A stretch of 64,000 bases of DNA from Metasolibacillus sp. (GTDB taxonomy: Bacteria > Bacillota > Bacilli > Bacillales_A > Planococcaceae): assembly GCF_025291715.1 (NCBI RefSeq), contig NZ_JAMBIZ010000004.1, forward strand, positions 124,001 to 188,000, written 5' to 3'. Of this stretch, positions 1 through 64,000 are shown piece after piece. The notes beneath the pieces were generated by a model. The model ran no database searches, had not been told where the DNA came from, and was given only the letters and a program-made list of their open reading frames with translations. How positions within the stretch are numbered: position 1 is the stretch's first letter; the number at the start of each line of letters is the position of its first letter. The position numbers were made by a program, and so were the translations under genes.

Positions 1-962
1 ACTTGCCCATTCATCTGCTTCACAACGAGCTCTACATTTTGCTGCATTGCTTGAATAATGCCTGTAATTCCTTGTACTGCCTTCGCACTTTCGTCTGCTA
101 AAATACGAACTTCCTCTGCAACAACAGCAAAGCCTTTCCCATGCTCTCCAGCTCTCGCTGCTTCAATTGACGCATTTAATGCAAGTAAATTCGTTTGTGC
201 TGCAATATCGCCAACTAGTCCGATTATTTGCTCAATTTGCTCCGCATTTTTTTCTAGCTCTTGAATATTACCTAGCGCTTCCTTATTTCCTTGTGCAATT
301 TGTTGAATACTTGTTACAAGACTTTGAATGGCTCCTTTTGTTGCTTCTAAATTATTTAGCATTTGCTTGGAGCCATCTGCAGAATTTGTTGCATGTATAT
401 TCACATCAAGTGCCAATTGACGAACATCGACAAGTGCCTCTGCCATTTCCTGAACAGATACAGCTGAAGTTTGTGCCCCCTCTGAAATATGTCCCACTGT
501 TTGTGTTACATCATTCGCTTTGCGTGAGGATGCAGTTGTCAGCTCAGATAGCTCGTTAATTGTGGAATTCGTAATATTGTAGTTATTTTCAATTCCATCT
601 ACCATGCCACGTAAATTAACTAGCATATGCTGAAACGCCTCTGCTACTGCACGAATCTCATCATTTGTCTTTGGCATTGTAACATCTTGCCCTATTTTCC
701 CTTCAGCTACCCTTGATGCAGCCTGCTCCAATGATTGTAGCGGACGGACTAAAATAATGCTAAAAATTGCCGCTAAAATACAAGACCAAACGATCCCCGC
801 TATGTATGTACTTATTTGGAAAATTTTACTGTTAATCGATTCGAAAAACATCGGATGGATAAACTCAATAAATACAAAACTAGTAGAATATGTAACAAAG
901 GCCAAAATCCCTACAAATAACACTAACTTTTTGCGTAAATTAAAACGTTTTTCATTATTCAC
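1..962 (-). CDS. Methyl-accepting chemotaxis protein (cut by window edge)
   Basis: A membrane chemoreceptor that would signal to the CheA/CheW array. About 320 N-terminal codons are present; the end lies left of base 1. Reading the minus strand gives a basic start, two closely spaced membrane segments (about residues 11-30 and 50-70) with hardly any outside loop, a HAMP-like stretch after RPLQSLEQA, and then the cytoplasmic coiled-coil signalling domain with the family's hairpin tip ([17 protein letters not shown], then [15 protein letters not shown]). Lacking an external sensor domain, it probably senses through the membrane or a partner. The start is GTG at 962, because GAAGGGGG lies 8 bases before it; the gene overlaps the last 8 bases of ywlE, so the two are translationally linked. 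B. subtilis has rpiB after ywlE, so this gene is a local difference. Confidence 0.93.
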
Positions 963-1407
963 TATTTGTGCCCCCTTCTTGTTTTTGCACTAATTCTTCA
1001 ATTAAATGCTGTAACTCATAAAATGTTTGCTTATACGTATGCAAGTCTCCGCCAAATGGGTCAGACACGTCTAGTGCTGTATATGGCGTAACATATTCCT
1101 TCAACGTATACGTTTTTTGTGCAGCAGCTTCAAAGCTATGAAGTAATAGCTCCTTATGCGCTGTGGTCATCGTTAAAATTACGTCTGCCCATTCAATATC
1201 CTCACTTGTTACTTGACGAGAAGTATGACTATGAGGAATATTTTCATCATTTAAAACGCGCTGTGCATTTACAGACATTTCGCCCCCTTCAAGCGCATAA
1301 ATACCTGCTGAACGGACCGAAACGTTAGAGAGTTGCTTCGCCTTCAAAATTGCTTCCGCCATCGGACTTCTGCAAGTATTCCCTGTACAAACAAAATAAA
1401 TATTCAT
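955..1407 (-). CDS. ywlE: Protein-arginine-phosphate phosphatase (YwlE type)
   Basis: Low-molecular-weight tyrosine-phosphatase fold enzyme of 150 residues. In Bacillus, YwlE removes phosphate from arginines marked by the McsB kinase for ClpCP degradation. The active-site loop CTGNTCRSP is at residues 7-15, directly after the first strand, with the Thr in the loop that favours phosphoarginine over phosphotyrosine. The general-acid loop is DPFGG at about residues 118-122. Met1 is preceded by GGGAGA. It lies in the conserved run spoIIR-ywlC-mntP-ywlE, and its stop overlaps the following chemoreceptor gene. Confidence 0.93.
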
Positions 1408-1432
1408 CTTTCTCCCACTCTTCCAAAAATAC

Positions 1433-1927
1433 TTAATTCAAAAGTATCACAACACTAATGATTAACAATAATATACCTGCTATCATTTTAAAAATTTGAC
1501 TGTTGAAAATTGACGTCTTTGCAACAATTAGCGCTATATAGGATAGCAAAAAAGTACCAACTCCAGCACTCAATATAAATAAATACTTTTCTAAATTTAG
1601 CATACCAAAAGAAACGCTTGCTGAAAAGCTATCAATGCTCGCCATAATCGCTAAAATCGGCAAGGCAAGTTGCGGGACATGTTGATTTTTAGATGATAAA
1701 AGTAATTGAAGTGCTATGCAAAATAATAAAATTGCAGAAAGGTAGGATGCCCATTCTGCCATAAAAATACTAACCCAACTCCCTAATTTAAACCCTAAAA
1801 GCGGAAAAAGCATATGCCAAAAAGCCGTCCAAACAGATAGTAAAAAGCGTTGTGAAACAGCTGGCAATAAAATATACAATGCCACAACGTCTAGCGCTAA
1901 AATAATGCCGACAATTATTTCCTGCAA
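1433..1927 (-). CDS. MntP-like manganese efflux membrane protein, diverged
   Basis: Hydrophobic protein of about 164 residues with roughly six membrane segments, in the position of mntP (ywlD) in B. subtilis. MntP proteins have two half-repeats, each with an Asp-containing motif. The second is clear here (SIDSFSASVSFGM); the first has drifted (LALDVVALYILLP), keeping the Asp but not the small and polar residues around it. Manganese export is therefore likely from family and position, but the altered first motif leaves substrate or activity open. Start choice: an ATG frame opens at 1948, but GGAGG at 1939-1935 sits 7 bases before a TTG at 1927, an ideal distance, whereas neither upstream ATG is well placed. 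Confidence 0.72.
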   Translation of the reverse strand: MQEIIVGIILALDVVALYILLPAVSQRFLLSVWTAFWHMLFPLLGFKLGSWVSIFMAEWASYLSAILLFCIALQLLLSSKNQHVPQLALPILAIMASIDSFSASVSFGMLNLEKYLFILSAGVGTFLLSYIALIVAKTSIFNSQIFKMIAGILLLIISVVILLN

Positions 1928-2020
1928 CGCCATGCCTCCATCATTCATTAATCTTGAAAGCTACGCACGTTGCTTTCACTCTATTTGTATGTGGACAAAT
2001 TGGTAGCAAGAACTTAATTA

Positions 2021-2053
2021 AAAGAAAAACCCAAGCCACCTCGATAGCTTGGG
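2021..2053 (-). terminator. Intrinsic terminator after ywlC
   Basis: On the minus strand CCCAAGC pairs with GCTTGGG (2053-2047 with 2036-2030), followed by GTTTTTCTTT. It lies just after the ywlC stop, so ywlC probably ends a transcript and mntP-ywlE start another or depend on read-through. Confidence 0.8.
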
Positions 2054-2061
2054 AATTGTCT

Positions 2062-3108
2062 TTAATTTTCAGAATTGTTTGTGTGCCAGGCACCGCCCGC
2101 TGCTTTTTCTAAGCGGTTCATGATCGCCACACCTACGCCAACATGTGCAGTTGTTGTTGCCAAAATAATCGTTGCATCCGTTTTATCACATGCACGTAAT
2201 GCATCATAAAGCGCTACGCTCATTTCCTCAACGTTGCCGTCCTTACCGTATGTAAAGAAATAATTTGCCTTGCTCTCTGCAAAGCTTTCTGATGCTAGTA
2301 ATGCAACACGATGGCCCTCTGCCTGTAGCTGCTCAATTGCTTGTTGTACTTTTTCAATTGTAGGCTCGATTAGTACAACAGGTGCTTCAGGTGCATAGTG
2401 TGTGTACTTCATACCAGGTGCTTTCGGTGCCTCTGTACTTCCCTGCTCATTGTTTGTCGGTTGAATAACTGTCCCGATTACTTTTTCTAGCATTTCCTTT
2501 GTAACTCCACCTGGACGTAGTATGACAGGTGGTGTGACAGTGACATCTAGCACTGTTGATTCTAAGCCAACGCCTGTTATTCCACCATCTAAAATACAGG
2601 CAATGCGATTTGTCATATCTTCTGCTACGTGCTCTGCCTTTGTGGGTGACGGTTTACCACTTCGATTCGCACTTGGTGCTGCTAACGGCTTTTTGATTTC
2701 TTGCAATAAACGTAATGCAACAGGATGGTTAGGTACGCGTAAACCAACTGTAGATAAGCCCGCTTGTACATTTGCGGCAAAAACATTTGGCTTCGCTTCT
2801 ATAATAAGCGTAAGTGGACCTGGCCAAAATGCATCCATACATTTTTGTGCTACTTCAGATATAGCTGTTACATATTCCTTCGCTTGCTCCTTATTATGAA
2901 GATGGACTATTAACGGATTATCGGATGGGCGCCCTTTCGCAGTGAATATTTTTTGTACCGCTTCCTCATCTGTTGCAACAGCACCTAGCCCGTATACCGT
3001 TTCTGTTGGAAATGCTACAACTTCACCACTATTTAAAAAATCCACAGCTTGTGTATAAACGCTCGAACTATCCACATTTTTATCCACAATTAAATATTTC
3101 GTCTCCAT
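2062..3108 (-). CDS. ywlC: Threonylcarbamoyl-AMP synthase (Sua5/YwlC)
   Basis: Makes L-threonylcarbamoyl-AMP from threonine, bicarbonate and ATP, the first step of the t6A37 modification of ANN-decoding tRNAs. The 348-residue protein has the two-domain Sua5 layout: the N-terminal YrdC domain with KGRPSDNPLIVHL near residue 57 and the SANRSGKPSPT loop, then a C-terminal Sua5 domain after the linker APGMKYTHYAPEAPV. The frame stays open upstream to 3153, but the Met at 3108 has GGCGGTG 5 bases before it and matches where family members begin. The last codons (GGAWHT) are written with a palindromic 15-mer that occurs again before the penicillin-binding protein gene at 52.4 kb. Confidence 0.93.
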   Translation of the reverse strand: METKYLIVDKNVDSSSVYTQAVDFLNSGEVVAFPTETVYGLGAVATDEEAVQKIFTAKGRPSDNPLIVHLHNKEQAKEYVTAISEVAQKCMDAFWPGPLTLIIEAKPNVFAANVQAGLSTVGLRVPNHPVALRLLQEIKKPLAAPSANRSGKPSPTKAEHVAEDMTNRIACILDGGITGVGLESTVLDVTVTPPVILRPGGVTKEMLEKVIGTVIQPTNNEQGSTEAPKAPGMKYTHYAPEAPVVLIEPTIEKVQQAIEQLQAEGHRVALLASESFAESKANYFFTYGKDGNVEEMSVALYDALRACDKTDATIILATTTAHVGVGVAIMNRLEKAAGGAWHTNNSEN

Positions 3109-3210
3109 ACTGTCACCGCCTTTTATTTCGCTATTTTTATCATAGTTATACACATATTGTTGATAACTTATCGCTAATTGTGTATAAGTTATGCCGACCT
3201 GTGAGTAAAT

Positions 3211-3759
3211 TTAGGATAATTTTCGTTTTAACCATTCATAAATGACAAATTTGCGCTTCTCTTCTTTTCGTTCCTCTGGTTTTTCACATGTTTTTGGAAA
3301 AGCTGAGCAAAACCAGTTATCTCCTCGTGCCTTCCCTATTGTTAACACAACAGATTGATAGAAATTTTGTGGATAAAAGCTAGCAAATTCATATTTAGGT
3401 GGAATTAAGTTATCCCCAATTGAGATATGCACATCGTATTGTGCATAGTTCTTCTCTAATACTTTCTGTAAATCTGCTACTATCAATTCTGTTTGCTGTG
3501 TCTCAGCCATTTGCTCAAAAATCGGCTGTACTGCTTGCACAATTTCTTGCTTCAATTGCTGATCCTCTTGTAAATTACTATTTGCCACAACTCTAAATAG
3601 CAATGGGCTCGCTTCTTTTTGCTCATGCCAGCCTTCACCAAAATCTACGAAATGCGGTACGGCTACAAATAGTATATAACTAATTAATGCATAGCAAACA
3701 TAACGGAAAATCATAAAAACACGTGATGGCTTTCTAGCAATATTATAATCTTCTAACAT
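3211..3759 (-). CDS. spoIIR: Stage II sporulation protein R
   Basis: Forespore-made secreted signal that switches on the SpoIIGA protease, which then activates mother-cell sigma-E. The 182-residue protein has an N-terminal membrane/signal segment (about residues 17-37), the conserved LLFRVVANSNLQEDQQLKQ block around residue 53, and the family's C-terminal GDNWFCSAFPKTC motif with two cysteines. A basic tail follows. Its place between prmC and ywlC matches B. subtilis. It shows that the organism sporulates. Confidence 0.93.
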   Translation of the reverse strand: MLEDYNIARKPSRVFMIFRYVCYALISYILFVAVPHFVDFGEGWHEQKEASPLLFRVVANSNLQEDQQLKQEIVQAVQPIFEQMAETQQTELIVADLQKVLEKNYAQYDVHISIGDNLIPPKYEFASFYPQNFYQSVVLTIGKARGDNWFCSAFPKTCEKPEERKEEKRKFVIYEWLKRKLS

Positions 3760-3803
3760 ATAAATCCCTCCTTGCCTGTTAGCATAGACAAGGAAAATTC
3801 ATT

Positions 3804-4667
3804 TTATTCATCCATTACACAAAAAACCATTCGATCTTTTCCATTAATATCTTTAACGATTTCTACCATCGCCTGTGGAAAATATTGCTGGAAGAAGCTA
3901 GCTACTGCTTGTCCTTGTGTATAACCGATTTCCACACCAATTAAAGCTTTCGGGTTCATTAATTCTGGCAATTGCTCCGCTAGTTTACGATACAAAATAA
4001 GTCCATCCTCTTCCGCAAAAAGTGCTGTGTGGGGCTCATGCTCAAGCACAACGTCCGACATGTTCTCCGCTTCTTGAAAGGCGATATATGGCGGATTGCT
4101 TAATACGACATCCCATTTCTCACATGCGATTGGCTCAGTTAAATCCCCTAAGCGAAAATCAATTTCAGCATGTAATTGTGCTGCATTTTTCCTCGCTGTA
4201 GCTAGTGCCTCTGCTGAAATATCTGTTGCTGTTACAGCAAGCTTTGGACATTCAAGCTTCATCGTGACAGCGATGGCTCCGCTACCTGTGCCGATATCAG
4301 CTAGTTTAATAGATGCCTCTTTGCCAAACAGCTTATGAATATGCGCCATTGCACCGACAATTAATTCCTCTGTCTCTGGGCGTGGAATTAACACGGACTC
4401 ATCCACTTGAAAGGTACGTCCATAAAATTCCTCGATACCTGTAATATATTGAATCGGCTTGCCTTCTACGTGCATTTGCAGCATTTCCTCAAATAGAGCT
4501 AGCTGCTCCTCCGTCATCTGCTCTTGCATTTGCAGCATTAGCCCCGAATAATTTGTTTGCAGTACATGCTGTAATAATAAGCGTGCTGCTGTTTCCTCTC
4601 GACCGTTAGCACTTAAAAAAGAAGAAGCCCGTTGCAGGACTTCAAATACTTTATTATGCATCTTCAT
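3804..4667 (-). CDS. prmC: Peptide chain release factor N5-glutamine methyltransferase
   Basis: SAM-dependent enzyme that methylates the Gln of the GGQ motif in release factors; its substrate RF1 is the gene just upstream. Of the 287 residues, the N-terminal third is helical and recognises the release factor. The Rossmann methyltransferase core has the glycine loop ([11 protein letters not shown]) near residue 123 and the catalytic NPPY (LSNPPYIAF) near residue 188. The gene overlaps the end of prfA by 14 bases. An ATG two codons in is an equally possible start, as neither has a clear ribosome site; coupling to prfA is likely. Confidence 0.95.
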
Positions 4668-5730
4668 TTAATCGAGCTAATTTTGATGCTTGCTCTTCTA
4701 AAATAAGCGCATCAATCACTTCATCTAATTTGCCTTCAATAATTTGGTCGAGTTTTTGAATCGTTAAGCCGATGCGGTGATCTGTTACACGATTTTGTGG
4801 ATAGTTATACGTGCGAATTCGCTCTGAACGATCACCTGTACCTACAGCAGATTTACGAGTTGCATCTACTTCTGCCTGCGCTTCTTGCATATACATATCC
4901 GCTACACGTGCACGTAAAATTTTCATTGCCTTTTCACGGTTTTTAATTTGTGAACGCTCATCCTGCATCGATACAACAACACCTGTTGGAATATGTGTCA
5001 TACGCACAGCAGACATCGTCGTATTAACGGACTGACCACCAGCACCAGACGATGCGAATGTATCAACACGAATATCTTTTTCATGAATTTCTACGTCTAC
5101 TTCTTCTACCTCTGGTAAACACGCAACTGTTGCTGTTGATGTATGAATTCGTCCTTGTGATTCTGTGGCAGGAACACGTTGAACACGATGTGCACCATTT
5201 TCAAATTTAAATTTAGAATAGGCACCTTGACCGTTAATCATAAAGATAACCTCTTTATAACCACCCATCGCATTCGGTGTTGCTTCCATAATATCAATTT
5301 TCCAGCCTTGTGTTTCTGCATAGCGAGAATACATGCGGAATAAATCACCCGCAAAAATATTCGCTTCGTCTCCACCAGCGGCACCACGAATTTCCATAAT
5401 AACGTTTTTAGAATCATTCGGATCTTTCGGAATTAATAAAATGCGAAGACGTTCTTCTAAATCAGGAATTTGATCGTTTAATTCATGGAATTCTTCCTTA
5501 ACCATTTCTAGCATATCTGGGTCTTTTTCAATTTCTAACATTTCGCGTGCATCTGCAAGCTGCTCTTTGACAGCTTTATATTCACGATAAACATCGACCA
5601 TTTCTTGAATGTCCGATTGTTCCTTTGAGTAATCACGTAGCTTTTTACTATCACTTACTACGTCTGGATCACTTAATAGTTCATTTAATCTTTCATAACG
5701 ATCTTCAACTGCCTGTAGACGATCAAACAT
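4654..5730 (-). CDS. prfA: Peptide chain release factor 1
   Basis: Recognises UAA and UAG on the ribosome and releases the finished protein. The 358-residue sequence has the N-terminal helical domain, the domain-2/4 core and the catalytic GGQ ([12 protein letters not shown]) at about residues 232-234. The frame extends four codons upstream to a GTG that lies inside the ribosome site; the ATG at 5730, nine bases after GAGGTG, is the real start and matches the family N-terminus ([15 protein letters not shown]). It leads the prfA-prmC-spoIIR group. Confidence 0.96.
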
Positions 5731-5775
5731 GATATTTTTCACCTCTGTAATTTTAGTCCTATTATTTATCCCGCA

Positions 5776-5850
5776 TTAACGGACAGTAAGACGCCCACCT
5801 CAAAACTAGAGAAAAACAAAAAGGATAGGTGGGCGATAACTGTCCGTAAA
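5776..5850. repeat. 75-bp two-block inverted repeat in the prfA-tdk gap
   Basis: TTAACGGACAGT at 5776-5787 pairs with ACTGTCCGTAAA at 5839-5850 (one mismatch), and CGCCCACCT at 5792-5800 pairs with AGGTGGGCG at 5827-5835, leaving a loop of about 26 bases. The two paired blocks are separated by 4 and 3 unpaired bases. It has no terminator-like T-run at its outer end. It looks like a repeated palindromic element rather than a gene-specific site. Confidence 0.7.
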
Positions 5851-5868
5851 AGCCCGATTGGTTCAACT

Positions 5869-5906
5869 AACAATCAGTGGGGGATGAGGAAAACCCACTG
5901 ATTGAA
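5869..5906. repeat. Palindromic repeat, copy 1 (CAATCAGTGGG family)
   Basis: CAATCAGTGGG (5871-5881) and CCCACTGATTG (5894-5904) form an 11-bp perfect stem around a 12-base loop, just after the tdk stop codon. The same stem, with shared flanks (CTAA before and AA after), recurs between fba and the transaldolase gene at 20643-20677. The loops differ, which is the pattern of a dispersed REP-like element. Confidence 0.75.
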
Positions 5907-5960
5907 GTTTCACTTTATCTTTACTAAGTATAAAGAAATTATGTGGCTCTTGCTACATTT

Positions 5961-6533
5961 TTAAAGTGGTGGGTTGCTATGGCATTTTCTGCATACTGGA
6001 TAGTAGGAGTCATTGCCGCCAATTTGAATTTGGTCGCCTGTGTAAACAGGTTTGCCATTATCATCCACGCGCAAATTCATCGTCGCTTTTTTATGGCAGA
6101 ACCAGCAAATTGTTTTCATTTCTTCAATTTTATCTGCATAAATCAGCATGTAACGGCTGCCTTCAAATAATTCGTTTTGAAAATCATTTTTTAAGCCAAA
6201 GCCCATAACAGGGATATTTAATTCATCAACAATTTGCGTTAACTGTAACACATGTTCCTTCGTTAAAAATTGCACTTCGTCGATTAATATACAATATGGC
6301 TTTACATCCTGTTTTTTTACGTGTTCATAAATGTTTGTGTCATTAAAAACAGCAATAGCAGGGCTTCGTAAACCGATACGGCTTGATACAACACCTACTT
6401 CGTCACGCGTATCAAGACCAGACGTAAAAATAAGCACCGGTTTATTTTGCTCCTCATAATTATGAGCCACTTTTAAAATCTCAATCGATTTTCCGCTGTT
6501 CATCGCACCATGTTTAAAAAATAATTGCGCCAT
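5961..6533 (-). CDS. tdk: Thymidine kinase
   Basis: Type II thymidine kinase: phosphorylates thymidine with ATP in the salvage route to dTTP. The 190 residues contain the P-loop GAMNSGKS at about residues 10-17, the DE pair of the Walker B site (ILIDEVQF), the lasso loop, and a zinc site formed by CWFC and CRKC. A GTG four codons upstream lies inside the ribosome site GGAGG, so the ATG at 6533 is taken as the start; it gives the usual MAQLFF N-terminus. Confidence 0.95.
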
Positions 6534-6564
6534 TTTCTCCTCCACCTAATAATCATTTTATCTC

Positions 6565-6601
6565 TCAAAAAATGCCTGCCAGACAAAAACCTGGCAGGCA
6601 T
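6565..6601 (-). terminator. Intrinsic terminator after rpmE
   Basis: ATGCCTGCCAG pairs perfectly with CTGGCAGGCAT (11 bp, 8-base loop) and is followed on the minus strand by TTTTTTGAGAG. It separates rpmE from tdk. Confidence 0.88.
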
Positions 6602-6611
6602 CTTCAAAATA

Positions 6612-6815
6612 TTATTTGTTAAGACCGTATTTTTTGTTGAAACGATCAACACGTCCGTCAGCAGACGCGAATTTTTGACGACCTGTGTAGAATGGGTGAC
6701 ATTCGTTACAGAACTCGACAACGATTGATTCTTTTACAGAACCAGTTTGGAATGAGTTACCGCAAGAGCAAGTTACTGTTGCAGTTTTGTAATCTGGGTG
6801 AATTCCTTGTTTCAT
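6612..6815 (-). CDS. rpmE: 50S ribosomal protein L31, zinc-binding type
   Basis: A 67-residue large-subunit protein of the zinc-containing L31 class: the ligands are seen as CSC at residues 16-18 and FCNEC at residues 35-39, and the family signature HPFYTGRQ follows. In B. subtilis the zinc form is replaced by a zinc-free paralogue when zinc is short. GAGAGGAG lies before Met1. It would follow rho directly in B. subtilis; here the iron-uptake genes lie in between. Confidence 0.96.
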
Positions 6816-6963
6816 ATTCGTTTTCTCCTCTCGCCCTGAACCATCTGGAACAGAGTATTATCGAACTGCACCTTACATAGCCCGAATATGTCGGCTACAT
6901 ATGTGCACGTTGCATACCTATGGATTATAGCATAGATTTTCGAGTAATTTCAAGTGAAAAATT

Positions 6964-8010
6964 TTAACTGCGCACCTCACGGTAGTCGTTATCCTCTAAA
7001 CCAATACTTTTATTAAGCTCCTTAAAACGGATATTATGTGATGAAACATAGGCTGCTTTCGGCGCATCTGGCTCTATATATAGCTTCGCACTATTTAATG
7101 CTAAAATCGCATCAGCAAATGCGCCTGCTATATAGTGTACCTTGCTTGGATGACTAACAAAATCACCTGCTCCATATATGCCTTCAATATTTGTTGCGCG
7201 CTTCTCATCGACAATGGCATTGCTATCCTCAATATGTAAGCCCCATTTTTCAAGTGCTCCATAATCGCATTTCAAGCCATGGCTAACAACAACAGCATCG
7301 ATCTCAAGTCGCTCAATTTCTCCTGTTTCCTTATGTGCAATCGAAACAGCTTGAATTAAATCGCCATCTCCATGAAGCTGCACAACTTCATATGGCGTTT
7401 TTACATTTGCTGTTTCACGCATCATCGCAACATTTCGTTCATGCCCACCGAACTCATCTCGTCGATGTACAACGGTCACACTTGAAGCAATCGGTGCTAA
7501 TTCATTGGCCCAATCGACAGCCGAATTCCCTCCACCTGAAATGAGCACATGTTTATTTCGAAACACTTCAAGCTCCTGCACGGTATAATGTAAATTTGTT
7601 ACCTCGTATTTATCTGCCCCTTCTATTTCAAGCTTTTGCAATGACAGTACACCATAGCCAACAGCTAAAATAACTGTCTTTGAGTAATGCTTTTCACCTG
7701 TGGCAGAAGTTAAAATAAATGTACCATCCGCTTGCCTTTGTAAATGTTCTACTTTTTGATTAAGCACAATCGTTGGGTTGAATGTTTTCGCCTGCTCAAC
7801 TAATTGTTTAATTAACTGTCCACCTAAAATCGGTGGCATTCCACCAATATCCCAAATCATTTTTTCGGGGAAAATTAATACACGCCCACCTAATTGGTCA
7901 CTGCACTCAATAATTTTTGTTTTTAAATCGCGCATTCCACTATAAAATGCGGTAAACAGCCCTGCTGGTCCACCGCCAACAATCGTTACATCATACATTT
8001 CTTGCGTCAT
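6964..8010 (-). CDS. Ferredoxin/flavodoxin--NADP reductase (thioredoxin-reductase-like)
   Basis: Flavoenzyme of 348 residues that moves electrons between NADPH and ferredoxin or flavodoxin. It has the N-terminal FAD-binding site ([10 protein letters not shown], about residues 9-18), a second dinucleotide site ([13 protein letters not shown]) for NADPH in the middle, and the C-terminal FAD motif GIYGAGDF. It lacks the CxxC pair of true thioredoxin reductases, which places it in the YumC-like FNR class. It begins 28 bases after the second permease gene, in the same orientation, so it is probably co-transcribed with the siderophore importer and may help in reductive iron release (inference). GGGGAG lies 8 bases before Met1. 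Confidence 0.88.
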
Positions 8011-8037
8011 ATACTAAACTCCCCATTTCTTGTAGTT

Positions 8038-9072
8038 TTATTCCTTTAAACGAGCCAATAAATACAGAAAATATGGTGCACCTAAAACAGCGACAACAAT
8101 GCCCGCTGGAATTTCAGATGGCTCTAAAATTGAACGACCAATCGTATCCGCAAGTAACACTAATAACCCACCTAAGAGTGCCGAAGCAGGCAGTAAAAAT
8201 TGATGCTTTGCTCCAACAAGCTGACGCGCTAAATGCGGTGCAACTAACCCAACAAATCCGATACCCCCGCTTACTGAAACACTTGCACCCGCTAGTCCAA
8301 CAGATGCTGCTAGTAGCCATCGACGCTCTTTTTCAATGGAAGCACCTAAACCTACTGCCGTTATTTCACCTAAATTTAAAATATTTAATACGTGAGATTT
8401 GGCATAGACAAATGGTAGTAAGACGATGAGCCAAGGCAGTAAAGATAGAACAAAGCGCCAATTTGAGCCCCAAATGCTCCCCGCCAGCCATGTTGCAACA
8501 AATTGATAATTTTCCGGCGTTAATCGCAGTGTTAAAACAATCATTGCTGAGCTAATTCCCGCTGCTACTGCAACCCCTGTTAAAATAAGGCGCATCGGTG
8601 TAATCCCCTCATGACGTTTATAGGACAACGTATAAATAATAATCGCTGTTAAGCCAGAGCCTATAAAAGCTAATACTGGTAGCAAGTATACTGGTGCAGC
8701 CTTTGTTGATGGAAAAAAGGAAATAAACAGCATAACTGCTAGTCCCGCCCCTGCATTAATCCCTAAAATACCCGGGTCTGCTAAGGCATTTCTTGAAATG
8801 CCTTGTAAAACAGCTCCTGAAACGGCTAAGCCCATTCCTACTAAAACTGCTATCACAATGCGCGGTAGTCTGAATTCAAATAAAATTAATTGCTGTTGAG
8901 CATCACCTTGCCCAAACAATGTGCGAATTACTTCCAGCGGTGTCAGCTTAATAACACCTGTGTTCATGCTAATGACAAAAGTAATTAAAATAAGTACAAC
9001 TAAAGTTCCTAAAATGATAAAGTTTTTTCTTTTCATCTTTTGTTGGTTTGCTGTTAAGAAGCGATTATTCAC
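8038..9072 (-). CDS. Iron-siderophore ABC transporter permease (FecCD family)
   Basis: Membrane subunit of 344 residues with about ten hydrophobic segments. Family marks are RLPRIVIAVLVGMGLAVSGA near residue 70, the NALADPGILGINAGAG loop, and the coupling motif near residue 265 (GGIGFVGLVAPHLARQLVG region) that contacts the ATPase. With the next gene it would form the heterodimeric channel for a ferric siderophore across the cell membrane. The start is a GTG at 9072, overlapping the stop of the upstream permease by 4 bases (GTGA), with GGAGG before it. Confidence 0.92.
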   Translation of the reverse strand: MNNRFLTANQQKMKRKNFIILGTLVVLILITFVISMNTGVIKLTPLEVIRTLFGQGDAQQQLILFEFRLPRIVIAVLVGMGLAVSGAVLQGISRNALADPGILGINAGAGLAVMLFISFFPSTKAAPVYLLPVLAFIGSGLTAIIIYTLSYKRHEGITPMRLILTGVAVAAGISSAMIVLTLRLTPENYQFVATWLAGSIWGSNWRFVLSLLPWLIVLLPFVYAKSHVLNILNLGEITAVGLGASIEKERRWLLAASVGLAGASVSVSGGIGFVGLVAPHLARQLVGAKHQFLLPASALLGGLLVLLADTIGRSILEPSEIPAGIVVAVLGAPYFLYLLARLKE

Positions 9073-10115
9073 AGCTCTTTTCCTCCTTTACGAGCTAAAT
9101 ATAGGAAGAATGGAACTCCGATAAAGGCAATCAACGCTCCAATTGGCGCTTCGTATGGAGGATTGATATTGCGTGCAATAAAGTCCGCTAACACGACAAG
9201 CAATGCGCCATACACTAAAGAACAGGAAATAATCCAGCGATAATCATGTCCAACTATGTATCTTGTTAAATGTGGTACAATCAACCCGACAAAGCCTACC
9301 GCTCCCACTACCGAAACAGCAGCTCCTGCTAAAATTAAAACAATAATCATTCCCCATATTTTAATGACACCTGTACGTTGCCCAAGCCCAATCGCTATCT
9401 CCTCACCTAAGCTAAGCAGTGTAATCGAACGCGATAGAATCAGTGCACCTATCATCGCAGCTAGCAGCCATGGAGATAAAATTTGCAGATGGCTCCATTT
9501 TGTACCTGAAACGCCGCCAGCATACCAAAATGCTAAATCTTGCCCTATTCGATAATGTAATGCGATGCCTTCTCCTAATGCACCTAAGAGTGCGCTAACT
9601 GCCGCTCCTGCTAACACTAAACGCATAGGCGTTAAGCCACCTTTAGATAGTGAACCAATGCCGTAGACAATGACCACGCCAAGTCCCGCTCCTGCAAAGG
9701 ACCACATAATTAAGTACATATAAGATAGACCTGGGAAAAAGGCAAAGCAGACAGCTAACATAAATGCGGCTCCTGCATTTAAGCCTAGTAACCCCGAATC
9801 AGCTAAAGGATTGCGTGTCATTCCTTGCATAATAGCCCCTGCCACCGCAAAAGCGGACCCTACTAACGCTGCCCCTAGTACACGTGGCAAGCGAATTTCA
9901 CGAATAATTTGATGCTCTGTTAATTCAGAGGAAAAATTAAAAACAGCCTGCCAAACCATACCTAATGAAATATCTGCGGCACCAAAAGATATAGATAAAC
10001 CAATTGCAAACACTAAACCTATAATTCCTACAACGATTGCTACAATTGCACGAATTGGATAAGAACGTCTTTGTAGCTCCTGTAATTTTTCAAGCCTTTC
10101 GGCTGACGTAGCCAT
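9069..10115 (-). CDS. Iron-siderophore ABC transporter permease (FecCD family)
   Basis: Partner channel subunit of 348 residues. After a short cytoplasmic lead it shows the FecCD pattern: IRLPRVLGAALVGSAFAVAG near residue 77, NPLADSGLLGLNAGA, and VGFVGLIVPHLTRYIVG near residue 275 (ATPase-coupling helix). AAGGAGG precedes Met1. It sits between the ATPase gene and the second permease gene, with overlap to the latter, so the subunits are made together. The cognate binding protein is most likely the lipoprotein half of the fused gene at 12.9-14.8 kb. Confidence 0.93.
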   Translation of the reverse strand: MATSAERLEKLQELQRRSYPIRAIVAIVVGIIGLVFAIGLSISFGAADISLGMVWQAVFNFSSELTEHQIIREIRLPRVLGAALVGSAFAVAGAIMQGMTRNPLADSGLLGLNAGAAFMLAVCFAFFPGLSYMYLIMWSFAGAGLGVVIVYGIGSLSKGGLTPMRLVLAGAAVSALLGALGEGIALHYRIGQDLAFWYAGGVSGTKWSHLQILSPWLLAAMIGALILSRSITLLSLGEEIAIGLGQRTGVIKIWGMIIVLILAGAAVSVVGAVGFVGLIVPHLTRYIVGHDYRWIISCSLVYGALLVVLADFIARNINPPYEAPIGALIAFIGVPFFLYLARKGGKEL

Positions 10116-10155
10116 GTGCTTCCTCCTTAAAACAATCCATTGATTGTTCTCATTT

Positions 10156-10947
10156 CTACTGTTTTTTATACAATTGATAGGACAGACAAATTGGATTATG
10201 GCTATAAGGGCATACGGTCATTTCTGCATCAATTTGAAAAACCTTTTGTAGATTTTCCCTTGTCATCACTTCATTTGGGTGACCATTGACAATTAAATCA
10301 CCGTCTCTCATTGCCACCATAAAATGAGAAAAGCGCGAGGCATGGTTTAAGTCATGTAAAACCATGACAATGGTACGCCCTTCCTCTTCATTAAGCTTTT
10401 GCAATAACAAAAGAATATCGAGCTGATGCGCTAAATCTAAATAGGTTGTTGGCTCATCTAACACAAGAATATCTGTCCCTTGTGCCAATGCCATTGCAAT
10501 CCACACGCGCTGACGTTGCCCACCCGATAAAGCTTCAATCGGTCGATCACAAAATTCACGTAAACCTGTGACATCAATTGCCCAATGAATATATTCATAG
10601 TCTTCTTTCTGGAGTGTCCCGAAGCCTGTTTGATGCGGGAAGCGACCATAGGATACGAGTTCAAAAACTGTTAAGCCGTTTGGAGCTGTTGCGGTTTGAG
10701 GCAAAATAGCCATTCTTTTCGCAACCTCTTTCGTTTTTAATTGGTAGATGGCTTTGCCATCCAAATAAATTGCGCCATCCTGTGCTCTAAGTATGCGTGC
10801 TACAGCCTTCAGTAACGTTGACTTGCCACAGCCATTTGGACCGATAATTGTAGAAATTTTTCCTTTCGGTATTTTGACACTTAAATCATTTACAATGCGC
10901 GTTGAAGAGTAACCGACTGCAACATGCTCTATTTCAATGACTGTCAT
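10156..10947 (-). CDS. Iron-siderophore ABC transporter ATP-binding protein (FecE/YusV type)
   Basis: Cytoplasmic ATPase of 263 residues energising the two permeases that follow. Walker A is GPNGCGKST (about residues 37-45), the Q-loop is ILPQTA, the ABC signature is LSGGQRQR (near residue 139), Walker B is ILVLDEPTTYLD, and the switch His is in VLHDLN. The C-terminal MTVCPYSHNPIC stretch is typical for the siderophore ATPases of this family. AAAGGAG precedes Met1. Confidence 0.94.
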   Translation of the reverse strand: MTVIEIEHVAVGYSSTRIVNDLSVKIPKGKISTIIGPNGCGKSTLLKAVARILRAQDGAIYLDGKAIYQLKTKEVAKRMAILPQTATAPNGLTVFELVSYGRFPHQTGFGTLQKEDYEYIHWAIDVTGLREFCDRPIEALSGGQRQRVWIAMALAQGTDILVLDEPTTYLDLAHQLDILLLLQKLNEEEGRTIVMVLHDLNHASRFSHFMVAMRDGDLIVNGHPNEVMTRENLQKVFQIDAEMTVCPYSHNPICLSYQLYKKQ

Positions 10948-10983
10948 CGTTATTAACTCCTTTACTATTTGTTCTACATTGAA

Positions 10984-11028
10984 GGATTATCTGACAGGCG
11001 ATTTAATACACCATTTGTCAGACAATCC
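10984..11028. repeat. Interrupted hairpin between the exporter and importer genes
   Basis: GGATT-a-TCTGACA at 10984-10996 pairs with TGTCAGA-c-AATCC at 11016-11028, a 12-bp stem with one opposed mismatch and a 19-base loop. No T-run follows on the minus strand, so it is a weak terminator at best; it could be a processing or attenuation hairpin that lowers read-through into the importer genes. Confidence 0.5.
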
Positions 11029-11034
11029 TATGCT

Positions 11035-12759
11035 TTATAGCTGTAAACCAAATTGTGCCGTATACAAACCATAATAGACTTTTTGACTATTCATTAATTC
11101 CTCATGTGTGCCTTCTTCCACAATACCTTTTTTCGATACAACGACAATGCGGTCTGCATCTTTAATCGTAGCAAGTCGGTGTGCAATAACTAATGTTGTG
11201 CGCCCTACCGCTAGCTCATTTAATGCTTCCTGAATTGCTTTTTCTGTTTCTGTATCTAGGGCAGATGTTGCTTCATCTAAAATAAGAATTTTAGGGTTTT
11301 TCAAGAAAATACGCGCAATCGATAAGCGCTGCTTTTGACCACCAGAGAGCTTGACACCACGCTCCCCAATAAGCGTATCCATCCCTTCTGGCAGTGCACG
11401 AATAACTTCTTCAAGCTGTGCACGCTTTGCCGCATGCCATATGTCTTCCTCGCTTGCATTTAAATTTCCATAGGCAATATTTTCACGAATGGTACCATCA
11501 AATAAGAAAACATCCTGCTGTACAATGCCAATATGTGAACGTAAGGAATGCAGCTTAATATCACGAATATCGATACCATCGATTTTAATTGAGCCCTCAT
11601 TCACCTCATAAAAACGTGGCAATAAGCTACAAATTGTCGACTTCCCTGCTCCTGATGGTCCAACAAGTGCAACTGTTTCACCAGGTCGAACCGTCAAATT
11701 AATATTCTGTAATGCTCGCTTATCCTCTGTATAGCCAAACGAAACATTATCAAAAATAACTTCACCTTCTACATGATTAACCTCTTTCGCATTTACACGA
11801 TCTGCAATTTCAGGCTCTGTTTCAATAAAATCAATATAGCGTTTAAAGCCTGCCATCCCTTTTGGATAGCTTTCAATAAACATATTAATTTTATGAATGG
11901 GGTTTAATAGAATGCCTGACAGTAAAATAAATGCGACAAACTCACCGCTCGTTAAATGACCATTTAAAACGTAATATGCACCTAAAAACAGTGTGAACAG
12001 TGATAATACTTTTGTTAAAATACCTGAAATCGCCTCATTCCAAGCCATTACCTTATAAGAAAATAGCTTCGTCATGCGGAATCGCTCATTATTTACTTTA
12101 AAGCGTTGAATTTCATGTGCTTCATTTGTGAAAGCTTGTACGACACGAATACCGCTTACGTTATTCTCTACACGTGCATTAAAATCTGCGATATCCCCGA
12201 ACATTCTGGTAAAGGCTTTTGACATTAGCTTTCCGAAAATAATTGTCAAAACTAAAATAATTGGTACAAGGACGAATATTAAAATCGTGAAGGTAGGATC
12301 AATATAAAACATGACACTAAATGCTCCAATAATCGTCATGACTGCAATGAACAAATCCTCTGGTCCATGATGTGCAAGCTCTCCAATATCCATTAAGTCA
12401 TTTGTTAAGCGCGACACAAGATGCCCTGTTTTATTATTATCAAAATAGCGGAACGATAGCTTTTGTACATGGCTAAACGCTTCTTTACGCATATCTGTTT
12501 CAATATTAATTCCAAGCATATGTCCCCAATAAGAAACGATGAAATGGAAAATTGAATTTAAAATATATAAGCCAAATAACAATAGACTGACCATTAAAAT
12601 CCATTTCAATTCACCATCAGGTAAAATATCATCAATGACCTTGTTTAAAACTAGTGGAAAAGCTAACTCAATAAGTGCAACTAAAATGGCACATGAAAAA
12701 TCAAGTATAAATAGCCCTTTATAAGGCTTGTAGTAAGAGAAAAATCGCTTTAATAGCAC
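11035..12759 (-). CDS. ABC exporter, fused membrane and ATPase domains (YwjA-like)
   Basis: Half-transporter of 574 residues that would act as a homodimer: a six-helix exporter membrane domain (about residues 1-310), then an ATPase domain with Walker A GPSGAGKST, Q-loop VQQDVFLF, signature LSGGQKQR, Walker B ILILDEATSALD and the switch IAHRLATI. Substrate is not visible; exporting a siderophore or a toxic metabolite is an inference from the iron-related neighbours. The start is GTG at 12759: AAGGAGGT lies 7 bases before it, while the in-frame ATG at 12786 lies upstream of that ribosome site. A Fur-box-like sequence lies about 35 bases upstream, so the gene is probably iron-repressed and may head the operon that runs to the ferredoxin reductase. 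Confidence 0.88.
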   Translation of the reverse strand: MLLKRFFSYYKPYKGLFILDFSCAILVALIELAFPLVLNKVIDDILPDGELKWILMVSLLLFGLYILNSIFHFIVSYWGHMLGINIETDMRKEAFSHVQKLSFRYFDNNKTGHLVSRLTNDLMDIGELAHHGPEDLFIAVMTIIGAFSVMFYIDPTFTILIFVLVPIILVLTIIFGKLMSKAFTRMFGDIADFNARVENNVSGIRVVQAFTNEAHEIQRFKVNNERFRMTKLFSYKVMAWNEAISGILTKVLSLFTLFLGAYYVLNGHLTSGEFVAFILLSGILLNPIHKINMFIESYPKGMAGFKRYIDFIETEPEIADRVNAKEVNHVEGEVIFDNVSFGYTEDKRALQNINLTVRPGETVALVGPSGAGKSTICSLLPRFYEVNEGSIKIDGIDIRDIKLHSLRSHIGIVQQDVFLFDGTIRENIAYGNLNASEEDIWHAAKRAQLEEVIRALPEGMDTLIGERGVKLSGGQKQRLSIARIFLKNPKILILDEATSALDTETEKAIQEALNELAVGRTTLVIAHRLATIKDADRIVVVSKKGIVEEGTHEELMNSQKVYYGLYTAQFGLQL

Positions 12760-12793
12760 CGATGCAACCTCCTTGTTGTAAAACACATTTTAT

Positions 12794-12814
12794 TGATAAT
12801 GATTATCGTTATCA
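12794..12814. promoter_or_regulatory. Fur box upstream of the ABC exporter
   Basis: GATAATGATTATCGTTATC (12795-12813) matches the classical 19-bp Fur sequence GATAATGATAATCATTATC at 17 of 19 positions. It sits 35 bases before the GTG start of the exporter gene, overlapping where a promoter would be, so iron-bound Fur would repress the exporter and probably the importer genes behind it. Confidence 0.88.
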
Positions 12815-12864
12815 ACTATACTATATTTCTCTTATTTTATGCAATGTTATTTTCATCAAGCTAA

Positions 12865-12891
12865 AGGGCTGTCCTAATACAGAACAGCCCT
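12865..12891 (-). terminator. Probable terminator after the regulator/lipoprotein gene
   Basis: AGGGCTGT pairs with ACAGCCCT around an 11-base loop, followed on the minus strand by TTTAGCTT. The T-run is short, so termination may be partial. Confidence 0.5.
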
Positions 12892-12903
12892 ACTACATTC
12901 ACT

Positions 12904-14784
12904 TTATTGCGCTGATTTTGCTGCTTGCACAATCGTTTCTGCCATTTCCTCTGCTTGATGCAATGCAGAAAGCGGGTCAGAAGCAAAATAATATTCTGGC
13001 GCTAGATTAAGCGTTTTATTATTTTTCACTACATCTAAATTCGTCCAAGTTGCAGGGAAATTCTCCTCTGGATTGAAGAAATTAATGACAAAGACGTAAT
13101 CTCCTACATAGTCACCCACTACCTCGTAGGAAATATCATAACGACCATTATTTGATTCCTTCGTATCAAATAACTCCTGTACTTTTTCCTGTGGCTTCAT
13201 GCCCAATACTTGATACAATGCACGTCCACCCGATACGCTATTATTCGCTACAACTGTGGCATTTTTCTCAAATACATCAAAAATCGTAAATGTTGCATCT
13301 TTAGGAATAGCCGCATAAATTTTTTCACGAGCAGCTGCTATACGCTTTTCAAAGTCCTGCGCAAACTTTTCTGCTTCAGCTTGGCGACCTAAATATTCCC
13401 CCATTGCCTTCACTTCATCTACCGCCGATTGATGTGCTGATTCAGAAAAGACAATTGTCGGTGCAATTTTTTCAAACTTTTCTACATCCTCTGCATTCCA
13501 TGTAATAATTAAATCTGGCTTTAGCTCTAATATTTTTTCTAATGAAGCACTGCCATCTGTCCCGATATTCGTAATTTCTCCCTCTTTATAATATTGCTTT
13601 AAAAAAGCGGCATAATCTAAATTCGCTACAACGGCACCAACTGGCACAACATCCAACGCAAGCATTTGCCCTAAATACCAATCTGTCACAACTCGCTCTG
13701 GCTTAATTGGTATTTCTACTTCACGCCCTGCATCATCTGTAATTACTCTTGTTGTCGCTTCTTCCTTCGCTGTATCTTCTGATTTTTCTGTTGCATCTGC
13801 TCCGCAGGCAGCTAACAGTAAAATTAAGCTGAATAAAAATGGTGTTGCTAATTTTTTTAACATGAACGTATTGCTCCCATTCTCAAATAATTTAGCTTGC
13901 ATAAGCTGACTCTCATTATATTGAAAATGATTCTCATTATTAATAGACTTATCGGACATATTAACTGGATATTTCAGTCTGTATTCACTCGGTGTTATAT
14001 GTAGCTGTTTTTTAAACATTCGGCTAAAGTAATATTCATCCTCATAGCCAATTGCCAATGAAATTTCTTTAATGCTTAAAGAGGTACCTTGCAAATACTT
14101 CTGTGCTAGCATCAAACGATATTGCTGTAAGTAATTTTGCGGTCCCTCTCCATAACGCTCTTTAAAAATACGCAGCAAATGACGCGTACTAATATTTAAA
14201 AAATCAGCTAGCTTTTGTACTGTTATTTGCTGATTTATATTTTTTTCTATATATATTTTAGCGCTCTCGGCTAAATCCACCTCATGCACTATAGCTTTTC
14301 CTGTTGCTAGCTCCTGAAAAATTTGCGCAACTAATTCATAAAAGCTTCCTTTGACAAATAAATGATTTGGAGAGGAGTCCTCCTGCCATTTGCTATACAT
14401 ATTTTGTACTAAAGATTCAATTGCCACTGGATTATTTGGTATACATGAAAAGGTTGTATGAAAAGGCCTACACTTTATATATAAATGCTGAAGTAAGGCA
14501 TCCACATACATCACATCACCTTGATAATAAATCATATAATAGCTTACAGTGCTTGCTGCTTTATATTGCAGTTGCTCTGATTTCCCTATGTGGAATATAC
14601 TAAAACGTGTTATATGATATGGAATTTGATTAATACAAAGCTCCATCTCCCCGTTTACAATAATAAGAAAAGCACTGTGTGGCATAACGCGCTTACTAGC
14701 TTTTACTGAATTGCTGACATACTCCATCTTCTTTATTTTTACATAGGCATTCTCCCATAACAGCATATGCGTTTTATAATCCAT
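12904..14784 (-). CDS. AraC-family regulator fused to an iron-siderophore binding lipoprotein
   Basis: One open frame of 626 codons. Residues 1 to about 275 are an AraC regulator: a sensing N-terminal part and two helix-turn-helix motifs (ITVQKLADFLNISTRHLLRI and LSIKEISLAIGYEDEYYFSR). Residues 308-626 are a complete ferric-siderophore binding protein with its own start Met, basic n-region, hydrophobic segment and lipobox (LLAAC), then the TroA-like fold (RVITDDAGREVEIPIKPERV). B. subtilis Btr also joins an AraC domain to a binding-protein domain, but its sensor half is cytosolic; here an intact secretion signal lies in the middle. The linker (residues 276-307) reads like translated intergenic DNA and contains a Fur box and a promoter, so the lipoprotein is probably also made alone from ATG 13863 (319 residues). 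GGGGGC precedes Met1. Confidence 0.8.
   Translation of the reverse strand: MDYKTHMLLWENAYVKIKKMEYVSNSVKASKRVMPHSAFLIIVNGEMELCINQIPYHITRFSIFHIGKSEQLQYKAASTVSYYMIYYQGDVMYVDALLQHLYIKCRPFHTTFSCIPNNPVAIESLVQNMYSKWQEDSSPNHLFVKGSFYELVAQIFQELATGKAIVHEVDLAESAKIYIEKNINQQITVQKLADFLNISTRHLLRIFKERYGEGPQNYLQQYRLMLAQKYLQGTSLSIKEISLAIGYEDEYYFSRMFKKQLHITPSEYRLKYPVNMSDKSINNENHFQYNESQLMQAKLFENGSNTFMLKKLATPFLFSLILLLAACGADATEKSEDTAKEEATTRVITDDAGREVEIPIKPERVVTDWYLGQMLALDVVPVGAVVANLDYAAFLKQYYKEGEITNIGTDGSASLEKILELKPDLIITWNAEDVEKFEKIAPTIVFSESAHQSAVDEVKAMGEYLGRQAEAEKFAQDFEKRIAAAREKIYAAIPKDATFTIFDVFEKNATVVANNSVSGGRALYQVLGMKPQEKVQELFDTKESNNGRYDISYEVVGDYVGDYVFVINFFNPEENFPATWTNLDVVKNNKTLNLAPEYYFASDPLSALHQAEEMAETIVQAAKSAQ
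13904..13960 (-). promoter_or_regulatory. Internal Fur-regulated promoter for the lipoprotein half
   Basis: On the minus strand, a perfect TATAAT (13920-13915) stands 17 bases after TTAATA (4 of 6 to the -35 consensus). Between and over them lies AATAATGAGAATCATTTTC (13941-13923), 16 of 19 to the Fur consensus. GGGAG and an ATG (13863) that opens the lipoprotein follow about 50 bases downstream. All of this lies inside the open frame of the fused gene. Confidence 0.7.
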
Positions 14785-14852
14785 GACGTTGCCCCCTTGT
14801 ATTGCTATCTAGCATTGAAATACTTCATTAATTTTTATACAATACGATTAAT

Positions 14853-14867
14853 TGAGAATAATTTTCA
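14853..14867. promoter_or_regulatory. Fur-box-like site between divergent genes
   Basis: TGAGAATAATTTTCA matches the 7-1-7 Fur pattern TGATAATnATTATCA at 12 of 14 defined positions. It lies between the minus-strand regulator/lipoprotein gene (start 14784) and the plus-strand pseudogene/esterase unit (first ATG 14907), where it could control either. Confidence 0.65.
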
Positions 14868-14906
14868 TTTAAATTCATTTTCCCAAATAAGAGGTGATTC
14901 TGCAAT

Positions 14907-15324
14907 ATGGCAACGCCAATATCATTAAAAGATGTTCGACAATATATGATTCAGCACCATCACCAGCCCTTATCCATTGAATATTTAGCGGAAATTGCTG
15001 GCTTAAGTGCTAGCTATTTTATTTAGCGGCTATGTGTTAACACATGAGCTAGGCTTTACTTTAAGCGATTTCGTGAAAAATGGAGCTTTCGAGGTTTCAT
15101 TAGAAATTTTACCTGAGCTAGATGCTGACTATATTTTCTTAATTAACGATGGCAATTTAGGGGATGAATTTTTAAAAGAGCTCAAAGATAGCCCTATTTG
15201 GCAAAGTACAGCAGCATTCAAAAATGGACAAGTGTATGAAACTTCGGATGACCATTGGCTAAACGGCGGGCTTCATGCACATGAAAAGGTAATTGACGAT
15301 GTATTGGAGTATTTAGTGCCATGA
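14907..15324 (+). pseudogene. Remnant of a second AraC regulator/siderophore-binding fusion
   Basis: ATG 14907, with AGAGGTG before it, opens 39 codons that match the start of an AraC-type helix-turn-helix (LSIEYLAEIAGLSASYF) and stop at TAG 15024. From about 15024 another frame continues with the C-terminal part of a ferric-siderophore binding protein (SLEILPELDADYIFLI, then NGQVYETSDDHWLNGG) to the stop at 15324. The middle of both domains is gone. The simplest reading is an internal deletion plus frameshift in a Btr-like gene that had the helix-turn-helix and binding-protein domains fused. Its stop overlaps the esterase ATG by 4 bases, so it still forms the 5' part of that transcript. Confidence 0.8.
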
Positions 15325-16121
15325 CAAAACTGATGACAACAGCTTATATGTCCAATAATTACTTTGAATATGCGATGACCTCTGAGAAACAACTAGACTA
15401 TCGGATTTTAATTGCTACTCCAACCGATGAGCCACCAGCAGAGGGCTACGCAGTTGTCTATGTACTAGATGGAGATGCACTTTTTGCGACGCTGGCAGAA
15501 GCCGTCAAATTGCAAACACGCAAGCCAAAGGGCTATGAGCCAATTATTGTTATTGGCATTAGCTACCCGTCCCGAGAGCCCTTTGATTTCGAACGTCGGT
15601 TTTATGATTTCACACCACAGGTTCATGAAAATCAGCTAGCCCCTCGCCCAGATGGTTCAGCATGGCCAGCAAATGGGCATGCTGACGATTTTCTGGATTT
15701 TCTTGAGCAGGAGCTAATGCCCTCTGTAGCAGAGGAATGGCCTATTAACCTGAACAAACAGGCGATTGCAGGTCATTCATTAGGCGGGCTATTTACACTT
15801 TATACTTTATACGCAAGACCACATTTATTTAGCCATATTGTCGCTGGTAGCCCTTCTGTTTGGTGGGGAGACAATGATTTATTGAACAAGCTAGCTTCCT
15901 TTGCCGAAACATCACAAGGCAGCCAGCCCATCCAGCTATTGCTTACAATCGGTGCTAATGAATTACCTGATATGCTGGAAGGCGCTAATCAAGTTGCTGA
16001 ATATACGAAACAACTTACTAAACAAATCGACACACAGTATGTCATATTTTCTGAAGAAGACCATGTCAGCGTGCTGCCATGTATGCTTAGCAGAATTCCT
16101 CGATTTATACATGGCGAATAA
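15321..16121 (+). CDS. Alpha/beta-hydrolase, siderophore esterase (BesA/IroE-like)
   Basis: Esterase of 266 residues. The nucleophile elbow GHSLGG lies near residue 152, the catalytic His in EEDHVSVLP near residue 252, and the family stretch VVYVLDGDALFATLAEA near residue 45. Members such as BesA cut the trilactone ring of ferric bacillibactin in the cytoplasm so that iron is freed. No signal peptide is seen, which agrees. The ATG overlaps the upstream pseudogene stop (ATGA). The setting, beside a siderophore binding protein and importer genes, mirrors the besA-btr-feu locus of B. subtilis, so a catechol trilactone substrate is likely but not shown. Confidence 0.85.
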   Translation: MTKLMTTAYMSNNYFEYAMTSEKQLDYRILIATPTDEPPAEGYAVVYVLDGDALFATLAEAVKLQTRKPKGYEPIIVIGISYPSREPFDFERRFYDFTPQVHENQLAPRPDGSAWPANGHADDFLDFLEQELMPSVAEEWPINLNKQAIAGHSLGGLFTLYTLYARPHLFSHIVAGSPSVWWGDNDLLNKLASFAETSQGSQPIQLLLTIGANELPDMLEGANQVAEYTKQLTKQIDTQYVIFSEEDHVSVLPCMLSRIPRFIHGE

Positions 16122-16152
16122 AAAAACGGGGGCGTCCGATTGGGACGCCCCC
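16121..16152. terminator. Bidirectional terminator between the esterase gene and rho
   Basis: GGGGGCGTCC pairs with GGACGCCCCC (16128-16137 with 16143-16152). On the minus strand it is followed by GTTTTTTTA, which makes it a strong terminator for rho; on the plus strand the T-run is weaker. Confidence 0.85.
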
Positions 16153-16162
16153 TGTTATTTGA

Positions 16163-17446
16163 TTATAGCAACCCTTTACCGTTCGTTGCTTTTTTCATAT
16201 CTTGGTTGAGTTTCTCGAAAAATTCCTCATTGGATTCCGTTGTGCGGAGCTTGCGTAAAAATTTTTCAGCGAAGTCTGGTGCATCGCTAAATGTTTTGCG
16301 AATTGCCCATAATTTTTCAAGCTGCTCTTTCGGGATAAGCAATTCTTCCTTACGCGTACCTGAACGACGAATATCAAGTGCAGGGAAAATACGGCGCTCT
16401 GCTAAGCTACGATCTAAATGTAGCTCCAAGTTCCCTGTTCCTTTAAATTCCTCATAAATTACTTCATCCATACGGCTTCCTGTATCAACTAAGGCTGTCG
16501 CTAAAATGGTTAAGCTACCACCTTCTTCAATATTACGTGCCGAACCAAAAAAGCGCTTTGGACGGTGGAATGCCGCTGGGTCAATACCACCAGATAATGT
16601 ACGGCCACTTGGTGGGATAACTAAGTTATAGGCACGTGCTAAACGAGTAATAGAATCCATTAAAATAATGACATCACGTTTATGCTCTACTAGGCGACGT
16701 GCGCGTTCCAATACGATTTCTGCTACTTTGACATGATTTTCAGGTACTTCATCAAATGTAGAAGAAACAACATCTGCTTTGACAGAGCGCTCAATATCCG
16801 TTACTTCCTCTGGACGCTCATCAATTAATAGAACGATAAGTTCTGCCTCTGGATAATTTGTTGTAATGGCATTGGCGATTTCTTTAAGTAAAGATGTTTT
16901 CCCTGCTTTTGGTGGTGCAACGATTAAACCACGTTGACCAAAGCCAACAGGTGCAATTAAATCCATGATACGTGTAGAGAGCTTTTTAGAAGTTGTTTCA
17001 AGCTTAATATGGCGATCTGGATAGAGCGGTGTTAATGCCGGGAAATGCACACGCTCCTTTGCCACTTCAGGGTCTTCCCCATTCACTGCGTCTACTTGCA
17101 ATAAGCCATAATAGCGTTCATTTTCTTTTGGTGGACGCACCTTACCTGAAACTTTGTCTCCATTTCGTAAATCAAAGCGACGAATTTGAGAGGCAGAAAT
17201 ATAAATATCTTCTTTAGAAGGAGAGTAGTTGATTGGACGTAAAAATCCAAAGCCTTCCTGTGAAACGATTTCAAGTACGCCTTCCATAAAGAAGAAGCCT
17301 TCTTGTTCAGAGCGTGTTTTTAAAATCGCAAAAATTAATTCTTTTTTTGTTAATTTGCTATAATAAGAAATTTTGTAATCTCGCGCAAGAGCATAAAGCT
17401 CTTTTAAAGTCATATTTTCTAATTGCGCAATTGTAAGTGATGCCAT
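16163..17446 (-). CDS. rho: Transcription termination factor Rho
   Basis: Hexameric RNA helicase that ends transcripts by pulling RNA from polymerase. The 427 residues show the N-terminal helical bundle ([20 protein letters not shown]), the cold-shock-like RNA-binding domain with the RNP-type motif GFGFLRP (about residues 65-71), Walker [12 protein letters not shown] (near residue 178), Walker [17 protein letters not shown], and the Q-loop region PSGRTLSGG. The N-terminus has no long insert of the kind seen in actinobacteria. It lies after glpX as in B. subtilis. Confidence 0.97.
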
Positions 17447-17530
17447 ATGATGACCCCAGTCTTTTTAAATTTTACTTATTGGAGAATCGTTGAAGCTAAT
17501 CATCATTGATTAGTCGACTTTCTTAAGAAG

Positions 17531-17558
17531 AGTAGGGCCGATTCGCTTCAGCCCTACT
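17531..17558 (-). terminator. Hairpin between glpX and rho
   Basis: AGTAGGGC pairs with GCCCTACT around a 12-base loop just after the glpX stop. The following minus-strand bases (CTTCTTAAG) give only a weak T-run, so some read-through into rho is expected. Confidence 0.55.
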
Positions 17559-17568
17559 TTATAGAAGC

Positions 17569-18525
17569 TTAATACGTTGGTTTTTTTTCGATGCTGTGAC
17601 GACCTTCAATGAATCGTACAGTACCTGATTTTGCACGCATTACAACGGAATGTGTTAATGCATACGCACCTTTATATTGAACACCTCGTAAAAGCTCACA
17701 ATCTGTTACAGCGGTTGCTGCAAAAATTGCATCATCACCTTTTACTAAGTCATCCATATATAATACTTTATTCACGTCAATCCCCATTTTATTACAACGT
17801 TCTAGCTGCTCCTCATCTTCAGGTACGAGCTTCGCTTGGAAGTCGCCACCTAGGCATTTTAAAGCAACCGCTGAAATAACACCCTCTGGTGCGCCACCGA
17901 TACCGAACATTATATCGATACCTGTTTCATCAAACGCTGTATTAATTGCTGCACCGACATCTCCATCTTGAATGAATTTAATGCGTGCACCTGCTTCGCG
18001 AATTTCATCAACAATCGCTTGGTGACGTGGACGATCTAGCAATGTGGCTACAACGTCGGAAATATCTTTATTTTTTGCCTTGGCAACTTGTAGCAAGTTG
18101 TATGTGACAGAGGCATTAATATCAACTTTGCCTGCCGCTTCTGGACCGACAGCAATTTTATCCATATACATGTCTGGTGCATTTAATAAGTTGCCACGGT
18201 CTGCAATGGCTAATACAGTCATTGCACCATTAGCACCCTTTGCAACGATGTTTGTACCTTCTAATGGGTCTACAGCGATATCTACTTCTGGACCACCGTT
18301 ACGCAAGCCTAGCTCTTCACCAATATAAAGCATCGGCGCTTCGTCCATCTCGCCTTCCCCGATTACAACAGTCGCATGCATCGGAATTGTGTCAAACATT
18401 GTACGCATCGCTGTTGTAGCTGCATCATCGGCAGCGACCTTTTCGCCTCGCCCCATCCATTTTGCAGATGCAATCGCTGCTGTTTCTGTTACTCGTACTA
18501 CTTCCATTGATAAACTGCGTTCCAT
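17569..18525 (-). CDS. glpX: Fructose-1,6-bisphosphatase, class II (GlpX type)
   Basis: Removes the 1-phosphate of fructose-1,6-bisphosphate in gluconeogenesis; the class II enzymes use Mn2+ and are related to inositol phosphatases. The 318 residues carry the metal site as [11 protein letters not shown] (about residues 57-67) and DPLEGTN (about 87-93), and the substrate site near [15 protein letters not shown] lies before Met1. It is placed between murA and rho, as in B. subtilis, beside the aldolase and transaldolase genes of the same pathway. Confidence 0.95.
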
Positions 18526-18578
18526 GTTTCCTTATCCTCCTGCTATCATACTTGCATATTTTTCTAAATCATTGATTG

Positions 18579-19850
18579 TTATTTGCTTGTATGTACAATG
18601 GTTTCACGGCGAATTTCCGCTCCAAGTGCACAAAGTTTTTCAATCAAGCCACCGTAGCCTCGCTCGATATGGTAAATGTCGTGAATTTCTGTTTCACCTT
18701 CTGCAATTAAGCCTGCTAATACTAATGCTGCACCTGCGCGCAAATCTGTCGCAGTTACCGTTGAGCCTTGCAGTTGTGTAGGCCCTTGAATAATTGCTGT
18801 GTTTCCTTCTACCTTTGCGTTGGCATTCATTCTACGTAGCTCATCAATATGCTTGAATCTTGCAGAGTATATTGTATCCGTTACTTTCGACGAGCCAACT
18901 GCTTGCGTTAGCAAAACTGATAGTGGCTGTTGAATGTCTGTAGCAATACCAGGATAAACAAGTGTTTTTATATCGACCGCTGTTAAATCTGTCGTTTGCT
19001 TCGGTATAAAAATACTTTCCTCCCCAGTCTCTATTTTAACGCCCATTTCTCGCAATTTCGCTACTAATGACTCTACATGGAGTGGAATCACATTGTCGAT
19101 TGTGACACCATCGCCAATAGCAGAGGCCATAATCATAAATGTTGAGGCTTCAATACGATCAGGAATAATGGTGTGCTTCGTCCCGTGTAATTCCTCTACA
19201 CCGTCAATACGAATAACGCTCGTACCAGCACCTTTAATTTTTGCCCCCATATTCGTCAATAATGTCGCAACATCGATAATTTCAGGTTCTTTTGCCGCAT
19301 TTTCAATCACCGTGCGCCCTTTTGCACGCACAGCAGCAAGCATAATATTAATTGTTGCACCTACGCTTGCAACATCTAAATAAATTTTCGCACCGATTAG
19401 CTCATCCGCGCGTAAATAAATCGCGCCATGCTCATTCGTCACAGTCGCCCCCAATGCTTCAAAGCCTTTAATATGCTGGTCGATTGGACGCGGACCTAAA
19501 AAACAGCCTCCTGGTAAGCCGATAACAGCTTTTTTAAAGCGACCTAGCATTGCGCCCATCATGTAATAAGAGGCACGTAGCTTTTTGACATTGCCATTTG
19601 GCATAGGCATTGCCGTCATTTTACTTGGATCAATTGTCATTTGCCCGTCTTCAAATGACACTTCTCCACCAATTTCCTCTAGTAAAGCTTTTAATGTCCA
19701 TGCGTCAGAAATCGCTGGGATTCCTTCAATTGTTACGGAAGAATTCGCTAGGATTGATGCTGGAATTAAAGCAACCGCACTATTTTTGGCTCCACTAACT
19801 TTCACTGTACCTTTTAAACGTCGTTGTCCTGTAATTTTATAAACATCCAT
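18579..19850 (-). CDS. murA: UDP-N-acetylglucosamine 1-carboxyvinyltransferase
   Basis: Transfers enolpyruvate from PEP to UDP-GlcNAc, the first committed step of peptidoglycan synthesis and the target of fosfomycin. The 423 residues fold as two inside-out barrels; the reactive Cys is in [12 protein letters not shown] (about residue 117), and [10 protein letters not shown] near residue 17 binds UDP-GlcNAc. Bacillus has two paralogues; by position between the transaldolase gene and glpX this is the counterpart of B. subtilis murZ (murAB). AAGGGAG precedes Met1. Confidence 0.95.
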
Positions 19851-19879
19851 AACGATTCTCCCTTAAAAAGAATGGCTCA

Positions 19880-20530
19880 TTATTGTCCTTGGCGCTTTGA
19901 CCAGTCCGCTAAAAAACCTTCGATTCCTTTTGCTGTTAATGGATGGTTAAATAATTGCTGTAATACGTTAAATGGTGTTGTTGAAATATGAGCACCAGCT
20001 AGAGCTGCGTCTGTAATATGTTGTGGGTGACGGATTGATGCAGCAATGATTTCTGTTTTAATATCGTGAATTGTGAAAATATCTGCAATTGTAGAAATTA
20101 ACTCTACGCCATTATGGCCGATATCATCTAAACGTCCAAGGAATGGAGAAACGTAAGTAGCGCCTGCGCGAGCTGCCATTAAAGCTTGGTTCGCACTGAA
20201 AATTAATGTAACGTTTGTTTTAATCCCTTTTTCTGAGAAATGCTTACATGCTTTTAAGCCTTCTGGTGTCATAGGTAGCTTCACTGTAATATTCGGATGA
20301 ATTGCAGCTAGCTCTTCCCCTTCTTTAATCATACCTTCAGCATCTAAAGAAATAACCTCACCTGAAACCGAGCCATCAACAAGTTGTGCAATTTCCTTTA
20401 AGCGATCATGGAAGTTTACACCTGGCTCTTTTGCTACAAGTGATGGATTCGTTGTTACGCCAGATAAAATCCCCCAAGAGTATGCTTCCTTAATTTCATC
20501 AAAGTTTGCTGTATCAATAAAAAATTTCAT
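19880..20530 (-). CDS. Transaldolase-like protein (fructose-6-phosphate aldolase family)
   Basis: Small aldolase of 216 residues (YwjH in B. subtilis), of the short transaldolase subfamily that moves a dihydroxyacetone unit in the pentose phosphate pathway. Marks are [13 protein letters not shown] at the start, [12 protein letters not shown] near residue 25, the Schiff-base Lys in VKLPMT (about residue 84) and [11 protein letters not shown] near residue 128. GGAGG precedes Met1. It is transcribed after fba. Confidence 0.92.
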
Positions 20531-20640
20531 GCTAAAAAATCCTCCTAAAATTACGATTTCATATTAATTCAAAAATGAAGAGAAGGCCGTTGTGACACTT
20601 CTCCCTCACATACACTGACCTTCAATAATGGATGAAAGCT

Positions 20641-20679
20641 AACAATCAGTGGGAGGTGAATCCCCACCCACTGATTGAA
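20641..20679. repeat. Palindromic repeat, copy 2 (CAATCAGTGGG family)
   Basis: CAATCAGTGGG (20643-20653) pairs with CCCACTGATTG (20667-20677) around a 13-base loop that is itself G-rich then C-rich. It begins about 10 bases after the fba stop codon, like copy 1 after tdk, and has the same flanking CTAA and AA. Confidence 0.75.
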
Positions 20680-20687
20680 CTGTGATT

Positions 20688-21542
20688 TTATGCTTTTTGA
20701 TTGCTACCAAATTCACGAATTTTCCCAATAACTGTTGCTTTAATCGCCTCACGTGCAGGTGCTAAATATTTACGTGGGTCATATACTTTCGTATCATTTG
20801 CTAGCACTTCACGAATTGCTTTTGTTGCCGAAATTTGGTTTTCTGTATTTACGTTAATTTTCGCTGTACCTAATGAGATAGAGCGTTGAATATCTTTTGT
20901 TGGGATACCTGTTCCACCATGTAATACTAATGGAAGGTCTGCTAATTTAGAAATTTCCTCCATTTCAGCAAATCCTAAGTTTGGCTCACCTTGGTATGGA
21001 CCATGCACTGAACCTAATGCTGGCGCTAAGCAATCAATATTTGTTGCTTCTACAAGACGCTTACATTCTGCTGGATCTGCGTACATAATACCACCGATTA
21101 CGCCATCCTCTTCTCCACCAACTGTACCAAGTTCTGCTTCTACAGACACACCATTTGCATGTGCGTATTCTACAACTTGCTTCGTAATGCTAACATTCTC
21201 GTCAAATGGGTGGTGAGAAGCATCAATCATAACAGAAGTAAAGCCTGCATCGATTGCTTCTTTACATTTTTCAAAGCTTGAGCCGTGGTCTAAGTGAATC
21301 GCTACAGGTACTGTAATTTTATATGATTCGATTAAACCTTTTACCATATGAACAACTGCAATGAAGCCACCCATATATTTACCAGCGCCTTCAGATACAC
21401 CTAAAATAACTGGTGAATTTTCCTCTTGTGCTGCTTGTAAAATCGCTTGTGTGAACTCTAAGTTATTAATATTGAATTGCCCTACTGCGTAACCTTCTGC
21501 TTTTGCTTTAATTAACATCTCTTTCATTGAAACTAATGCCAT
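20688..21542 (-). CDS. fba: Fructose-bisphosphate aldolase, class II
   Basis: Zinc-dependent glycolytic aldolase of 284 residues that joins dihydroxyacetone phosphate and glyceraldehyde 3-phosphate. Metal and catalytic marks: [11 protein letters not shown] (about residues 81-91), the Glu in [10 protein letters not shown] near residue 134, and [10 protein letters not shown] with the metal His near residue 208. GGAGG precedes Met1. Order spo0F-fba-transaldolase-murA is as in B. subtilis. Confidence 0.96.
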
Positions 21543-21590
21543 GATTTAAATCCTCCTCGGACAGTTGTTGGTTATTGCTTATTTATGGCT

Positions 21591-21608
21591 CTGCTAGACA
21601 TCTAGCAG
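21591..21608. repeat. Short perfect palindrome upstream of fba
   Basis: CTGCTAG-ACAT-CTAGCAG lies about 50 bases before the fba start, without a T-run on either side. It could be an operator or a leader hairpin of fba; the function is unknown. Confidence 0.45.
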
Positions 21609-21675
21609 GGAAAAGCCTTTAATTTCATTTTAGACAAGCTTTCACTTCGTCCAAATATTGCACGTCTCTATCATA

Positions 21676-21716
21676 ACAAAAATGAAGGTGTCTGAAAAGT
21701 TATTTCAAACACCTTC
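21676..21716 (-). terminator. Intrinsic terminator after spo0F
   Basis: The last codons and stop of spo0F form the upstream arm: GAAGGTGT-t-TGAAA pairs with TTTCA-g-ACACCTTC across a 5-base loop, then ATTTTTGTT follows on the minus strand. Overlap of the stem with the stop codon means that translation and termination touch here. Confidence 0.85.
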
Positions 21717-22082
21717 GCTTTTACCACCACTTAGTATTTCATTCACTGCATCTCGCACTTCAAAAATATTAAACGGTTTTGTAAAATATTTTGTTGCACC
21801 TAGCGCAAATGCTTCATCAATGAGCGTTTGCTCGCCATATGCTGTCATCATCACAACATTTATTTCGTCGCTTAGTGTTCGTAGCTCACGCAATATTTCA
21901 ATACCGTTCATCCCTGGAATTTTCATATCAAGCAAGATGCAATCAATTTTTTCATTTTTGAATATGTCTAATGCTTCCATGCCATTTGATGCTAAAAAGG
22001 TTTCATACCCTTCTTTTTTAAAAACCTCATTTAGCAATAATCGAATGCCATGTTGATCGTCTACTATTAATATGTTTGTCAT
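21705..22082 (-). CDS. spo0F: Sporulation initiation phosphotransferase Spo0F
   Basis: Single-domain response regulator of 125 residues that carries phosphate from the sporulation kinases to Spo0B in the phosphorelay. The acidic pocket is D8-D9, the phosphorylated Asp is D52 in LLDMKIPGMNG, Thr is in MMTAYGEQ, and the conserved Lys is in KYFTKPFNIFEVRDA. There is no output domain, and MTNILIVDDQHGIRLLLNEVF is close to B. subtilis Spo0F up to the N-terminus. AGGAG precedes Met1. Confidence 0.95.
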   Translation of the reverse strand: MTNILIVDDQHGIRLLLNEVFKKEGYETFLASNGMEALDIFKNEKIDCILLDMKIPGMNGIEILRELRTLSDEINVVMMTAYGEQTLIDEAFALGATKYFTKPFNIFEVRDAVNEILSGGKSEGV

Positions 22083-22344
22083 TTCGGATATCTCCTATTT
22101 GTGTGCTTCAAGTGGGTAAAATTGTATGTAAATAAAAAACTCATCTAATCATAAGTGATAAAGGTTTTTTGGATGCTACTGGTCACCTTATCGTAATATT
22201 AATTTCACCTTCCACAGCAATTAATATATTTATAACACACTTCTTTATTTTTTATGAATGAGTAAACATTCAGTGCATACACTTGAACAGTTGCTAAATA
22301 AAGATGGATATGTCACCAGTAGCATTGAGTTATGAATCCATAGA
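22083..22344. other. Gene-free stretch upstream of spo0F
   Basis: I see no convincing gene. It contains an 11-bp inverted repeat (ATGCTACTGGT at 22173-22183 and ACCAGTAGCAT at 22315-22325) enclosing about 130 bases, and inside it an 18-bp palindrome close to a FadR site. The spo0F promoter should be in its left part. Confidence 0.6.
22255..22272. promoter_or_regulatory. FadR-like palindromic operator candidate
   Basis: TGAATGAGTAAACATTCA is an 18-bp palindrome (TGAATG and CATTCA) that fits the B. subtilis FadR consensus TGAATGAMTANTCATTCA at all but two defined positions. It lies 173 bases before spo0F and next to the decayed pheromone cassette; no obvious fatty-acid gene is adjacent. Confidence 0.45.
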
Positions 22345-22445
22345 TTAATGGATGCTTGGTAAACCTGAGAGTTGCTCTGAGAAGAATTGTACTCCCTTAC
22401 AGTGAAGATTAATTCTTCTCACATTTTATAGCCTTCAACTATCTT
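22345..22445 (-). pseudogene. Decayed third copy of the PapR-like peptide gene
   Basis: Directly behind the second peptide gene, the minus strand reads GVQFFSEQLSGLPSIH and a stop, aligned with the ends of the two intact peptides (GAQVFSGKLPDLPSLP and GVQVFSESLPDLPSRP). Upstream, DNA similar to the end of the signal-peptide coding region is still visible (AGTTGAAGGCTATAA against AGTTGGAAGTTATCA), but frame breaks and deletions remove the start and the secretion signal. Confidence 0.7.
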
Positions 22446-22476
22446 AGATTAAAAGCTTTTATATTTAGCACATCAT

Positions 22477-22641
22477 CTAAGGTCTGCTCGGTAAATCTGG
22501 TAAGGATTCTGAGAAGACTTGTACTCCTACATTTAACGATATTTCACTAACAGGTGAGACTGTTTCCGCCTGTGCTTGATAACTTCCAACTGATAATAAA
22601 ATCACGCAACCTACAAATAAATTAACTACAAACTTTTTCAT
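22477..22641 (-). CDS. Small exported peptide 2, PapR-like pheromone precursor
   Basis: A 54-residue precursor: MKK start, hydrophobic signal segment, probable cleavage after AQA near residue 25, then about 29 residues ending in SESLPDLPSRP. It is a tandem duplicate of peptide 1 of exactly the same length. AAGGAG is 7 bases before the ATG at 22641, and only 13 bases separate it from the stop of peptide 1; the frame is open further upstream, but the ribosome site decides. Next to a PlcR-like receptor, the likely role is an exported, processed and re-imported signal peptide. The core DLP also occurs in the B. cereus PapR signal (ADLPFEF); similarity is short, so the family call is inference. 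Confidence 0.75.
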   Translation of the reverse strand: MKKFVVNLFVGCVILLSVGSYQAQAETVSPVSEISLNVGVQVFSESLPDLPSRP

Positions 22642-22654
22642 AGCAGTACTCCTT

Positions 22655-22819
22655 TTAAGGTAGGCTTGGTAAATCTGGGAGTTTCCCTGAGAAGACTTGT
22701 GCTCCCACATTTAACGATATTTCACTAACAGGTGAGACTGTTTCTGCTGGTGCTTGATAAACACCAACTGATAAAAGAATGATACAGCATACAACTAAAT
22801 TAGCCAAAAACTTTTTCAT
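22655..22819 (-). CDS. Small exported peptide 1, PapR-like pheromone precursor
   Basis: A 54-residue precursor with MKK start, hydrophobic signal segment, probable cleavage after APA near residue 25, and a mature part (ETVSPVSEISLNVGAQVFS...) ending in SGKLPDLPSLP. GGGGGTG is 5 bases before the ATG at 22819. It begins 77 bases after the stop of the PlcR-like regulator gene, on the same strand, as papR follows plcR in the B. cereus group. The two copies are nearly identical in the middle and differ in the last 10 residues, where the active signal would lie. Confidence 0.77.
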   Translation of the reverse strand: MKKFLANLVVCCIILLSVGVYQAPAETVSPVSEISLNVGAQVFSGKLPDLPSLP

Positions 22820-22896
22820 CGTAACACCCCCTTTTATTAGTAATTTATTACAAACCAAAAGATAAATCAATATTTTTTTAAAATTCATAATATATT

Positions 22897-23760
22897 TTAT
22901 AGATCTTTTTGTAATTGCTCCTTTAATTGTTCTGTAATTCTAATATAATCAATTTTATTTTGAAGCTCAAAAAGACTTGTTGCTTGTCGAATATAAATTT
23001 CAGCATCAGTAAATGCTTTTTCTAAAATGGATAAACGGGCTGCTTGAAATAATAACTCGCCTAATCTATATAATGTTTCATTTTCTAAGCAAAGCTTAAT
23101 CGCCTGTTTACAGCAAAGTAACGCATCTTTGATATCTTCTTTATATGCTAGCGTTCTTGATTTTCCATGTAGAATTTTAATTTTCAAACGATCATTTATA
23201 TGATTTTGTGCAAAATTTGAAGTACAAAGTTCATAATAATGAAGCGATGTATCATATTCTTCCCTCTCAAAATAAACTACAGCTAGACTGCTCATAATTT
23301 CAATATCCAATGCTTCCTCTACTTTTCCCTCTGATGGTAAAAGAGATTTAAAAATTTGAATAGATTTGGTGCTATTTTTTTCTAGAAAATATGCACAAAT
23401 CCCCTCATTCCACTTCAAAAATTTACGCTCTTTTGAGGAAAGCATGCTTTTATTGTGCAATTCATTCATAATAATATAAGAAACTGATTCATAATCTCGT
23501 TGATGTACTAATTTTCGCACAAGCTTTTCAACTTCTGAATTTGACTGAACTGGTGTAGAATGTACATCATGAAAGAAGTTTTCGATTGGTACGCCTAATT
23601 TTTCAGCAATTTGGTGCATCACAACGCTCGATGGCGAACTGCCACCCTTTTCAAAGTTGCTAATCATAGCTTGTGTGCATATTCCTTTTGCTAATTGAGC
23701 TTGTGTATAACCCATTTTCTTTCTATAATATTTAATGTTTTTTGCAATTGTTTGTAACAT
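22897..23760 (-). CDS. PlcR-like HTH/TPR regulator (RRNPP family)
   Basis: Cytoplasmic regulator of 287 residues, close to the length of PlcR. Residues 1-65 are an XRE-type helix-turn-helix (YTQAQLAKGICTQAMISNFE, then AEKLGVPIENFF). The rest is all helical with TPR-like repeats (for example AVVYFEREEYDTSLHYYELC and LLFQAARLSILEKAFTDAEI), the fold that binds signal peptides in PlcR, NprR and Rap proteins. Two small exported peptide genes follow on the same strand, which fits a receptor with its own pheromones. AGGAG is 6 bases before Met1. The promoter region is shared with the divergent ywjG gene. Targets are not visible in this window. Confidence 0.85.
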   Translation of the reverse strand: MLQTIAKNIKYYRKKMGYTQAQLAKGICTQAMISNFEKGGSSPSSVVMHQIAEKLGVPIENFFHDVHSTPVQSNSEVEKLVRKLVHQRDYESVSYIIMNELHNKSMLSSKERKFLKWNEGICAYFLEKNSTKSIQIFKSLLPSEGKVEEALDIEIMSSLAVVYFEREEYDTSLHYYELCTSNFAQNHINDRLKIKILHGKSRTLAYKEDIKDALLCCKQAIKLCLENETLYRLGELLFQAARLSILEKAFTDAEIYIRQATSLFELQNKIDYIRITEQLKEQLQKDL

Positions 23761-23786
23761 CTTATTCTCCTAACGTATACTTTTTC

Positions 23787-23802
23787 ATTCAATATAATGA
23801 AT
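23787..23802. promoter_or_regulatory. Palindrome in the divergent regulator/ywjG promoter region
   Basis: ATTCA-ATATAA-TGAAT lies between the PlcR-like regulator gene (start 23760) and ywjG (start 23847). It is a candidate autoregulatory site. Before the peptide genes a half-site ATTCATAATAT occurs at 22881-22891. It does not match the B. cereus PlcR box. Confidence 0.35.
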
Positions 23803-23846
23803 ATATTTATATTATATTTTATTTTAATATCAATGAGGTGTTTTTT

Positions 23847-24407
23847 ATGTCAAAAATATTAACAACACAATTAACAGGTGTCCTGCAAAAGATTCAACAA
23901 AATGAAGAGGATGCGATTGAGGAAACTGCGCGTCTATTAGCACAGGCTGCTATTGGGCAAGGTACAGTGTATTTTGCATGCTTTGATGAAATGCAAGGCA
24001 TTGCTCAAAATGCGCTGTTGTCAGCAGAGCCAATGGCAAAGGTAGCACTATGGACAGCAGATACACTTCTGACAGAAACGGATCGCGTCTGCATTTTTAC
24101 ACGTCATGCTAATAATTCAGATGCCCTTGAATTAGCACAACAGCTTTATGATGCATTTATTCCTTTTGCAGCAATTGCTTGCGAGCAAGCTAGCAATGAC
24201 AACCAGCTGAGTGAGCTTGCTTACACCTATGTTTCTCTAAACTTACGCAATCCCATTTTGCCACATCCTACAAAGCTTGGTACCCGTATTGTGATGCCAT
24301 CTTTATTAGCTGCTCTTTATGTCTATGAAGCAATTAAGCTGTCCTACGATGAAATGCTCGTTTTAGACGAGGATGACGATGAGGAAATTCAATCACCTTT
24401 TGGGTAA
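23847..24407 (+). CDS. ywjG: DUF2529 protein (YwjG)
   Basis: Conserved protein of 186 residues found near spo0F and pyrG in Bacillus. It has an SIS-like sugar-phosphate binding look (VYFACFDEM, then DRVCIFTRHANNSDALELAQ), but the function is not known. The acidic tail (VLDEDDDEEIQ) is a visible feature. The open frame runs further upstream, yet GAGGTG is 6 bases before the ATG at 23847, which also gives the usual N-terminus. It is the only plus-strand gene in this run. Confidence 0.85.
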   Translation: MSKILTTQLTGVLQKIQQNEEDAIEETARLLAQAAIGQGTVYFACFDEMQGIAQNALLSAEPMAKVALWTADTLLTETDRVCIFTRHANNSDALELAQQLYDAFIPFAAIACEQASNDNQLSELAYTYVSLNLRNPILPHPTKLGTRIVMPSLLAALYVYEAIKLSYDEMLVLDEDDDEEIQSPFG

Positions 24408-24410
24408 TCA

Positions 24411-24448
24411 AAAACGGCAGTTTGGAGAGCTTACCAAACTGCCGTTTT
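24411..24448. terminator. Bidirectional terminator between ywjG and pyrG
   Basis: AAAACGGCAGTTTGG pairs perfectly with CCAAACTGCCGTTTT around an 8-base loop; A- and T-runs at the ends make it work in both directions for these convergent genes. Confidence 0.9.
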
Positions 24449-24453
24449 CCTAT

Positions 24454-26052
24454 TTATTTATTGAATGCGGCACCAACAAACTCACGGAATAATGGTTGTG
24501 GACGTTGTGGGCGTGAAATTAGCTCTGGGTGGAACTGTGCAGCTACGAAGAATTTCTTCTCTGGTAGCTCGATAACTTCCACTAGTTTATTGTCAGGTGA
24601 AACGCCTGAGAATACTAAGCCTTCTGCCTCCATTGCTTCACGGAACTCATTATTAAATTCATAGCGGTGGCGGTGACGCTCGTACACTAACTCTTCACCG
24701 CTGTATGCCGAACGTGCTACTGAGCCCTCTTTTAGCTTACATGGATATAAGCCTAAACGTAGTGTACCACCTAAATCTGTATCCTCTGATTGATCTGGTA
24801 AGAAGTCAATAATTGGATATTTTGTGCCATTATCTAATTCTGTTGAATGTGCGCCTTCTAGCCCCATCACATTGCGAGCAAATTCAATTGTCGCAAGCTG
24901 CATACCTAAGCAAATACCTAAGAATGGTACATTATTTTCACGCGCATAGCGAATTGCTTCAATTTTCCCTTCAATACCACGATCGCCAAAGCCACCTGGT
25001 ACTAAAATGCCATCTGCTTGGTTTAATAGCTCTTCCACATTTTCAGCTGTTACATTTTCAGCGTTTACCCAATCAATTTCGATATCTGAATTGTAAACAT
25101 AGCCTGCATGCTTCAATGCCTCTACAACAGAAATATAAGCGTCCTGTAGCTCTACATATTTCCCTACTAGAGCAATGCGTGTTTTGTTTTCTAAGTTTTT
25201 CACTTTATGGACAAGCTCTTTCCAATCTTCCATATCCGCTTTTGGTGCTTTAATGCCAAAATGATCTAAAACGATTTGGTCAAAGCCTTGTGCAAGCAAG
25301 TTTAGTGGCACTTCATATAAATGCTCTGCATCGCGTGATTCAATAATATCCGTTGAGCGAACATCACAGAATAGCGCAATTTTATCCTTCATTTCCTGTG
25401 GTACAGGCTGCTCTGTACGCAATACGATAATATTCGGTTGAATACCTAATGAACGCAATTCTTTTACAGAGTGTTGAGTTGGCTTTGTTTTCATTTCCCC
25501 AGCCGCTTTAATATAAGGCATTAATGTACAATGGATATACATCACATTTTCATGCCCTAAATCACGGCGCATTTGGCGAATCGCTTCTAAAAATGATAGT
25601 GATTCGAAATCTCCTACTGTACCGCCAATTTCAGTAATAACAACATCCGCAGACGTTTCACGACCAGCACGTTGAATGCGGTCTTTAATTTCATTTGTTA
25701 CATGAGGAATTACTTGAACTGTTCCACCGTTATAATCGCCACGACGTTCTTTGTTTAAAACAGATTGATACACTTTACCTGAGGTAACTGTTGAGTGTTT
25801 GCCAAGGTTTATATCAATAAAGCGCTCATAGTGACCTAAGTCTAAATCTGCCTCTGCGCCATCATCTGTTACGAAAACCTCACCATGCTGGTATGGGCTC
25901 ATCGTACCTGGATCGATATTTAAATATGGATCAAACTTTTGAATTGTTACTTCTAATCCACGGTTTTTTAATATGCGACCTAGTGATGCAGCAACAATCC
26001 CCTTACCTAGTGAAGATACAACGCCACCTGTTACGAAAATATACTTTGTCAT
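24454..26052 (-). CDS. pyrG: CTP synthase
   Basis: Aminates UTP to CTP with glutamine. The 532 residues have the N-terminal amidoligase domain ([15 protein letters not shown]-loop near residue 15; then [16 protein letters not shown] region near residue 148) and the C-terminal class I glutamine amidotransferase domain with the nucleophile Cys in FLGICLGMQ (near residue 380) and the His-Glu pair in FHPELISRP. Start: AAGGAGG lies before the ATG at 26052; the longer frame to 26091 would begin inside the leader. Regulation by a CTP-sensing attenuator is visible upstream. Confidence 0.97.
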
Positions 26053-26126
26053 CTTGTATTCCTCCTTCAAAATATAAAAAACTTGGTTCACACTACAAGT
26101 TTTGCTGGGTAAATCAACAACAAAAA

Positions 26127-26235
26127 ACGCTCCACCTGCAGTATATTTTGCAGGGGGAGCGTGTTACGTATACGGTCAATCTCCTTTTTTAAGGAGCCCA
26201 ATTAAAAGATTAAACGGAAGCGGAAAAGAAGTCAA
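26127..26235 (-). promoter_or_regulatory. pyrG promoter and CTP-sensing attenuator leader
   Basis: On the minus strand: -35 TTGACT (26235-26230), a weak -10 about 17 bases on, then the initial transcribed bases GGGCTCC (from 26199) followed by TTAAAAAAGGAG. Further on ACGCTCCCCCTGCA pairs with TGCAGGTGGAGCGT (26162-26149 with 26140-26127), followed by TTTTTT, a terminator whose 5' arm is a C/U-rich run. This is the layout known from B. subtilis pyrG, in which low CTP causes extra G residues to be added at the GGGC start and the poly-G pairs with the C/U-rich arm, preventing termination. Confidence 0.88.
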
Positions 26236-26277
26236 GAGTTTTTGCTTATGTTCATTCAATTAATGTCGAAGGCGATA

Positions 26278-26826
26278 TTACTCCTCGATTTCTTCCTCTT
26301 CTTCTTCTAGCTCTTCTTCTTCATCGATAAGGAATTCATCATCTTCCTCTATTAAATCCTCATCAATCTCTTCATCGATATCTTCAATTTCTTCTGTATC
26401 AAAGTCGATTAGCTCTTCTTCAATTTCTTCGTCATCTTCTACGAATTCCTCGAAGTCTTCTTCAAAGCCGATATCATCTTCATCAAGATCTTCTAGCTCT
26501 TCTTCATCTTCAACTAGTTTCGATTTTTTCTTGCGTACTTTAACTGTTGGTGCAGTTTCTTCTTCAATTGTTTCAATTTTATACCAAATGCGTAGACCCC
26601 AGCCATTTTCATGGTTCAATAGAAAGCGACCATCTATGTTCATATCTGTATAAAATTGTACTAAATAGCCTTGTAATGCTTCATCAGATAAGCCATTGAA
26701 AGATTGAATTTCTTTTAATAAGTCGGCGAATAAAAGCGGTGATTTTCTTTCCTCTAAAATTGCGTATGCTAAGTCGATTAACGACTCTTCTGCTAGTTGT
26801 TCCTTTGTCATTTCACGAAGGTTCAA
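26278..26826 (-). CDS. rpoE: RNA polymerase delta subunit
   Basis: Gram-positive polymerase accessory subunit of 182 residues. The folded N-terminal HARE-type domain (about residues 1-90, ending in NGWGLRIWYK) binds core polymerase; the last 80 residues are almost all Glu and Asp, which displaces RNA and speeds recycling. Codon 1 is a TTG at 26826 with AAAGGA 11 bases upstream; Met6 (26811) is the alternative but has no ribosome site. It precedes pyrG, as in B. subtilis. Confidence 0.93.
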   Translation of the reverse strand: MNLREMTKEQLAEESLIDLAYAILEERKSPLLFADLLKEIQSFNGLSDEALQGYLVQFYTDMNIDGRFLLNHENGWGLRIWYKIETIEEETAPTVKVRKKKSKLVEDEEELEDLDEDDIGFEEDFEEFVEDDEEIEEELIDFDTEEIEDIDEEIDEDLIEEDDEFLIDEEEELEEEEEEIEE

Positions 26827-26908
26827 AATTGCGCACGTCCTTTCTTTTTACGTGTAAAGTTAAATCATGATAACCATTATATACAAACATAGCCCTACTA
26901 TGCTAGCA

Positions 26909-27067
26909 TCATTTCCTGTTTTTTATTTTTGCAACCTCTTTTGCACCGATATAAAAGAGAAATGCTGATAGTAGAAGTAAAGGAATCGAAGCCATTTGTC
27001 TATTATACAGCATAAAAGTGGCGAATAAGCCTGTTAAAATAACCATCAATGTTAGAAAGCTTTTCAT
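26909..27067 (-). CDS. Small two-helix membrane protein, unknown function
   Basis: A 52-codon frame (MKSFLTLMVILTGLFATFML at the start, ending in AKIKNRK) with two hydrophobic segments and a basic C-terminus. AGGTGAGGTGG stands 4 bases before the ATG. No family recognised. It lies in the gap between icmF and rpoE and is the only coding candidate there. Confidence 0.6.
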   Translation of the reverse strand: MKSFLTLMVILTGLFATFMLYNRQMASIPLLLLSAFLFYIGAKEVAKIKNRK

Positions 27068-27216
27068 TTTGCCACCTCACCTTGTTGTATAATACGCACT
27101 ATTAAGTATACTGCAATTTTTGCATTGGTATATATTATTTCGCTTGTATTTTGCAAAAATTTTTCACGAAAGAAACTGCTTGAAAAGTCTATATCTTTCC
27201 AAGCAGCCTATCTATC

Positions 27217-30200
27217 TTACATATTACGACGGTATTGCCCGCCTACTTCATATAATGCCTTGGTAATTTGCCCTAAGCTTGCTACCTTCACTGTTTCCAT
27301 TAATTCTGCAAAAATATTGCCGCCTGTTACAGCTGCTTGCTTTAAGCGTTGAATTGCTGCCTCAGCTTGCGTTGCATGACGTGTTTGGAATGCTTGTAAG
27401 TTGGTAATTTGTAAATCCTTTTCTTCCTGCGTTGCACGCGCAATTTCCATACTGTCAATTTGCTCCGCTGATGGCGGATTTGGATTTAAATATGTGTTCA
27501 CACCGATAATCGGTAGCTCACCTGAATGCTTCAAATGCTCATAATACATCGATTCCTCTTGAATTCTACCGCGCTGATATTGCGTTTCCATTGCACCTAG
27601 CACACCGCCACGGTCATTCATACGATCAAACTCCTCTAGAACAGCTTGCTCCACTAAGTCCGTTAATTCCTCAATAATAAAGGCACCTTGCAGCGGATTT
27701 TCATTTTTTGACAAGCCATGCTCCTTCGTAATAATCATTTGAATCGCCATCGCACGGCGCACAGATTCCTCTGTTGGCGTTGTAATTGCTTCGTCATAGG
27801 CATTTGTATGCAATGAATTACAATTATCCTGCAATGCCATTAAAGCCTGTAATGTTGTACGAATATCATTAAAATCAATTTCCTGTGCATGCAAGCTACG
27901 CCCAGATGTTTGAATATGATATTTCAGCTTTTGCGAGCGATCATTCGCACCGTATTTATCACGCATAACGATTGCCCAAATACGGCGTGCTACACGTCCG
28001 ATTACCGTATATTCAGGGTCTAAGCCATTCGAGAAGAAGAAGCTTAAATTCGGCGCAAAATCATCGATATGCATACCACGGCTTAAATAATATTCCACAT
28101 AGGTAAAGCCGTTTGCTAATGTAAAGGCAAGCTGCGAAATCGGGTTAGCTCCAGCCTCCGCAATATGATAGCCTGAAATGGATACAGAATAGTAGTTACG
28201 CACTTTATGGTCAATGAAATATTGTTGAATATCGCCCATCATGCGCAGCGCAAATTCCGTTGAGAAAATACATGTATTTTGCCCTTGGTCTTCTTTTAAA
28301 ATATCTGCCTGCACTGTGCCACGTACAACTTGCAGCGTTTTTGCACGTACTTCGGTAAATTCCTCTACGCTTAATGTGCGCCCTAACTCCTCTTCACGAG
28401 CTTTTACTTGCTGGTCAATTGCTGTGTTCATAAACATTGCTAAAATGATTGGTGCTGGCCCGTTAATCGTCATCGATACAGAGGTAGAAGGTGCACATAA
28501 ATCAAAGCCAGCATACAGCTTTTTCATATCGTCTAACGTACAAATACTGACACCCGACTCCCCAACTTTCCCATAAATATCTGGGCGAGTATGTGGGTCT
28601 TCTCCGTATAATGTCACTGAGTCAAACGCTGTAGATAAACGCTTTGCATCATCGTCCTTCGATAGGTAGTGGAAGCGTTTATTCGTGCGCTCTGGCGTTC
28701 CTTCACCCGCAAATTGGCGCTTCGGGTCCTCGCCTTCCCGTTTGAATGGGAATACCCCTGCTGTATATGGGAATTCCCCTGGTACATTTTCTGCATAAAC
28801 CCAGCGTAAAATTTCACCGTAATCCACAAAGCGTGGCAATGCCACCTTCGGAATTTTTGTACCTGCTAACGATGTCGTACGCAAAATTGTGCGAATTTCC
28901 TTATCGCGCACTTTCGTCACAAGCTCCTCGCCCGCATACGCTTCTTTTAAGGCTGCCCAGTTAGCTAAAATGCGCTTTGATTCAGCTGATAACTCATTTT
29001 TAACGCTTTCTATTAGCGTATCAATCGAAGCAAGCAAGGCTTCCTCTGTTGCAGGCAATTGCTGCTTCGTGCCTTCAAGCTGATATAATTTGCGCGCGAA
29101 GTCGACTTGCTGCTGCGCCTTTTTATGATAGCCACGCACCGTATCTGTAATTTCACGTAAGTAATAGCGGCGGTCATTTGGAATAATAACATCCTGCTTT
29201 TGCGTTTTAATGGATTGCTCATACGATGTTGCCCAGTCTAGCTCAAACTTCTCGTTAATTGTTTTAACAAGAGCTGCAAATAAAGAGTTTGTCCCTTTAT
29301 CATTGAATTGGCTCGCAATCGTGCCGTAAACAGGCATATCATCTAAATTGGCTGTCCACAATTCGCGTGAGCGCTGGTATTGCTTTTGCACTTGACGTAA
29401 TGCATCCTCAGAGCCTTTACGCTCGAATTTATTAATCGCAATAATATCCGCATAATCAATCATATCAATTTTTTCTAGCTGCGTTGGTGCGCCGAATTCA
29501 CTTGTCATTACATACATCGAGAAATCCGTATGCTTCGTAATTTCCGCATCCCCTTGACCGATACCGCTCGTCTCAACAACGATTAAGTCATAACCAGCCA
29601 CCTTTACTACATCAAGCACATCACCAATCGACGCAGATAGCTCTGTATGCGAACCACGTGTTGCTAAGCTGCGCATATAGACGCGATTATTGAAAATGGC
29701 ATTCATACGAATACGGTCACCTAATAATGCACCACCTGTTTTTTGCTTCGTTGGGTCAACTGAAATAATCGCAATTTTTTTGTCAGGAAACTCCTGTAAG
29801 AAACGGCGAATTAGCTCATCTGTTAAGGAAGATTTCCCGGCACCACCTGTTCCTGTAATACCAAGCACAGGTGTATGCTTCGATTTTGCCCGCGCTTCTT
29901 CTAACAAAGGTTGAACATCATCCCCACCAATTTCCGCTGCTGTAATTAAATTCGCCAAGATTTCAGGTGTATTTGTAGACAGCTGCTCTAGCTTTGCTAA
30001 AAAGTCGCCTTGTATTGTTGAAAAATCTGTTCCCTCAATTTGACGATTAATCATCCCCTGTAAACCGAGCTGTCGCCCATCTTCTGGTGAGAAAATACCT
30101 GCGATACCGTATTCATGTAGCTCTTTAATTTCACGTGGCAAAATAACACCACCACCACCGCCATAAATTTTAATATGGGGTGCACCTTTTTCACGTAAAA

Positions 30201-30456
30201 GATCATACATATATTTAAAATACTCCATATGACCGCCTTGATAGCTGGAAATGGCGATGCCTTGTGCATCCTCTTGAATTGCGGCATTGACAACCTCTTC
30301 AACGGAGCGATTATGCCCTAAATGAATAACCTCTACTCCGCTTGCTTGTAAAATGCGGCGCATAATATTAATCGATGCATCATGACCATCAAATAAGCTG
30401 GATGCTGTTACAAATCGGACATGGTGCTTTGGACGGTACACTTCTACTTTTTCCAT
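27217..30456 (-). CDS. icmF: Fused isobutyryl-CoA mutase (IcmF)
   Basis: Adenosylcobalamin enzyme of 1079 residues that interconverts isobutyryl-CoA and n-butyryl-CoA. Domains in order: B12-binding domain with [11 protein letters not shown] (the DxH lower-ligand motif, near residue 24), a MeaB-like G-protein chaperone with [13 protein letters not shown] (near residue 200), a linker, and the large TIM-barrel mutase domain (from about residue 545; [28 protein letters not shown]). The fusion order B12 domain-GTPase-mutase defines IcmF and separates it from methylmalonyl-CoA mutase. Frame is open to 30525 but GGGGG 8 bases before ATG 30456 sets the start. It is the last gene of the acyl-CoA oxidation operon, and its cofactor genes lie 8 kb upstream. 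Confidence 0.94.
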
Positions 30457-30543
30457 TGCTTTTTCCCCCTTCAATTGCTCGTAAACATTACGCAAAGGGG
30501 CGTCTGAAAGGATATGCTCCTTCAAGACAGCCCCAATATCCCT

Positions 30544-31179
30544 TTACTCTTTACGTAAAATACCATTCAACAACGTATTCGTTTGGTATGCAATAAATTC
30601 ATCTATCGTGCAATGCTTATGTAGCGCCCATCTTCGAAACGCCCAGCTTTGCCCTTGAATAACAATATGATTTGCTGCCAAAAATAGCTCTTGCTCAGAC
30701 AGCTTCAAAATGCCTAGCTCTGTGCAATTTTTTAATAACTTTTCAAAGAGCGCAACCATTTCCAACTCTTTATTCAATACATAATGCAATGCTTCAGTCG
30801 ATAGCGATTTTGATTCTTGATACATAATGGTAAATGCATCTGACATGCTATCGATGACGAAAAAGTATTGTTTAATTGCTTCCTTTAGCTCATCGACAGT
30901 GCCTGAATGCTGTGGAAAGCTGTCGAGACGTTGCCTTACTTCGTGATAGATGCTATCACATAGCAGGTACAGCACATCCTCCTTTGTACGCACATATTCA
31001 TACAATGTGCCGATACTAAAGCCTGCCACCTTCGCTATTTCACGCGTTGTCGCTCGATGAAAGCCTTTTTCTTTAAACAGCACGATAGCTGCATTAATAA
31101 TTTGCTGGCGGCGAAACTCAATAAGCTGTGCATCTTTTACAGTCGTTTCAACTTGCAGTTTTTCTTTGCTTTCTTTCAT
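30544..31179 (-). CDS. TetR-family regulator of the acyl-CoA oxidation operon (FadR-like)
   Basis: Repressor of 211 residues: N-terminal TetR helix-turn-helix (HRATTREIAKVAGFSIGTLY, residues about 41-60) and a helical ligand domain. In Bacillus the TetR-type FadR is released from DNA by long-chain acyl-CoA. The gene sits inside the operon of acyl-CoA dehydrogenases, and two similar palindromic sites before the thiolase gene and before fadF are likely its targets. It starts 3 bases after the stop of the upstream dehydrogenase. Confidence 0.87.
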   Translation of the reverse strand: MKESKEKLQVETTVKDAQLIEFRRQQIINAAIVLFKEKGFHRATTREIAKVAGFSIGTLYEYVRTKEDVLYLLCDSIYHEVRQRLDSFPQHSGTVDELKEAIKQYFFVIDSMSDAFTIMYQESKSLSTEALHYVLNKELEMVALFEKLLKNCTELGILKLSEQELFLAANHIVIQGQSWAFRRWALHKHCTIDEFIAYQTNTLLNGILRKE

Positions 31180-31182
31180 AGA

Positions 31183-32319
31183 TTACTTCGTTAAATTACG
31201 CGAAATTACGAGGCGCTGAATTTCCTGTGTACCTTCGTAAATTTGTGTAATTTTTGCGTCGCGCATAAAGCGTTCTACAGGATAGTCTTTCGTGTAGCCA
31301 TAGCCACCAAAAATTTGCACTGCTTCCGTTGTCACATTCATCGCTGTGTCGCCTGCCATTAATTTTGCCATTGCTGACGCTTGCCCATATGGCAAATCAT
31401 TCGATTCTAACCATGCTGCTTGGTATGTTAATAAGCGCGATGCCTCTACCGCTGTTGCCATATCTGCTATTTTAAATGACACGCCTTGATTTGCCGCAAT
31501 CGGCTTACCGAATTGCACGCGCTCCTTCGCATATTCCACCGCTGCATCTAATGCACCTTGTGCGATACCAACCGCTTGTGCTGCAATTCCATTACGTCCA
31601 CCATCTAACGTTTTCATCGCAATCACAAAGCCTTGCCCAAGCTCGCCTAAAATATTTTCTTTTGGTACGCGGCAATTTTCGAAAATAATTTCTGTCGTTG
31701 GTGATGAACGAATACCTAGTTTTTTCTCTTTCTTCCCTACAGAGAAGCCTGGCATATCTGCTTCTACGATAAATGCTGTTGTACCATGCTTTGCTTCTGG
31801 ATCTGTTACAGCAAAGACCACATAAATGTCAGCTACGCCACCATTTGTGATAAAAATTTTAGAACCATTTAACACATAGTCATCGCCATCTAATTTTGCA
31901 TATGTCTTCATACCACCCGCATCAGAGCCTGAGCCTGGCTCTGTTAAGCCATACGCACCAATTTTCTTGCCTTCAGCCATTGGGCGAAGATATTTTTGCT
32001 TTTGCTCCTCTGAGCCGAACTTATAAATCGGCCAGCCTGCTAATGATGTATGTGCTGATAATGTTACCCCTGTTGATGCACATACGCGTGAAAGCTCCTC
32101 TACTGCGATACAGTACGCAAGATAGTCAAAGCCTGCACCACCATATTCTTCAGGCCATGGAATACCTGTTAAGCCTAGCTCCGCCATTTTATCGAAAATC
32201 TCACGGCTAAACTCTTCATTTTCATCGCGCTCTGCCGCTGTTGGTGCTACTTCATTAATCGCAAAATCGCGAATCATTTCACGTAATTGCTCATGCTCTT
32301 CTGATAGTTGAAAGTTCAT
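31183..32319 (-). CDS. Acyl-CoA dehydrogenase
   Basis: FAD enzyme of 378 residues that makes the alpha-beta double bond of an acyl-CoA, passing electrons to ETF. Family marks: [17 protein letters not shown] (FAD/substrate loop near residue 127), [15 protein letters not shown], the catalytic-base region near [14 protein letters not shown] close to the C-terminus (the Glu), and ARLL-type helices. It is a paralogue of the next gene upstream; having two suggests different chain lengths or branched substrates, which the sequence alone does not settle. Confidence 0.93.
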
Positions 32320-32332
32320 TTCGTTAATCCCC

Positions 32333-33469
32333 TTACTTTAATAAATTTTTTCCGATAACGATACGTTGAATTTCACTCGTGCCTTCATAAATTTCCGTTA
32401 CCTTTGCATCGCGGAAATAACGTTCCACAGGATAGTCCTCTGTGTAGCCATAGCCACCAAATACTTGTACCGCGTCAATTGCCACCTGCACTGCTGTTTT
32501 AGAGGCAAATAGCTTTGCCATTGAAGCTTCCTTACCACATGGTAAGCCTTTTGAGCGTAAATCTGCCGCACGATAAACGAGTAGCTTCGCCGCCTCTACT
32601 GCTGTTGCCATATCTGCAAGCTTGAAGCCAATACCTTGCTGTGCTGCAATCGGTTTGCCGAATTGCACACGCTCCTTCGCATAAGCCGCTGCTGCCTCTA
32701 GTGCTGCCTCTGCAATACCTAATGCTTGTGCTGCGATGCCAATACGTCCAACATCCAAGTTAGCCATCGCAATTTTAAAGCCTTCCCCTTCGTTGCCTAG
32801 CAGGTTTTCTGCTGGCACTAGCATATTATCAAATGTTAGCTGTACTGTACGTGAGCCATGCAAGCCCATTTTATGCTCATCTTTACCGATAATTAACCCC
32901 GGCGTATCCTTTTCTACGATAAATGCTGAAATGCCTCGTGAGCCTAATTCTGGATTTGTGCTTGCAAAAACGATGTAAACATCCGCTTCGCCACCGTTTG
33001 TAATAAACACTTTCGAGCCATTAATTTTATAATGGTCGCCCTCTTTTACAGCACGTGATTTTAACGAGCCTGCATCGCTACCTGAATTTGGCTCTGTTAA
33101 ACAAAATGCCCCTAAATATTCGCCAGTCGCTAGCCTTGAAACATATTTCTCTTTTTGTGCTTCATTGCCGAAATAAAGAATTGGATTCGTACCGACAGAT
33201 GTATGAACAGACAAGATGACACCAACAACCGCACTCACTTTAGACAATTCATTAATCGCTAAAATATACGATGTAAAGTCCATCTCTGAGCCACCATATT
33301 GCTCAGGTGTTGTAATGCCCATTAAGCCAAGCTCGCCCATTTTCTTTAAAATTTCGCGCGGAAACTCGCCCGCTTCCATGCGGTCAATAAATGGTGCAAT
33401 CTCGCTCTCAGCAAAATCCTTGACCATATTGCGCATCATTTGCTGTTCTTCTGTAAAACGTAATTCCAT
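32333..33469 (-). CDS. Acyl-CoA dehydrogenase
   Basis: Second FAD acyl-CoA dehydrogenase of 378 residues, the same length as its neighbour and clearly a paralogue. It shows [17 protein letters not shown] near residue 126, [16 protein letters not shown], and the C-terminal [15 protein letters not shown] with the catalytic Glu. Gap to the next gene is 13 bases. By neighbourhood (thiolase, 3-hydroxybutyryl-CoA dehydrogenase) a short-chain or branched-chain acyl-CoA substrate is the best guess (MmgC-like). Confidence 0.93.
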
Positions 33470-33481
33470 CGTGTCTTCCTC

Positions 33482-34330
33482 CTAGTTATATACGTAAAAG
33501 CCTCGCCCTGATTTTTTACCTAACCAGCCTGCTGCCACGTATTTGCGTAACAGTGGGCAAGGGCGATATTTACTGTCACCAAAGCCTTCATGTAAAATTT
33601 CCATAATGTATAAGCATGTGTCTAAGCCGATAAAGTCTGCTAATGTTAATGGCCCCATCGGATGATTCATCCCCATTTTCATGACATCATCAATCGCTTC
33701 TTTTGAGGCTACACCTTCATATAGCGCATAAATCGCCTCATTAATCATTGGCATTAAAATACGATTCGAAATAAAGCCTGGGAAATCATTTACTTCAACA
33801 GGTGTTTTTGATAGCTTCAACGTCATTTCTTCCACCGCTTTATACACCTCATCCGCTGTCGCAAGCCCACGAATAATTTCAACAAGCTTCATCACAGGCA
33901 CTGGATTCATAAAGTGCATGCCGATTACTTGCTCTGGTCGTGTTGTTACCGCCGCAATTTCGGTAATCGGTAAGCTCGATGTATTTGTTGCCAAAATAGC
34001 ATGCTTCGGTGCAATCGTGTCGAGTTGTTTGAAAATCGATTGCTTCACTTCCATATTCTCCACAGCTGCTTCAATGACAATGTCTACATCCTTTGCGTCC
34101 TGCAAATCAAGCGACATCGTAATACGCTCTAAAATCGCTTGTTTTTCTTCCTCTGTTTTCCGTCCCTTTTCTACATCACGTGTTAAGTTTTTTGTAATAA
34201 CCCCTATGCCGCGCTGAAAAAATTCCTCTTTCATATCGTTCAGTACAACTGTATAGCCTGCTTGTGCACAAACTTGCGCAATGCCTGAGCCCATTTGTCC
34301 TGCACCGATGACCATTACCTTTTGAATCAT
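33482..34330 (-). CDS. 3-hydroxybutyryl-CoA dehydrogenase
   Basis: NAD(P)-dependent oxidation of 3-hydroxyacyl-CoA to 3-ketoacyl-CoA (MmgB-like). The 282 residues begin with the Rossmann motif VIGAGQMGSGIA; the catalytic His lies in IGMHFMNPVPVM (near residue 139), with SSLPITEIA before it and NDFPGFISNRIL after. The ATG at 34330 overlaps the thiolase stop (ATGA), with GAAGG just before; the longer frame to 34384 would run inside thiolase. Confidence 0.95.
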   Translation of the reverse strand: MIQKVMVIGAGQMGSGIAQVCAQAGYTVVLNDMKEEFFQRGIGVITKNLTRDVEKGRKTEEEKQAILERITMSLDLQDAKDVDIVIEAAVENMEVKQSIFKQLDTIAPKHAILATNTSSLPITEIAAVTTRPEQVIGMHFMNPVPVMKLVEIIRGLATADEVYKAVEEMTLKLSKTPVEVNDFPGFISNRILMPMINEAIYALYEGVASKEAIDDVMKMGMNHPMGPLTLADFIGLDTCLYIMEILHEGFGDSKYRPCPLLRKYVAAGWLGKKSGRGFYVYN

Positions 34331-35523
34331 CCTTCTGCCCCCACTTCGATCATAATTGCATCCCCTTGGCCGCCACCTGAACAAATTGCAGCAATGCCAA
34401 TACCGCCACCGCGACGACGTAATTCATATGCTAACGTTAAAATAATGCGTGCACCGCTTGCTCCAATTGGATGACCTAACGCAACCGCTCCACCATTAAC
34501 GTTGACTTTGCTATCATCAAGTCCTGCAATTTTACTGCTCGCTAATGCAACTGCTGCGAATGCCTCATTGATTTCAAACAAATCAATATCCGCTAATGTT
34601 TTCCCTGTTTTTTCAAGCAGTTTTTGAATAACAAGACCCGGTGTTTGTGGGAAGTTTTGTGGCTCCACACCAACTTCCGCATGCCCGATAATCGTTGCAA
34701 GCGGCTTGCGATTTTCTTGCTTCGCTCGCTCTTCACTCATACAAACAAGTGCACATGCCCCATCATTCACGCCTGGCGCATTCCCTGCTGTAATTGTGCC
34801 ATCCTTGCTAAATGCTGACTTTAACGTTGATAGCGCTTCCAAAGTTGTGCTAGCTCGTGGCGCTTCGTCTTTGTTAATCACAATCGGCTCACCTTTACGC
34901 TGCGGAATTTCAACTGCGATAATTTCCTCTGCTAGCTTACCTTCTTCCATTGCCTTCAATGCTAGCTGATGGCTACGTAACGCCCATTCATCCTGCTTTT
35001 CACGTGTCAAATCAAAGCTTTCAGCCGTTTGATTACCATATGTCCCCATATGTACACGCTGTGGATCAAAGGCACAAGACAAGCCGTCGTAAATCATGCC
35101 ATCAACAAGCTGTGCATCGCCCATTCGTAAACCAAAGCGTCCCTTTGGTAAATAGTACGGTGCATTGGACATCGACTCCATACCACCTGCCACAATCACC
35201 TCTTCGTCCCCTAATCGAATTAGCTGATCAGCCAAAGTTACACTGCGCATACCTGATGCACATACTTTATTAATTGTTTCTGTTTTAACATTCCATGGAA
35301 TACCAGCCTTCGTTGCAGCTTGACGTGAAGGAATTTGCCCTTGCCCTGCTTGTAGTACCGTTCCCATAATGACTTCCCCAACATTTGCTGGCTCGATATT
35401 TGCTCTTTCCAATGCCGCTTTAATTGCAGCGCCACCTAAATCGCTCGCCTGCAAGCTTGCTAAGCCTCCCCCAAACTTACCAAATGCCGTACGTGCACCA
35501 TCTAAAATTACTGTTCTATTCAA
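34327..35523 (-). CDS. Acetyl-CoA acetyltransferase (thiolase)
   Basis: Thiolase of 398 residues (MmgA-like) that joins or splits acetyl-CoA and acyl-CoA. The acyl-accepting Cys is in NKVCASGMRSV (near residue 88), the second active site in GGAVALGHPIGASGARI (His near residue 350), and the last Cys in AAICSGGGQGDA. Start: GGGGTG is followed 6 bases later by TTG (35523), which gives LNRTVILDGARTAFGKF like other family members; the GTG three codons upstream is part of the ribosome site. It leads the five-gene operon to icmF and has a TetR-type operator 24 bases upstream. Confidence 0.94.
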   Translation of the reverse strand: MNRTVILDGARTAFGKFGGGLASLQASDLGGAAIKAALERANIEPANVGEVIMGTVLQAGQGQIPSRQAATKAGIPWNVKTETINKVCASGMRSVTLADQLIRLGDEEVIVAGGMESMSNAPYYLPKGRFGLRMGDAQLVDGMIYDGLSCAFDPQRVHMGTYGNQTAESFDLTREKQDEWALRSHQLALKAMEEGKLAEEIIAVEIPQRKGEPIVINKDEAPRASTTLEALSTLKSAFSKDGTITAGNAPGVNDGACALVCMSEERAKQENRKPLATIIGHAEVGVEPQNFPQTPGLVIQKLLEKTGKTLADIDLFEINEAFAAVALASSKIAGLDDSKVNVNGGAVALGHPIGASGARIILTLAYELRRRGGGIGIAAICSGGGQGDAIMIEVGAEG

Positions 35524-35546
35524 AATAAACACCCCTTGTTTAGTTT

Positions 35547-35564
35547 TGACTGAACGCTCGCTCA
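35547..35564. promoter_or_regulatory. TetR/FadR-type operator before the thiolase operon
   Basis: On the minus strand TGAGCGAGCGTTCAGTCA, containing the inverted repeat ACTGA...TCAGT. It shares 14 of 18 bases with the site before fadF (38059-38076). The common operator argues for joint control of both units by the TetR regulator encoded in the operon. Confidence 0.65.
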
Positions 35565-35705
35565 GTTGTATTGTAAAAAAATATTGATTTGTACTATTAG
35601 TTCAAAGTTTACTAGAAAGCATGTTGATTTTCAATTATTGTTTTCTAAATTTTTGAGCGAGGTTCCTAGAATAAAGGTTACAATCCGCCCGTTAAAATAA
35701 GAAAA

Positions 35706-35742
35706 CGCAAGAAATCTATTTTCAAAATGTTGATTTCTTGCG
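35706..35742 (-). terminator. Intrinsic terminator after fadF
   Basis: CGCAAGAAATC pairs with GATTTCTTGCG around a 15-base loop, followed on the minus strand by TTTTCTTATTTT. Confidence 0.85.
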
Positions 35743-35754
35743 CTTCATTAATTT

Positions 35755-37962
35755 TTATTCTTTCTTTTCTGTTTGTTCAGTAACTGTGTCTTCTGTTGCA
35801 ACCACTTGTTCAATGACTGTTTCCTCTGTTGCTTCTTCCTCAGGCACTTCAACTACTTTGTCGCCGAAGACAGCACGCTCTAAAATCTCTGCAATGTCAA
35901 ATGTGCCAACTGTATCTTCAACTTCCTTCGCCTTTGTACCGTCTGATAGCATTGTTAAGCAGTAAGGACAGCCTGATGAAATAACGGATGCCTCTGTAGC
36001 CAATGCTTGCTCTGTACGTGCAACATTGATACGGTTACCGACATGCTCTTCCATCCACATTAGACCGCCACCAGCACCACAGCACATACCTGTTTCGCGG
36101 TTACGTTCCATTTCAACAAGCTTCACACCTGCGATGCCTTTTAAAATTTCACGTGGTGGGTCATAAACATCATTATAACGACCTAAGTAACAAGAATCAT
36201 GGAAGACGATTGTTTCCTCAACACGGTGATTCATAATTAAGCGACCTTGCTGAACTAAATCATATAGCAGCTCAGTATGGTGCAATACTTCACCATTCCA
36301 GCCAAAATCCTTATATTCATTTTTAAAAATATTGTATGCGTGTGGGTCGATTGTGACAATTTTCTTCACATCGTTTTTCTCAAACTCATCAATATTAGCT
36401 GTTGCAAGCTCTTGGAATAAAAATTCATTTCCTAGACGACGTGGTGTGTCACCAGAATTCTTCTCTTTATTTCCTAAAATCGCAAACTTCACGCCTGCCT
36501 CATTCATTAAACGTGCAAATGCTAGTGCAATTTTTTGTGAACGATTGTCGAATGAGCCCATTGAGCCTACCCAGAATAAATATTCCATTTCCTCACCTGA
36601 TTTTTTCAATTCCTTTACAGTTGGAATTGCAACCGATGAATCAAGCTCACGCCAGTTTTCTTTTTCTTTACGGTTTAAGCCCCATGGATTACCTTGACGT
36701 TCGATATTTGTCATCGCGCGCTGTGCATCTGGATTCACTTTTCCTTCTGTCATCGTTAAATAACGGCGTAAATCAATAATTTTATCAACATGCTCGTTCA
36801 TTACCGGACATTGATCCTCACAGTTACGACAAGTTGTACAAGCCCAAATTTCTTCCTCTGTAATAACATCACCGATTAATGATGGGCTATAAATATCTTC
36901 AATTACAGCTCCCTCTGCACCAGCAGCCATCGCTAATTGATTCCCCTGTGTATTTTTAAACATTTGGTATGGCACCCAAGGCTTTTGCTTCGTAACAACC
37001 GCACCTGTAAATGTTAAATGATCACGCAATTTGACGATTAAGTCCATCGGCGACAGCATTTTCCCTGTACCTGTTGCTGGACACATATTCGTACAACGCC
37101 CACATTCTACACATGCATAAAGGTCGATTAATTGCTTCTGTGTAAAGTCTTGAATTTTCCCTACCCCAAGCGTTGGCATTTCATCTTCATCCTCTGCTTC
37201 CTCAAGTGCTGAGAAGTCGATTGGACGAAGTGTCCCCATGCGCTCTTGACGGTTTAAGAAAACATTGAAAATACTTGTAATCAAGTGGAAATGCTTTGAT
37301 TGTGGTACATATACTAAGAACGTTAATAAAATTAATAAATGCACCCACCATGCTACATAAAAAATAGCTGCTGCAATTTTTGGTGACAAGAAGCCAAAAA
37401 CAAAGGCGATGCTTGATGCTACTGGCTCTGCACCTGTTAAGCCATGCTCATGCCAAATTAAGCCCATTCCATTGGCAACGAGTGTCGAGATCATTAAGCC
37501 ACCAATGAAAATTAATACAAGCCCGTTTTTTAAGCCACGCTTTAAGCGAACAAGCTTTTCAACATAGCGTCGATAAAATGCAATAACAACCGCTACTAAA
37601 ATCGTTAATGCGACGATTTCTTGGAAAAATGTAAAGAACGGATAAAGCGGGCCAAATGGCAAATGTGAACCTGGCTTTAACCCTTTCCAAATTAAATCAA
37701 TCGCACCAAGCTGAACGAGTAAAAAGCCATAGAAAAACATAACATGGACGATACCCATTTTTTTATCTTTTAACAGCTTGGATTGTCCAAACACTTTTTC
37801 AACAATGTCGCTAATTCGATCAGATAGCTTTTGGTTAAACTCTTCTTTCTTCCCTAGTCTGATGAATTCATAGCGCGTTTTTAATAAATACACAAATAGC
37901 CCTGCCCCATACAGCACTACTGCGATAAACGCGACCCAATTCACAATTAACAATGTGCTCAT
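35755..37962 (-). CDS. fadF: Membrane Fe-S oxidoreductase of beta-oxidation (FadF type)
   Basis: Protein of 735 residues thought to pass electrons from acyl-CoA dehydrogenase/ETF to the quinone pool. The N-terminal 250 residues form about six membrane helices (nitrate-reductase-gamma-like). Two 4Fe-4S motifs follow (CVECGRCTNMCPATG near residue 285 and CTTCRNCEDQCP near residue 385), then two CCG-type cysteine-rich domains (HDSCYLGRYND and MCCGAGGGLMW). The last 40 residues are a low-complexity Glu/Thr/Val tail. B. subtilis fadF (ywjF) also lies next to acyl-CoA dehydrogenase genes. A FadR-type site lies about 100 bases upstream. Confidence 0.9.
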   Translation of the reverse strand: MSTLLIVNWVAFIAVVLYGAGLFVYLLKTRYEFIRLGKKEEFNQKLSDRISDIVEKVFGQSKLLKDKKMGIVHVMFFYGFLLVQLGAIDLIWKGLKPGSHLPFGPLYPFFTFFQEIVALTILVAVVIAFYRRYVEKLVRLKRGLKNGLVLIFIGGLMISTLVANGMGLIWHEHGLTGAEPVASSIAFVFGFLSPKIAAAIFYVAWWVHLLILLTFLVYVPQSKHFHLITSIFNVFLNRQERMGTLRPIDFSALEEAEDEDEMPTLGVGKIQDFTQKQLIDLYACVECGRCTNMCPATGTGKMLSPMDLIVKLRDHLTFTGAVVTKQKPWVPYQMFKNTQGNQLAMAAGAEGAVIEDIYSPSLIGDVITEEEIWACTTCRNCEDQCPVMNEHVDKIIDLRRYLTMTEGKVNPDAQRAMTNIERQGNPWGLNRKEKENWRELDSSVAIPTVKELKKSGEEMEYLFWVGSMGSFDNRSQKIALAFARLMNEAGVKFAILGNKEKNSGDTPRRLGNEFLFQELATANIDEFEKNDVKKIVTIDPHAYNIFKNEYKDFGWNGEVLHHTELLYDLVQQGRLIMNHRVEETIVFHDSCYLGRYNDVYDPPREILKGIAGVKLVEMERNRETGMCCGAGGGLMWMEEHVGNRINVARTEQALATEASVISSGCPYCLTMLSDGTKAKEVEDTVGTFDIAEILERAVFGDKVVEVPEEEATEETVIEQVVATEDTVTEQTEKKE

Positions 37963-38058
37963 TGTTTCTCCCCCTCATGAATACCTATATTCGTAAACCC
38001 CTTTGTAAGCTTTCTCCCATTATAAAATGTAATTGTTTATATGTCACATTGTAAATTA

Positions 38059-38076
38059 TGAATGAACATTCAGTCA
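38059..38076. promoter_or_regulatory. FadR-type operator before fadF
   Basis: TGAATGAACATTCAGTCA: fits TGAATGAMTANTCATTCA except at two positions and resembles the site before the thiolase operon. It lies 97 bases before the fadF start. Confidence 0.7.
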
Positions 38077-38088
38077 ACACAATTTCAG

Positions 38089-38172
38089 GTTTATTCCATG
38101 TTTTTTCGAGTTTATTCCATGTTTTTAGAGATTTATTCCACGTTTTCGGGGTTTTATTCCACGTTTACAACA
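38089..38172. repeat. Four-copy intergenic tandem array, exact 21-bp period
   Basis: The core TTATTCCA starts at 38091, 38112, 38133 and 38154, so the period is exactly 21 bp. The units differ slightly between cores (CCATG in the first two, CCACG in the last two). The array sits between fadF and the adenosyltransferase gene, downstream of the latter. No gene is seen in it; a plus-strand frame across it gives a 7-residue repeat (VYSMFFR, VYSMFLE), which is a by-product of the 21-bp period. Confidence 0.85.
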
Positions 38173-38208
38173 AAAAAGGAAGCAAAAAGTCTGCTTCCTC
38201 CAAGTCTT

Positions 38209-38769
38209 TTATTTAAATACATCCGCACTACGCACATATTCGATATCTGCAACGTTTACTCTTGCATTCGCTACACGTGCTGCTGCAAATAAATAGTCTG
38301 ATAGACGATTTAAATATTTTTGTACTACTGGTGAAACATCATCGTCCGCCTTCATTAAGGTAACCGTTTGACGCTCTGCTCGGCGAGCTACTGTACGTGC
38401 AATATGCAATGTCGCTGCCGCTGGTGTGCCACCAGGTAAAATAAAACGCTTCAATGGTGGCGCTTCGTCTGCTAATGCATCAATGCGTGCCTCCATCGCT
38501 TCAATTGGTGCTTCTGTTAACTTATAAACGCGCTCTTTCATAACATTCGCTAAATCGCCACCGCCATCAAACAGCTCATGTTGAATGCTTTCTAAATCCG
38601 CTAAAATATCTTGGAATAGCCCTTTATCTAGCTCTGTCATCGCTTTGCCGATTACTGAATTTAGCTCATCCATTGTGCCGTATGCTTCTACGCGCAAATC
38701 GTCCTTATCAACGCGACGTCCGATAATGCTCGTTTTCCCTGTATCACCTTTTTTTGTGTAAAGCTTCAT
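38209..38769 (-). CDS. ATP:cob(I)alamin adenosyltransferase (PduO type)
   Basis: Transfers the adenosyl group of ATP to cob(I)alamin to make coenzyme B12; counterpart of B. subtilis YvqK. The 186 residues show the N-terminal ATP loop (YTKKGDTGKTSIIGRRV), VEAYGTMDELNS near residue 30, and the C-terminal helix motifs (TVARRAERQTV and YLNRLSDYLFAAAR) with the conserved Arg and Asp. An ATG three codons upstream (38778) overlaps the btuD stop (ATGA) and is also possible; the Met at 38769 matches the family start. It delivers the cofactor form used by IcmF. Confidence 0.93.
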   Translation of the reverse strand: MKLYTKKGDTGKTSIIGRRVDKDDLRVEAYGTMDELNSVIGKAMTELDKGLFQDILADLESIQHELFDGGGDLANVMKERVYKLTEAPIEAMEARIDALADEAPPLKRFILPGGTPAAATLHIARTVARRAERQTVTLMKADDDVSPVVQKYLNRLSDYLFAAARVANARVNVADIEYVRSADVFK

Positions 38770-38774
38770 TTCCC

Positions 38775-40229
38775 TCATCCTCTCTTTTTATATTCGGCAA
38801 TTGCCTTTGCAGTTGCTTCAAAAACGCCTCGACCAATCCATTTGCCTACTGTAGTAATTGGACCAGCATAAGGCATTTCTTCCCCTATTTGTGTTGCCGC
38901 AATCAATAAACTATCCGTACTTGTACCTGTTGCAATCGTACCCGTCCTTGCATCGCGTACATTTTCCTCTGCAAGCGCCTTTGTTTTAGCCTCTGTTGCT
39001 GTAATCATCGCTTGATAAAAGGCTTCATCTGACAGCTTGCCATTAATAATAACCCATGTATTAATCGTGCCAATATGTGGTGATTGCTCTTCCTCATATG
39101 TGCGCGTGACATCAACAGCATGGTGAACACCAGCAGTTACTGCTACAATAACGAGCCCATCAGCGTATGATTCAATAATAGCATTTTGTGCTGCAATCGC
39201 TGTCATCATGATCACGGTATTTGTTGGTACAAAGCCACTTGCCGCTAAAAATGCTTGTGTTTCCTCTTTGACATTTTCAATTGGATAAGTAGGCTCCACC
39301 GTTCGATTAAGGAATGTTGTATACCAGCCCATTCCTGCATTATAAACAGCTGATGAAACTACCTTTAACGGTGCATCTGCTTGAAATTGTACGTAGTTAT
39401 CTGTAAGCATAAAATGCTTTTTTGTAACAGGTGCAAATAAATTCTCACGGGTCATCCTTGGTAGCTGTGTTACTTGTGGCTTTGGTAACTGTGGATGAGC
39501 ATATGTCGCTACCTTAGCTCCATAGACATCCGCGATTTGCGCTTCGAGCAGCACTTCATGCGGTTTACCGAAAGCCTTCACTTGCCCCTTTTCCATTAAC
39601 AAAAGCTCATCGCAATATAAGGAGGCTAAGTTCATATCATGAAAAACAGAGACCACTGTTAATTCACATTCTAATGCTTCCTTACGAATCATATCTAGTA
39701 TTTGCTGTTGGTGTGCAATATCTAGATGATTTGTCGGCTCATCTAATAGTAATAGTCCTGCACATTGTGCCAAAGCCTGTGCGATAAATGTACGCTGCTG
39801 CTCGCCACCCGATAAATACTCTAAATAAGCATGCTCATAGTGCTGGACACCTGTTTGCTGCATCGCCGTTTGTACAGCGTGTTCATCCTGCTCTGACCAG
39901 CTAGAAAAAAAGCTAGATTGATGTGGATAACGTCCAAGTGACACCGCATCACGCACAGAGTTTGAAAAAGCATTCGCATGTAGCTGTGGCAGCACTGCCA
40001 TCTTTTTGGCTAGCTCCTTCGTGGAATATGTACCAATTTCCTTGTCATCAATTAACACACGACCACCTGTTGCAGGAAGAACACCACTAATAACTTTTAG
40101 TAATGTAGATTTCCCACTACCATTCGGCCCAAGAATGCCAACAATTTTCCCTTTTGGCACTGTAAATGACACATCCTGAATAACCGGTGTAGTGCCGTAG
40201 CCGCCAGAAATATGCTCCACTTTTAGCAT
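38775..40229 (-). CDS. Cobalamin ABC transporter ATPase fused to adenosylcobinamide amidohydrolase (BtuD-CbiZ)
   Basis: A 484-residue fusion. Residues 1 to about 255 are the importer ATPase: Walker A GPNGSGKST, signature LSGGEQQR, Walker B LLLLDEPTNHLD, switch VFHDMN. Residues from about 290 are a CbiZ domain (MTAIAAQNAI, VTAGVHHAVDVTRTYE, then GTINTWVIINGKL, ATGTSTDSLLIAAT), which in archaea and some bacteria cuts the side chain of adenosylcobinamide or pseudo-B12 so that it can be rebuilt. B. subtilis YvrA has the same fusion. Its ATG overlaps the btuC stop (TAATG). Pairing uptake with remodelling suggests salvage of foreign corrinoids. Confidence 0.92.
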   Translation of the reverse strand: MLKVEHISGGYGTTPVIQDVSFTVPKGKIVGILGPNGSGKSTLLKVISGVLPATGGRVLIDDKEIGTYSTKELAKKMAVLPQLHANAFSNSVRDAVSLGRYPHQSSFFSSWSEQDEHAVQTAMQQTGVQHYEHAYLEYLSGGEQQRTFIAQALAQCAGLLLLDEPTNHLDIAHQQQILDMIRKEALECELTVVSVFHDMNLASLYCDELLLMEKGQVKAFGKPHEVLLEAQIADVYGAKVATYAHPQLPKPQVTQLPRMTRENLFAPVTKKHFMLTDNYVQFQADAPLKVVSSAVYNAGMGWYTTFLNRTVEPTYPIENVKEETQAFLAASGFVPTNTVIMMTAIAAQNAIIESYADGLVIVAVTAGVHHAVDVTRTYEEEQSPHIGTINTWVIINGKLSDEAFYQAMITATEAKTKALAEENVRDARTGTIATGTSTDSLLIAATQIGEEMPYAGPITTVGKWIGRGVFEATAKAIAEYKKRG

Positions 40230-41233
40230 TATGCTCCCCCTTTTCTACGTTGTTTGTAAAAAATATAAGCAAAAATGGGTGCACCGATAAATGCTGTGAT
40301 GACACCTATTGGCAGCTCTGTTGGTGCAATAATTGTACGTGCAACTAAATCGCAAATAATGAGCAAACTAGCTCCATTAATAAATGATAAAATTAACAGT
40401 ACTCGATGGTCTGCCCCAACAATCAATCTCACCATATGTGGTACGACAAGCCCGACGAAGCCGATTGTGCCTGAAACAGCAACAGCTGCACCTGCTAGGA
40501 TAGAGCCACCTGCTAAAATTACATATTTACTGCGTTTCACATCGACACCTAAATGCTTGGCACGCTCTTCACCATAAATCATCGCATTTAGCTCACGACG
40601 ATTCAGCCAAATCAATAGCACACCAATAAGGACAAATGGCAAAACCATTTGTACATATGGCCAACCACGCATCGATACACTGCCTAGCAACCAACCCATA
40701 ATCATACGCAGCTGCTCTCCTGTTAAGGCAATCATTAATGAAATACAGGAGCCTAAAAAGGAGCTGAAAATAACGCCTGTTAAAATAAGCGTTTCCATTT
40801 TCATCGTTTTATCCACAAAGCGTGCAAAGGTCATGACAATAATCATTGTAATTGCCGCACCAATCATGCTAAAGATTGGCAATGTAAAAATCCCAAGCAT
40901 TGGTAGCGAAATTGAAAAATAAATGGTAGCGACCGCACCAACTGATGCACCAGACGAAATACCGAGCGTATACGGATCTGCCAACGGATTTTTCAATAAA
41001 CCTTGGAACGCCGCACCAGCAATAGCTAGAGATGCGCCAACAAGCGCCGCAAGCACGACACGAGGCATGCGGATATTCCATAAAATGCTGTACGCTGTAG
41101 GATCAGCCTCTTTATTCCATAAAGTAGATAGCGGTATGTTCACTGAACCTACCGCTATCCCTAACCATATACTAATCAGCAGTAATGCAATCGATATACT
41201 ATATGCTATTACGCTTTTTTTATTTTGGCTCAG
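40229..41233 (-). CDS. btuC: Cobalamin ABC transporter permease (BtuC), probable CTG start
   Basis: FecCD-family channel for vitamin B12. The frame from the first ordinary start (GTG, 41143) lacks the first membrane helix. Reading further upstream stays open for 30 codons and adds SQNKKSVIAYSISIALLLIS, a basic lead plus the missing helix, ending in GSVNIPLSTLW as in other BtuC proteins. The only well-placed codon is CTG at 41233, 8 bases after AAAGGGGG; no ATG, GTG or TTG occurs in that stretch. With it the protein has 334 residues, the usual length. Marks: RMPRVVLAALVGASLAIAGA, NPLADPYTLGISSGASVGA, IGFVGLVVPHMVRLIVG. Confidence 0.85.
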   Translation of the reverse strand: MSQNKKSVIAYSISIALLLISIWLGIAVGSVNIPLSTLWNKEADPTAYSILWNIRMPRVVLAALVGASLAIAGAAFQGLLKNPLADPYTLGISSGASVGAVATIYFSISLPMLGIFTLPIFSMIGAAITMIIVMTFARFVDKTMKMETLILTGVIFSSFLGSCISLMIALTGEQLRMIMGWLLGSVSMRGWPYVQMVLPFVLIGVLLIWLNRRELNAMIYGEERAKHLGVDVKRSKYVILAGGSILAGAAVAVSGTIGFVGLVVPHMVRLIVGADHRVLLILSFINGASLLIICDLVARTIIAPTELPIGVITAFIGAPIFAYIFYKQRRKGGA

Positions 41234-41270
41234 TGGAAACGCCCCCTTTGTTAATGAGCGCTACAAATTT

Positions 41271-42212
41271 TTATTTAAACAAATCTGGATAAATAGCTTT
41301 TGCAATTGACTCAACGCCATCTGCAATACGTGGACCTTGACGATTTGTTGTAGCATCATCGATTGCATAAACTGCACCATTTTTCACAGCGTCCATTTCA
41401 GCAAATGCTGGATTATTTAAAATTGTATTCACATCATCAGCATATGTTACAAGAATTGTGCTAGGGTTGCTTGCAACAAAATCCTCTGCACTGTACATTG
41501 GCCAGCCATCTGCTTCAACAGCATTTTTCACATTGATCGTCTGTAGCATTTCATTCATAAATGTATTTTGACCAACTGCATAAATATCAGGTGTTGCTCC
41601 AACGACAACAAAAGCTGATTTTTCTTCTTGTCCTTCTACTTTTGCTTGAAGCTCAGCTAATTTCGTTTGTATAGCCTCTTCAATCTTTTGTGCCTCTTCT
41701 ACTTTGCCTGTTAGCTTGCCGATTTCCTGTATTGTTGTATAAGTCTCTTCAAATGTTGAAGCATTTTTCACAACGAACACTGTCACTCCAGCTGCCTCTA
41801 ATTGCTCTACCGCTGCTTGCTCTGTATTCATGCCATGTGCAAAAACGATATCAGGCTGTAATGAAATAACTTTTTCAATATCTAATTCATAGCCGCCAAC
41901 CTTTTCTTTGTCTGCTACTTCTGGTGGATAATCATCGTTATCTGTCACAGCAACTACTTCATTTCCTAAACCTAAAGCAAATAAAATCTCCGTATTTGAT
42001 GGAATTAACGAGACGATTTTCTCAGGGGCCTTCTCTAATGTAATTTCTCTCCCTAAAGAATCGGCTACCGTTACAGGAAATGCCGCTACTTCCTCTTGGC
42101 TCTCTACCTTTGTCTCATCCTGTGTTTGTGGCTCCTTATCATCTTGTCCACATGCCGCAAGCAAGCCTGTTGCCAACAGCATTGCCATAAAAATTGACCA
42201 AAACTTCTTCAT
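41271..42212 (-). CDS. btuF: Cobalamin-binding lipoprotein (BtuF)
   Basis: Membrane-anchored binding protein of 313 residues for vitamin B12. Signal segment with lipobox LLAAC (Cys near residue 21), an acidic linker, then the TroA-like fold: VTVADSLGREITLEKAPEKI, SLIPSNTEILFALGLG, and LQPDIVFAHGM. The SNTE motif and KIVSL are usual for cobalamin/haem binding members. It is the first gene after the cobalamin riboswitch, followed by the permease and ATPase genes. Confidence 0.9.
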   Translation of the reverse strand: MKKFWSIFMAMLLATGLLAACGQDDKEPQTQDETKVESQEEVAAFPVTVADSLGREITLEKAPEKIVSLIPSNTEILFALGLGNEVVAVTDNDDYPPEVADKEKVGGYELDIEKVISLQPDIVFAHGMNTEQAAVEQLEAAGVTVFVVKNASTFEETYTTIQEIGKLTGKVEEAQKIEEAIQTKLAELQAKVEGQEEKSAFVVVGATPDIYAVGQNTFMNEMLQTINVKNAVEADGWPMYSAEDFVASNPSTILVTYADDVNTILNNPAFAEMDAVKNGAVYAIDDATTNRQGPRIADGVESIAKAIYPDLFK

Positions 42213-42316
42213 TTGAACTTCCTCCTAAAATATACTCTGAAGTATCATTGTCTCCAGTTCAAAACTTGTACTATTTACCAAAGGTTTATTTCAATTCAAC
42301 ATATAAAAAATGCAAA

Positions 42317-42570
42317 TAAAAAATCCCTCGACATAGACGAGAGATAATAAATGGACGCTCAAAAAAGCGTTGCCATCCTATCCTCGTAGGCTGTCATTGG
42401 CGTTATACGAAGGCAGGTCTCCTGGCTTATGCATCAAACGTTTCTAGCGCCTTCCCAAAAAATCAGTGGCATATTGCTAGAAACTAGCATTTACAGTGGC
42501 GGGACCGCGTCAGATTTTCACTAACTTCCCTTTTACTCCTTGCTCGCTGCAAGGAACCTTACGTACTACA
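42317..42570 (-). promoter_or_regulatory. Cobalamin riboswitch with terminator, upstream of btuF
   Basis: On the minus strand the conserved core elements are all present: GGGAAGTTAGTGAAAATC, then GCGGTCCCGCCACTGTAA, and the B12 box GCCAGGAGACCTGCC (42426-42412). An intrinsic terminator follows: ATCTCTCG pairs with CGAGGGAT (42345-42338 with 42330-42323), then TTTTTT. So B12 binding should cause early termination of the btuF-btuC-btuD-adenosyltransferase transcript. Confidence 0.95.
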
Positions 42571-42686
42571 TTATGAACTTATTGACAATGAAAAATCTCA
42601 ATGTCTCCATTACAATTATAACGGAAATATTGAGATTGTGTATAGGTTAAATATGATAGTTATACTCAAGGCAAATTCTTTCTTCT

Positions 42687-43841
42687 CTATATTTGATTAA
42701 TCGCTGTTTCTGCTAATTTTTTTATTGTCATATCGTCCATCGGTGGATTGTGCAAGCCTGCCCTTACATCGCGATAATAACGCTGAAGTGGATTATTGCG
42801 CTGTAAGCTTTTTGCACCAACTAATCGCATTGCCTTGTCAACAATTTGTAGTGCATTGTTTGTTACTACATGTTTAGCAATATTGAGCTCATGCTGTACA
42901 AGCTTTTTACGTGCTGGATCTGCATAAGCCTCGGCTGCGCCATATAATGTAAATCTTGCTGTCGCAAGGGCTAAATCCATTTCTCCAATGAGTGCTTGCA
43001 CATTGGGCAAATCGCTTATAGGTCCTTTTAAGCTGTTTGGTTTATGTGTTGTAGCAAAGTGCACTGCGTAATCACGTGCAGCTTGTGCGATTCCTAAATA
43101 TGTAGCAGGAACAAGCAAGCTCCATCCATTTACTCTAAAGCCTGTAGAATAGCTTGGAATTTCAACCAAATCAGATGGCTGAAGCTCAACATTTTGTAAT
43201 ACTAAATCATGGCTACCTGTACCACGCATCGCAATGACATCCCATGTTTCATCTATAGAAACACCCTTCACATCATGCGGAATAAGGAAAAAACCAATCT
43301 TCTCTTCATCTTCTATCCAAGCGGATGTTAAAAAATAATCAAGCTCTGGTGCCCCAGTTGTGTAATTTTTACGACCATTAATTAACCAGCCTGATGCTGT
43401 TTTTTTCGCCGTTGTTAGCGGCTTACCGCCGCGCGTTGGGCTACCCATTGCAAACTCACTCACTGCCCGATTAATAATTGCTCCCTTTGCTACTTCCTGT
43501 GCAAAGCTTTGTAGCTTCGCTGGCTCCCATCCCTCTTGCTCAAACAAATCGCCTACCGTTAATAAGGTCCACCCGATTGTTAGAGCTGTACTTGCATCAT
43601 AGCTTGCCAGCGTTTCATGTAATAAAATGGCATCGTAAATATTGAAGCCTTCCCCACCTAACTGCTTTGGTAAAGTAATTTTCGTATAACCTATCTCCCT
43701 CAATGCATGAATATTTTCATGTGGAAAACTTGATAGCTCATCAATTTGCTGTGACCGACTTTTAAATGACTCCTCAAGCGTAGCGATTTTCTGTAACCAC
43801 TCTCGCTGTGCTACTGTTTTAATGAAAAGCTGTTTATTCAA
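42687..43841 (-). CDS. Acyl-CoA dehydrogenase-like flavoprotein
   Basis: Protein of 384 residues with the three-domain acyl-CoA dehydrogenase fold: N-terminal helices (HENIHALREIGYTKITLPKQ), a middle beta domain (GWLINGRKNYTTGAPELDYF) and a C-terminal helical domain. The usual SEPxSGSD-type loop is altered (SEFAMGSPTRGG), which is seen in the branch that includes desulfurisation and FMN-dependent monooxygenases (SfnB/DszC-like) and in YdbM-like proteins; the reaction is uncertain. Start: AGAGGGGG is 8 bases before TTG 43841; the frame to an ATG at 43910 lies upstream of that ribosome site. Confidence 0.8.
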   Translation of the reverse strand: MNKQLFIKTVAQREWLQKIATLEESFKSRSQQIDELSSFPHENIHALREIGYTKITLPKQLGGEGFNIYDAILLHETLASYDASTALTIGWTLLTVGDLFEQEGWEPAKLQSFAQEVAKGAIINRAVSEFAMGSPTRGGKPLTTAKKTASGWLINGRKNYTTGAPELDYFLTSAWIEDEEKIGFFLIPHDVKGVSIDETWDVIAMRGTGSHDLVLQNVELQPSDLVEIPSYSTGFRVNGWSLLVPATYLGIAQAARDYAVHFATTHKPNSLKGPISDLPNVQALIGEMDLALATARFTLYGAAEAYADPARKKLVQHELNIAKHVVTNNALQIVDKAMRLVGAKSLQRNNPLQRYYRDVRAGLHNPPMDDMTIKKLAETAINQI

Positions 43842-43989
43842 AATAGCGGCCCCCTCTGAATTTCCAATGATATTGAAATTGATTGTACGTTGTGTAGAAA
43901 TGGAAGTCAATCTTTCATTCCTAGTTTTTTAATAGGCTTTATGCATTTTATTCAGCATCCCTAAAGTATGATACGGCTTTGAAGCATTA

Positions 43990-44028
43990 AAAAGCTGAGG
44001 ATGCCTATGTTAGACATCCTCAGCTTTT
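43990..44028. terminator. Bidirectional terminator after argS
   Basis: AAAAGCTGAGGATG pairs perfectly with CATCCTCAGCTTTT around an 11-base loop; the minus-strand T-run ends argS. Confidence 0.9.
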
Positions 44029-44035
44029 ATTTTCA

Positions 44036-45703
44036 TTACATTCTTTCTGGTGCGCTTACGCCGATTAGCTTTAAAGCATTCGCTAATGTTGTACGTACAG
44101 CTGTAATTAATGCAAGACGTGCCTCCGTTAATTGCTTGTCCTCTACATTGATTACTTTTTCTGCATTGTAGAAACTATGGAATGCTGCTGCTAGCTCCTG
44201 AATGTAGTTTGCAATACGGTGCGGTGTACGATGCTGTGCTGCATCTGCTACAACCTGTGGGAATGCACCGATTTTTTTCAATACATCCACTTCTTTTTCA
44301 GCTGTTAATAGCTGTAGATTTTCCATGCTTGCGTGGAAGCCTTGCTCCTCTGCTTGACGGACGATTGAGCAAATACGTGCATGTGCATATTGCGCATAAT
44401 ACACTGGGTTTTCATTTGATTGCGATACCGCTAAATCAAGGTCAAAGTCCATATGTGAATCGCCTGCCGTTTTCACAAAGAAGTAACGCACTGCGTCTAA
44501 GCCAACTTCTTCTACAAGCTCACGCATTGTTACTGCATTACCTGTACGCTTTGACATTTTAAATTTCTCGCCATTTTTATAAAGCTGTACCATTTGAATG
44601 ATTTCTACTTCTAATGTATCACGCGCATAGCCAAGTGCCTCAATTGCTGCCTTCATACGAGGAATATAGCCGTGGTGGTCAGCGCCCCAAATATTGATGA
44701 GCTTATCAAAGCCTCGTACAATTTTATCTTCGTGGTAGGCAATATCTGGTGTTAAATATGTGAATGAGCCATCGTTTTTGATTAATACGCGATCTTTGTC
44801 ATCACCAAATGTTGTCGAGCGGAACCAAGTTGCTCCTTCTTCTTCAAAAACGTGACCATTCGCTCGTAATTTATCTAATGCCACTTCGATTTTACCGTTT
44901 TCATATAGCGATGTTTCTGAATACCATACATCAAACTCAACGCGGAAGTTTTTCAAATCGTTTTGTAATTTTTCAAGCTCTAGCTGTAAGCCATGCTGAC
45001 GGAAAAATTTGAAGCGTTCTTCATCAGATTTTTCTAAAATACTAGCACCATATTCTTCAGCCAATTTACCTGCAATGGCAATAATATCAGGACCATGGTA
45101 GCCATCCTCAGGCATTTCTGCCTCCATACCTAATGCTTGCTTGTAACGAGCCTCTAATGAATAGGCTAAGTTATTAATTTGATTGCCCGCATCATTAATA
45201 TAATATTCACGTGACACTGTATAGCCTGCGAAATCTAATACGTTACATAATGAATCGCCAACAGATGCCCCACGCGCATGTCCTAAATGCAAATCACCTG
45301 TTGGATTGGCTGATACGAACTCCACTTGCACTTTTTCACCCGCACCAGTCGTTGAGCGACCATATGCGTCTCCCTGTTCAAGCACTGTTTTGACAACACC
45401 TGTTAAAAGATCTTTGCGCACTGTAATATTAATGAAGCCTGGACCCGCAATATCGATTTTCTCAATATTGGCCGCAGCTAAATCAATGTTTTCAATAATT
45501 GCTTCTGCAATTGCGCGCGGTGGTTTTTTCGCAAGCTTCGTCAGCTGCATGGCAATATTTGTTGCAAAATCCCCATTAGCTTTATCCTTTGGTGTTTCTA
45601 AATGAATTTTTAATTCCGTGCCTTCTTCGATTAGCTGGGCTTTCGTCACCGCATGTGCTAATGCCTCTTTAATCGTTTGTTGTAATTGCTCAACCGCGTT
45701 CAT
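44036..45703 (-). CDS. argS: Arginyl-tRNA synthetase
   Basis: Class I synthetase of 555 residues that charges tRNA-Arg. It has the N-terminal Add1 domain (about residues 1-115), the HIGH motif as LHLGHARG in [20 protein letters not shown] (near residue 137), the KMSKR region as [10 protein letters not shown] (near residue 377), and the C-terminal anticodon-binding helices ending in [10 protein letters not shown]. The ATG overlaps the ywiB stop (TAATG). No T-box is visible upstream. Confidence 0.97.
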
Positions 45704-46137
45704 TATTGTACCTCCGTATAATAAATTTCTAATTTATAATTGCCCGCCACTGCACCACTGACGATTAAATCATAATGTGCAATAAACTGACCTTGAATAC
45801 ATTCCTCATTTGGTTCAAATGCTAAAGCATATGTTTTTGTAACGAGCGGCAGTGTACCATAGATGCTTTCATAATGCCCATTTTCCTTTTGCTCCATATT
45901 AAGTGGCAAACGCATATTAACATCGCCTCCACGCAAAATAAAAGCCTGTCCATTTGCTAGCTTCACTGTTGTTCGAATATGTGCTTCTTCCTGTACTTCT
46001 TCATAGCGTAAATAGTAGCTTCCTGCCTTTTCCACATAGGAGCCTTGCAGCCACATTTCATACGTTTCGAGCTCCCCATCTGTTGGGATAATGGATGACA
46101 CAAGCTTAATTTTTACTTTTGTTCCTACATCCTGCAT
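45703..46137 (-). CDS. ywiB: DUF1934 beta-barrel protein (YwiB)
   Basis: Conserved protein of 144 residues, mostly beta strands ([29 protein letters not shown] at the end), with no signal peptide. It belongs to DUF1934, a lipocalin-like fold of unknown role that lies before argS in many Bacilli. It overlaps the argS start by one base, so the two are co-translated. Confidence 0.88.
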
Positions 46138-46221
46138 GGGCGGTACACTCCTTTTTTATAAATGACTATAACCTTATTATTATAGGATGTTTTTTAGTGT
46201 TTAGGCAAGGAAATAACAAAA

Positions 46222-46257
46222 AGGGTGTTGAGAAAGATTGTACTCTCCCAACACCCT
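46222..46257 (-). terminator. Intrinsic terminator after the cupin gene
   Basis: AGGGTGTTG pairs with CAACACCCT, followed on the minus strand by TTTTTGTTATTT. Confidence 0.85.
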
Positions 46258-46262
46258 AAAGT

Positions 46263-46814
46263 TTATATTTTTTGTCCTATGTATTTCTCTAAATTGCGAT
46301 ATTTATTCAATAACCTTCCTATACCTACTAGTGCGCTAAACAACCCTCTTTGTACACGCAATGATTTGCCAGCTATCAATGTATTTTGCAATTTTAAAAT
46401 TAAAGCTAGATGGAAAAGGCTTTTCGGTACACCTTGCTCATTCGTTAGCCCATCATCCATTAATCCATAATGAATGCGGACAGACTCCTCGAATTGCGAT
46501 GGTGGTGTTAATTTTACTTGAAAGCGTACATCTTCATGGTGATTATTATTAAATGTATGCGCTATGCCTTTATCAGCAGTAATTGATTGCCCCTTTCCCA
46601 AAATATAATTTCGCTCCCCAACTGTAACAGTTAATATGCCTTCCAAAACGATAAACTTTTCCACAAACTCATCATGACAATGTAGCGGAGGTCCCTCTCC
46701 CAATGGAGGCAATGTCACCTCAATTAGTAAATGCTCTCCATTTGTAGCGGCGGCTGTCTCAATAAACGTAATTTGCTCACCTGTATACTTATGCTGTACT
46801 GTTGCTGCTAGCAT
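46263..46814 (-). CDS. Cupin-domain protein
   Basis: Protein of 183 residues with a single cupin barrel in the first 110 residues: the metal motifs appear as PPLHCHDEFVEKFIVLEG (two His and a Glu) and GIAHTFNNN. The remaining 70 residues are helical and of unknown role. Small cupins of this kind may be enzymes or sensors; nothing here fixes the substrate. GGAGGGTG precedes Met1. It marks the start of the accessory stretch between ywiB and speB. Confidence 0.8.
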   Translation of the reverse strand: MLAATVQHKYTGEQITFIETAAATNGEHLLIEVTLPPLGEGPPLHCHDEFVEKFIVLEGILTVTVGERNYILGKGQSITADKGIAHTFNNNHHEDVRFQVKLTPPSQFEESVRIHYGLMDDGLTNEQGVPKSLFHLALILKLQNTLIAGKSLRVQRGLFSALVGIGRLLNKYRNLEKYIGQKI

Positions 46815-47026
46815 TACTTCACCCTCCTCAACATTAGTGGGCTCATTATAAAATACGGAGGTTAAAATTTAGTTAAAAAAACGAGAATAGCTAAAATTTT
46901 TTATATTTTACCTAGCCTAATATAGTAGGTGAGGTGCACAAGATTATGCTTTAAATTGAAACCTTTACCAATCAACCCCGTCGAAATTACAGAATGTACA
47001 ATTTATTTTTAAAAGGAGAAGTAGAG

Positions 47027-47416
47027 ATGCTAAAAAAAGCTATAATTCCAGGAATTTTATTGCTTTCAGCTTTATTAGTTGGATGTAATAACAAGAACGA
47101 AGAGCAGGTTCAAGTAATAGAAAATGAACAAAATGTAGCAGAAAGTGAACATGGAGAATTATTATCAGAATTAAATAACGAAATAATAGCATCAATTATA
47201 GAAAAAACGAAAGTTGATCGGGAGTCTATAGCCATCATGCTAGGTCATGGCACTAGCCAAGGAAATATTGATGTATCCGTCGGTTTTCCAAAGGATGCAA
47301 AAGTTGATGATACGCTAATTCAACAAATAGTTGGAGATGCTATAAAAAAAGTTTCTGAAACAGAGAACGTAACAATTAGCGAAGAAAATATAGCAATAAA
47401 AATTGAGAGATATTAA
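47027..47416 (+). CDS. Small lipoprotein of unknown function
   Basis: Protein of 129 residues with a lipoprotein signal: MLKKA start, hydrophobic run and lipobox LVGC (Cys near residue 20). The rest is acidic and has an alternating strand/helix pattern (GNIDVSVGFPKDAKVDDTLI). I do not recognise a family. AAAAGGAG precedes the ATG at 47027; an in-frame ATG 11 codons earlier lies before that ribosome site. The gene is flanked by two short copies of a sequence like the 3' end of speB. Confidence 0.7.
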   Translation: MLKKAIIPGILLLSALLVGCNNKNEEQVQVIENEQNVAESEHGELLSELNNEIIASIIEKTKVDRESIAIMLGHGTSQGNIDVSVGFPKDAKVDDTLIQQIVGDAIKKVSETENVTISEENIAIKIERY

Positions 47417-47456
47417 CGACAGGCAATCAACTTTAAAATGCACTGAAGCAAATAAT

Positions 47457-47503
47457 AAAACAGGGCTGATTCTACATCTATTAGGAATCACGCCCTGTTT
47501 TTA
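47457..47503 (+). terminator. Intrinsic terminator after the lipoprotein gene
   Basis: AAAACAGGGC-TGATTC pairs with GAATCA-c-GCCCTGTTTTT across a loop of about 12 bases and ends in a T-run. Confidence 0.85.
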
Positions 47504-48119
47504 TTTTAGATCTTATTTCACCCAGCCTAATATGGTTAGATTGTAAGGTGAACATGATAGACTGATAAACCGTTGATATATCAGTAGTTTAAGAATTTCG
47601 CCCCACTTTGTATTGTGCAAATTACTGCATAGAATAGCCTTGTATTAGGGCTGAATAGGAGCTAATAAAAATAGGTGGACATGTGTGTAGGAATGGTTGA
47701 GTTTTAACAGATTGGGACTTATTGCTTCAATTTTATATATCACTATTGGTTATTCATTTGTTGTATTTCTTGTATAAATTCCGTAAACGGGCTACCACCC
47801 AACATCAAAATACTAAGTAATGAAAGGTCGAATAAACATCGTGTCAATTCGATTTTTTAATTAATAGTTAATAAATCCTGGATTTAACACTGTATTATTT
47901 CGTCATTTGATAAAGAATTTTAACAATTCTCATTAAATTTTCTGAATCTAAAACTTACTTCAACATAATACATAAAATCTATCTAACTCATTATTTTGCT
48001 ACCTTTCACATACCATATCCAATTCTATCAAAAAAAATATATACCTCCTTATTTTTACAAAATACGACATTCGCATCGTGTTATCATACTAATTAAATAC
48101 AACAAAGGAGGCTTTAACA
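47504..48119. other. Gene-poor gap with a speB-like fragment and a gene remnant
   Basis: No intact gene seen. At 47514-47534 the minus strand codes ILGWVK and a stop, the same seven codons as the end of agmatinase. At about 47750-47850 a minus-strand piece reads SLLSILMLGGSPFTEFIQ and EIQQMNNQ before a stop, which looks like the tail of a lost gene. The right end holds the promoter and ribosome site (AAAGGAGG) of the secreted hydrolase. Confidence 0.5.
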
Positions 48120-48824
48120 ATGAAATTAATTAAACTTCTTGTCTTTTCATTTATCTGTTTTGTAGTATTTTCTGGATTTTCAGTCCTTGCTTCAGCAGAA
48201 TTATCAAACCCTAAATCTGAAGTAGATTTATCAAAATTTGAATTTAAAGAAGTCAAAATAGAAAATCTATCACCTGAATTTGGAGAATTTTCTCCGTCTG
48301 ATGTTGAGGAGCTATTACCATCTAAAGAACAATTTTCACCATACTCTTCTGCATACTATCCTGGTACTTCAACATTAATACAATCAGGTGATATTCTATA
48401 TTCTAATAAAAGCATAGCAACATTCTATGCAGGTCATATTGCTATAGTAGGCACAGACTTCCAAGTTAAACACACGCTACCGCTTACTCCAAGAGCATCC
48501 CAATCTGTACAATCGTATTTCAATCAATTTGACGATATTTATCTTATAAAACCTCTAAATGCAACTGCAGCCCAAAGATATCAAGCTGCTCAATGGGCTA
48601 CAAATAATCTAAATAACATTAGCCACTATTCTTTTAATGGAAATTTAAGTGTTATTTCTGCAAATTACTGTTCAAAATTTGTTTGGCAAGCCTATCAATT
48701 CGGCGCATCAGTAGATATTTCAACTTTTAAACATATTGGTGGTGGTGGGTTAAACGCTCCTATTTTTGTACTCCCAGATTCAATTAAATCAGATAGTGAT
48801 AACATTAGTATCAGGCTTCAATAA
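48120..48824 (+). CDS. Secreted permuted papain-like (NlpC/P60, YiiX-type) hydrolase
   Basis: Protein of 234 residues with a signal peptide (MKLIK start, cleavage after ASA near residue 26), an acidic proline- and serine-containing linker to about residue 75, and a permuted NlpC/P60-like domain: SGDILYSN, the His in YAGHIAIVG (near residue 104), and the Cys in ANYCSKFVWQAYQ (near residue 183). In this circularly permuted group the His comes before the Cys, as seen here. Members cleave amide bonds in peptidoglycan peptides or lipids; the exact substrate is unknown. AAAGGAGG precedes Met1. It stands alone beside decayed DNA. Confidence 0.8.
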   Translation: MKLIKLLVFSFICFVVFSGFSVLASAELSNPKSEVDLSKFEFKEVKIENLSPEFGEFSPSDVEELLPSKEQFSPYSSAYYPGTSTLIQSGDILYSNKSIATFYAGHIAIVGTDFQVKHTLPLTPRASQSVQSYFNQFDDIYLIKPLNATAAQRYQAAQWATNNLNNISHYSFNGNLSVISANYCSKFVWQAYQFGASVDISTFKHIGGGGLNAPIFVLPDSIKSDSDNISIRLQ

Positions 48825-48851
48825 AATAGAAAACAGAGGCCCTTAATAATC

Positions 48852-49603
48852 TGACCCAAAAAAGTTAAACATATTTAGCTAATCAACTTCTAAGACCTGA
48901 GTTTGGTACTCCACCCAGCTTAGGTCTTTTAATTTTGCATTCATTCGTTTGTGATTGTAATATCAGCATATTTATCAGTACGATTCAAACGCTTTTCCCA
49001 ATAATAATATGTACTACGTAGAATATCAGCGACTTTGATTAATTCCACCACTTCATAAATTTCCTTTAGTTCGTAAATTACTTGCGCTTTAATTTGGTTG
49101 GTAATTTTTCATGCATTTGAACTAAAATATTCAACCTTTTTAAGTATGCGTTCTCCATTTCTAATTATTTAATACGTGCTGTTAACGCCTCAACAGCCCC
49201 TTCAGTTGATATTGATTTCGTTGTTCTTTTTGTTTCTGTTTTCATAGATAAACGCCCCTTTTTCTTGGAAACAAGAGCATCCTAACCACCAACTTCAAAT
49301 TTTAATTTCCAACTCTGAAGCAAACCAAGGATGAAATGTTAAAGTGAGCAACTGTATCAACTGAAGATAAACCTGTCTTGTTCATATAATTTAGTACATT
49401 CATTTTATAGTCAGCTGAGTAGTTTGTATAGAATTTTAAGAAAGTCGCTACACTATTTTTTGATAGCGGCGAACTCATTCCCTTACAACTCTACTCGTCA
49501 CTTCGATACCTTCTGCAATTTCAATTATAGATTCATCTTCATTTAAGTATCGCTAGACTGCTTGAATACGTTGTTCAACCTTTACTTTTACGAGGTAGTT
49601 CAT
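48852..49603 (-). mobile_element. Decayed IS3-family (IS150-like) insertion sequence
   Basis: From an ATG at 49603 the minus strand shows pieces of an IS150-type OrfA (VEQRIQAV, ESIIEIAEGIEVTSRVVRE, FYTNYSADYKMNVLNYM, LEMENAYLKRLNILVQ), then the start of OrfB (AQVIYELKEIYEVVELIKVADILRSTYYYW is visible as AQVIYELKEIYEVVEL and ADILRSTYYYW). Many stops and frameshifts break both, and the catalytic DDE part is missing. The left end CTGACCCAAAAAAGTTAAAC resembles IS3-family ends. It is dead as a transposase source. Confidence 0.8.
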
Positions 49604-49633
49604 AATTCTCTAAGACTTTCTGTTTTTTAACCA

Positions 49634-49888
49634 CTAAATTAGTTGCTTTATGAATTTATCAATCAGAACACCATACAATAACCATAAAGAAAAATGTATG
49701 AGAAAACCAGGAAATAACAACTTAAAATTTTCATGATCATATGTAATATTCCCCATATTCATAAGTATAAAAGAGAGTAAGGGGTCAACAGCAAGACCAA
49801 CATCTTTAATAGGATTCACAATTAACTCAAATATATAATTAACTACTGCCAACACTGGTAACCAAAAAGCAAAACGTTTCAATAACAA
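49634..49888 (-). CDS. Small membrane protein, unknown function
   Basis: An 84-codon frame with two hydrophobic segments (FWLPVLAVVNYIFELIV and FLIHFSLWLLYGVLIDKFI). The start is a TTG at 49888 or at 49882, after GGTGGCGGGG. No family recognised. It lies between two decayed regions, so whether it is expressed is uncertain. Confidence 0.5.
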   Translation of the reverse strand: MLLKRFAFWLPVLAVVNYIFELIVNPIKDVGLAVDPLLSFILMNMGNITYDHENFKLLFPGFLIHFSLWLLYGVLIDKFIKQLI

Positions 49889-50628
49889 TAATTCCCCGCC
49901 ACCTTTACAGTATCATTTTCTTCAAATAATTTAACAATTATATTGCTTATACTTTGTTAATTGACGTTTCAAAATAAGAAATTCAAATCATTTCTCCTTT
50001 ACTAAAAAAATAATCCAGTTACTTCAATAATATCAGTATATTCTCAATTATCAATATATTAATGCGATAATTTAACTATTAATTTCTCTATGTGTATGTC
50101 CTTTATTTTGGTTTTGGATGGTTTACTACCGCCAAACCATTACAAAAGATTTTTTTGAGGGAAAATAAAATTACAGAAAATTAGGATTTAAAATCGGTGT
50201 TGAGTTATTTTAATGCGACACTAGTAATATTGAATAGCTAAAACATGCCTAATTTCATGACCTTTTAGCACTGTTAGATAACATAATAAAACACCCACAG
50301 TTTTATTGTGAGTGCCTTCATCATATATCTAACAATCTTCAAATGCTGCTACTTGTTAAGTTTCAACTTTACAGACTTGTGGTACATCACATAATAAAAA
50401 ATCCCTTGAAAGATGCTCTAACGTATTTTTTTGTACAGCTCCTTCTGTAACATGTGATGCTCTTCAGTGGACATTTATACTTGCTTGTATTTCTTCTCGG
50501 TATATTCATATCGTCTTTCAAACAAGACTGCAAACTTTTTCGACTGTTTGTCATGAGCATTTGTGCATCTGTTTAGAGGAACCACTTATCCAAGAATCTT
50601 CTGGTACTCAGGTGTTTGGCGCTCATCT
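49889..50628. other. AT-rich gene-poor stretch
   Basis: No intact gene seen. It holds a plus-strand terminator-like hairpin at 50112-50146 (TTTTGGATGGTTT with AAACCATTACAAAA, then GATTTTTTT), a minus-strand one near 50283-50312 (CACTCACA with TGTGGGTG, then TTTTATT), and broken coding-like pieces between 50330 and 50560 on the minus strand. It reads as decayed accessory DNA. Confidence 0.55.
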
Positions 50629-51052
50629 TATACTTCAATATTCGTGTTGTATATGTCTATATCAGATAGAAGAGTTTATTTTTGGAAAAAATCTATATGC
50701 TTGGTCTCAAAATGAATACCACGTGTTTGATGCTCATCATACTGCACACCAATGATTATTTCACAATTTAAATTATACTTCTGTTGATACGAAATAATTG
50801 TGTCTACATGTAGATATACTTTTTGGAATAGAGTTTCTATTTGTTCGTGAGTGTATTTAATTTCACTTTTATTTGAGTGTATATTGAACTTCCAAGTTGT
50901 AGATGGCTATATATCTGATATTGCTCTTCTTAGCCATGACTCTCTTTTTTTATAGGTTTCCGCTGATTTTATGGCTAATTTTTCTGCAAAAGCATCTATC
51001 GGAAATCTTCTTCAGAAATACGCAAAGTAATACTCGAATAATAATTACCCAT
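50629..51052 (-). pseudogene. Broken DUF4279-family gene
   Basis: ATG 51052 opens with MGNYYSSITLRISEEDF, then a frameshift; the next frame continues AFAEKLAIKSAETYKKRESW, WKFNIHSNKSEIKYTHEQIE, LNCEIIIGVQYDEHQTRGIH and LLSDIDIYNTNIEV with in-frame stops. The order of these blocks fits DUF4279 proteins, some of which serve as immunity proteins of polymorphic toxins. At least one frameshift and two stops make it a pseudogene. I see no intact toxin gene beside it. Confidence 0.65.
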
Positions 51053-51206
51053 TTTTTATCTCCTTCAGAAAAATAGATCTAGCTATTCTTTTTAGAAGCA
51101 TTATAACAAAAACAATATATGTAAAATTAGTAAATTATATTTCTTGTTCTGCTGTTATTTCTGCAAAAATAGAAGCTTATGCTTAGTGAGAGTTTAAATA
51201 CAAATG

Positions 51207-51249
51207 GCCTGTGAAATTTTACTGATCGTAAAATTTCACAGGCTTTTTA
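51207..51249. terminator. Long hairpin downstream of speB
   Basis: GCCTGTGAAATTTTA pairs perfectly with TAAAATTTCACAGGC (15 bp, 7-base loop). The better T-run (CTTTTTAATTT) is on the plus strand; on the minus strand, where speB ends, only ATTTGTATTT follows. It could act for both directions. Next to it GGTGGGTTTTGTCCCAGCC (51257-51275) forms a second small stem. Confidence 0.65.
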
Positions 51250-51291
51250 ATTTAGGGGTGGGTTTTGTCCCAGCCTCTACTCAAGGGTTCG

Positions 51292-52164
51292 TTATTTCAC
51301 CCAGCCTAAAATCATCTCACGAATTAGCTTAGCTGCTGTGTTCGCTGTCATTTCAGATACGTCGTAAATTGGTGCGACTTCTACTAAATCAAAGCCAACC
51401 ACGTTTACATCGCTTCCTGCGATAGCATGGATAGAAGCAAGCAATTCTTTTGGTGTAATACCGCCGCAGTCCACTGTGCCTGTGCCTGGTGCATGTCCTG
51501 GGTCAAGGACATCGATGTCGATTGTCACGTAAACATTGCGACCAGTTAATGTTGGTAGGACTTCTTTTAATGGCTCTAGCACTTCAAATTTTGAAATGTG
51601 CATGCCATTTTCCTTTGCCCAAATAAACTCTTCTTTTAAACCAGAGCGAATGCCGAATGAGTACACATTATGTGGACCAATATGTTCAGCGATTTTGCGA
51701 ATTGGCGTTGCATGTGAGTATGGCTCACCTTCGTAGTCTGTACGCAAATCTGTGTGTGCATCAAAATGGATAATCGCTAAATCATTATATTTTTCGTATA
51801 CAGCTTCCATAACAGGTAGTGATACTAAGTGCTCACCGCCCATACCAATTGGCACTTTGCCATCTGCTAATAGCTTGCGTACAAAGTCTTTAATTTCCTC
51901 TAATGATTTTTTCGGATTACCAAATGGTAACGGAATATCGCCTGCATCAAAAAACTTCACTTCTTCTAGCTCACGGTCTAAATATGGGCTGTACTCCTCT
52001 AAACCGATGGATACTTCGCGAATGCGTGTTGGACCGAAGCGAGAGCCTGGACGATAGCTCACTGTCCAATCCATTGGCATACCATATAAAACGGCTTTTG
52101 ACTCTTCGTAATTTGGATGGCTTTTAATAAATACATTGCCTGAATATGTTTCATCGAATCTCAT
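51292..52164 (-). CDS. speB: Agmatinase
   Basis: Hydrolyses agmatine to putrescine and urea with two Mn2+ ions, the last step of the arginine-to-putrescine route. The 290 residues show the ureohydrolase metal motifs: GMGGEH (His near residue 111), HFDAHTDLR (about residues 133-141) and TIDIDVLDPGHAPGTG (about 214-229), plus the substrate loop with FDLVEVAPIYD. Position beside the penicillin-binding protein gene is as in B. subtilis (there preceded by speE, which is not in this window). Confidence 0.95.
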   Translation of the reverse strand: MRFDETYSGNVFIKSHPNYEESKAVLYGMPMDWTVSYRPGSRFGPTRIREVSIGLEEYSPYLDRELEEVKFFDAGDIPLPFGNPKKSLEEIKDFVRKLLADGKVPIGMGGEHLVSLPVMEAVYEKYNDLAIIHFDAHTDLRTDYEGEPYSHATPIRKIAEHIGPHNVYSFGIRSGLKEEFIWAKENGMHISKFEVLEPLKEVLPTLTGRNVYVTIDIDVLDPGHAPGTGTVDCGGITPKELLASIHAIAGSDVNVVGFDLVEVAPIYDVSEMTANTAAKLIREMILGWVK

Positions 52165-52389
52165 GAATCGTTCACCTGCTTATGATTATTCGGTCATTAA
52201 TGATCTAGTCTCATTAAAATTCCCATGTTTATTGTATTTTATTGTGACTATGACACGCAATATAATACGAAACCTTTTTTCGACATTTTTCGTATACATA
52301 TACGCAAGCCAAAAGTTTTTTTGTTGCTTGTATGAAAAATAACTGTCTAGACACATACTATGCATAACACAAATTGTGTGAAAATTGTA

Positions 52390-52404
52390 TGTGTGCCTGG
52401 CACC
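52390..52404. repeat. Palindromic 15-mer TGTGTGCCWGGCACC, second copy
   Basis: TGTGTGCCTGGCACC lies 22 bases before the ATG of the penicillin-binding protein gene. The same 15-mer with one change (TGTGTGCCAGGCACC) lies at 2080-2094 in the last codons of ywlC. The core GTGCC-W-GGCAC is a perfect palindrome. Confidence 0.55.
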
Positions 52405-52425
52405 TAAACAACGAGGTGATTGTTA

Positions 52426-54477
52426 ATGAAAAGAAAACATTATATTCGCCAACGAAAACGCAAACGCTTCAGCAAGCGACTTGCCTTATTAACAATTACT
52501 ATGGTTAGTGCTGTTATTGTTGGGCTCATATCGCTTCGCATTTATGCGCAAATTGCTGGAGCACCGACATTGACTGTACCAAAAGCGACCATTTTTTTAG
52601 ACCAGCATGACCATCAAATTGGCGACTACTTTCAATCAGAGCGCCGCTATTGGCTTGAGCTAGATAAAATGTCACCATACTTAACAGAGGCAACCGTTGC
52701 CATTGAGGATAAAGATTTTTACAAGCATGGTGGATTTGATTATTCACGTATTGCTGGGGCTCTATTAGCTGATATTAAAGCAGGTCGCAAAGTACAAGGA
52801 GCGAGTACGTTAACACAGCAATATGCTCGAAATTTATATTTATCGCATGAGAAAACATGGACACGTAAAATAAATGAAGCACTTTATGCGTATCGTTTGG
52901 AGATTTTCTACTCAAAGGATGAAATTTTAGAAGGCTATTTAAATACTGTTTATTACGGGCATGGCATGTACGGTGCTGAGGCTGCGAGTCGCTATTATTT
53001 TGGCAAATCGGCAAGTGAGCTGACTTTAGCTGAGGCTGCGATGCTTGCAGGCATTCCAAAAGGCCCAACATATTATTCACCGATTGCTAATATAGAAAAA
53101 GCAACGAATCGACAAAAGCTGATTTTAACGTTAATGGAGCAGCAAGGGAAAATTACGGCAGAGGAAAAGGCGCATGCCGAAAAGGAGCAGCTCGTTTATA
53201 AAAATAGTGAATGGGTTGCGAGCAAGTCGATTGCCCCTTATTTTTTAGATGTAGTATGGACAGAGGCGAGTGAAATATTAGAGTCTAAAAACATGAACAT
53301 TAGCGAGGGCGGCTGGACGATTAAAACGACATTAAATCAGGCGCACCAAAAGGCAGCTGAAGCAGCGATTGAAAAAAATATGCCAAAGACTGATTTACAG
53401 GTTGGTCTTGTCAGCATGGATGTCAATACAGGCTTTGTCACAGCGCTTGTTGGTGGACGCGATTATAGTACAAGCTCCTTTAATCGCGTAACTCTTTCAG
53501 AAAGACAGCCTGGCTCATCAATTAAACCGATTTTATATGCTGCTGCATTAGAAAAAGGCTTCACACCGCTAACGTTTTTAAATGTAGGTGAAACAATTTT
53601 CACTTATGATAACGGACGTGCCACATATAAGCCACAAAATGTGAATGGTCAATTCGCATCACAGGAAATGTCGCTTGCACAGGCAATGGCGATTTCCGAT
53701 AATATTTATGCAGTGAAGACGTTAGAGCAAGTTGGCTATAAAGCATTTCGTGAAATGCTACAGCGCTTTGATTTAAATTACACAGAAAAGGATAACCCTT
53801 CCATTGCGCTTGGCACAATTGAGACATCTTTATATGATTTAACAAATGCCTATAATACGATTGCTGCGGAAGGAGAAAAGCGCAGCGCAACAACGATTTT
53901 ATCCATTACAAACGCCAATGGTGATGTTGTTTATCAGCATGCTAAGCCTGAAGAAAAGCGGGTATTATCCGCACAGGATGCTTATTTACTAACAGATATG
54001 ATGACAGGTATATTTGACCCTGTTTATAGCGATTATTCACCTGCTACAGGAGTATCAATTCGTGGTCGCATGACACATACTTATGCTGCGAAATCTGGTA
54101 CAACGATTAGCGATCAGTGGCTAATTGGCTATACACCAAGTATTACAACAGGGGTTTGGAACGGCTATGACCAAGGTAAAACGTTATCCGTTCAAGAAGA
54201 CATGGCCGCTACAAAGCAAGTATGGATTGATTTCATGGAAACAGTGCATGATGGTAAAGCCAACGAGGAATTCCGTGTACCTGATGGCATTGAAGGTGTT
54301 GTCATTGATATCGAAACAGGCAAGCTTGCGATGGATGCCTGTCCAAAACAGCGACTTGTTCATGTGAAAGCAACTGATATACCAACTGAGAAATGCCGTA
54401 CCTTTGAATTTTTCGAGCCAGATACTTGGGGCAACCTGCTGGACTTTGAGGTATTTAGCGATTTTTGGTGGAACTAA
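52426..54477 (+). CDS. pbpG: Class A penicillin-binding protein (PbpG/PBP2d-like)
   Basis: Bifunctional peptidoglycan glycosyltransferase-transpeptidase of 683 residues. A basic cytoplasmic tail, one membrane anchor (about residues 20-45), then the GT51 domain with VAIEDKDFYKHGGFD and GASTLTQQYARNLYL, and the transpeptidase domain with SxxK in QPGSSIKPILYA (near residue 365), SDN in AISDNIYAVK, and KSGT in AAKSGTTISDQW. The C-terminus has no PASTA or fibronectin repeat. Position between speB and ywhD matches pbpG (ywhE), a forespore-expressed enzyme in B. subtilis. ATG 52426 is 7 bases after GAGGTG; the TTG at 52420 is too close. Confidence 0.92.
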   Translation: MKRKHYIRQRKRKRFSKRLALLTITMVSAVIVGLISLRIYAQIAGAPTLTVPKATIFLDQHDHQIGDYFQSERRYWLELDKMSPYLTEATVAIEDKDFYKHGGFDYSRIAGALLADIKAGRKVQGASTLTQQYARNLYLSHEKTWTRKINEALYAYRLEIFYSKDEILEGYLNTVYYGHGMYGAEAASRYYFGKSASELTLAEAAMLAGIPKGPTYYSPIANIEKATNRQKLILTLMEQQGKITAEEKAHAEKEQLVYKNSEWVASKSIAPYFLDVVWTEASEILESKNMNISEGGWTIKTTLNQAHQKAAEAAIEKNMPKTDLQVGLVSMDVNTGFVTALVGGRDYSTSSFNRVTLSERQPGSSIKPILYAAALEKGFTPLTFLNVGETIFTYDNGRATYKPQNVNGQFASQEMSLAQAMAISDNIYAVKTLEQVGYKAFREMLQRFDLNYTEKDNPSIALGTIETSLYDLTNAYNTIAAEGEKRSATTILSITNANGDVVYQHAKPEEKRVLSAQDAYLLTDMMTGIFDPVYSDYSPATGVSIRGRMTHTYAAKSGTTISDQWLIGYTPSITTGVWNGYDQGKTLSVQEDMAATKQVWIDFMETVHDGKANEEFRVPDGIEGVVIDIETGKLAMDACPKQRLVHVKATDIPTEKCRTFEFFEPDTWGNLLDFEVFSDFWWN

Positions 54478-54480
54478 AAA

Positions 54481-54530
54481 AGCTCTTTCTTCCCCGGAAT
54501 AACGGTTTCCGTGGGAAGAAAGAGCTTTCT
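54481..54530 (+). terminator. Intrinsic terminator after pbpG
   Basis: AGCTCTTTCTTCC pairs with GGAAGAAAGAGCT, enclosing a second small stem (CGGAA with TTCCG), followed by TTCTTTC. It begins just after the pbpG stop. Confidence 0.8.
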
Positions 54531-54533
54531 TTC

Positions 54534-54621
54534 ATGGTAAATGAAAGCATGAGAATCATGGGGCATTCGGCTTGGGTTGGTTCAAATGCCGCATAGCTCT
54601 CATAGCTTGCCTATTTACCAT
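54534..54621. repeat. Nested imperfect inverted repeat, 88 bp
   Basis: Three blocks pair in order from outside to inside: ATGGTAAAT (54534) with ATTTACCAT (54613), ATGAGA (54549) with TCTCAT (54598), and GGCATT (54562) with AATGCC (54585). Spacers between blocks are 6-9 bases. No gene and no T-run is associated. Confidence 0.6.
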
Positions 54622-54800
54622 TCATTGTCCTAGCTCACTAACTGCAAGCCTTATATACAAGTGTACTTTTTTTCATGTGCACTTTCAACTACCTTATGTC
54701 GAATGAAGGAAATTGTCACATTTTGTTCATCTATTTTTCAACAATGAGGTCAAAAAAGATTGACGCATATTTTACAATCTCTTTAGAGTTCATAAATGTA

Positions 54801-54904
54801 TTGGCGCTTTTCTTTATTATATCTGCGCTTATCCATAATATATCTGCGAATTCTTCACGGTTATCTGCGCTTTCCTCTCATATATCTGCGAATCTCCACA
54901 AGTT
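54801..54904. repeat. Intergenic tandem array, exact 21-bp period
   Basis: The core ATCTGCG starts at 54821, 54842, 54863 and 54884, an exact 21-bp period; a fifth, weaker unit (GGCGCTTTT, from 54801) keeps the same phase on the left. Units alternate between GCGCTT and GCGAAT. The array lies between the convergent genes pbpG and ywhD. Confidence 0.85.
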
Positions 54905-54912
54905 GGCGCTTT

Positions 54913-55425
54913 TTAAGCCAAATCATTTCGTAGCTTTTCCTCACTACGCTGCCATAGCTCGCTGTTATGCTGCTGTAGAAAGTCTGCTAGCACCTTTTTC
55001 GATACATCATCCATATGGTCTACAATAATTTGACGCTTCATGGATTTATCCATTTTGTTAACATGGTCAGCTAAAATTTTATAGCCGCGACGCTTTTCAC
55101 GGTTCACGACCATTTCACATGCTGTCACACCTGCATAATATGGTCCATCCTCTTTATGATCAATTGTTACCCATACAAGCCAGTAGTTTTTCCCACCTGC
55201 TGAGTCCTCCCGATTGATTGTAAACTTAATGCCACGCTCCACAGCGCTTTTTGCATGCATTGCACCAATATCGACAATGGCTGTTTGCTCTTCCACATCT
55301 ATAATAACAGGAGACACATTTTCCAATGTCAAAGAGCCGATACCGAATCCTTTATGTCCATCTGTTGGGTCATTTTTTATAATTGTAAAGCCCATTTTTT
55401 GCTTTGGTTTTTCTTCATTAAACAT
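54913..55425 (-). CDS. ywhD: YwhD family protein
   Basis: Conserved protein of 170 residues found beside pbpG in Bacilli. Visible: a beta-rich core (GFGIGSLTLENVSPVIIDVE, YWLVWVTIDHKEDG) and a basic helical C-terminal part (KMDKSMKRQIIVDHM). No signal peptide, no known catalytic motif; function unknown. GGAGG precedes Met1. Confidence 0.85.
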   Translation of the reverse strand: MFNEEKPKQKMGFTIIKNDPTDGHKGFGIGSLTLENVSPVIIDVEEQTAIVDIGAMHAKSAVERGIKFTINREDSAGGKNYWLVWVTIDHKEDGPYYAGVTACEMVVNREKRRGYKILADHVNKMDKSMKRQIIVDHMDDVSKKVLADFLQQHNSELWQRSEEKLRNDLA

Positions 55426-55491
55426 CTTCTATACCTCCAATTGTGCTATTATTAATAATATACACTAAACTACATAGAGGAGGACAATATT

Positions 55492-55677
55492 ATGCCAATC
55501 ATCACAATTAAAATGATTGAAGGTCGTACAGATGAACAAAAACGTGCACTTGTACAAGAAGTAACAGAGGCAGTTTCTAAAACAGTCAATGCACCAAAAG
55601 AAAATATTTCAATTATTATTGAAGAAATGTCTAAAAATCATTATGCTACTGCAGGCGTACTGCAAATGGATAAATAA
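55492..55677 (+). CDS. ywhB: 4-oxalocrotonate tautomerase family protein (YwhB)
   Basis: A 61-residue tautomerase-superfamily subunit that assembles as a hexamer. The catalytic Pro is residue 2 (MPIITIKM), exposed after loss of Met1, and the conserved Arg of the active site is near residue 12 (EGRTDEQKRALV). In B. subtilis the enzyme ketonises 2-hydroxymuconate-type compounds in vitro; the natural substrate is unclear. AGAGGAGG precedes Met1. Confidence 0.92.
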   Translation: MPIITIKMIEGRTDEQKRALVQEVTEAVSKTVNAPKENISIIIEEMSKNHYATAGVLQMDK

Positions 55678-55684
55678 AAACGAG

Positions 55685-55710
55685 GGTGCGCTGCTGAGAC
55701 GCACCTTTTT
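55685..55710 (+). terminator. Intrinsic terminator after ywhB
   Basis: GGTGCG pairs with CGCACC around a 9-base loop, followed by TTTTTCT. Confidence 0.75.
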
Positions 55711-55730
55711 CTATAAGGTCGGTGTTTTTA

Positions 55731-56408
55731 ATGAAAAAACTGCGGGCTACTTTAAATTTAATTGCTATTATCGCCCTGTTTGCTATAGGGCTAACACTTA
55801 TTTTCATTAAGCCCATCCAAGCATTGCTCGTGCAACATTTAAGCGAGGAGCTTGTGACTACCTCACCAGCAATACTCGAATTTAACGATGCATTAGAAGA
55901 AGCAGACTTCGATTTTGAAGAGGTACAATCACTATCGATATGGGAGGTATTGCAGGCACAAGCAAACCGCAAAGACTTGCCAGTAATCGGAAGTATTGGC
56001 ATTCCAAGCGTTGACATGCAACTGCCCATTTTAAAGGGCGTTGGCAAAAATGCATTGGCAGTCGGTGCAGGCACAATGAAGCCTGAGCAAGTGATGGGGC
56101 AAGGTAACTATGCACTTGCCGCACACTATTTTGAAAATCGCGATATTTTATTTGGTCCTTTATATCACAGTGAAATTGGCGATGCCATTTATTTAACAGA
56201 TGCTAACGCCATTTACGAATATCATATTACAAAAATTGAGGTCGTTGAGGCAACGGCAGTTCATGTTATCGAAGATGTGCCAAACGAAACCCTATTAACG
56301 TTAATTACATGCGCTGACGAAGGTTTGCGACGACTTCTCGTGCAAGCAAGCTTTGTCCAACAGTATGACATCGAATCACCGCCAAAGGCATTACAGCAAG
56401 CAAATTAA
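55731..56408 (+). CDS. Class A sortase
   Basis: Membrane-bound transpeptidase of 225 residues that cuts a C-terminal sorting signal and links the protein to peptidoglycan. An N-terminal anchor (about residues 10-30) is followed by the sortase barrel with the catalytic His in ALAAHYFEN (near residue 130), the Cys in LLTLITCADE (near residue 199) and the Arg in RRLLVQ. The ATG at 55731 follows AAGGTCGGTG; the GTG at 55722 is part of that site. It faces the gene of a wall-anchored adhesin with an LPQTN signal, its likely substrate. Confidence 0.92.
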   Translation: MKKLRATLNLIAIIALFAIGLTLIFIKPIQALLVQHLSEELVTTSPAILEFNDALEEADFDFEEVQSLSIWEVLQAQANRKDLPVIGSIGIPSVDMQLPILKGVGKNALAVGAGTMKPEQVMGQGNYALAAHYFENRDILFGPLYHSEIGDAIYLTDANAIYEYHITKIEVVEATAVHVIEDVPNETLLTLITCADEGLRRLLVQASFVQQYDIESPPKALQQAN

Positions 56409-56409
56409 A

Positions 56410-56441
56410 AACCCTTCAAGCAAATGCTTGAAGGGCTTTTT
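56410..56441. terminator. Bidirectional terminator between sortase and adhesin genes
   Basis: CCCTTCAAGCA pairs with TGCTTGAAGGG (56412-56422 with 56425-56435); CTTTTTG follows on the plus strand and GTTTTTAATTT on the minus strand, serving both convergent genes. Confidence 0.9.
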
Positions 56442-56445
56442 GTGC

Positions 56446-59400
56446 TTACTTTTCAGTTGTTGTGAAGCGACGACGTAATAACACAAAGCCTAATGCTACT
56501 AGCACAATACCTGCAAAGATAGCAGCTGTTTGGTCTGCATCATTTGTTTGCGGTAATTTGTTTTGGTTATTATTCGCTGCCCCAAGCACATTTGCTGCTT
56601 GTTGCAATTCATGTAGAAGACTTCTCACTAAGTCCATATTTACAAGCTCATCAACATATGCCTGCTCCTCTGGAGATAGTGCTTCATATTGCTTAACGAA
56701 CGCTTCTAGTTCTTGAATTGTTTGTTGAAGCTTCGCTGGATTTTTCGATAGCTCCTCAACAATTTGCGGAATGTTTGGCACTTCATAACGTACTGGATCC
56801 TCTGATCCTGGCGTTGGTGGTACCGGTACAATACCTGGGATTTCAGGTATTTTCTTAATTACTTCCTCAACTGCTGGAGGTGTTGTCGGTTTCTCCGGTG
56901 TTGTTGGTGGAGTTGTTGGCTCCTCCGGTACTGTCGGTTCCTCTGGTGTCAGTGGAGTTGTTGGCTCCTCTGGCACTGTTGGTTTTTCTGGTGTTGGTGG
57001 CGTTACTGGTACTTCTGGTGTTGGTGGTGTACCACCGCCACCTCCGCCTCCACCACCTGGTGGTGCTGGTACTGGCTTAGCTAATGCTGCACAATCTTGT
57101 ACTGTAATCGCAAGTGGTGACTCTGTACCTACAACTACTACATAGTTACCTGGTTCTACAGTATAAGGAACAGTTGCTTTACCTTCTGCATCAGTTGTAC
57201 CTGTTGCAATTGTATTGCCTGCTTTATCTTTAATAACGAACGCTACCTCTTTACGAGGGTTACCGTTCACATCTTGAATTGTTAGTGTGAATAATGGGCA
57301 TGCGTTTTCTGGGACTTTTACTGCTGCTCCACATACTTCGTCTGTGTAGCTTACTGTAATATTTCCTAGCAATACACTAGCCTCATTATAAACAGCATAT
57401 TCTTTACCTTGTTCTAATTTTGCTTTGTCTTCAACTGTAATTTGACCATTTGCATCAGTTGTACCTGTTACTACAGTTACACCTGCTTTGTCTTTAATTA
57501 CAATTTTCACATTAGCACCAACAGGTTGGTTATCTTTATTATTTACTGTTAATGTGAATTGTGGACAAGAGTTTTTAATTGCAGTGCCTTTACAGTTATC
57601 TGTATAAGTTACCTTAACTTCGTCAATTCTCTCGCCTTTTGAGCCATTTGGATTTACTTCATAGACAACTACTTTTCCTGGTTGTTGAGTTGATGGTAAT
57701 GTAATTTTGCCATCCCCATCTGTTGTATATTCTGTCTCAACACCATTTGCATCTTCTACAATTACTTTTGTATTTACTTTTGGTGTTGTACCGTCTGGGC
57801 CGATTACTGTGATTTCAAACTCTGTACACCCACGAGGTTTTGTCACTTCATCTTTACAATCTGCTGTAGTATAAGTGACTTCGAAATCCTCACCAAATGA
57901 TACCGATTTTCCAGGTTCAATCTCATAGGATACGACCGTATAGTCACCTGGTGCAATTGTATATCTTTCACCATTTTGATTTGTTGCAAATGTAATTCTA
58001 CCATCTGCTTCAACAGTCGCTTCAAATTGTACATGTGTATCTTTGTTTTCAATTACTACCTTAGTACCAGCTTTTAAAGGACCATCTTCGTTTTCAATAG
58101 TCAATGTGAATGCTGGACATGCTGGTATTGGTTGAACTGTATACTCACAATCTGTATCAACTGTGAATTCATCAAGAGGGGCAGTAACTCCATCTTCATA
58201 AACTACATAATCAGCTGGTGGAAGACCTGTAGCTGGAAGGTTATCAAATACTACCTCTCCATCTGCATTTGTTGTACCAGTGAATCGTGTATTAGAATCT
58301 TGTTTGTCAACAATCTCTATATCTACATTTTCACGTGGTTTACCATCTCTATCATTGATTGTTAATGTAAATGTTTCACATGCTCTTGCTACTGCCAATT
58401 CAGCCTCACATGGTGTAGAAGATGTATAATCAATTTCCACTGTACCTAAATATTGATTACCTTCGTACACTTTATAAGTACCGGCTGGCGTTGTAGATGG
58501 CAATGTAAATTTACCATCATTACCAGTTGTCTCCGTAGCAATTGTAGCATTATTTGAATCTTTTAAAATAACCGTTACGTTTGGACGTGGGTTATTATTG
58601 TCATCGTTGATTGTGATTGTTACTGACGGACAAGCATTTACTTGCTGTACTTCAACCTCACAATCAGCACCGTACTTCACAGTAATTTCAGCATTTTCTA
58701 AAACAATTGTATCTACACCATCTTTTACTTCAACAGTGTATAATCCCGCCTTTACAGCTGTTTCTGAACCACCCGTACCTGGGCGTTTTACTGTAAATTG
58801 CCCATTTGAATCTGTTGATCCTTGAGCTACCTCATCACCATTGCTATTGAATAATGTGATGTCTTTACCTGAGCCAATCGGATTACCATTTGCATCGTTC
58901 ACTGTAATTGCGAATTTTGGACATGCGTTTGGATCAGTAACACTTTCAATATTTTCAACAACATACGCTTTACCATCTCTTGAAACATCCAAATCGGCGT
59001 TCAACGTGACAACAAATGGTACAACTACATCATAACCACTTGGCTGTGCTTCTCTTAATGTGTATTTACCATAGCGCACATCTTCAAAGACTAAAAGTCC
59101 ATCAACATCTGTTACACCTTCATCAAGCTTAACTGTATTGTTCTTATTCCATAATTCAAACGTAACTCCTTCAAATTCCTCACGGACACCTGTTAAAGGA
59201 TTCACTTTGAACTTTTTCAGCTGCAATGTACCTTTTAAAGGTGAAGCATCCGAATCTGACGAACTATATTGGAAGAATGCTGATTCATCATTTGAATCAG
59301 TTGTACCTGCTGCTGAAGCTCCTGCATAGCCAATAGACGCTTCGTTTGATACTGTTTCCCCAGCGTTACCATCCCCCATAAAGAATGTAGAATACGTAAC

Positions 59401-62265
59401 AATATAGCCTTTACCATTTAATTCACCTAAATCAAGGCTAAAGCTACCATCTGGATTTAAAACAACATCATTTTCATCAATTACAATAGCACTACCTACA
59501 TTCTGCGAAACACCTGCTTCATTTAGTTTAATTTCTTGCTTTCTAAATGAATTTGTTAATATCTTCTGATTAGCTGAAGGTTTATCTGTTAATGTTATAT
59601 TTCCTAACTGCGAGTTAGAAGCATTCACCGTTACTGTCCAGTTGATAACATCTTGTGCTGGAACTGCATTTGCTGATTTTGTAATTAACTCATTTGCACG
59701 ATTACTAATTGTTGCTGTCGCATTATATGTGTAGTCGCCATTATGTGGTGTATCTAGCACAGCCTCGTTTGTGTATTGACGCGCATCACCACTGCTTTGA
59801 CCATAAATATCATCAGCATCTTTAGTTGTGTATTCGATTAAATATGCTTCATTATTTTCATCGTTATCTAAACTTGCAAATGTAATAACGAAGCCGGTTA
59901 CTTTACCGTCTGTCACCGTTTCTGTAACTGACCATCTAGCAGCATCTAACTCGCCATCTTTTGTTCCTTCTTCTGTTGTTAAATTCAGTTTAAAAATCTT
60001 AATTTGGTCTTTTAATAGCTGACCATCCGGAACTGGAATATAGTGACCTGCACCAAGCGTATCTGCTAATGTAGCCCCTTCAATATCTTGCTTATTGATA
60101 TTAACACCGATGCCCCAAGAGAATTCTTGTGTGTTATTATCTACACTTACTCGTTTATAGCCATTATTATTTGTTGGCGAATCTTGATTAGGTGTATAGT
60201 TGTCTGTTCTATTTAAAGCTTGATTACTAGTTGAAGTCACACCATCCCATGTCGCATCTGCTGTGTTGATATAAGCAGTTGCTACACCACCGTTTGGTTT
60301 AATATCATATTTCGTTTTGTATCGGATAGTAACTGTACTTCCAGCTGGAATACTTGATGTGAATTCTACTTTAAAACCTTCGTTGCCCACTGCTGGCGCG
60401 TTACCAGTTTTATCTGTAATAGTATAAGCGGTAGGAGCTATACCTGTAACATGATAAAATTCTGAGCCACTCCATTGTGTCAACGTATGCTTTAACGTGT
60501 CCCCAACTTTGTTATTTGTTGTGAACTCATCCTCAATAACAAAATTGCGCAGTTCTTTTTCGGCATTAATTGTTAATGTCCACTCAATTGTTTTATTTAC
60601 ATAGTCAATTGTGCTACGTGATTTGTTAAAGATTCCTGGTGTAAGACCAATAGTAGCTGTATCTGCCCCAGTATCTCCTCTTGTTACAGTATTTGTTACT
60701 GTACCTTGGTTCGCCTCTGTAACAAATTCACCTTCTAGCTCTGTATCATAAACAATTTTAAATGCCGATGTCACTTCACCATTTGGTCCTGTAGTATTGG
60801 ATGGACGATCAAAGTTTAGAACAAAATTATAATTATTTTCTGTTAACGTATAATCTGTACCTTTAGTTAACAATGTAGAAGATTGTTCAGTTTGACCATC
60901 ATTCGATAATGTCACACGGTATACACTAAAGCTTGTGTAGTCAATTTTATGCTTCCCAGTTGTTGGATGCTGACCTGTTAATGCATCTGTTAATGTTGCT
61001 TGATTTGCAGGAATTTTTTGCCCCAGCCAATTGTACTTAATTGTCCACGTTGATTTATATTTATCACCTGCTCTTGTTTTATCTAAGCTAGGTCCATATT
61101 GCACAGTTTGAGTGCCGCTTGCTGTCGTATTTGCTGGAATCCCTGTTCCTGTCAATGTAGCTACATTTGTATACTGCATGCTTGAATTTGTTGGATCAGC
61201 TGTTACGATGGTATTGTATGTCACTTTATATGCATAATTACCATCTGTTAAATTAATAGGAAATGCAGTTGCTGAATTATTTGTAGCATCAGGTATACCC
61301 GGGCTATTTGGATTAAATCCATTTAAGCCTACTTTATAGCGTTCAACAGTAATATTTCCTGTTAACGCATGTTTAGCATCTGGTACATCATTTAAACTTG
61401 CACCATTTAACTTTTGTCCACCTGTATTTATCCACACTGTCCATGGAATTGTTACTGTACCATTTGCAGCACGAGCGATAGTTCCGGCACTTTTTGTTAG
61501 TAGGTTACCGCTACCTGTTGGTGCAAATTCAAATGGTAAATTAACTGTTGCTCCACCTTCAATGGGAATAACAAGTGTTTGTTCAAGTTCTTCTTCACTA
61601 GCAAAATTACCAAATTTAGCTGTGAACTCAAAATTAATATCTCCCGCTTGCGCAACTTCAATTTCGCTATTTAGTGTTACCGTTACTGTTTTTGTCACAC
61701 TATTATATGACGAGCTATAATTAGCGTATGGAGTATCTCTTGTAACATTGAAAGAACCTGATGTAAATTCTTCAATCATATTTGCAGGCAACTGGAATGT
61801 AAATGTTGAGCCTATTCCATAATCTTGCCCTGGAGTTACATGGAATTTATAAAGTAAATAAACTGTATCACCCTTTTTAGGCTTTGGACCAGAGTAGCTG
61901 CTTATATTACTTTCATCAATAAGCGCTCCATTTGCATTGAAAAGCTTCAAGCCTGTAAAAGACATTGCCACATCACCCTGCATGTTAGCTGGCGCTGCCA
62001 ACGGACCAATATTTAATGGTGCTACTGTAGGCAACTGTACATCAGCCGTATCTCCACTTGTTGTAGCTGAATCGTCTTCCTCACTATCTATACCCTCTCC
62101 CGTATCTCCACCACTAGTAGTATCTTCTTGCTCAGTACCAGCATTATTTTCTTCTGCTGGAGGTAGTGAAGATAGGTCTTCTTCTGCAAACACCGACAAC
62201 GGTCCAATGAATGTTTGGAACACTAATAGTATTGTCAGCATTGCAATATTAATCTTTTTCCTCAT
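56446..62265 (-). CDS. Wall-anchored adhesin with Cna-B-like, cysteine-bounded repeats and LPQTN sorting signal
   Basis: Surface protein of 1939 residues. Signal peptide (residues 1-27, cut after VFA), an acidic low-complexity stretch, then about 900 residues of tandem collagen-binding/isopeptide-type beta domains (KGDTVYLLYKFHVTPGQDYG; SLDKTRAGDKYKSTWTIKYN). From about residue 1008 comes one canonical Cna-B domain (GTLQLKKFKVNPLTG...YGKYTLREAQPSGYDV), then seven related repeats of about 80-100 residues (FTLTI...DANG), each with one Cys at each end. A proline-rich wall spacer with a nine-Gly run starts near residue 1735, and a helical segment precedes the anchor: LPQTN near residue 1903, a membrane helix and RRR. 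Asn replaces the usual Gly. The start is preceded by GGAGAGAG, in a long leader that may be structured. Probable host- or surface-adhesion role (inference). Confidence 0.9.
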   Translation of the reverse strand: MRKKINIAMLTILLVFQTFIGPLSVFAEEDLSSLPPAEENNAGTEQEDTTSGGDTGEGIDSEEDDSATTSGDTADVQLPTVAPLNIGPLAAPANMQGDVAMSFTGLKLFNANGALIDESNISSYSGPKPKKGDTVYLLYKFHVTPGQDYGIGSTFTFQLPANMIEEFTSGSFNVTRDTPYANYSSSYNSVTKTVTVTLNSEIEVAQAGDINFEFTAKFGNFASEEELEQTLVIPIEGGATVNLPFEFAPTGSGNLLTKSAGTIARAANGTVTIPWTVWINTGGQKLNGASLNDVPDAKHALTGNITVERYKVGLNGFNPNSPGIPDATNNSATAFPINLTDGNYAYKVTYNTIVTADPTNSSMQYTNVATLTGTGIPANTTASGTQTVQYGPSLDKTRAGDKYKSTWTIKYNWLGQKIPANQATLTDALTGQHPTTGKHKIDYTSFSVYRVTLSNDGQTEQSSTLLTKGTDYTLTENNYNFVLNFDRPSNTTGPNGEVTSAFKIVYDTELEGEFVTEANQGTVTNTVTRGDTGADTATIGLTPGIFNKSRSTIDYVNKTIEWTLTINAEKELRNFVIEDEFTTNNKVGDTLKHTLTQWSGSEFYHVTGIAPTAYTITDKTGNAPAVGNEGFKVEFTSSIPAGSTVTIRYKTKYDIKPNGGVATAYINTADATWDGVTSTSNQALNRTDNYTPNQDSPTNNNGYKRVSVDNNTQEFSWGIGVNINKQDIEGATLADTLGAGHYIPVPDGQLLKDQIKIFKLNLTTEEGTKDGELDAARWSVTETVTDGKVTGFVITFASLDNDENNEAYLIEYTTKDADDIYGQSSGDARQYTNEAVLDTPHNGDYTYNATATISNRANELITKSANAVPAQDVINWTVTVNASNSQLGNITLTDKPSANQKILTNSFRKQEIKLNEAGVSQNVGSAIVIDENDVVLNPDGSFSLDLGELNGKGYIVTYSTFFMGDGNAGETVSNEASIGYAGASAAGTTDSNDESAFFQYSSSDSDASPLKGTLQLKKFKVNPLTGVREEFEGVTFELWNKNNTVKLDEGVTDVDGLLVFEDVRYGKYTLREAQPSGYDVVVPFVVTLNADLDVSRDGKAYVVENIESVTDPNACPKFAITVNDANGNPIGSGKDITLFNSNGDEVAQGSTDSNGQFTVKRPGTGGSETAVKAGLYTVEVKDGVDTIVLENAEITVKYGADCEVEVQQVNACPSVTITINDDNNNPRPNVTVILKDSNNATIATETTGNDGKFTLPSTTPAGTYKVYEGNQYLGTVEIDYTSSTPCEAELAVARACETFTLTINDRDGKPRENVDIEIVDKQDSNTRFTGTTNADGEVVFDNLPATGLPPADYVVYEDGVTAPLDEFTVDTDCEYTVQPIPACPAFTLTIENEDGPLKAGTKVVIENKDTHVQFEATVEADGRITFATNQNGERYTIAPGDYTVVSYEIEPGKSVSFGEDFEVTYTTADCKDEVTKPRGCTEFEITVIGPDGTTPKVNTKVIVEDANGVETEYTTDGDGKITLPSTQQPGKVVVYEVNPNGSKGERIDEVKVTYTDNCKGTAIKNSCPQFTLTVNNKDNQPVGANVKIVIKDKAGVTVVTGTTDANGQITVEDKAKLEQGKEYAVYNEASVLLGNITVSYTDEVCGAAVKVPENACPLFTLTIQDVNGNPRKEVAFVIKDKAGNTIATGTTDAEGKATVPYTVEPGNYVVVVGTESPLAITVQDCAALAKPVPAPPGGGGGGGGGTPPTPEVPVTPPTPEKPTVPEEPTTPLTPEEPTVPEEPTTPPTTPEKPTTPPAVEEVIKKIPEIPGIVPVPPTPGSEDPVRYEVPNIPQIVEELSKNPAKLQQTIQELEAFVKQYEALSPEEQAYVDELVNMDLVRSLLHELQQAANVLGAANNNQNKLPQTNDADQTAAIFAGIVLVALGFVLLRRRFTTTEK

Positions 62266-62520
62266 GTCTCTCTCCTTTTCTTAGGTTTCAGAGAGTGCCC
62301 TTGTTGTTTGCTGACGACATGTAGCCTGCTGTTAGGAAGGTTACTGCAAACAGTTGGCTAAGCTCTCTTGCCTAGTGTTAATTAGTCGTCATTTTTGAAC
62401 ACACTTTCAGTCTTCGAAGTGATGTGGAGACAAGATATTTATGTTGTCCGCTACCCCAATTGTGTGTATTCACTTTTTGTAACGAGCCGATAGAAATTTG
62501 TCTCACCTCCTTCAAAGCAT
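62266..62520 (-). promoter_or_regulatory. Long leader of the adhesin gene, candidate structured RNA
   Basis: On the minus strand TGACGAC (62391-62385) pairs with GTCGTCA (62318-62312) to close a domain; inside, TAGCC (62360) pairs with GGCTA (62326); and TGTTTGC in the inner loop (62352-62346) can pair with GCAAACA (62311-62305) just outside the closing helix, making a pseudoknot. Further on CTCTCT (62295-62290) can pair either with AGAGAG of the ribosome site (62273-62268) or with AGAGAG inside the domain (62368-62363). I do not recognise a known riboswitch class. All pairing is by eye. Confidence 0.5.
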
Positions 62521-62760
62521 CGACTCATGTAAGGGCTTATTGGAATTAGATCTTTAATTGGAAATTTTACTTTTACTTTACTAAAGGAGACTAAACAGAT
62601 TCTATACAACCTTTCGTCATGCGCAGCTGACAGTTTTTGTGTAAACTTTGTATTCTTTTAGCAAATGAAACATAAAATTTATACATACTAAAGAATCACT
62701 CAATGATATTTAGTATGTCATTACTCATTGTTATTTTCAGATAAATAGTCCATAACACCT
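62521..62760. other. Upstream part of the adhesin leader/promoter region
   Basis: No gene seen. The stretch is AT-rich and should contain the adhesin promoter; I could not pick a -35/-10 pair with confidence. Confidence 0.4.
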
Positions 62761-62765
62761 AAAAT

Positions 62766-62808
62766 AGCCGTTAAAGGATAATTCATGTTGAATTATCTTT
62801 TAACGGCT
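62766..62808. repeat. Near-perfect 20-bp hairpin between the adhesin gene and ywfO
   Basis: AGCCGTTAAA-g-GATAATTCA pairs with TGAATTATC-t-TTTAACGGCT around a 3-base loop. Neither side has a good T-run. It stands 80 bases from the ywfO terminator. Confidence 0.65.
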
Positions 62809-62847
62809 TCAATTAATGACTGCGGGATACTCCTCTTTTATCCACCC

Positions 62848-62890
62848 AAAAAATGAAGGCAAAGCTCCTTCTCACTTTGCCTTCATTTTT
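62848..62890. terminator. Terminator after ywfO
   Basis: AATGAAGGCAAAG pairs perfectly with CTTTGCCTTCATT around a 10-base loop; on the minus strand TTTTTTGGG follows, on the plus strand TTTAATT. Confidence 0.88.
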
Positions 62891-64000
62891 AATTATGGAG
62901 TAACTCGTATAATTCTTGTTTCACTGCTTCATCTAAAGTTTCATCTATTAATATTTCCTCAGGATAGTACACTTTATGATCGGTTTTTAATCTGCCTGCA
63001 ATGGCGTCAACGAGTGAGCTTTCTTGCGATAGCTCCCGTATTTCACCATTTGCCATTTGTAGCATAATTGGTAGTTTTCCTGTTGCTACACCTGGCTGAT
63101 ATAAATCATAAGGTAAGTCTGAGGTTGAATCGTGGACTAGATAGTAGGCTGGATCAATGCCTATTTGCTTAAATAATTGTTGTAAGCGTGCAAAGCGCTG
63201 TGGTTCTTTTTGTGGATCCATATTCATATAGCCAAATAATTTGCGATTAATAAAGCGACTGCTTAAATTACGTAAAATAGCATCTTCTTCCTGCATCCAA
63301 AATTGAATGTATGTCAGCATAATACTCTCATCTAATGCGATATAATCCTCTAATGTAATATTATTTTCGAAAAATGGCTTAAAATGGCTTGGTGCATGCT
63401 TAAATGAATAATTTTGCTCACTTAACGCTTTCACGCGCTTTAATATATGATTTAAAATAACTTCCGCACTGCGCGACACAGGGTGAAAATAGATTTGCAA
63501 ATACATTTGATAGCGCGACATAATATAGTCCTCCACCGCATGCATCCCGCTTTCTTTAATGACTACTTGACCTTGTCGTGGTCGCATAACACGCAATATA
63601 CGCTCCATGTCAAAATGACCGTAGCTAACACCTGTATAGTACGCATCACGCTGTAAATAATCCATGCGATCTGCGTCAATTTGGCTGGAAATCAAGCTTA
63701 TAACGAGCTTATTTGGATATGTTTTTCCGATTACTTGTGCAACCTTTTCAGGAAAATCTTCTGCGACTCGGCGCAGCACAGCGTTAACCTCTGTGTCACC
63801 AAGTAAAATAGCACGTGTATATTCCTCATGATCTGTATCAAAAACGTTTTCAAAGGCGTGTGAAAATGGGCCATGCCCTAAATCATGGAGCAGTGCTGCA
63901 CACAGCACAAGCAAGCGCTCTGAGGCATCCCATTCAGGTCTTCCTGCAAAAATATCATCCACGATACGCCGCACAATTTCATAGACGCCAAGCGAATGAT
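62889..64000 (-). CDS. ywfO: HD-domain phosphohydrolase YwfO (cut by window edge)
   Basis: Metal-dependent HD-superfamily hydrolase; relatives such as the Enterococcus protein EF1143 are dNTP triphosphohydrolases. The HD signature is visible as ALLHDLGHGPFSHAFE, with the later Asp in SSQIDADRMDYLQRD and HPVSRSAEVI. About 370 C-terminal codons are present and the frame is open to base 64000 (HSLGVYEIVRRIVDDIF), so the start lies beyond the window. Its place after the ywh genes agrees with B. subtilis. Confidence 0.92.
   Translation of the reverse strand, partial: HSLGVYEIVRRIVDDIFAGRPEWDASERLLVLCAALLHDLGHGPFSHAFENVFDTDHEEYTRAILLGDTEVNAVLRRVAEDFPEKVAQVIGKTYPNKLVISLISSQIDADRMDYLQRDAYYTGVSYGHFDMERILRVMRPRQGQVVIKESGMHAVEDYIMSRYQMYLQIYFHPVSRSAEVILNHILKRVKALSEQNYSFKHAPSHFKPFFENNITLEDYIALDESIMLTYIQFWMQEEDAILRNLSSRFINRKLFGYMNMDPQKEPQRFARLQQLFKQIGIDPAYYLVHDSTSDLPYDLYQPGVATGKLPIMLQMANGEIRELSQESSLVDAIAGRLKTDHKVYYPEEILIDETLDEAVKQELYELLHN

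Follow-up and report, generated by a model that had tools for sequence, protein, structure and literature searches.

How a receptor and its pheromone can change specificity together without losing function midway is a standing question in quorum sensing. The window, that is, the whole stretch of 64,000 nt that was analysed, comes from a bacterium of the Metasolibacillus group and carries just upstream of spo0F a locus that bears on this question: behind a PlcR-like receptor gene stand two closely similar genes for peptides predicted to be exported, a decayed third copy and then spo0F. Two diverging pheromones with one receptor make the locus a possible natural intermediate, a sister strain has a diverged allele of the same block, and for each partner there is a prediction about a single residue that is testable outside the B. 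cereus group.

A receptor gene and tandem pheromone genes beside spo0F

The regulator gene (22897..23760, minus strand) encodes a protein of 287 aa with an HTH at about residues 1-64, a linker and TPR-like helix pairs at residues 74-286. It is followed on the same strand by the pheromone precursor genes A (22655..22819) and B (22477..22641), each of 54 aa, whose products end in GKLPDLPSLP and ESLPDLPSRP and thus have Leu and Arg, respectively, at P+2, the residue two after the core proline, which equals PapR Glu6. Both precursors have a hydrophobic stretch resembling a signal sequence, and an A-x-A site precedes E26. The initial annotation had described the regulator and two same-strand precursors, and the genes were found as described, export being predicted. 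The two genes share 135 of 165 bases, and most of the differing codons lie in the signal sequence and in the last ten codons. The third copy (22345..22396, minus strand), recognised as part of repeat family D2 and by its reading frame, consists of a 3′ end only (...EQLSGLPSIH*), is 71 and 83% identical to the other copies and has, in the frame ...GVQFFSEQLSGLPSIH*, Ile at P+2. The region described in the initial annotation starts at 22345 and takes in this copy, which went unnamed there. Between the pheromone genes and spo0F (21705..22082, minus strand), which is the next same-strand gene downstream and a candidate read-through target, lies an inverted repeat (22173..22325, minus strand; arms 22173-22186 and 22312-22325). 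The divergent gene ywjG (23847..24407, plus strand) forms the other flank of the cassette.

We examined how often such a small ORF stands beside a gene by chance in 323 genes, taken from the window and 400 kb of a sister genome. The filter admitted ORFs of 40-75 aa with an ATG start, a ribosome-binding-site score and a signal-like sequence, on the same strand and within 650 nt downstream. ORFs that passed were found beside 5 of the 323 genes, and ORFs ending in [LI]Pxxx beside three, all of which were RNPP-regulator loci already known from our search. The arrangement of receptor and peptide genes is more than chance.

The regulator matches the profiles PF01381 and PF18768, both over the cut-off, and no NCBIfam profile over the cut-offs. 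The best PDB match of its predicted model (pLDDT 91.4) is PlcR, and ComR, Rgg and PrgX are also among the top structure matches. In common with RNPP/RRNPP receptors it has an N-terminal HTH followed by a TPR domain, predicted to bind peptide, and a linked small gene for a precursor predicted to be exported. With the PlcR subfamily it shares the closest match in both sequence and structure, the lack of an extra helical domain between HTH and TPRs, and a PapR-like core [D/N][L/I]P at the precursor end (DLPSLP and DLPSRP versus DLPFEF). The likeness to PlcR/PapR of the B. cereus group extends to the receptor length of about 285 aa, the small Sec-type precursor encoded downstream on the same strand, the LP core of the active end and the occurrence of several receptor/pheromone types within one group.

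There are also clear differences from PlcR/PapR. The conserved-Asn pattern named in the initial annotation is not kept, the positions of PlcR Asn159 and Asn201, which we take to be contact residues, being occupied by S157 and G199. No exact match to the PlcR box, TATGNANNNNTNCATA, was found in the window. Two separate pheromone genes are present and spo0F adjoins them. Finally, among the PlcR residues reported to contact PapR Glu6 (Lys89, Gln237 and Tyr275; PMC6568020), Tyr275 lies outside the alignment used, and Lys89 and Gln237, as well as Lys87, are replaced by R88 (codon 23497..23499, minus strand), E235 (codon 23056..23058, minus strand) and H86, a set of residues that would fit a different P+2. 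Judged by these alignments, the regulator is PlcR-type and not a PlcR orthologue. The PlcR-type sensor of the initial annotation is supported in part: family, fold and linked pheromone-like genes agree with it, and the protein is PlcR-like. The PlcR paralogue PlcRa of B. cereus likewise has its own small precursor gene; it differs in that the PapRa precursor has 93 aa, is encoded upstream and carries the signal internally (PMC3519770).

The neighbourhood of spo0F raises the alternative that the regulator acts on the Spo0F protein, as Rap and NprR do, and not on transcription, all the more as NprR, itself an HTH-TPR receptor, acts on Spo0F as well (PMC9765709). The predicted model argues against it: the chain passes from the HTH (to residue 63) to TPR helices from residue 74, which leaves no room for the three-helix Spo0F-binding bundle that precedes the TPRs of Rap and NprR (PMC9765709), and the best structural match is PlcR. 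Moreover, among 148 loci with flanks of 1.5-5 kb, a receptor beside spo0F or ywjG was seen in this genus only. We consider an action on the Spo0F protein very improbable.

The linkage with pheromone-like genes outside the B. cereus group, claimed in the initial annotation and here placed between ywjG and spo0F, is well supported, and it extends to relatives: regulator and peptide are kept together in the genus, with the receptor and at least one such peptide beside ywjG in four of five genomes. In three of these the receptor lies between ywjG and spo0F; in G067 it is next to ywjG and the contig ends in the pheromone region. G066, the sister genome, has one pheromone gene with the end ESLPDLPSRH, to which the end of gene B is close, and G067 has one before the contig end (KELPDLPSRP). 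Two intact genes (KSLPDLPSRH and KELPDLPSIH) and a decayed third with Ser at P+2 are found in G068. Each of the four genomes with the locus encodes a peptide with Arg at P+2, and the other intact gene of each tandem array encodes an aliphatic residue in its place, Leu in the window and Ile in G068. G065 has no such receptor or peptides at spo0F; on the simplest reading it has lost a cassette that was acquired before the genus diversified.

Among the surveyed receptors at least 37% identical to the regulator (L005-L014 and L035-L037, repeats removed, n = 13), 12 are followed on the same strand by a small ORF of 52-61 aa for a predicted exported peptide, and the thirteenth, L012, has only a truncated one of 32 aa. 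The plasmid receptor L228, 41% identical to a receptor of the second locus treated below, has no core-ended peptide in reach, which counts against linkage. Many peptides encoded beside related receptors carry, at their end or close to it, a core [D/N/E/G][L/I]P with three residues after it. Several PlcR-type relatives (L125, L126, L134, L296, L305, L309, L314 and L315) have two to five cores inside a single precursor, such as GIPSEH, GLPTQH, DLPSQH, EIPFEF and others. In genus g13 (L033, L034, L038, L044-L048, L051-L054) the precursors of PlcR-type receptors are transcribed divergently, end mostly in [T/A][L/F/Y]DLPxxx and, where annotated starts aligned, start about 30-40 nt from the receptor start.

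Peptide position P+2 covaries with receptor position 235

All four PapR classes of the B. cereus group have Glu at P+2 (PMC5007282), and because of this constancy a relation between P+2 and the receptor would not be visible there; at the loci studied here P+2 is the switching position. Aligned columns 88 and 235 were examined because PapR Glu6 is reported to contact PlcR Lys89 and Gln237. The peptide table, entered by eye, held 53 of 131 surveyed loci plus PlcR, the remaining loci being repeats of entered ones or without an exported ORF with a recognisable end. Removal of four loci without an [LIV]P core (L013, L014, L135 and L145) reduced the table to 50 entries. Each of the two tandem loci was represented by its Arg peptide, and peptide A is thus absent from the covariation counts. 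To these we added 25 of 63 later loci, 13 of which passed the end filter and 12 of which were taken by eye (core repeated, or more residues after it), a selection that was not blind, column 235 being visible while they were chosen. The total is 75 receptor-peptide pairs, with ten plasmid loci kept outside them.

In these 75 pairs, Glu at P+2 goes with Asn or Gln at 235 in 20 of 23 cases. The three exceptions combine Glu at 235 with Lys at 88, the position of PlcR Lys89, and Lys at 88 occurs in only 3 of the 41 receptors with an acidic residue at 235, which are exactly these exceptions. Conversely, all 27 peptides with Arg (8) or Gln (19) at P+2 are paired with Asp or Glu at 235. Peptides with Ile, Val, Thr, Cys and others at P+2 are mixed at 235, and a peptide with Asp at P+2 (L029) has Glu at 235 against a plain charge rule, although its register is unsure. 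Peptide B, with Arg at P+2, fits E235; A has Leu.

When receptors at least 50% identical to each other are compared two by two, all 29 pairs with different P+2 classes also differ in their class at 235, and none of the 55 pairs with the same P+2 class does; this places 235 first of 283 columns, the pairs not being independent. On the tree, four of the five changes at 235 share a branch with one of the 12 changes at P+2 (p 6e-4 uncorrected, rank 1 of 266); with the 25 added loci, four of six coincide (18 P+2 changes; p 0.002, rank 1 of 269). The independent switches on the tree are few (four), and most P+2 changes occur without a class change at 235 (8 of 12, or 14 of 18 with the added loci). 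In a column scan without phylogeny 235 came fourth; of the three columns ranked higher, two belong to the HTH, a pattern suggestive of phylogenetic signal.

The added loci contributed nine cases of Glu with an amide, all from one genus (g59), and a tenth Glu case that is the Lys88 exception; Gln at P+2 with Glu at 235 was found in 10 of 10, from several genera, and no new Arg case appeared. Three of the ten plasmid loci have a core end, LPNQH with E, IPFEH with Q and LPYEA with H at 235; some ORFs were discarded on visual inspection as chance matches to the end pattern, and the others repeat entered relatives. At the second locus of the genus, the endings and residue 235 pair as SEP-Asn, AEP-Gln, LRP-Asp and DRP-Asp. 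The check proposed in the initial annotation, for co-variation of peptide ends with the peptide pocket, gave a positive result in that P+2 tracks 235, the position aligned with the PlcR contact Gln237. E235 and, second, R88 are the predicted readers of P+2, and the 235/88 rule, if it holds, would help to predict pheromones for unstudied PlcR-type receptors.

Block-like divergence of the sensor domain beside a constant HTH

The window genome (G000) and G066 are called the same species by the genome tool and were the only two of the species compared. Proteins at least 94.7% identical were found in G066 for 46 of the 50 window ORFs. Two of the remaining four have no match in the compared 70 kb; the other two are the regulator, at 83%, and a surface protein of 1939 aa, at 41%. 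The regulator itself is uneven: its HTH (residues 1-64) is 100% identical in amino acids (dS 0.15) and the linker plus TPRs only 78% (dS 0.62, dN 0.146); dS of this latter part to other species is 0.76 (G068) and 1.08 (G067). In 150-bp bins, identity falls to 69-86% from about 23,550 to 22,650, with the minimum of 69% in the TPR region, and G066 lacks the 300 bp that follow this stretch (past about 22,650). Outside the block the bins are 95-100% identical, with 100% from 23700 to 24749 and 98% at 22050-22199, and the flanking genes ywjG and spo0F are 100 and 98% identical, respectively.

A second PlcR-type locus lies on another contig (contig C11 of the window genome, L037, L173:8274-9137; L036 in G066), and its peptides end in INIPSEP in the window genome and in EDIPAEP in G066. 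Its receptor shows an HTH identity of 100% (dS 0.29) and a TPR identity of 77% (dS 1.32), and 22 of 24 compared ORFs are at least 95% identical, the other exception being a 166-aa ORF (77%). At both loci and in both genomes, then, sensor domain and pheromone have diverged jointly, HTH and flanks being constant, the picture that pherotype replacement would give. Metagenomic proteins extend the picture: P0002, and P0004 from residue 16, combine the same HTH residues with other TPRs, P0005 carries the TPRs of G066, and P0002 compared with the window receptor is a mosaic, 96, 76 and 90% identical over three successive parts.

From these patterns we infer that the sensor domain and the pheromones were replaced by recombination anchored in the HTH and on the spo0F side; exchange between strains is deduced here from the block divergence of two genomes. 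Rapid adaptive change of the receptor in place, and not allele exchange, might also be considered, since ligand-binding domains of signalling receptors can evolve fast and dN in linker plus TPRs reaches 0.146. However, selection on amino acids alone does not explain the divergence, because dS is high, near the between-species level, and the surrounding ORFs are near-identical, 46 of 50 being in the range of 95-100%. The same pattern at the second PlcR-type locus and the mosaic structure of P0002 also speak against it, and we regard change in place as improbable.

The explanation that we favour, with reasonable though not high confidence, is that of an autoinducing, strain-specific PlcR-type quorum sensor whose peptide-sensing half and pheromone genes are exchanged as a block; in this explanation the role as quorum sensor is likely, and the block is probably exchanged between strains. 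By the same comparison, the window strain and the sister strain are likely to respond to private signals of their own. Three elements are already known individually: PlcR-type systems, pherotypes within a group, and duplication of pheromone genes. In the open-access literature searched, neither this locus nor the P+2/235 rule turned up, and as far as that literature shows, tandem pheromone genes that are separate and diverged next to a PlcR-type receptor, the block of constant HTH and variable TPRs in the genus, the spo0F setting and the P+2/235/88 rule are new.

Other ORFs also differed between the two genomes. The 1939-aa surface protein (56446-62265), with collagen-binding and SpaA-type domains, is 41% identical over 88% in G066, and both its neighbours are 97-98% identical. 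The ORF at 48120-48824, with a weak match to permuted papain-like amidases, was unmatched in the 70 kb round the syntenic region of G066. The 166-aa ORF (L173:9847-10347), two genes from the second locus, has a weak match to YceG.

Two pheromones, their predicted promoter and spo0F

In the mechanism that we propose, the precursors would be exported by Sec and cut to their last 7-8 residues, and the mature peptides would re-enter through an oligopeptide permease and bind the TPR groove, where P+2 would be read by positions 235 and 88, the Arg of B by Glu235. The peptide-bound receptor would act on the conserved pheromone promoter and raise both pheromones. Leu at P+2 would give peptide A a weaker or altered binding; A is most likely the product of a pheromone duplication that broadens or tunes the response during a shift of specificity; a role as competitor would be the bolder alternative.

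Tandem diverged pheromone genes beside one receptor are also found in Rap/Phr systems, which differ in that Rap is not a transcriptional regulator. In Rap systems, 71 cases of duplicated pheromone genes have been described, 58 of them with different mature peptides, and the section that counts them mentions distinct adjacent precursor genes for Rap alone, the multiplicity given for PlcR being limited to repeats within a single precursor (PMC9765709). Duplicated phr genes have been proposed as intermediates in Rap-Phr specificity shifts (PMC5199041). By analogy, the most likely reading of the A and B duplication is an intermediate in a change of specificity.

On another reading, A and B would be agonists of similar effect, the second copy raising the dose or being recent and neutral. 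They share the core LPDLPS and their middles are nearly identical in DNA, as after recent duplication or gene conversion. For gene A the relatives P0013 and P0014 were found, and in P0014 a front half like that of B is combined with the A-type end GKLPDLPSLP, a mosaic which suggests that ends are exchanged between tandem copies. In phage Rap systems, duplicated pheromones have different affinities and elicit the same response (PMC11343458). Against equal agonists, 3 of the 10 end residues differ and only 1 of the 18 before them, and one of the three is at the covarying P+2. We consider two agonists of similar effect a serious possibility, although short of an even chance.

One receptor with two peptides is also known from PrgX of the Enterococcus plasmid pCF10, which has an activating peptide, cCF10, and an inhibiting one, iCF10, that come from different genes and cells; PDB titles list PrgX complexes with both. 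The roles of A and B are putative, and B might likewise be an agonist and A a self-made antagonist, whose Leu end would fill the groove without the P+2 contact and delay or sharpen the response. The retention of an Arg peptide in four of four genomes, with an aliphatic one added in both intact arrays, is consistent with such a division, as is Ile at P+2 of the decayed third window copy. A could compete with B because PapR changed from Glu6 to Ala inhibits PlcR and cannot activate it in B. cereus (PMC6568020). On the other hand, E235 does not forbid an aliphatic P+2, because the two are paired in the apparently sole pheromones of L140 and L144 (Ile) and L295 (Met). R232 of the window receptor (codon 23065..23067, minus strand), close to E235 and unusual because Phe or Leu stands there in all six further receptors of the spo0F type that were compared, and the Leu at 88 of G068 could be adaptations that accept an aliphatic peptide. 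The arrays are only two; Ser occupies P+2 in the decayed third copy of G068, and further pheromone copies may lie beyond the contig end of G067. An antagonist role of A is thus possible and rather doubtful, two agonists being somewhat likelier.

The predicted pheromone promoter (22842..22870, minus strand) consists of TTGATT, 17 nt and TAAATT, with boxes and spacing present in all four genomes with the locus. It matches the consensus at 8 of 12 positions, below the scan threshold of 9, and its function as a promoter is a prediction; promoter-like sites in 21600-23900 number 14 versus 11.5 in shuffled sequence, no excess. The 15-mer TGTAATAAATTACTA (22838-22852) overlaps it and is a candidate operator, with one exact match listed in each of five genomes and no exact second genomic match. 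A wider regulon through this 15-mer was rejected, matches with up to two mismatches not exceeding the reversed-pattern control in any of the five genomes. G065 keeps the exact 15-mer about 200 bp before spo0F (L059, G065:C1:344182-344196), likely a relic of the lost cassette. The promoter as spo0F's own old promoter was also rejected: of 121 genomes 24 passed a strict cut-off, and the 19 spo0F upstream regions drawn from these that belong to other genera are without it and score 14-23 (99th percentile of shuffled sequence, 28). The corresponding region of G065 scores 52, with a shuffled maximum of 32, and the staying of the promoter before spo0F in G065 is suggestive, no more.

If transcription from the pheromone promoter reads into spo0F, cell density would feed into the sporulation phosphorelay, and a private signal would act directly on it. 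A hairpin before spo0F is terminator-like in G067 (-13.7 kcal/mol, z -2.7) and weaker in G068 (-7.5, z -1.6), which argues against read-through in those genomes. The same place in the window folds weakly (-5.3, z -0.8), and by this comparison read-through in the window strain is possible. A search of 21600-24000 for known RNA families gave no Rfam match at E up to 1. A more far-reaching reading would unite a natural agonist/antagonist pair whose P+2 sets the sign of the signal (Arg for an activator, Leu or Ile for a competitor), the same position, read by 235 and 88, as a family-wide specificity switch, and swapping of TPR-pheromone blocks between strains, which would change private channels feeding spo0F; as a whole we think it unlikely.

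The inverted repeat between the pheromone genes and spo0F, with arms of 14 nt, occurs only at this locus in four genomes and not in G065. A mobile element as its carrier was rejected, matches in the five genus genomes being confined to this locus. In G068 the repeat is partly repeated after the pheromone units.
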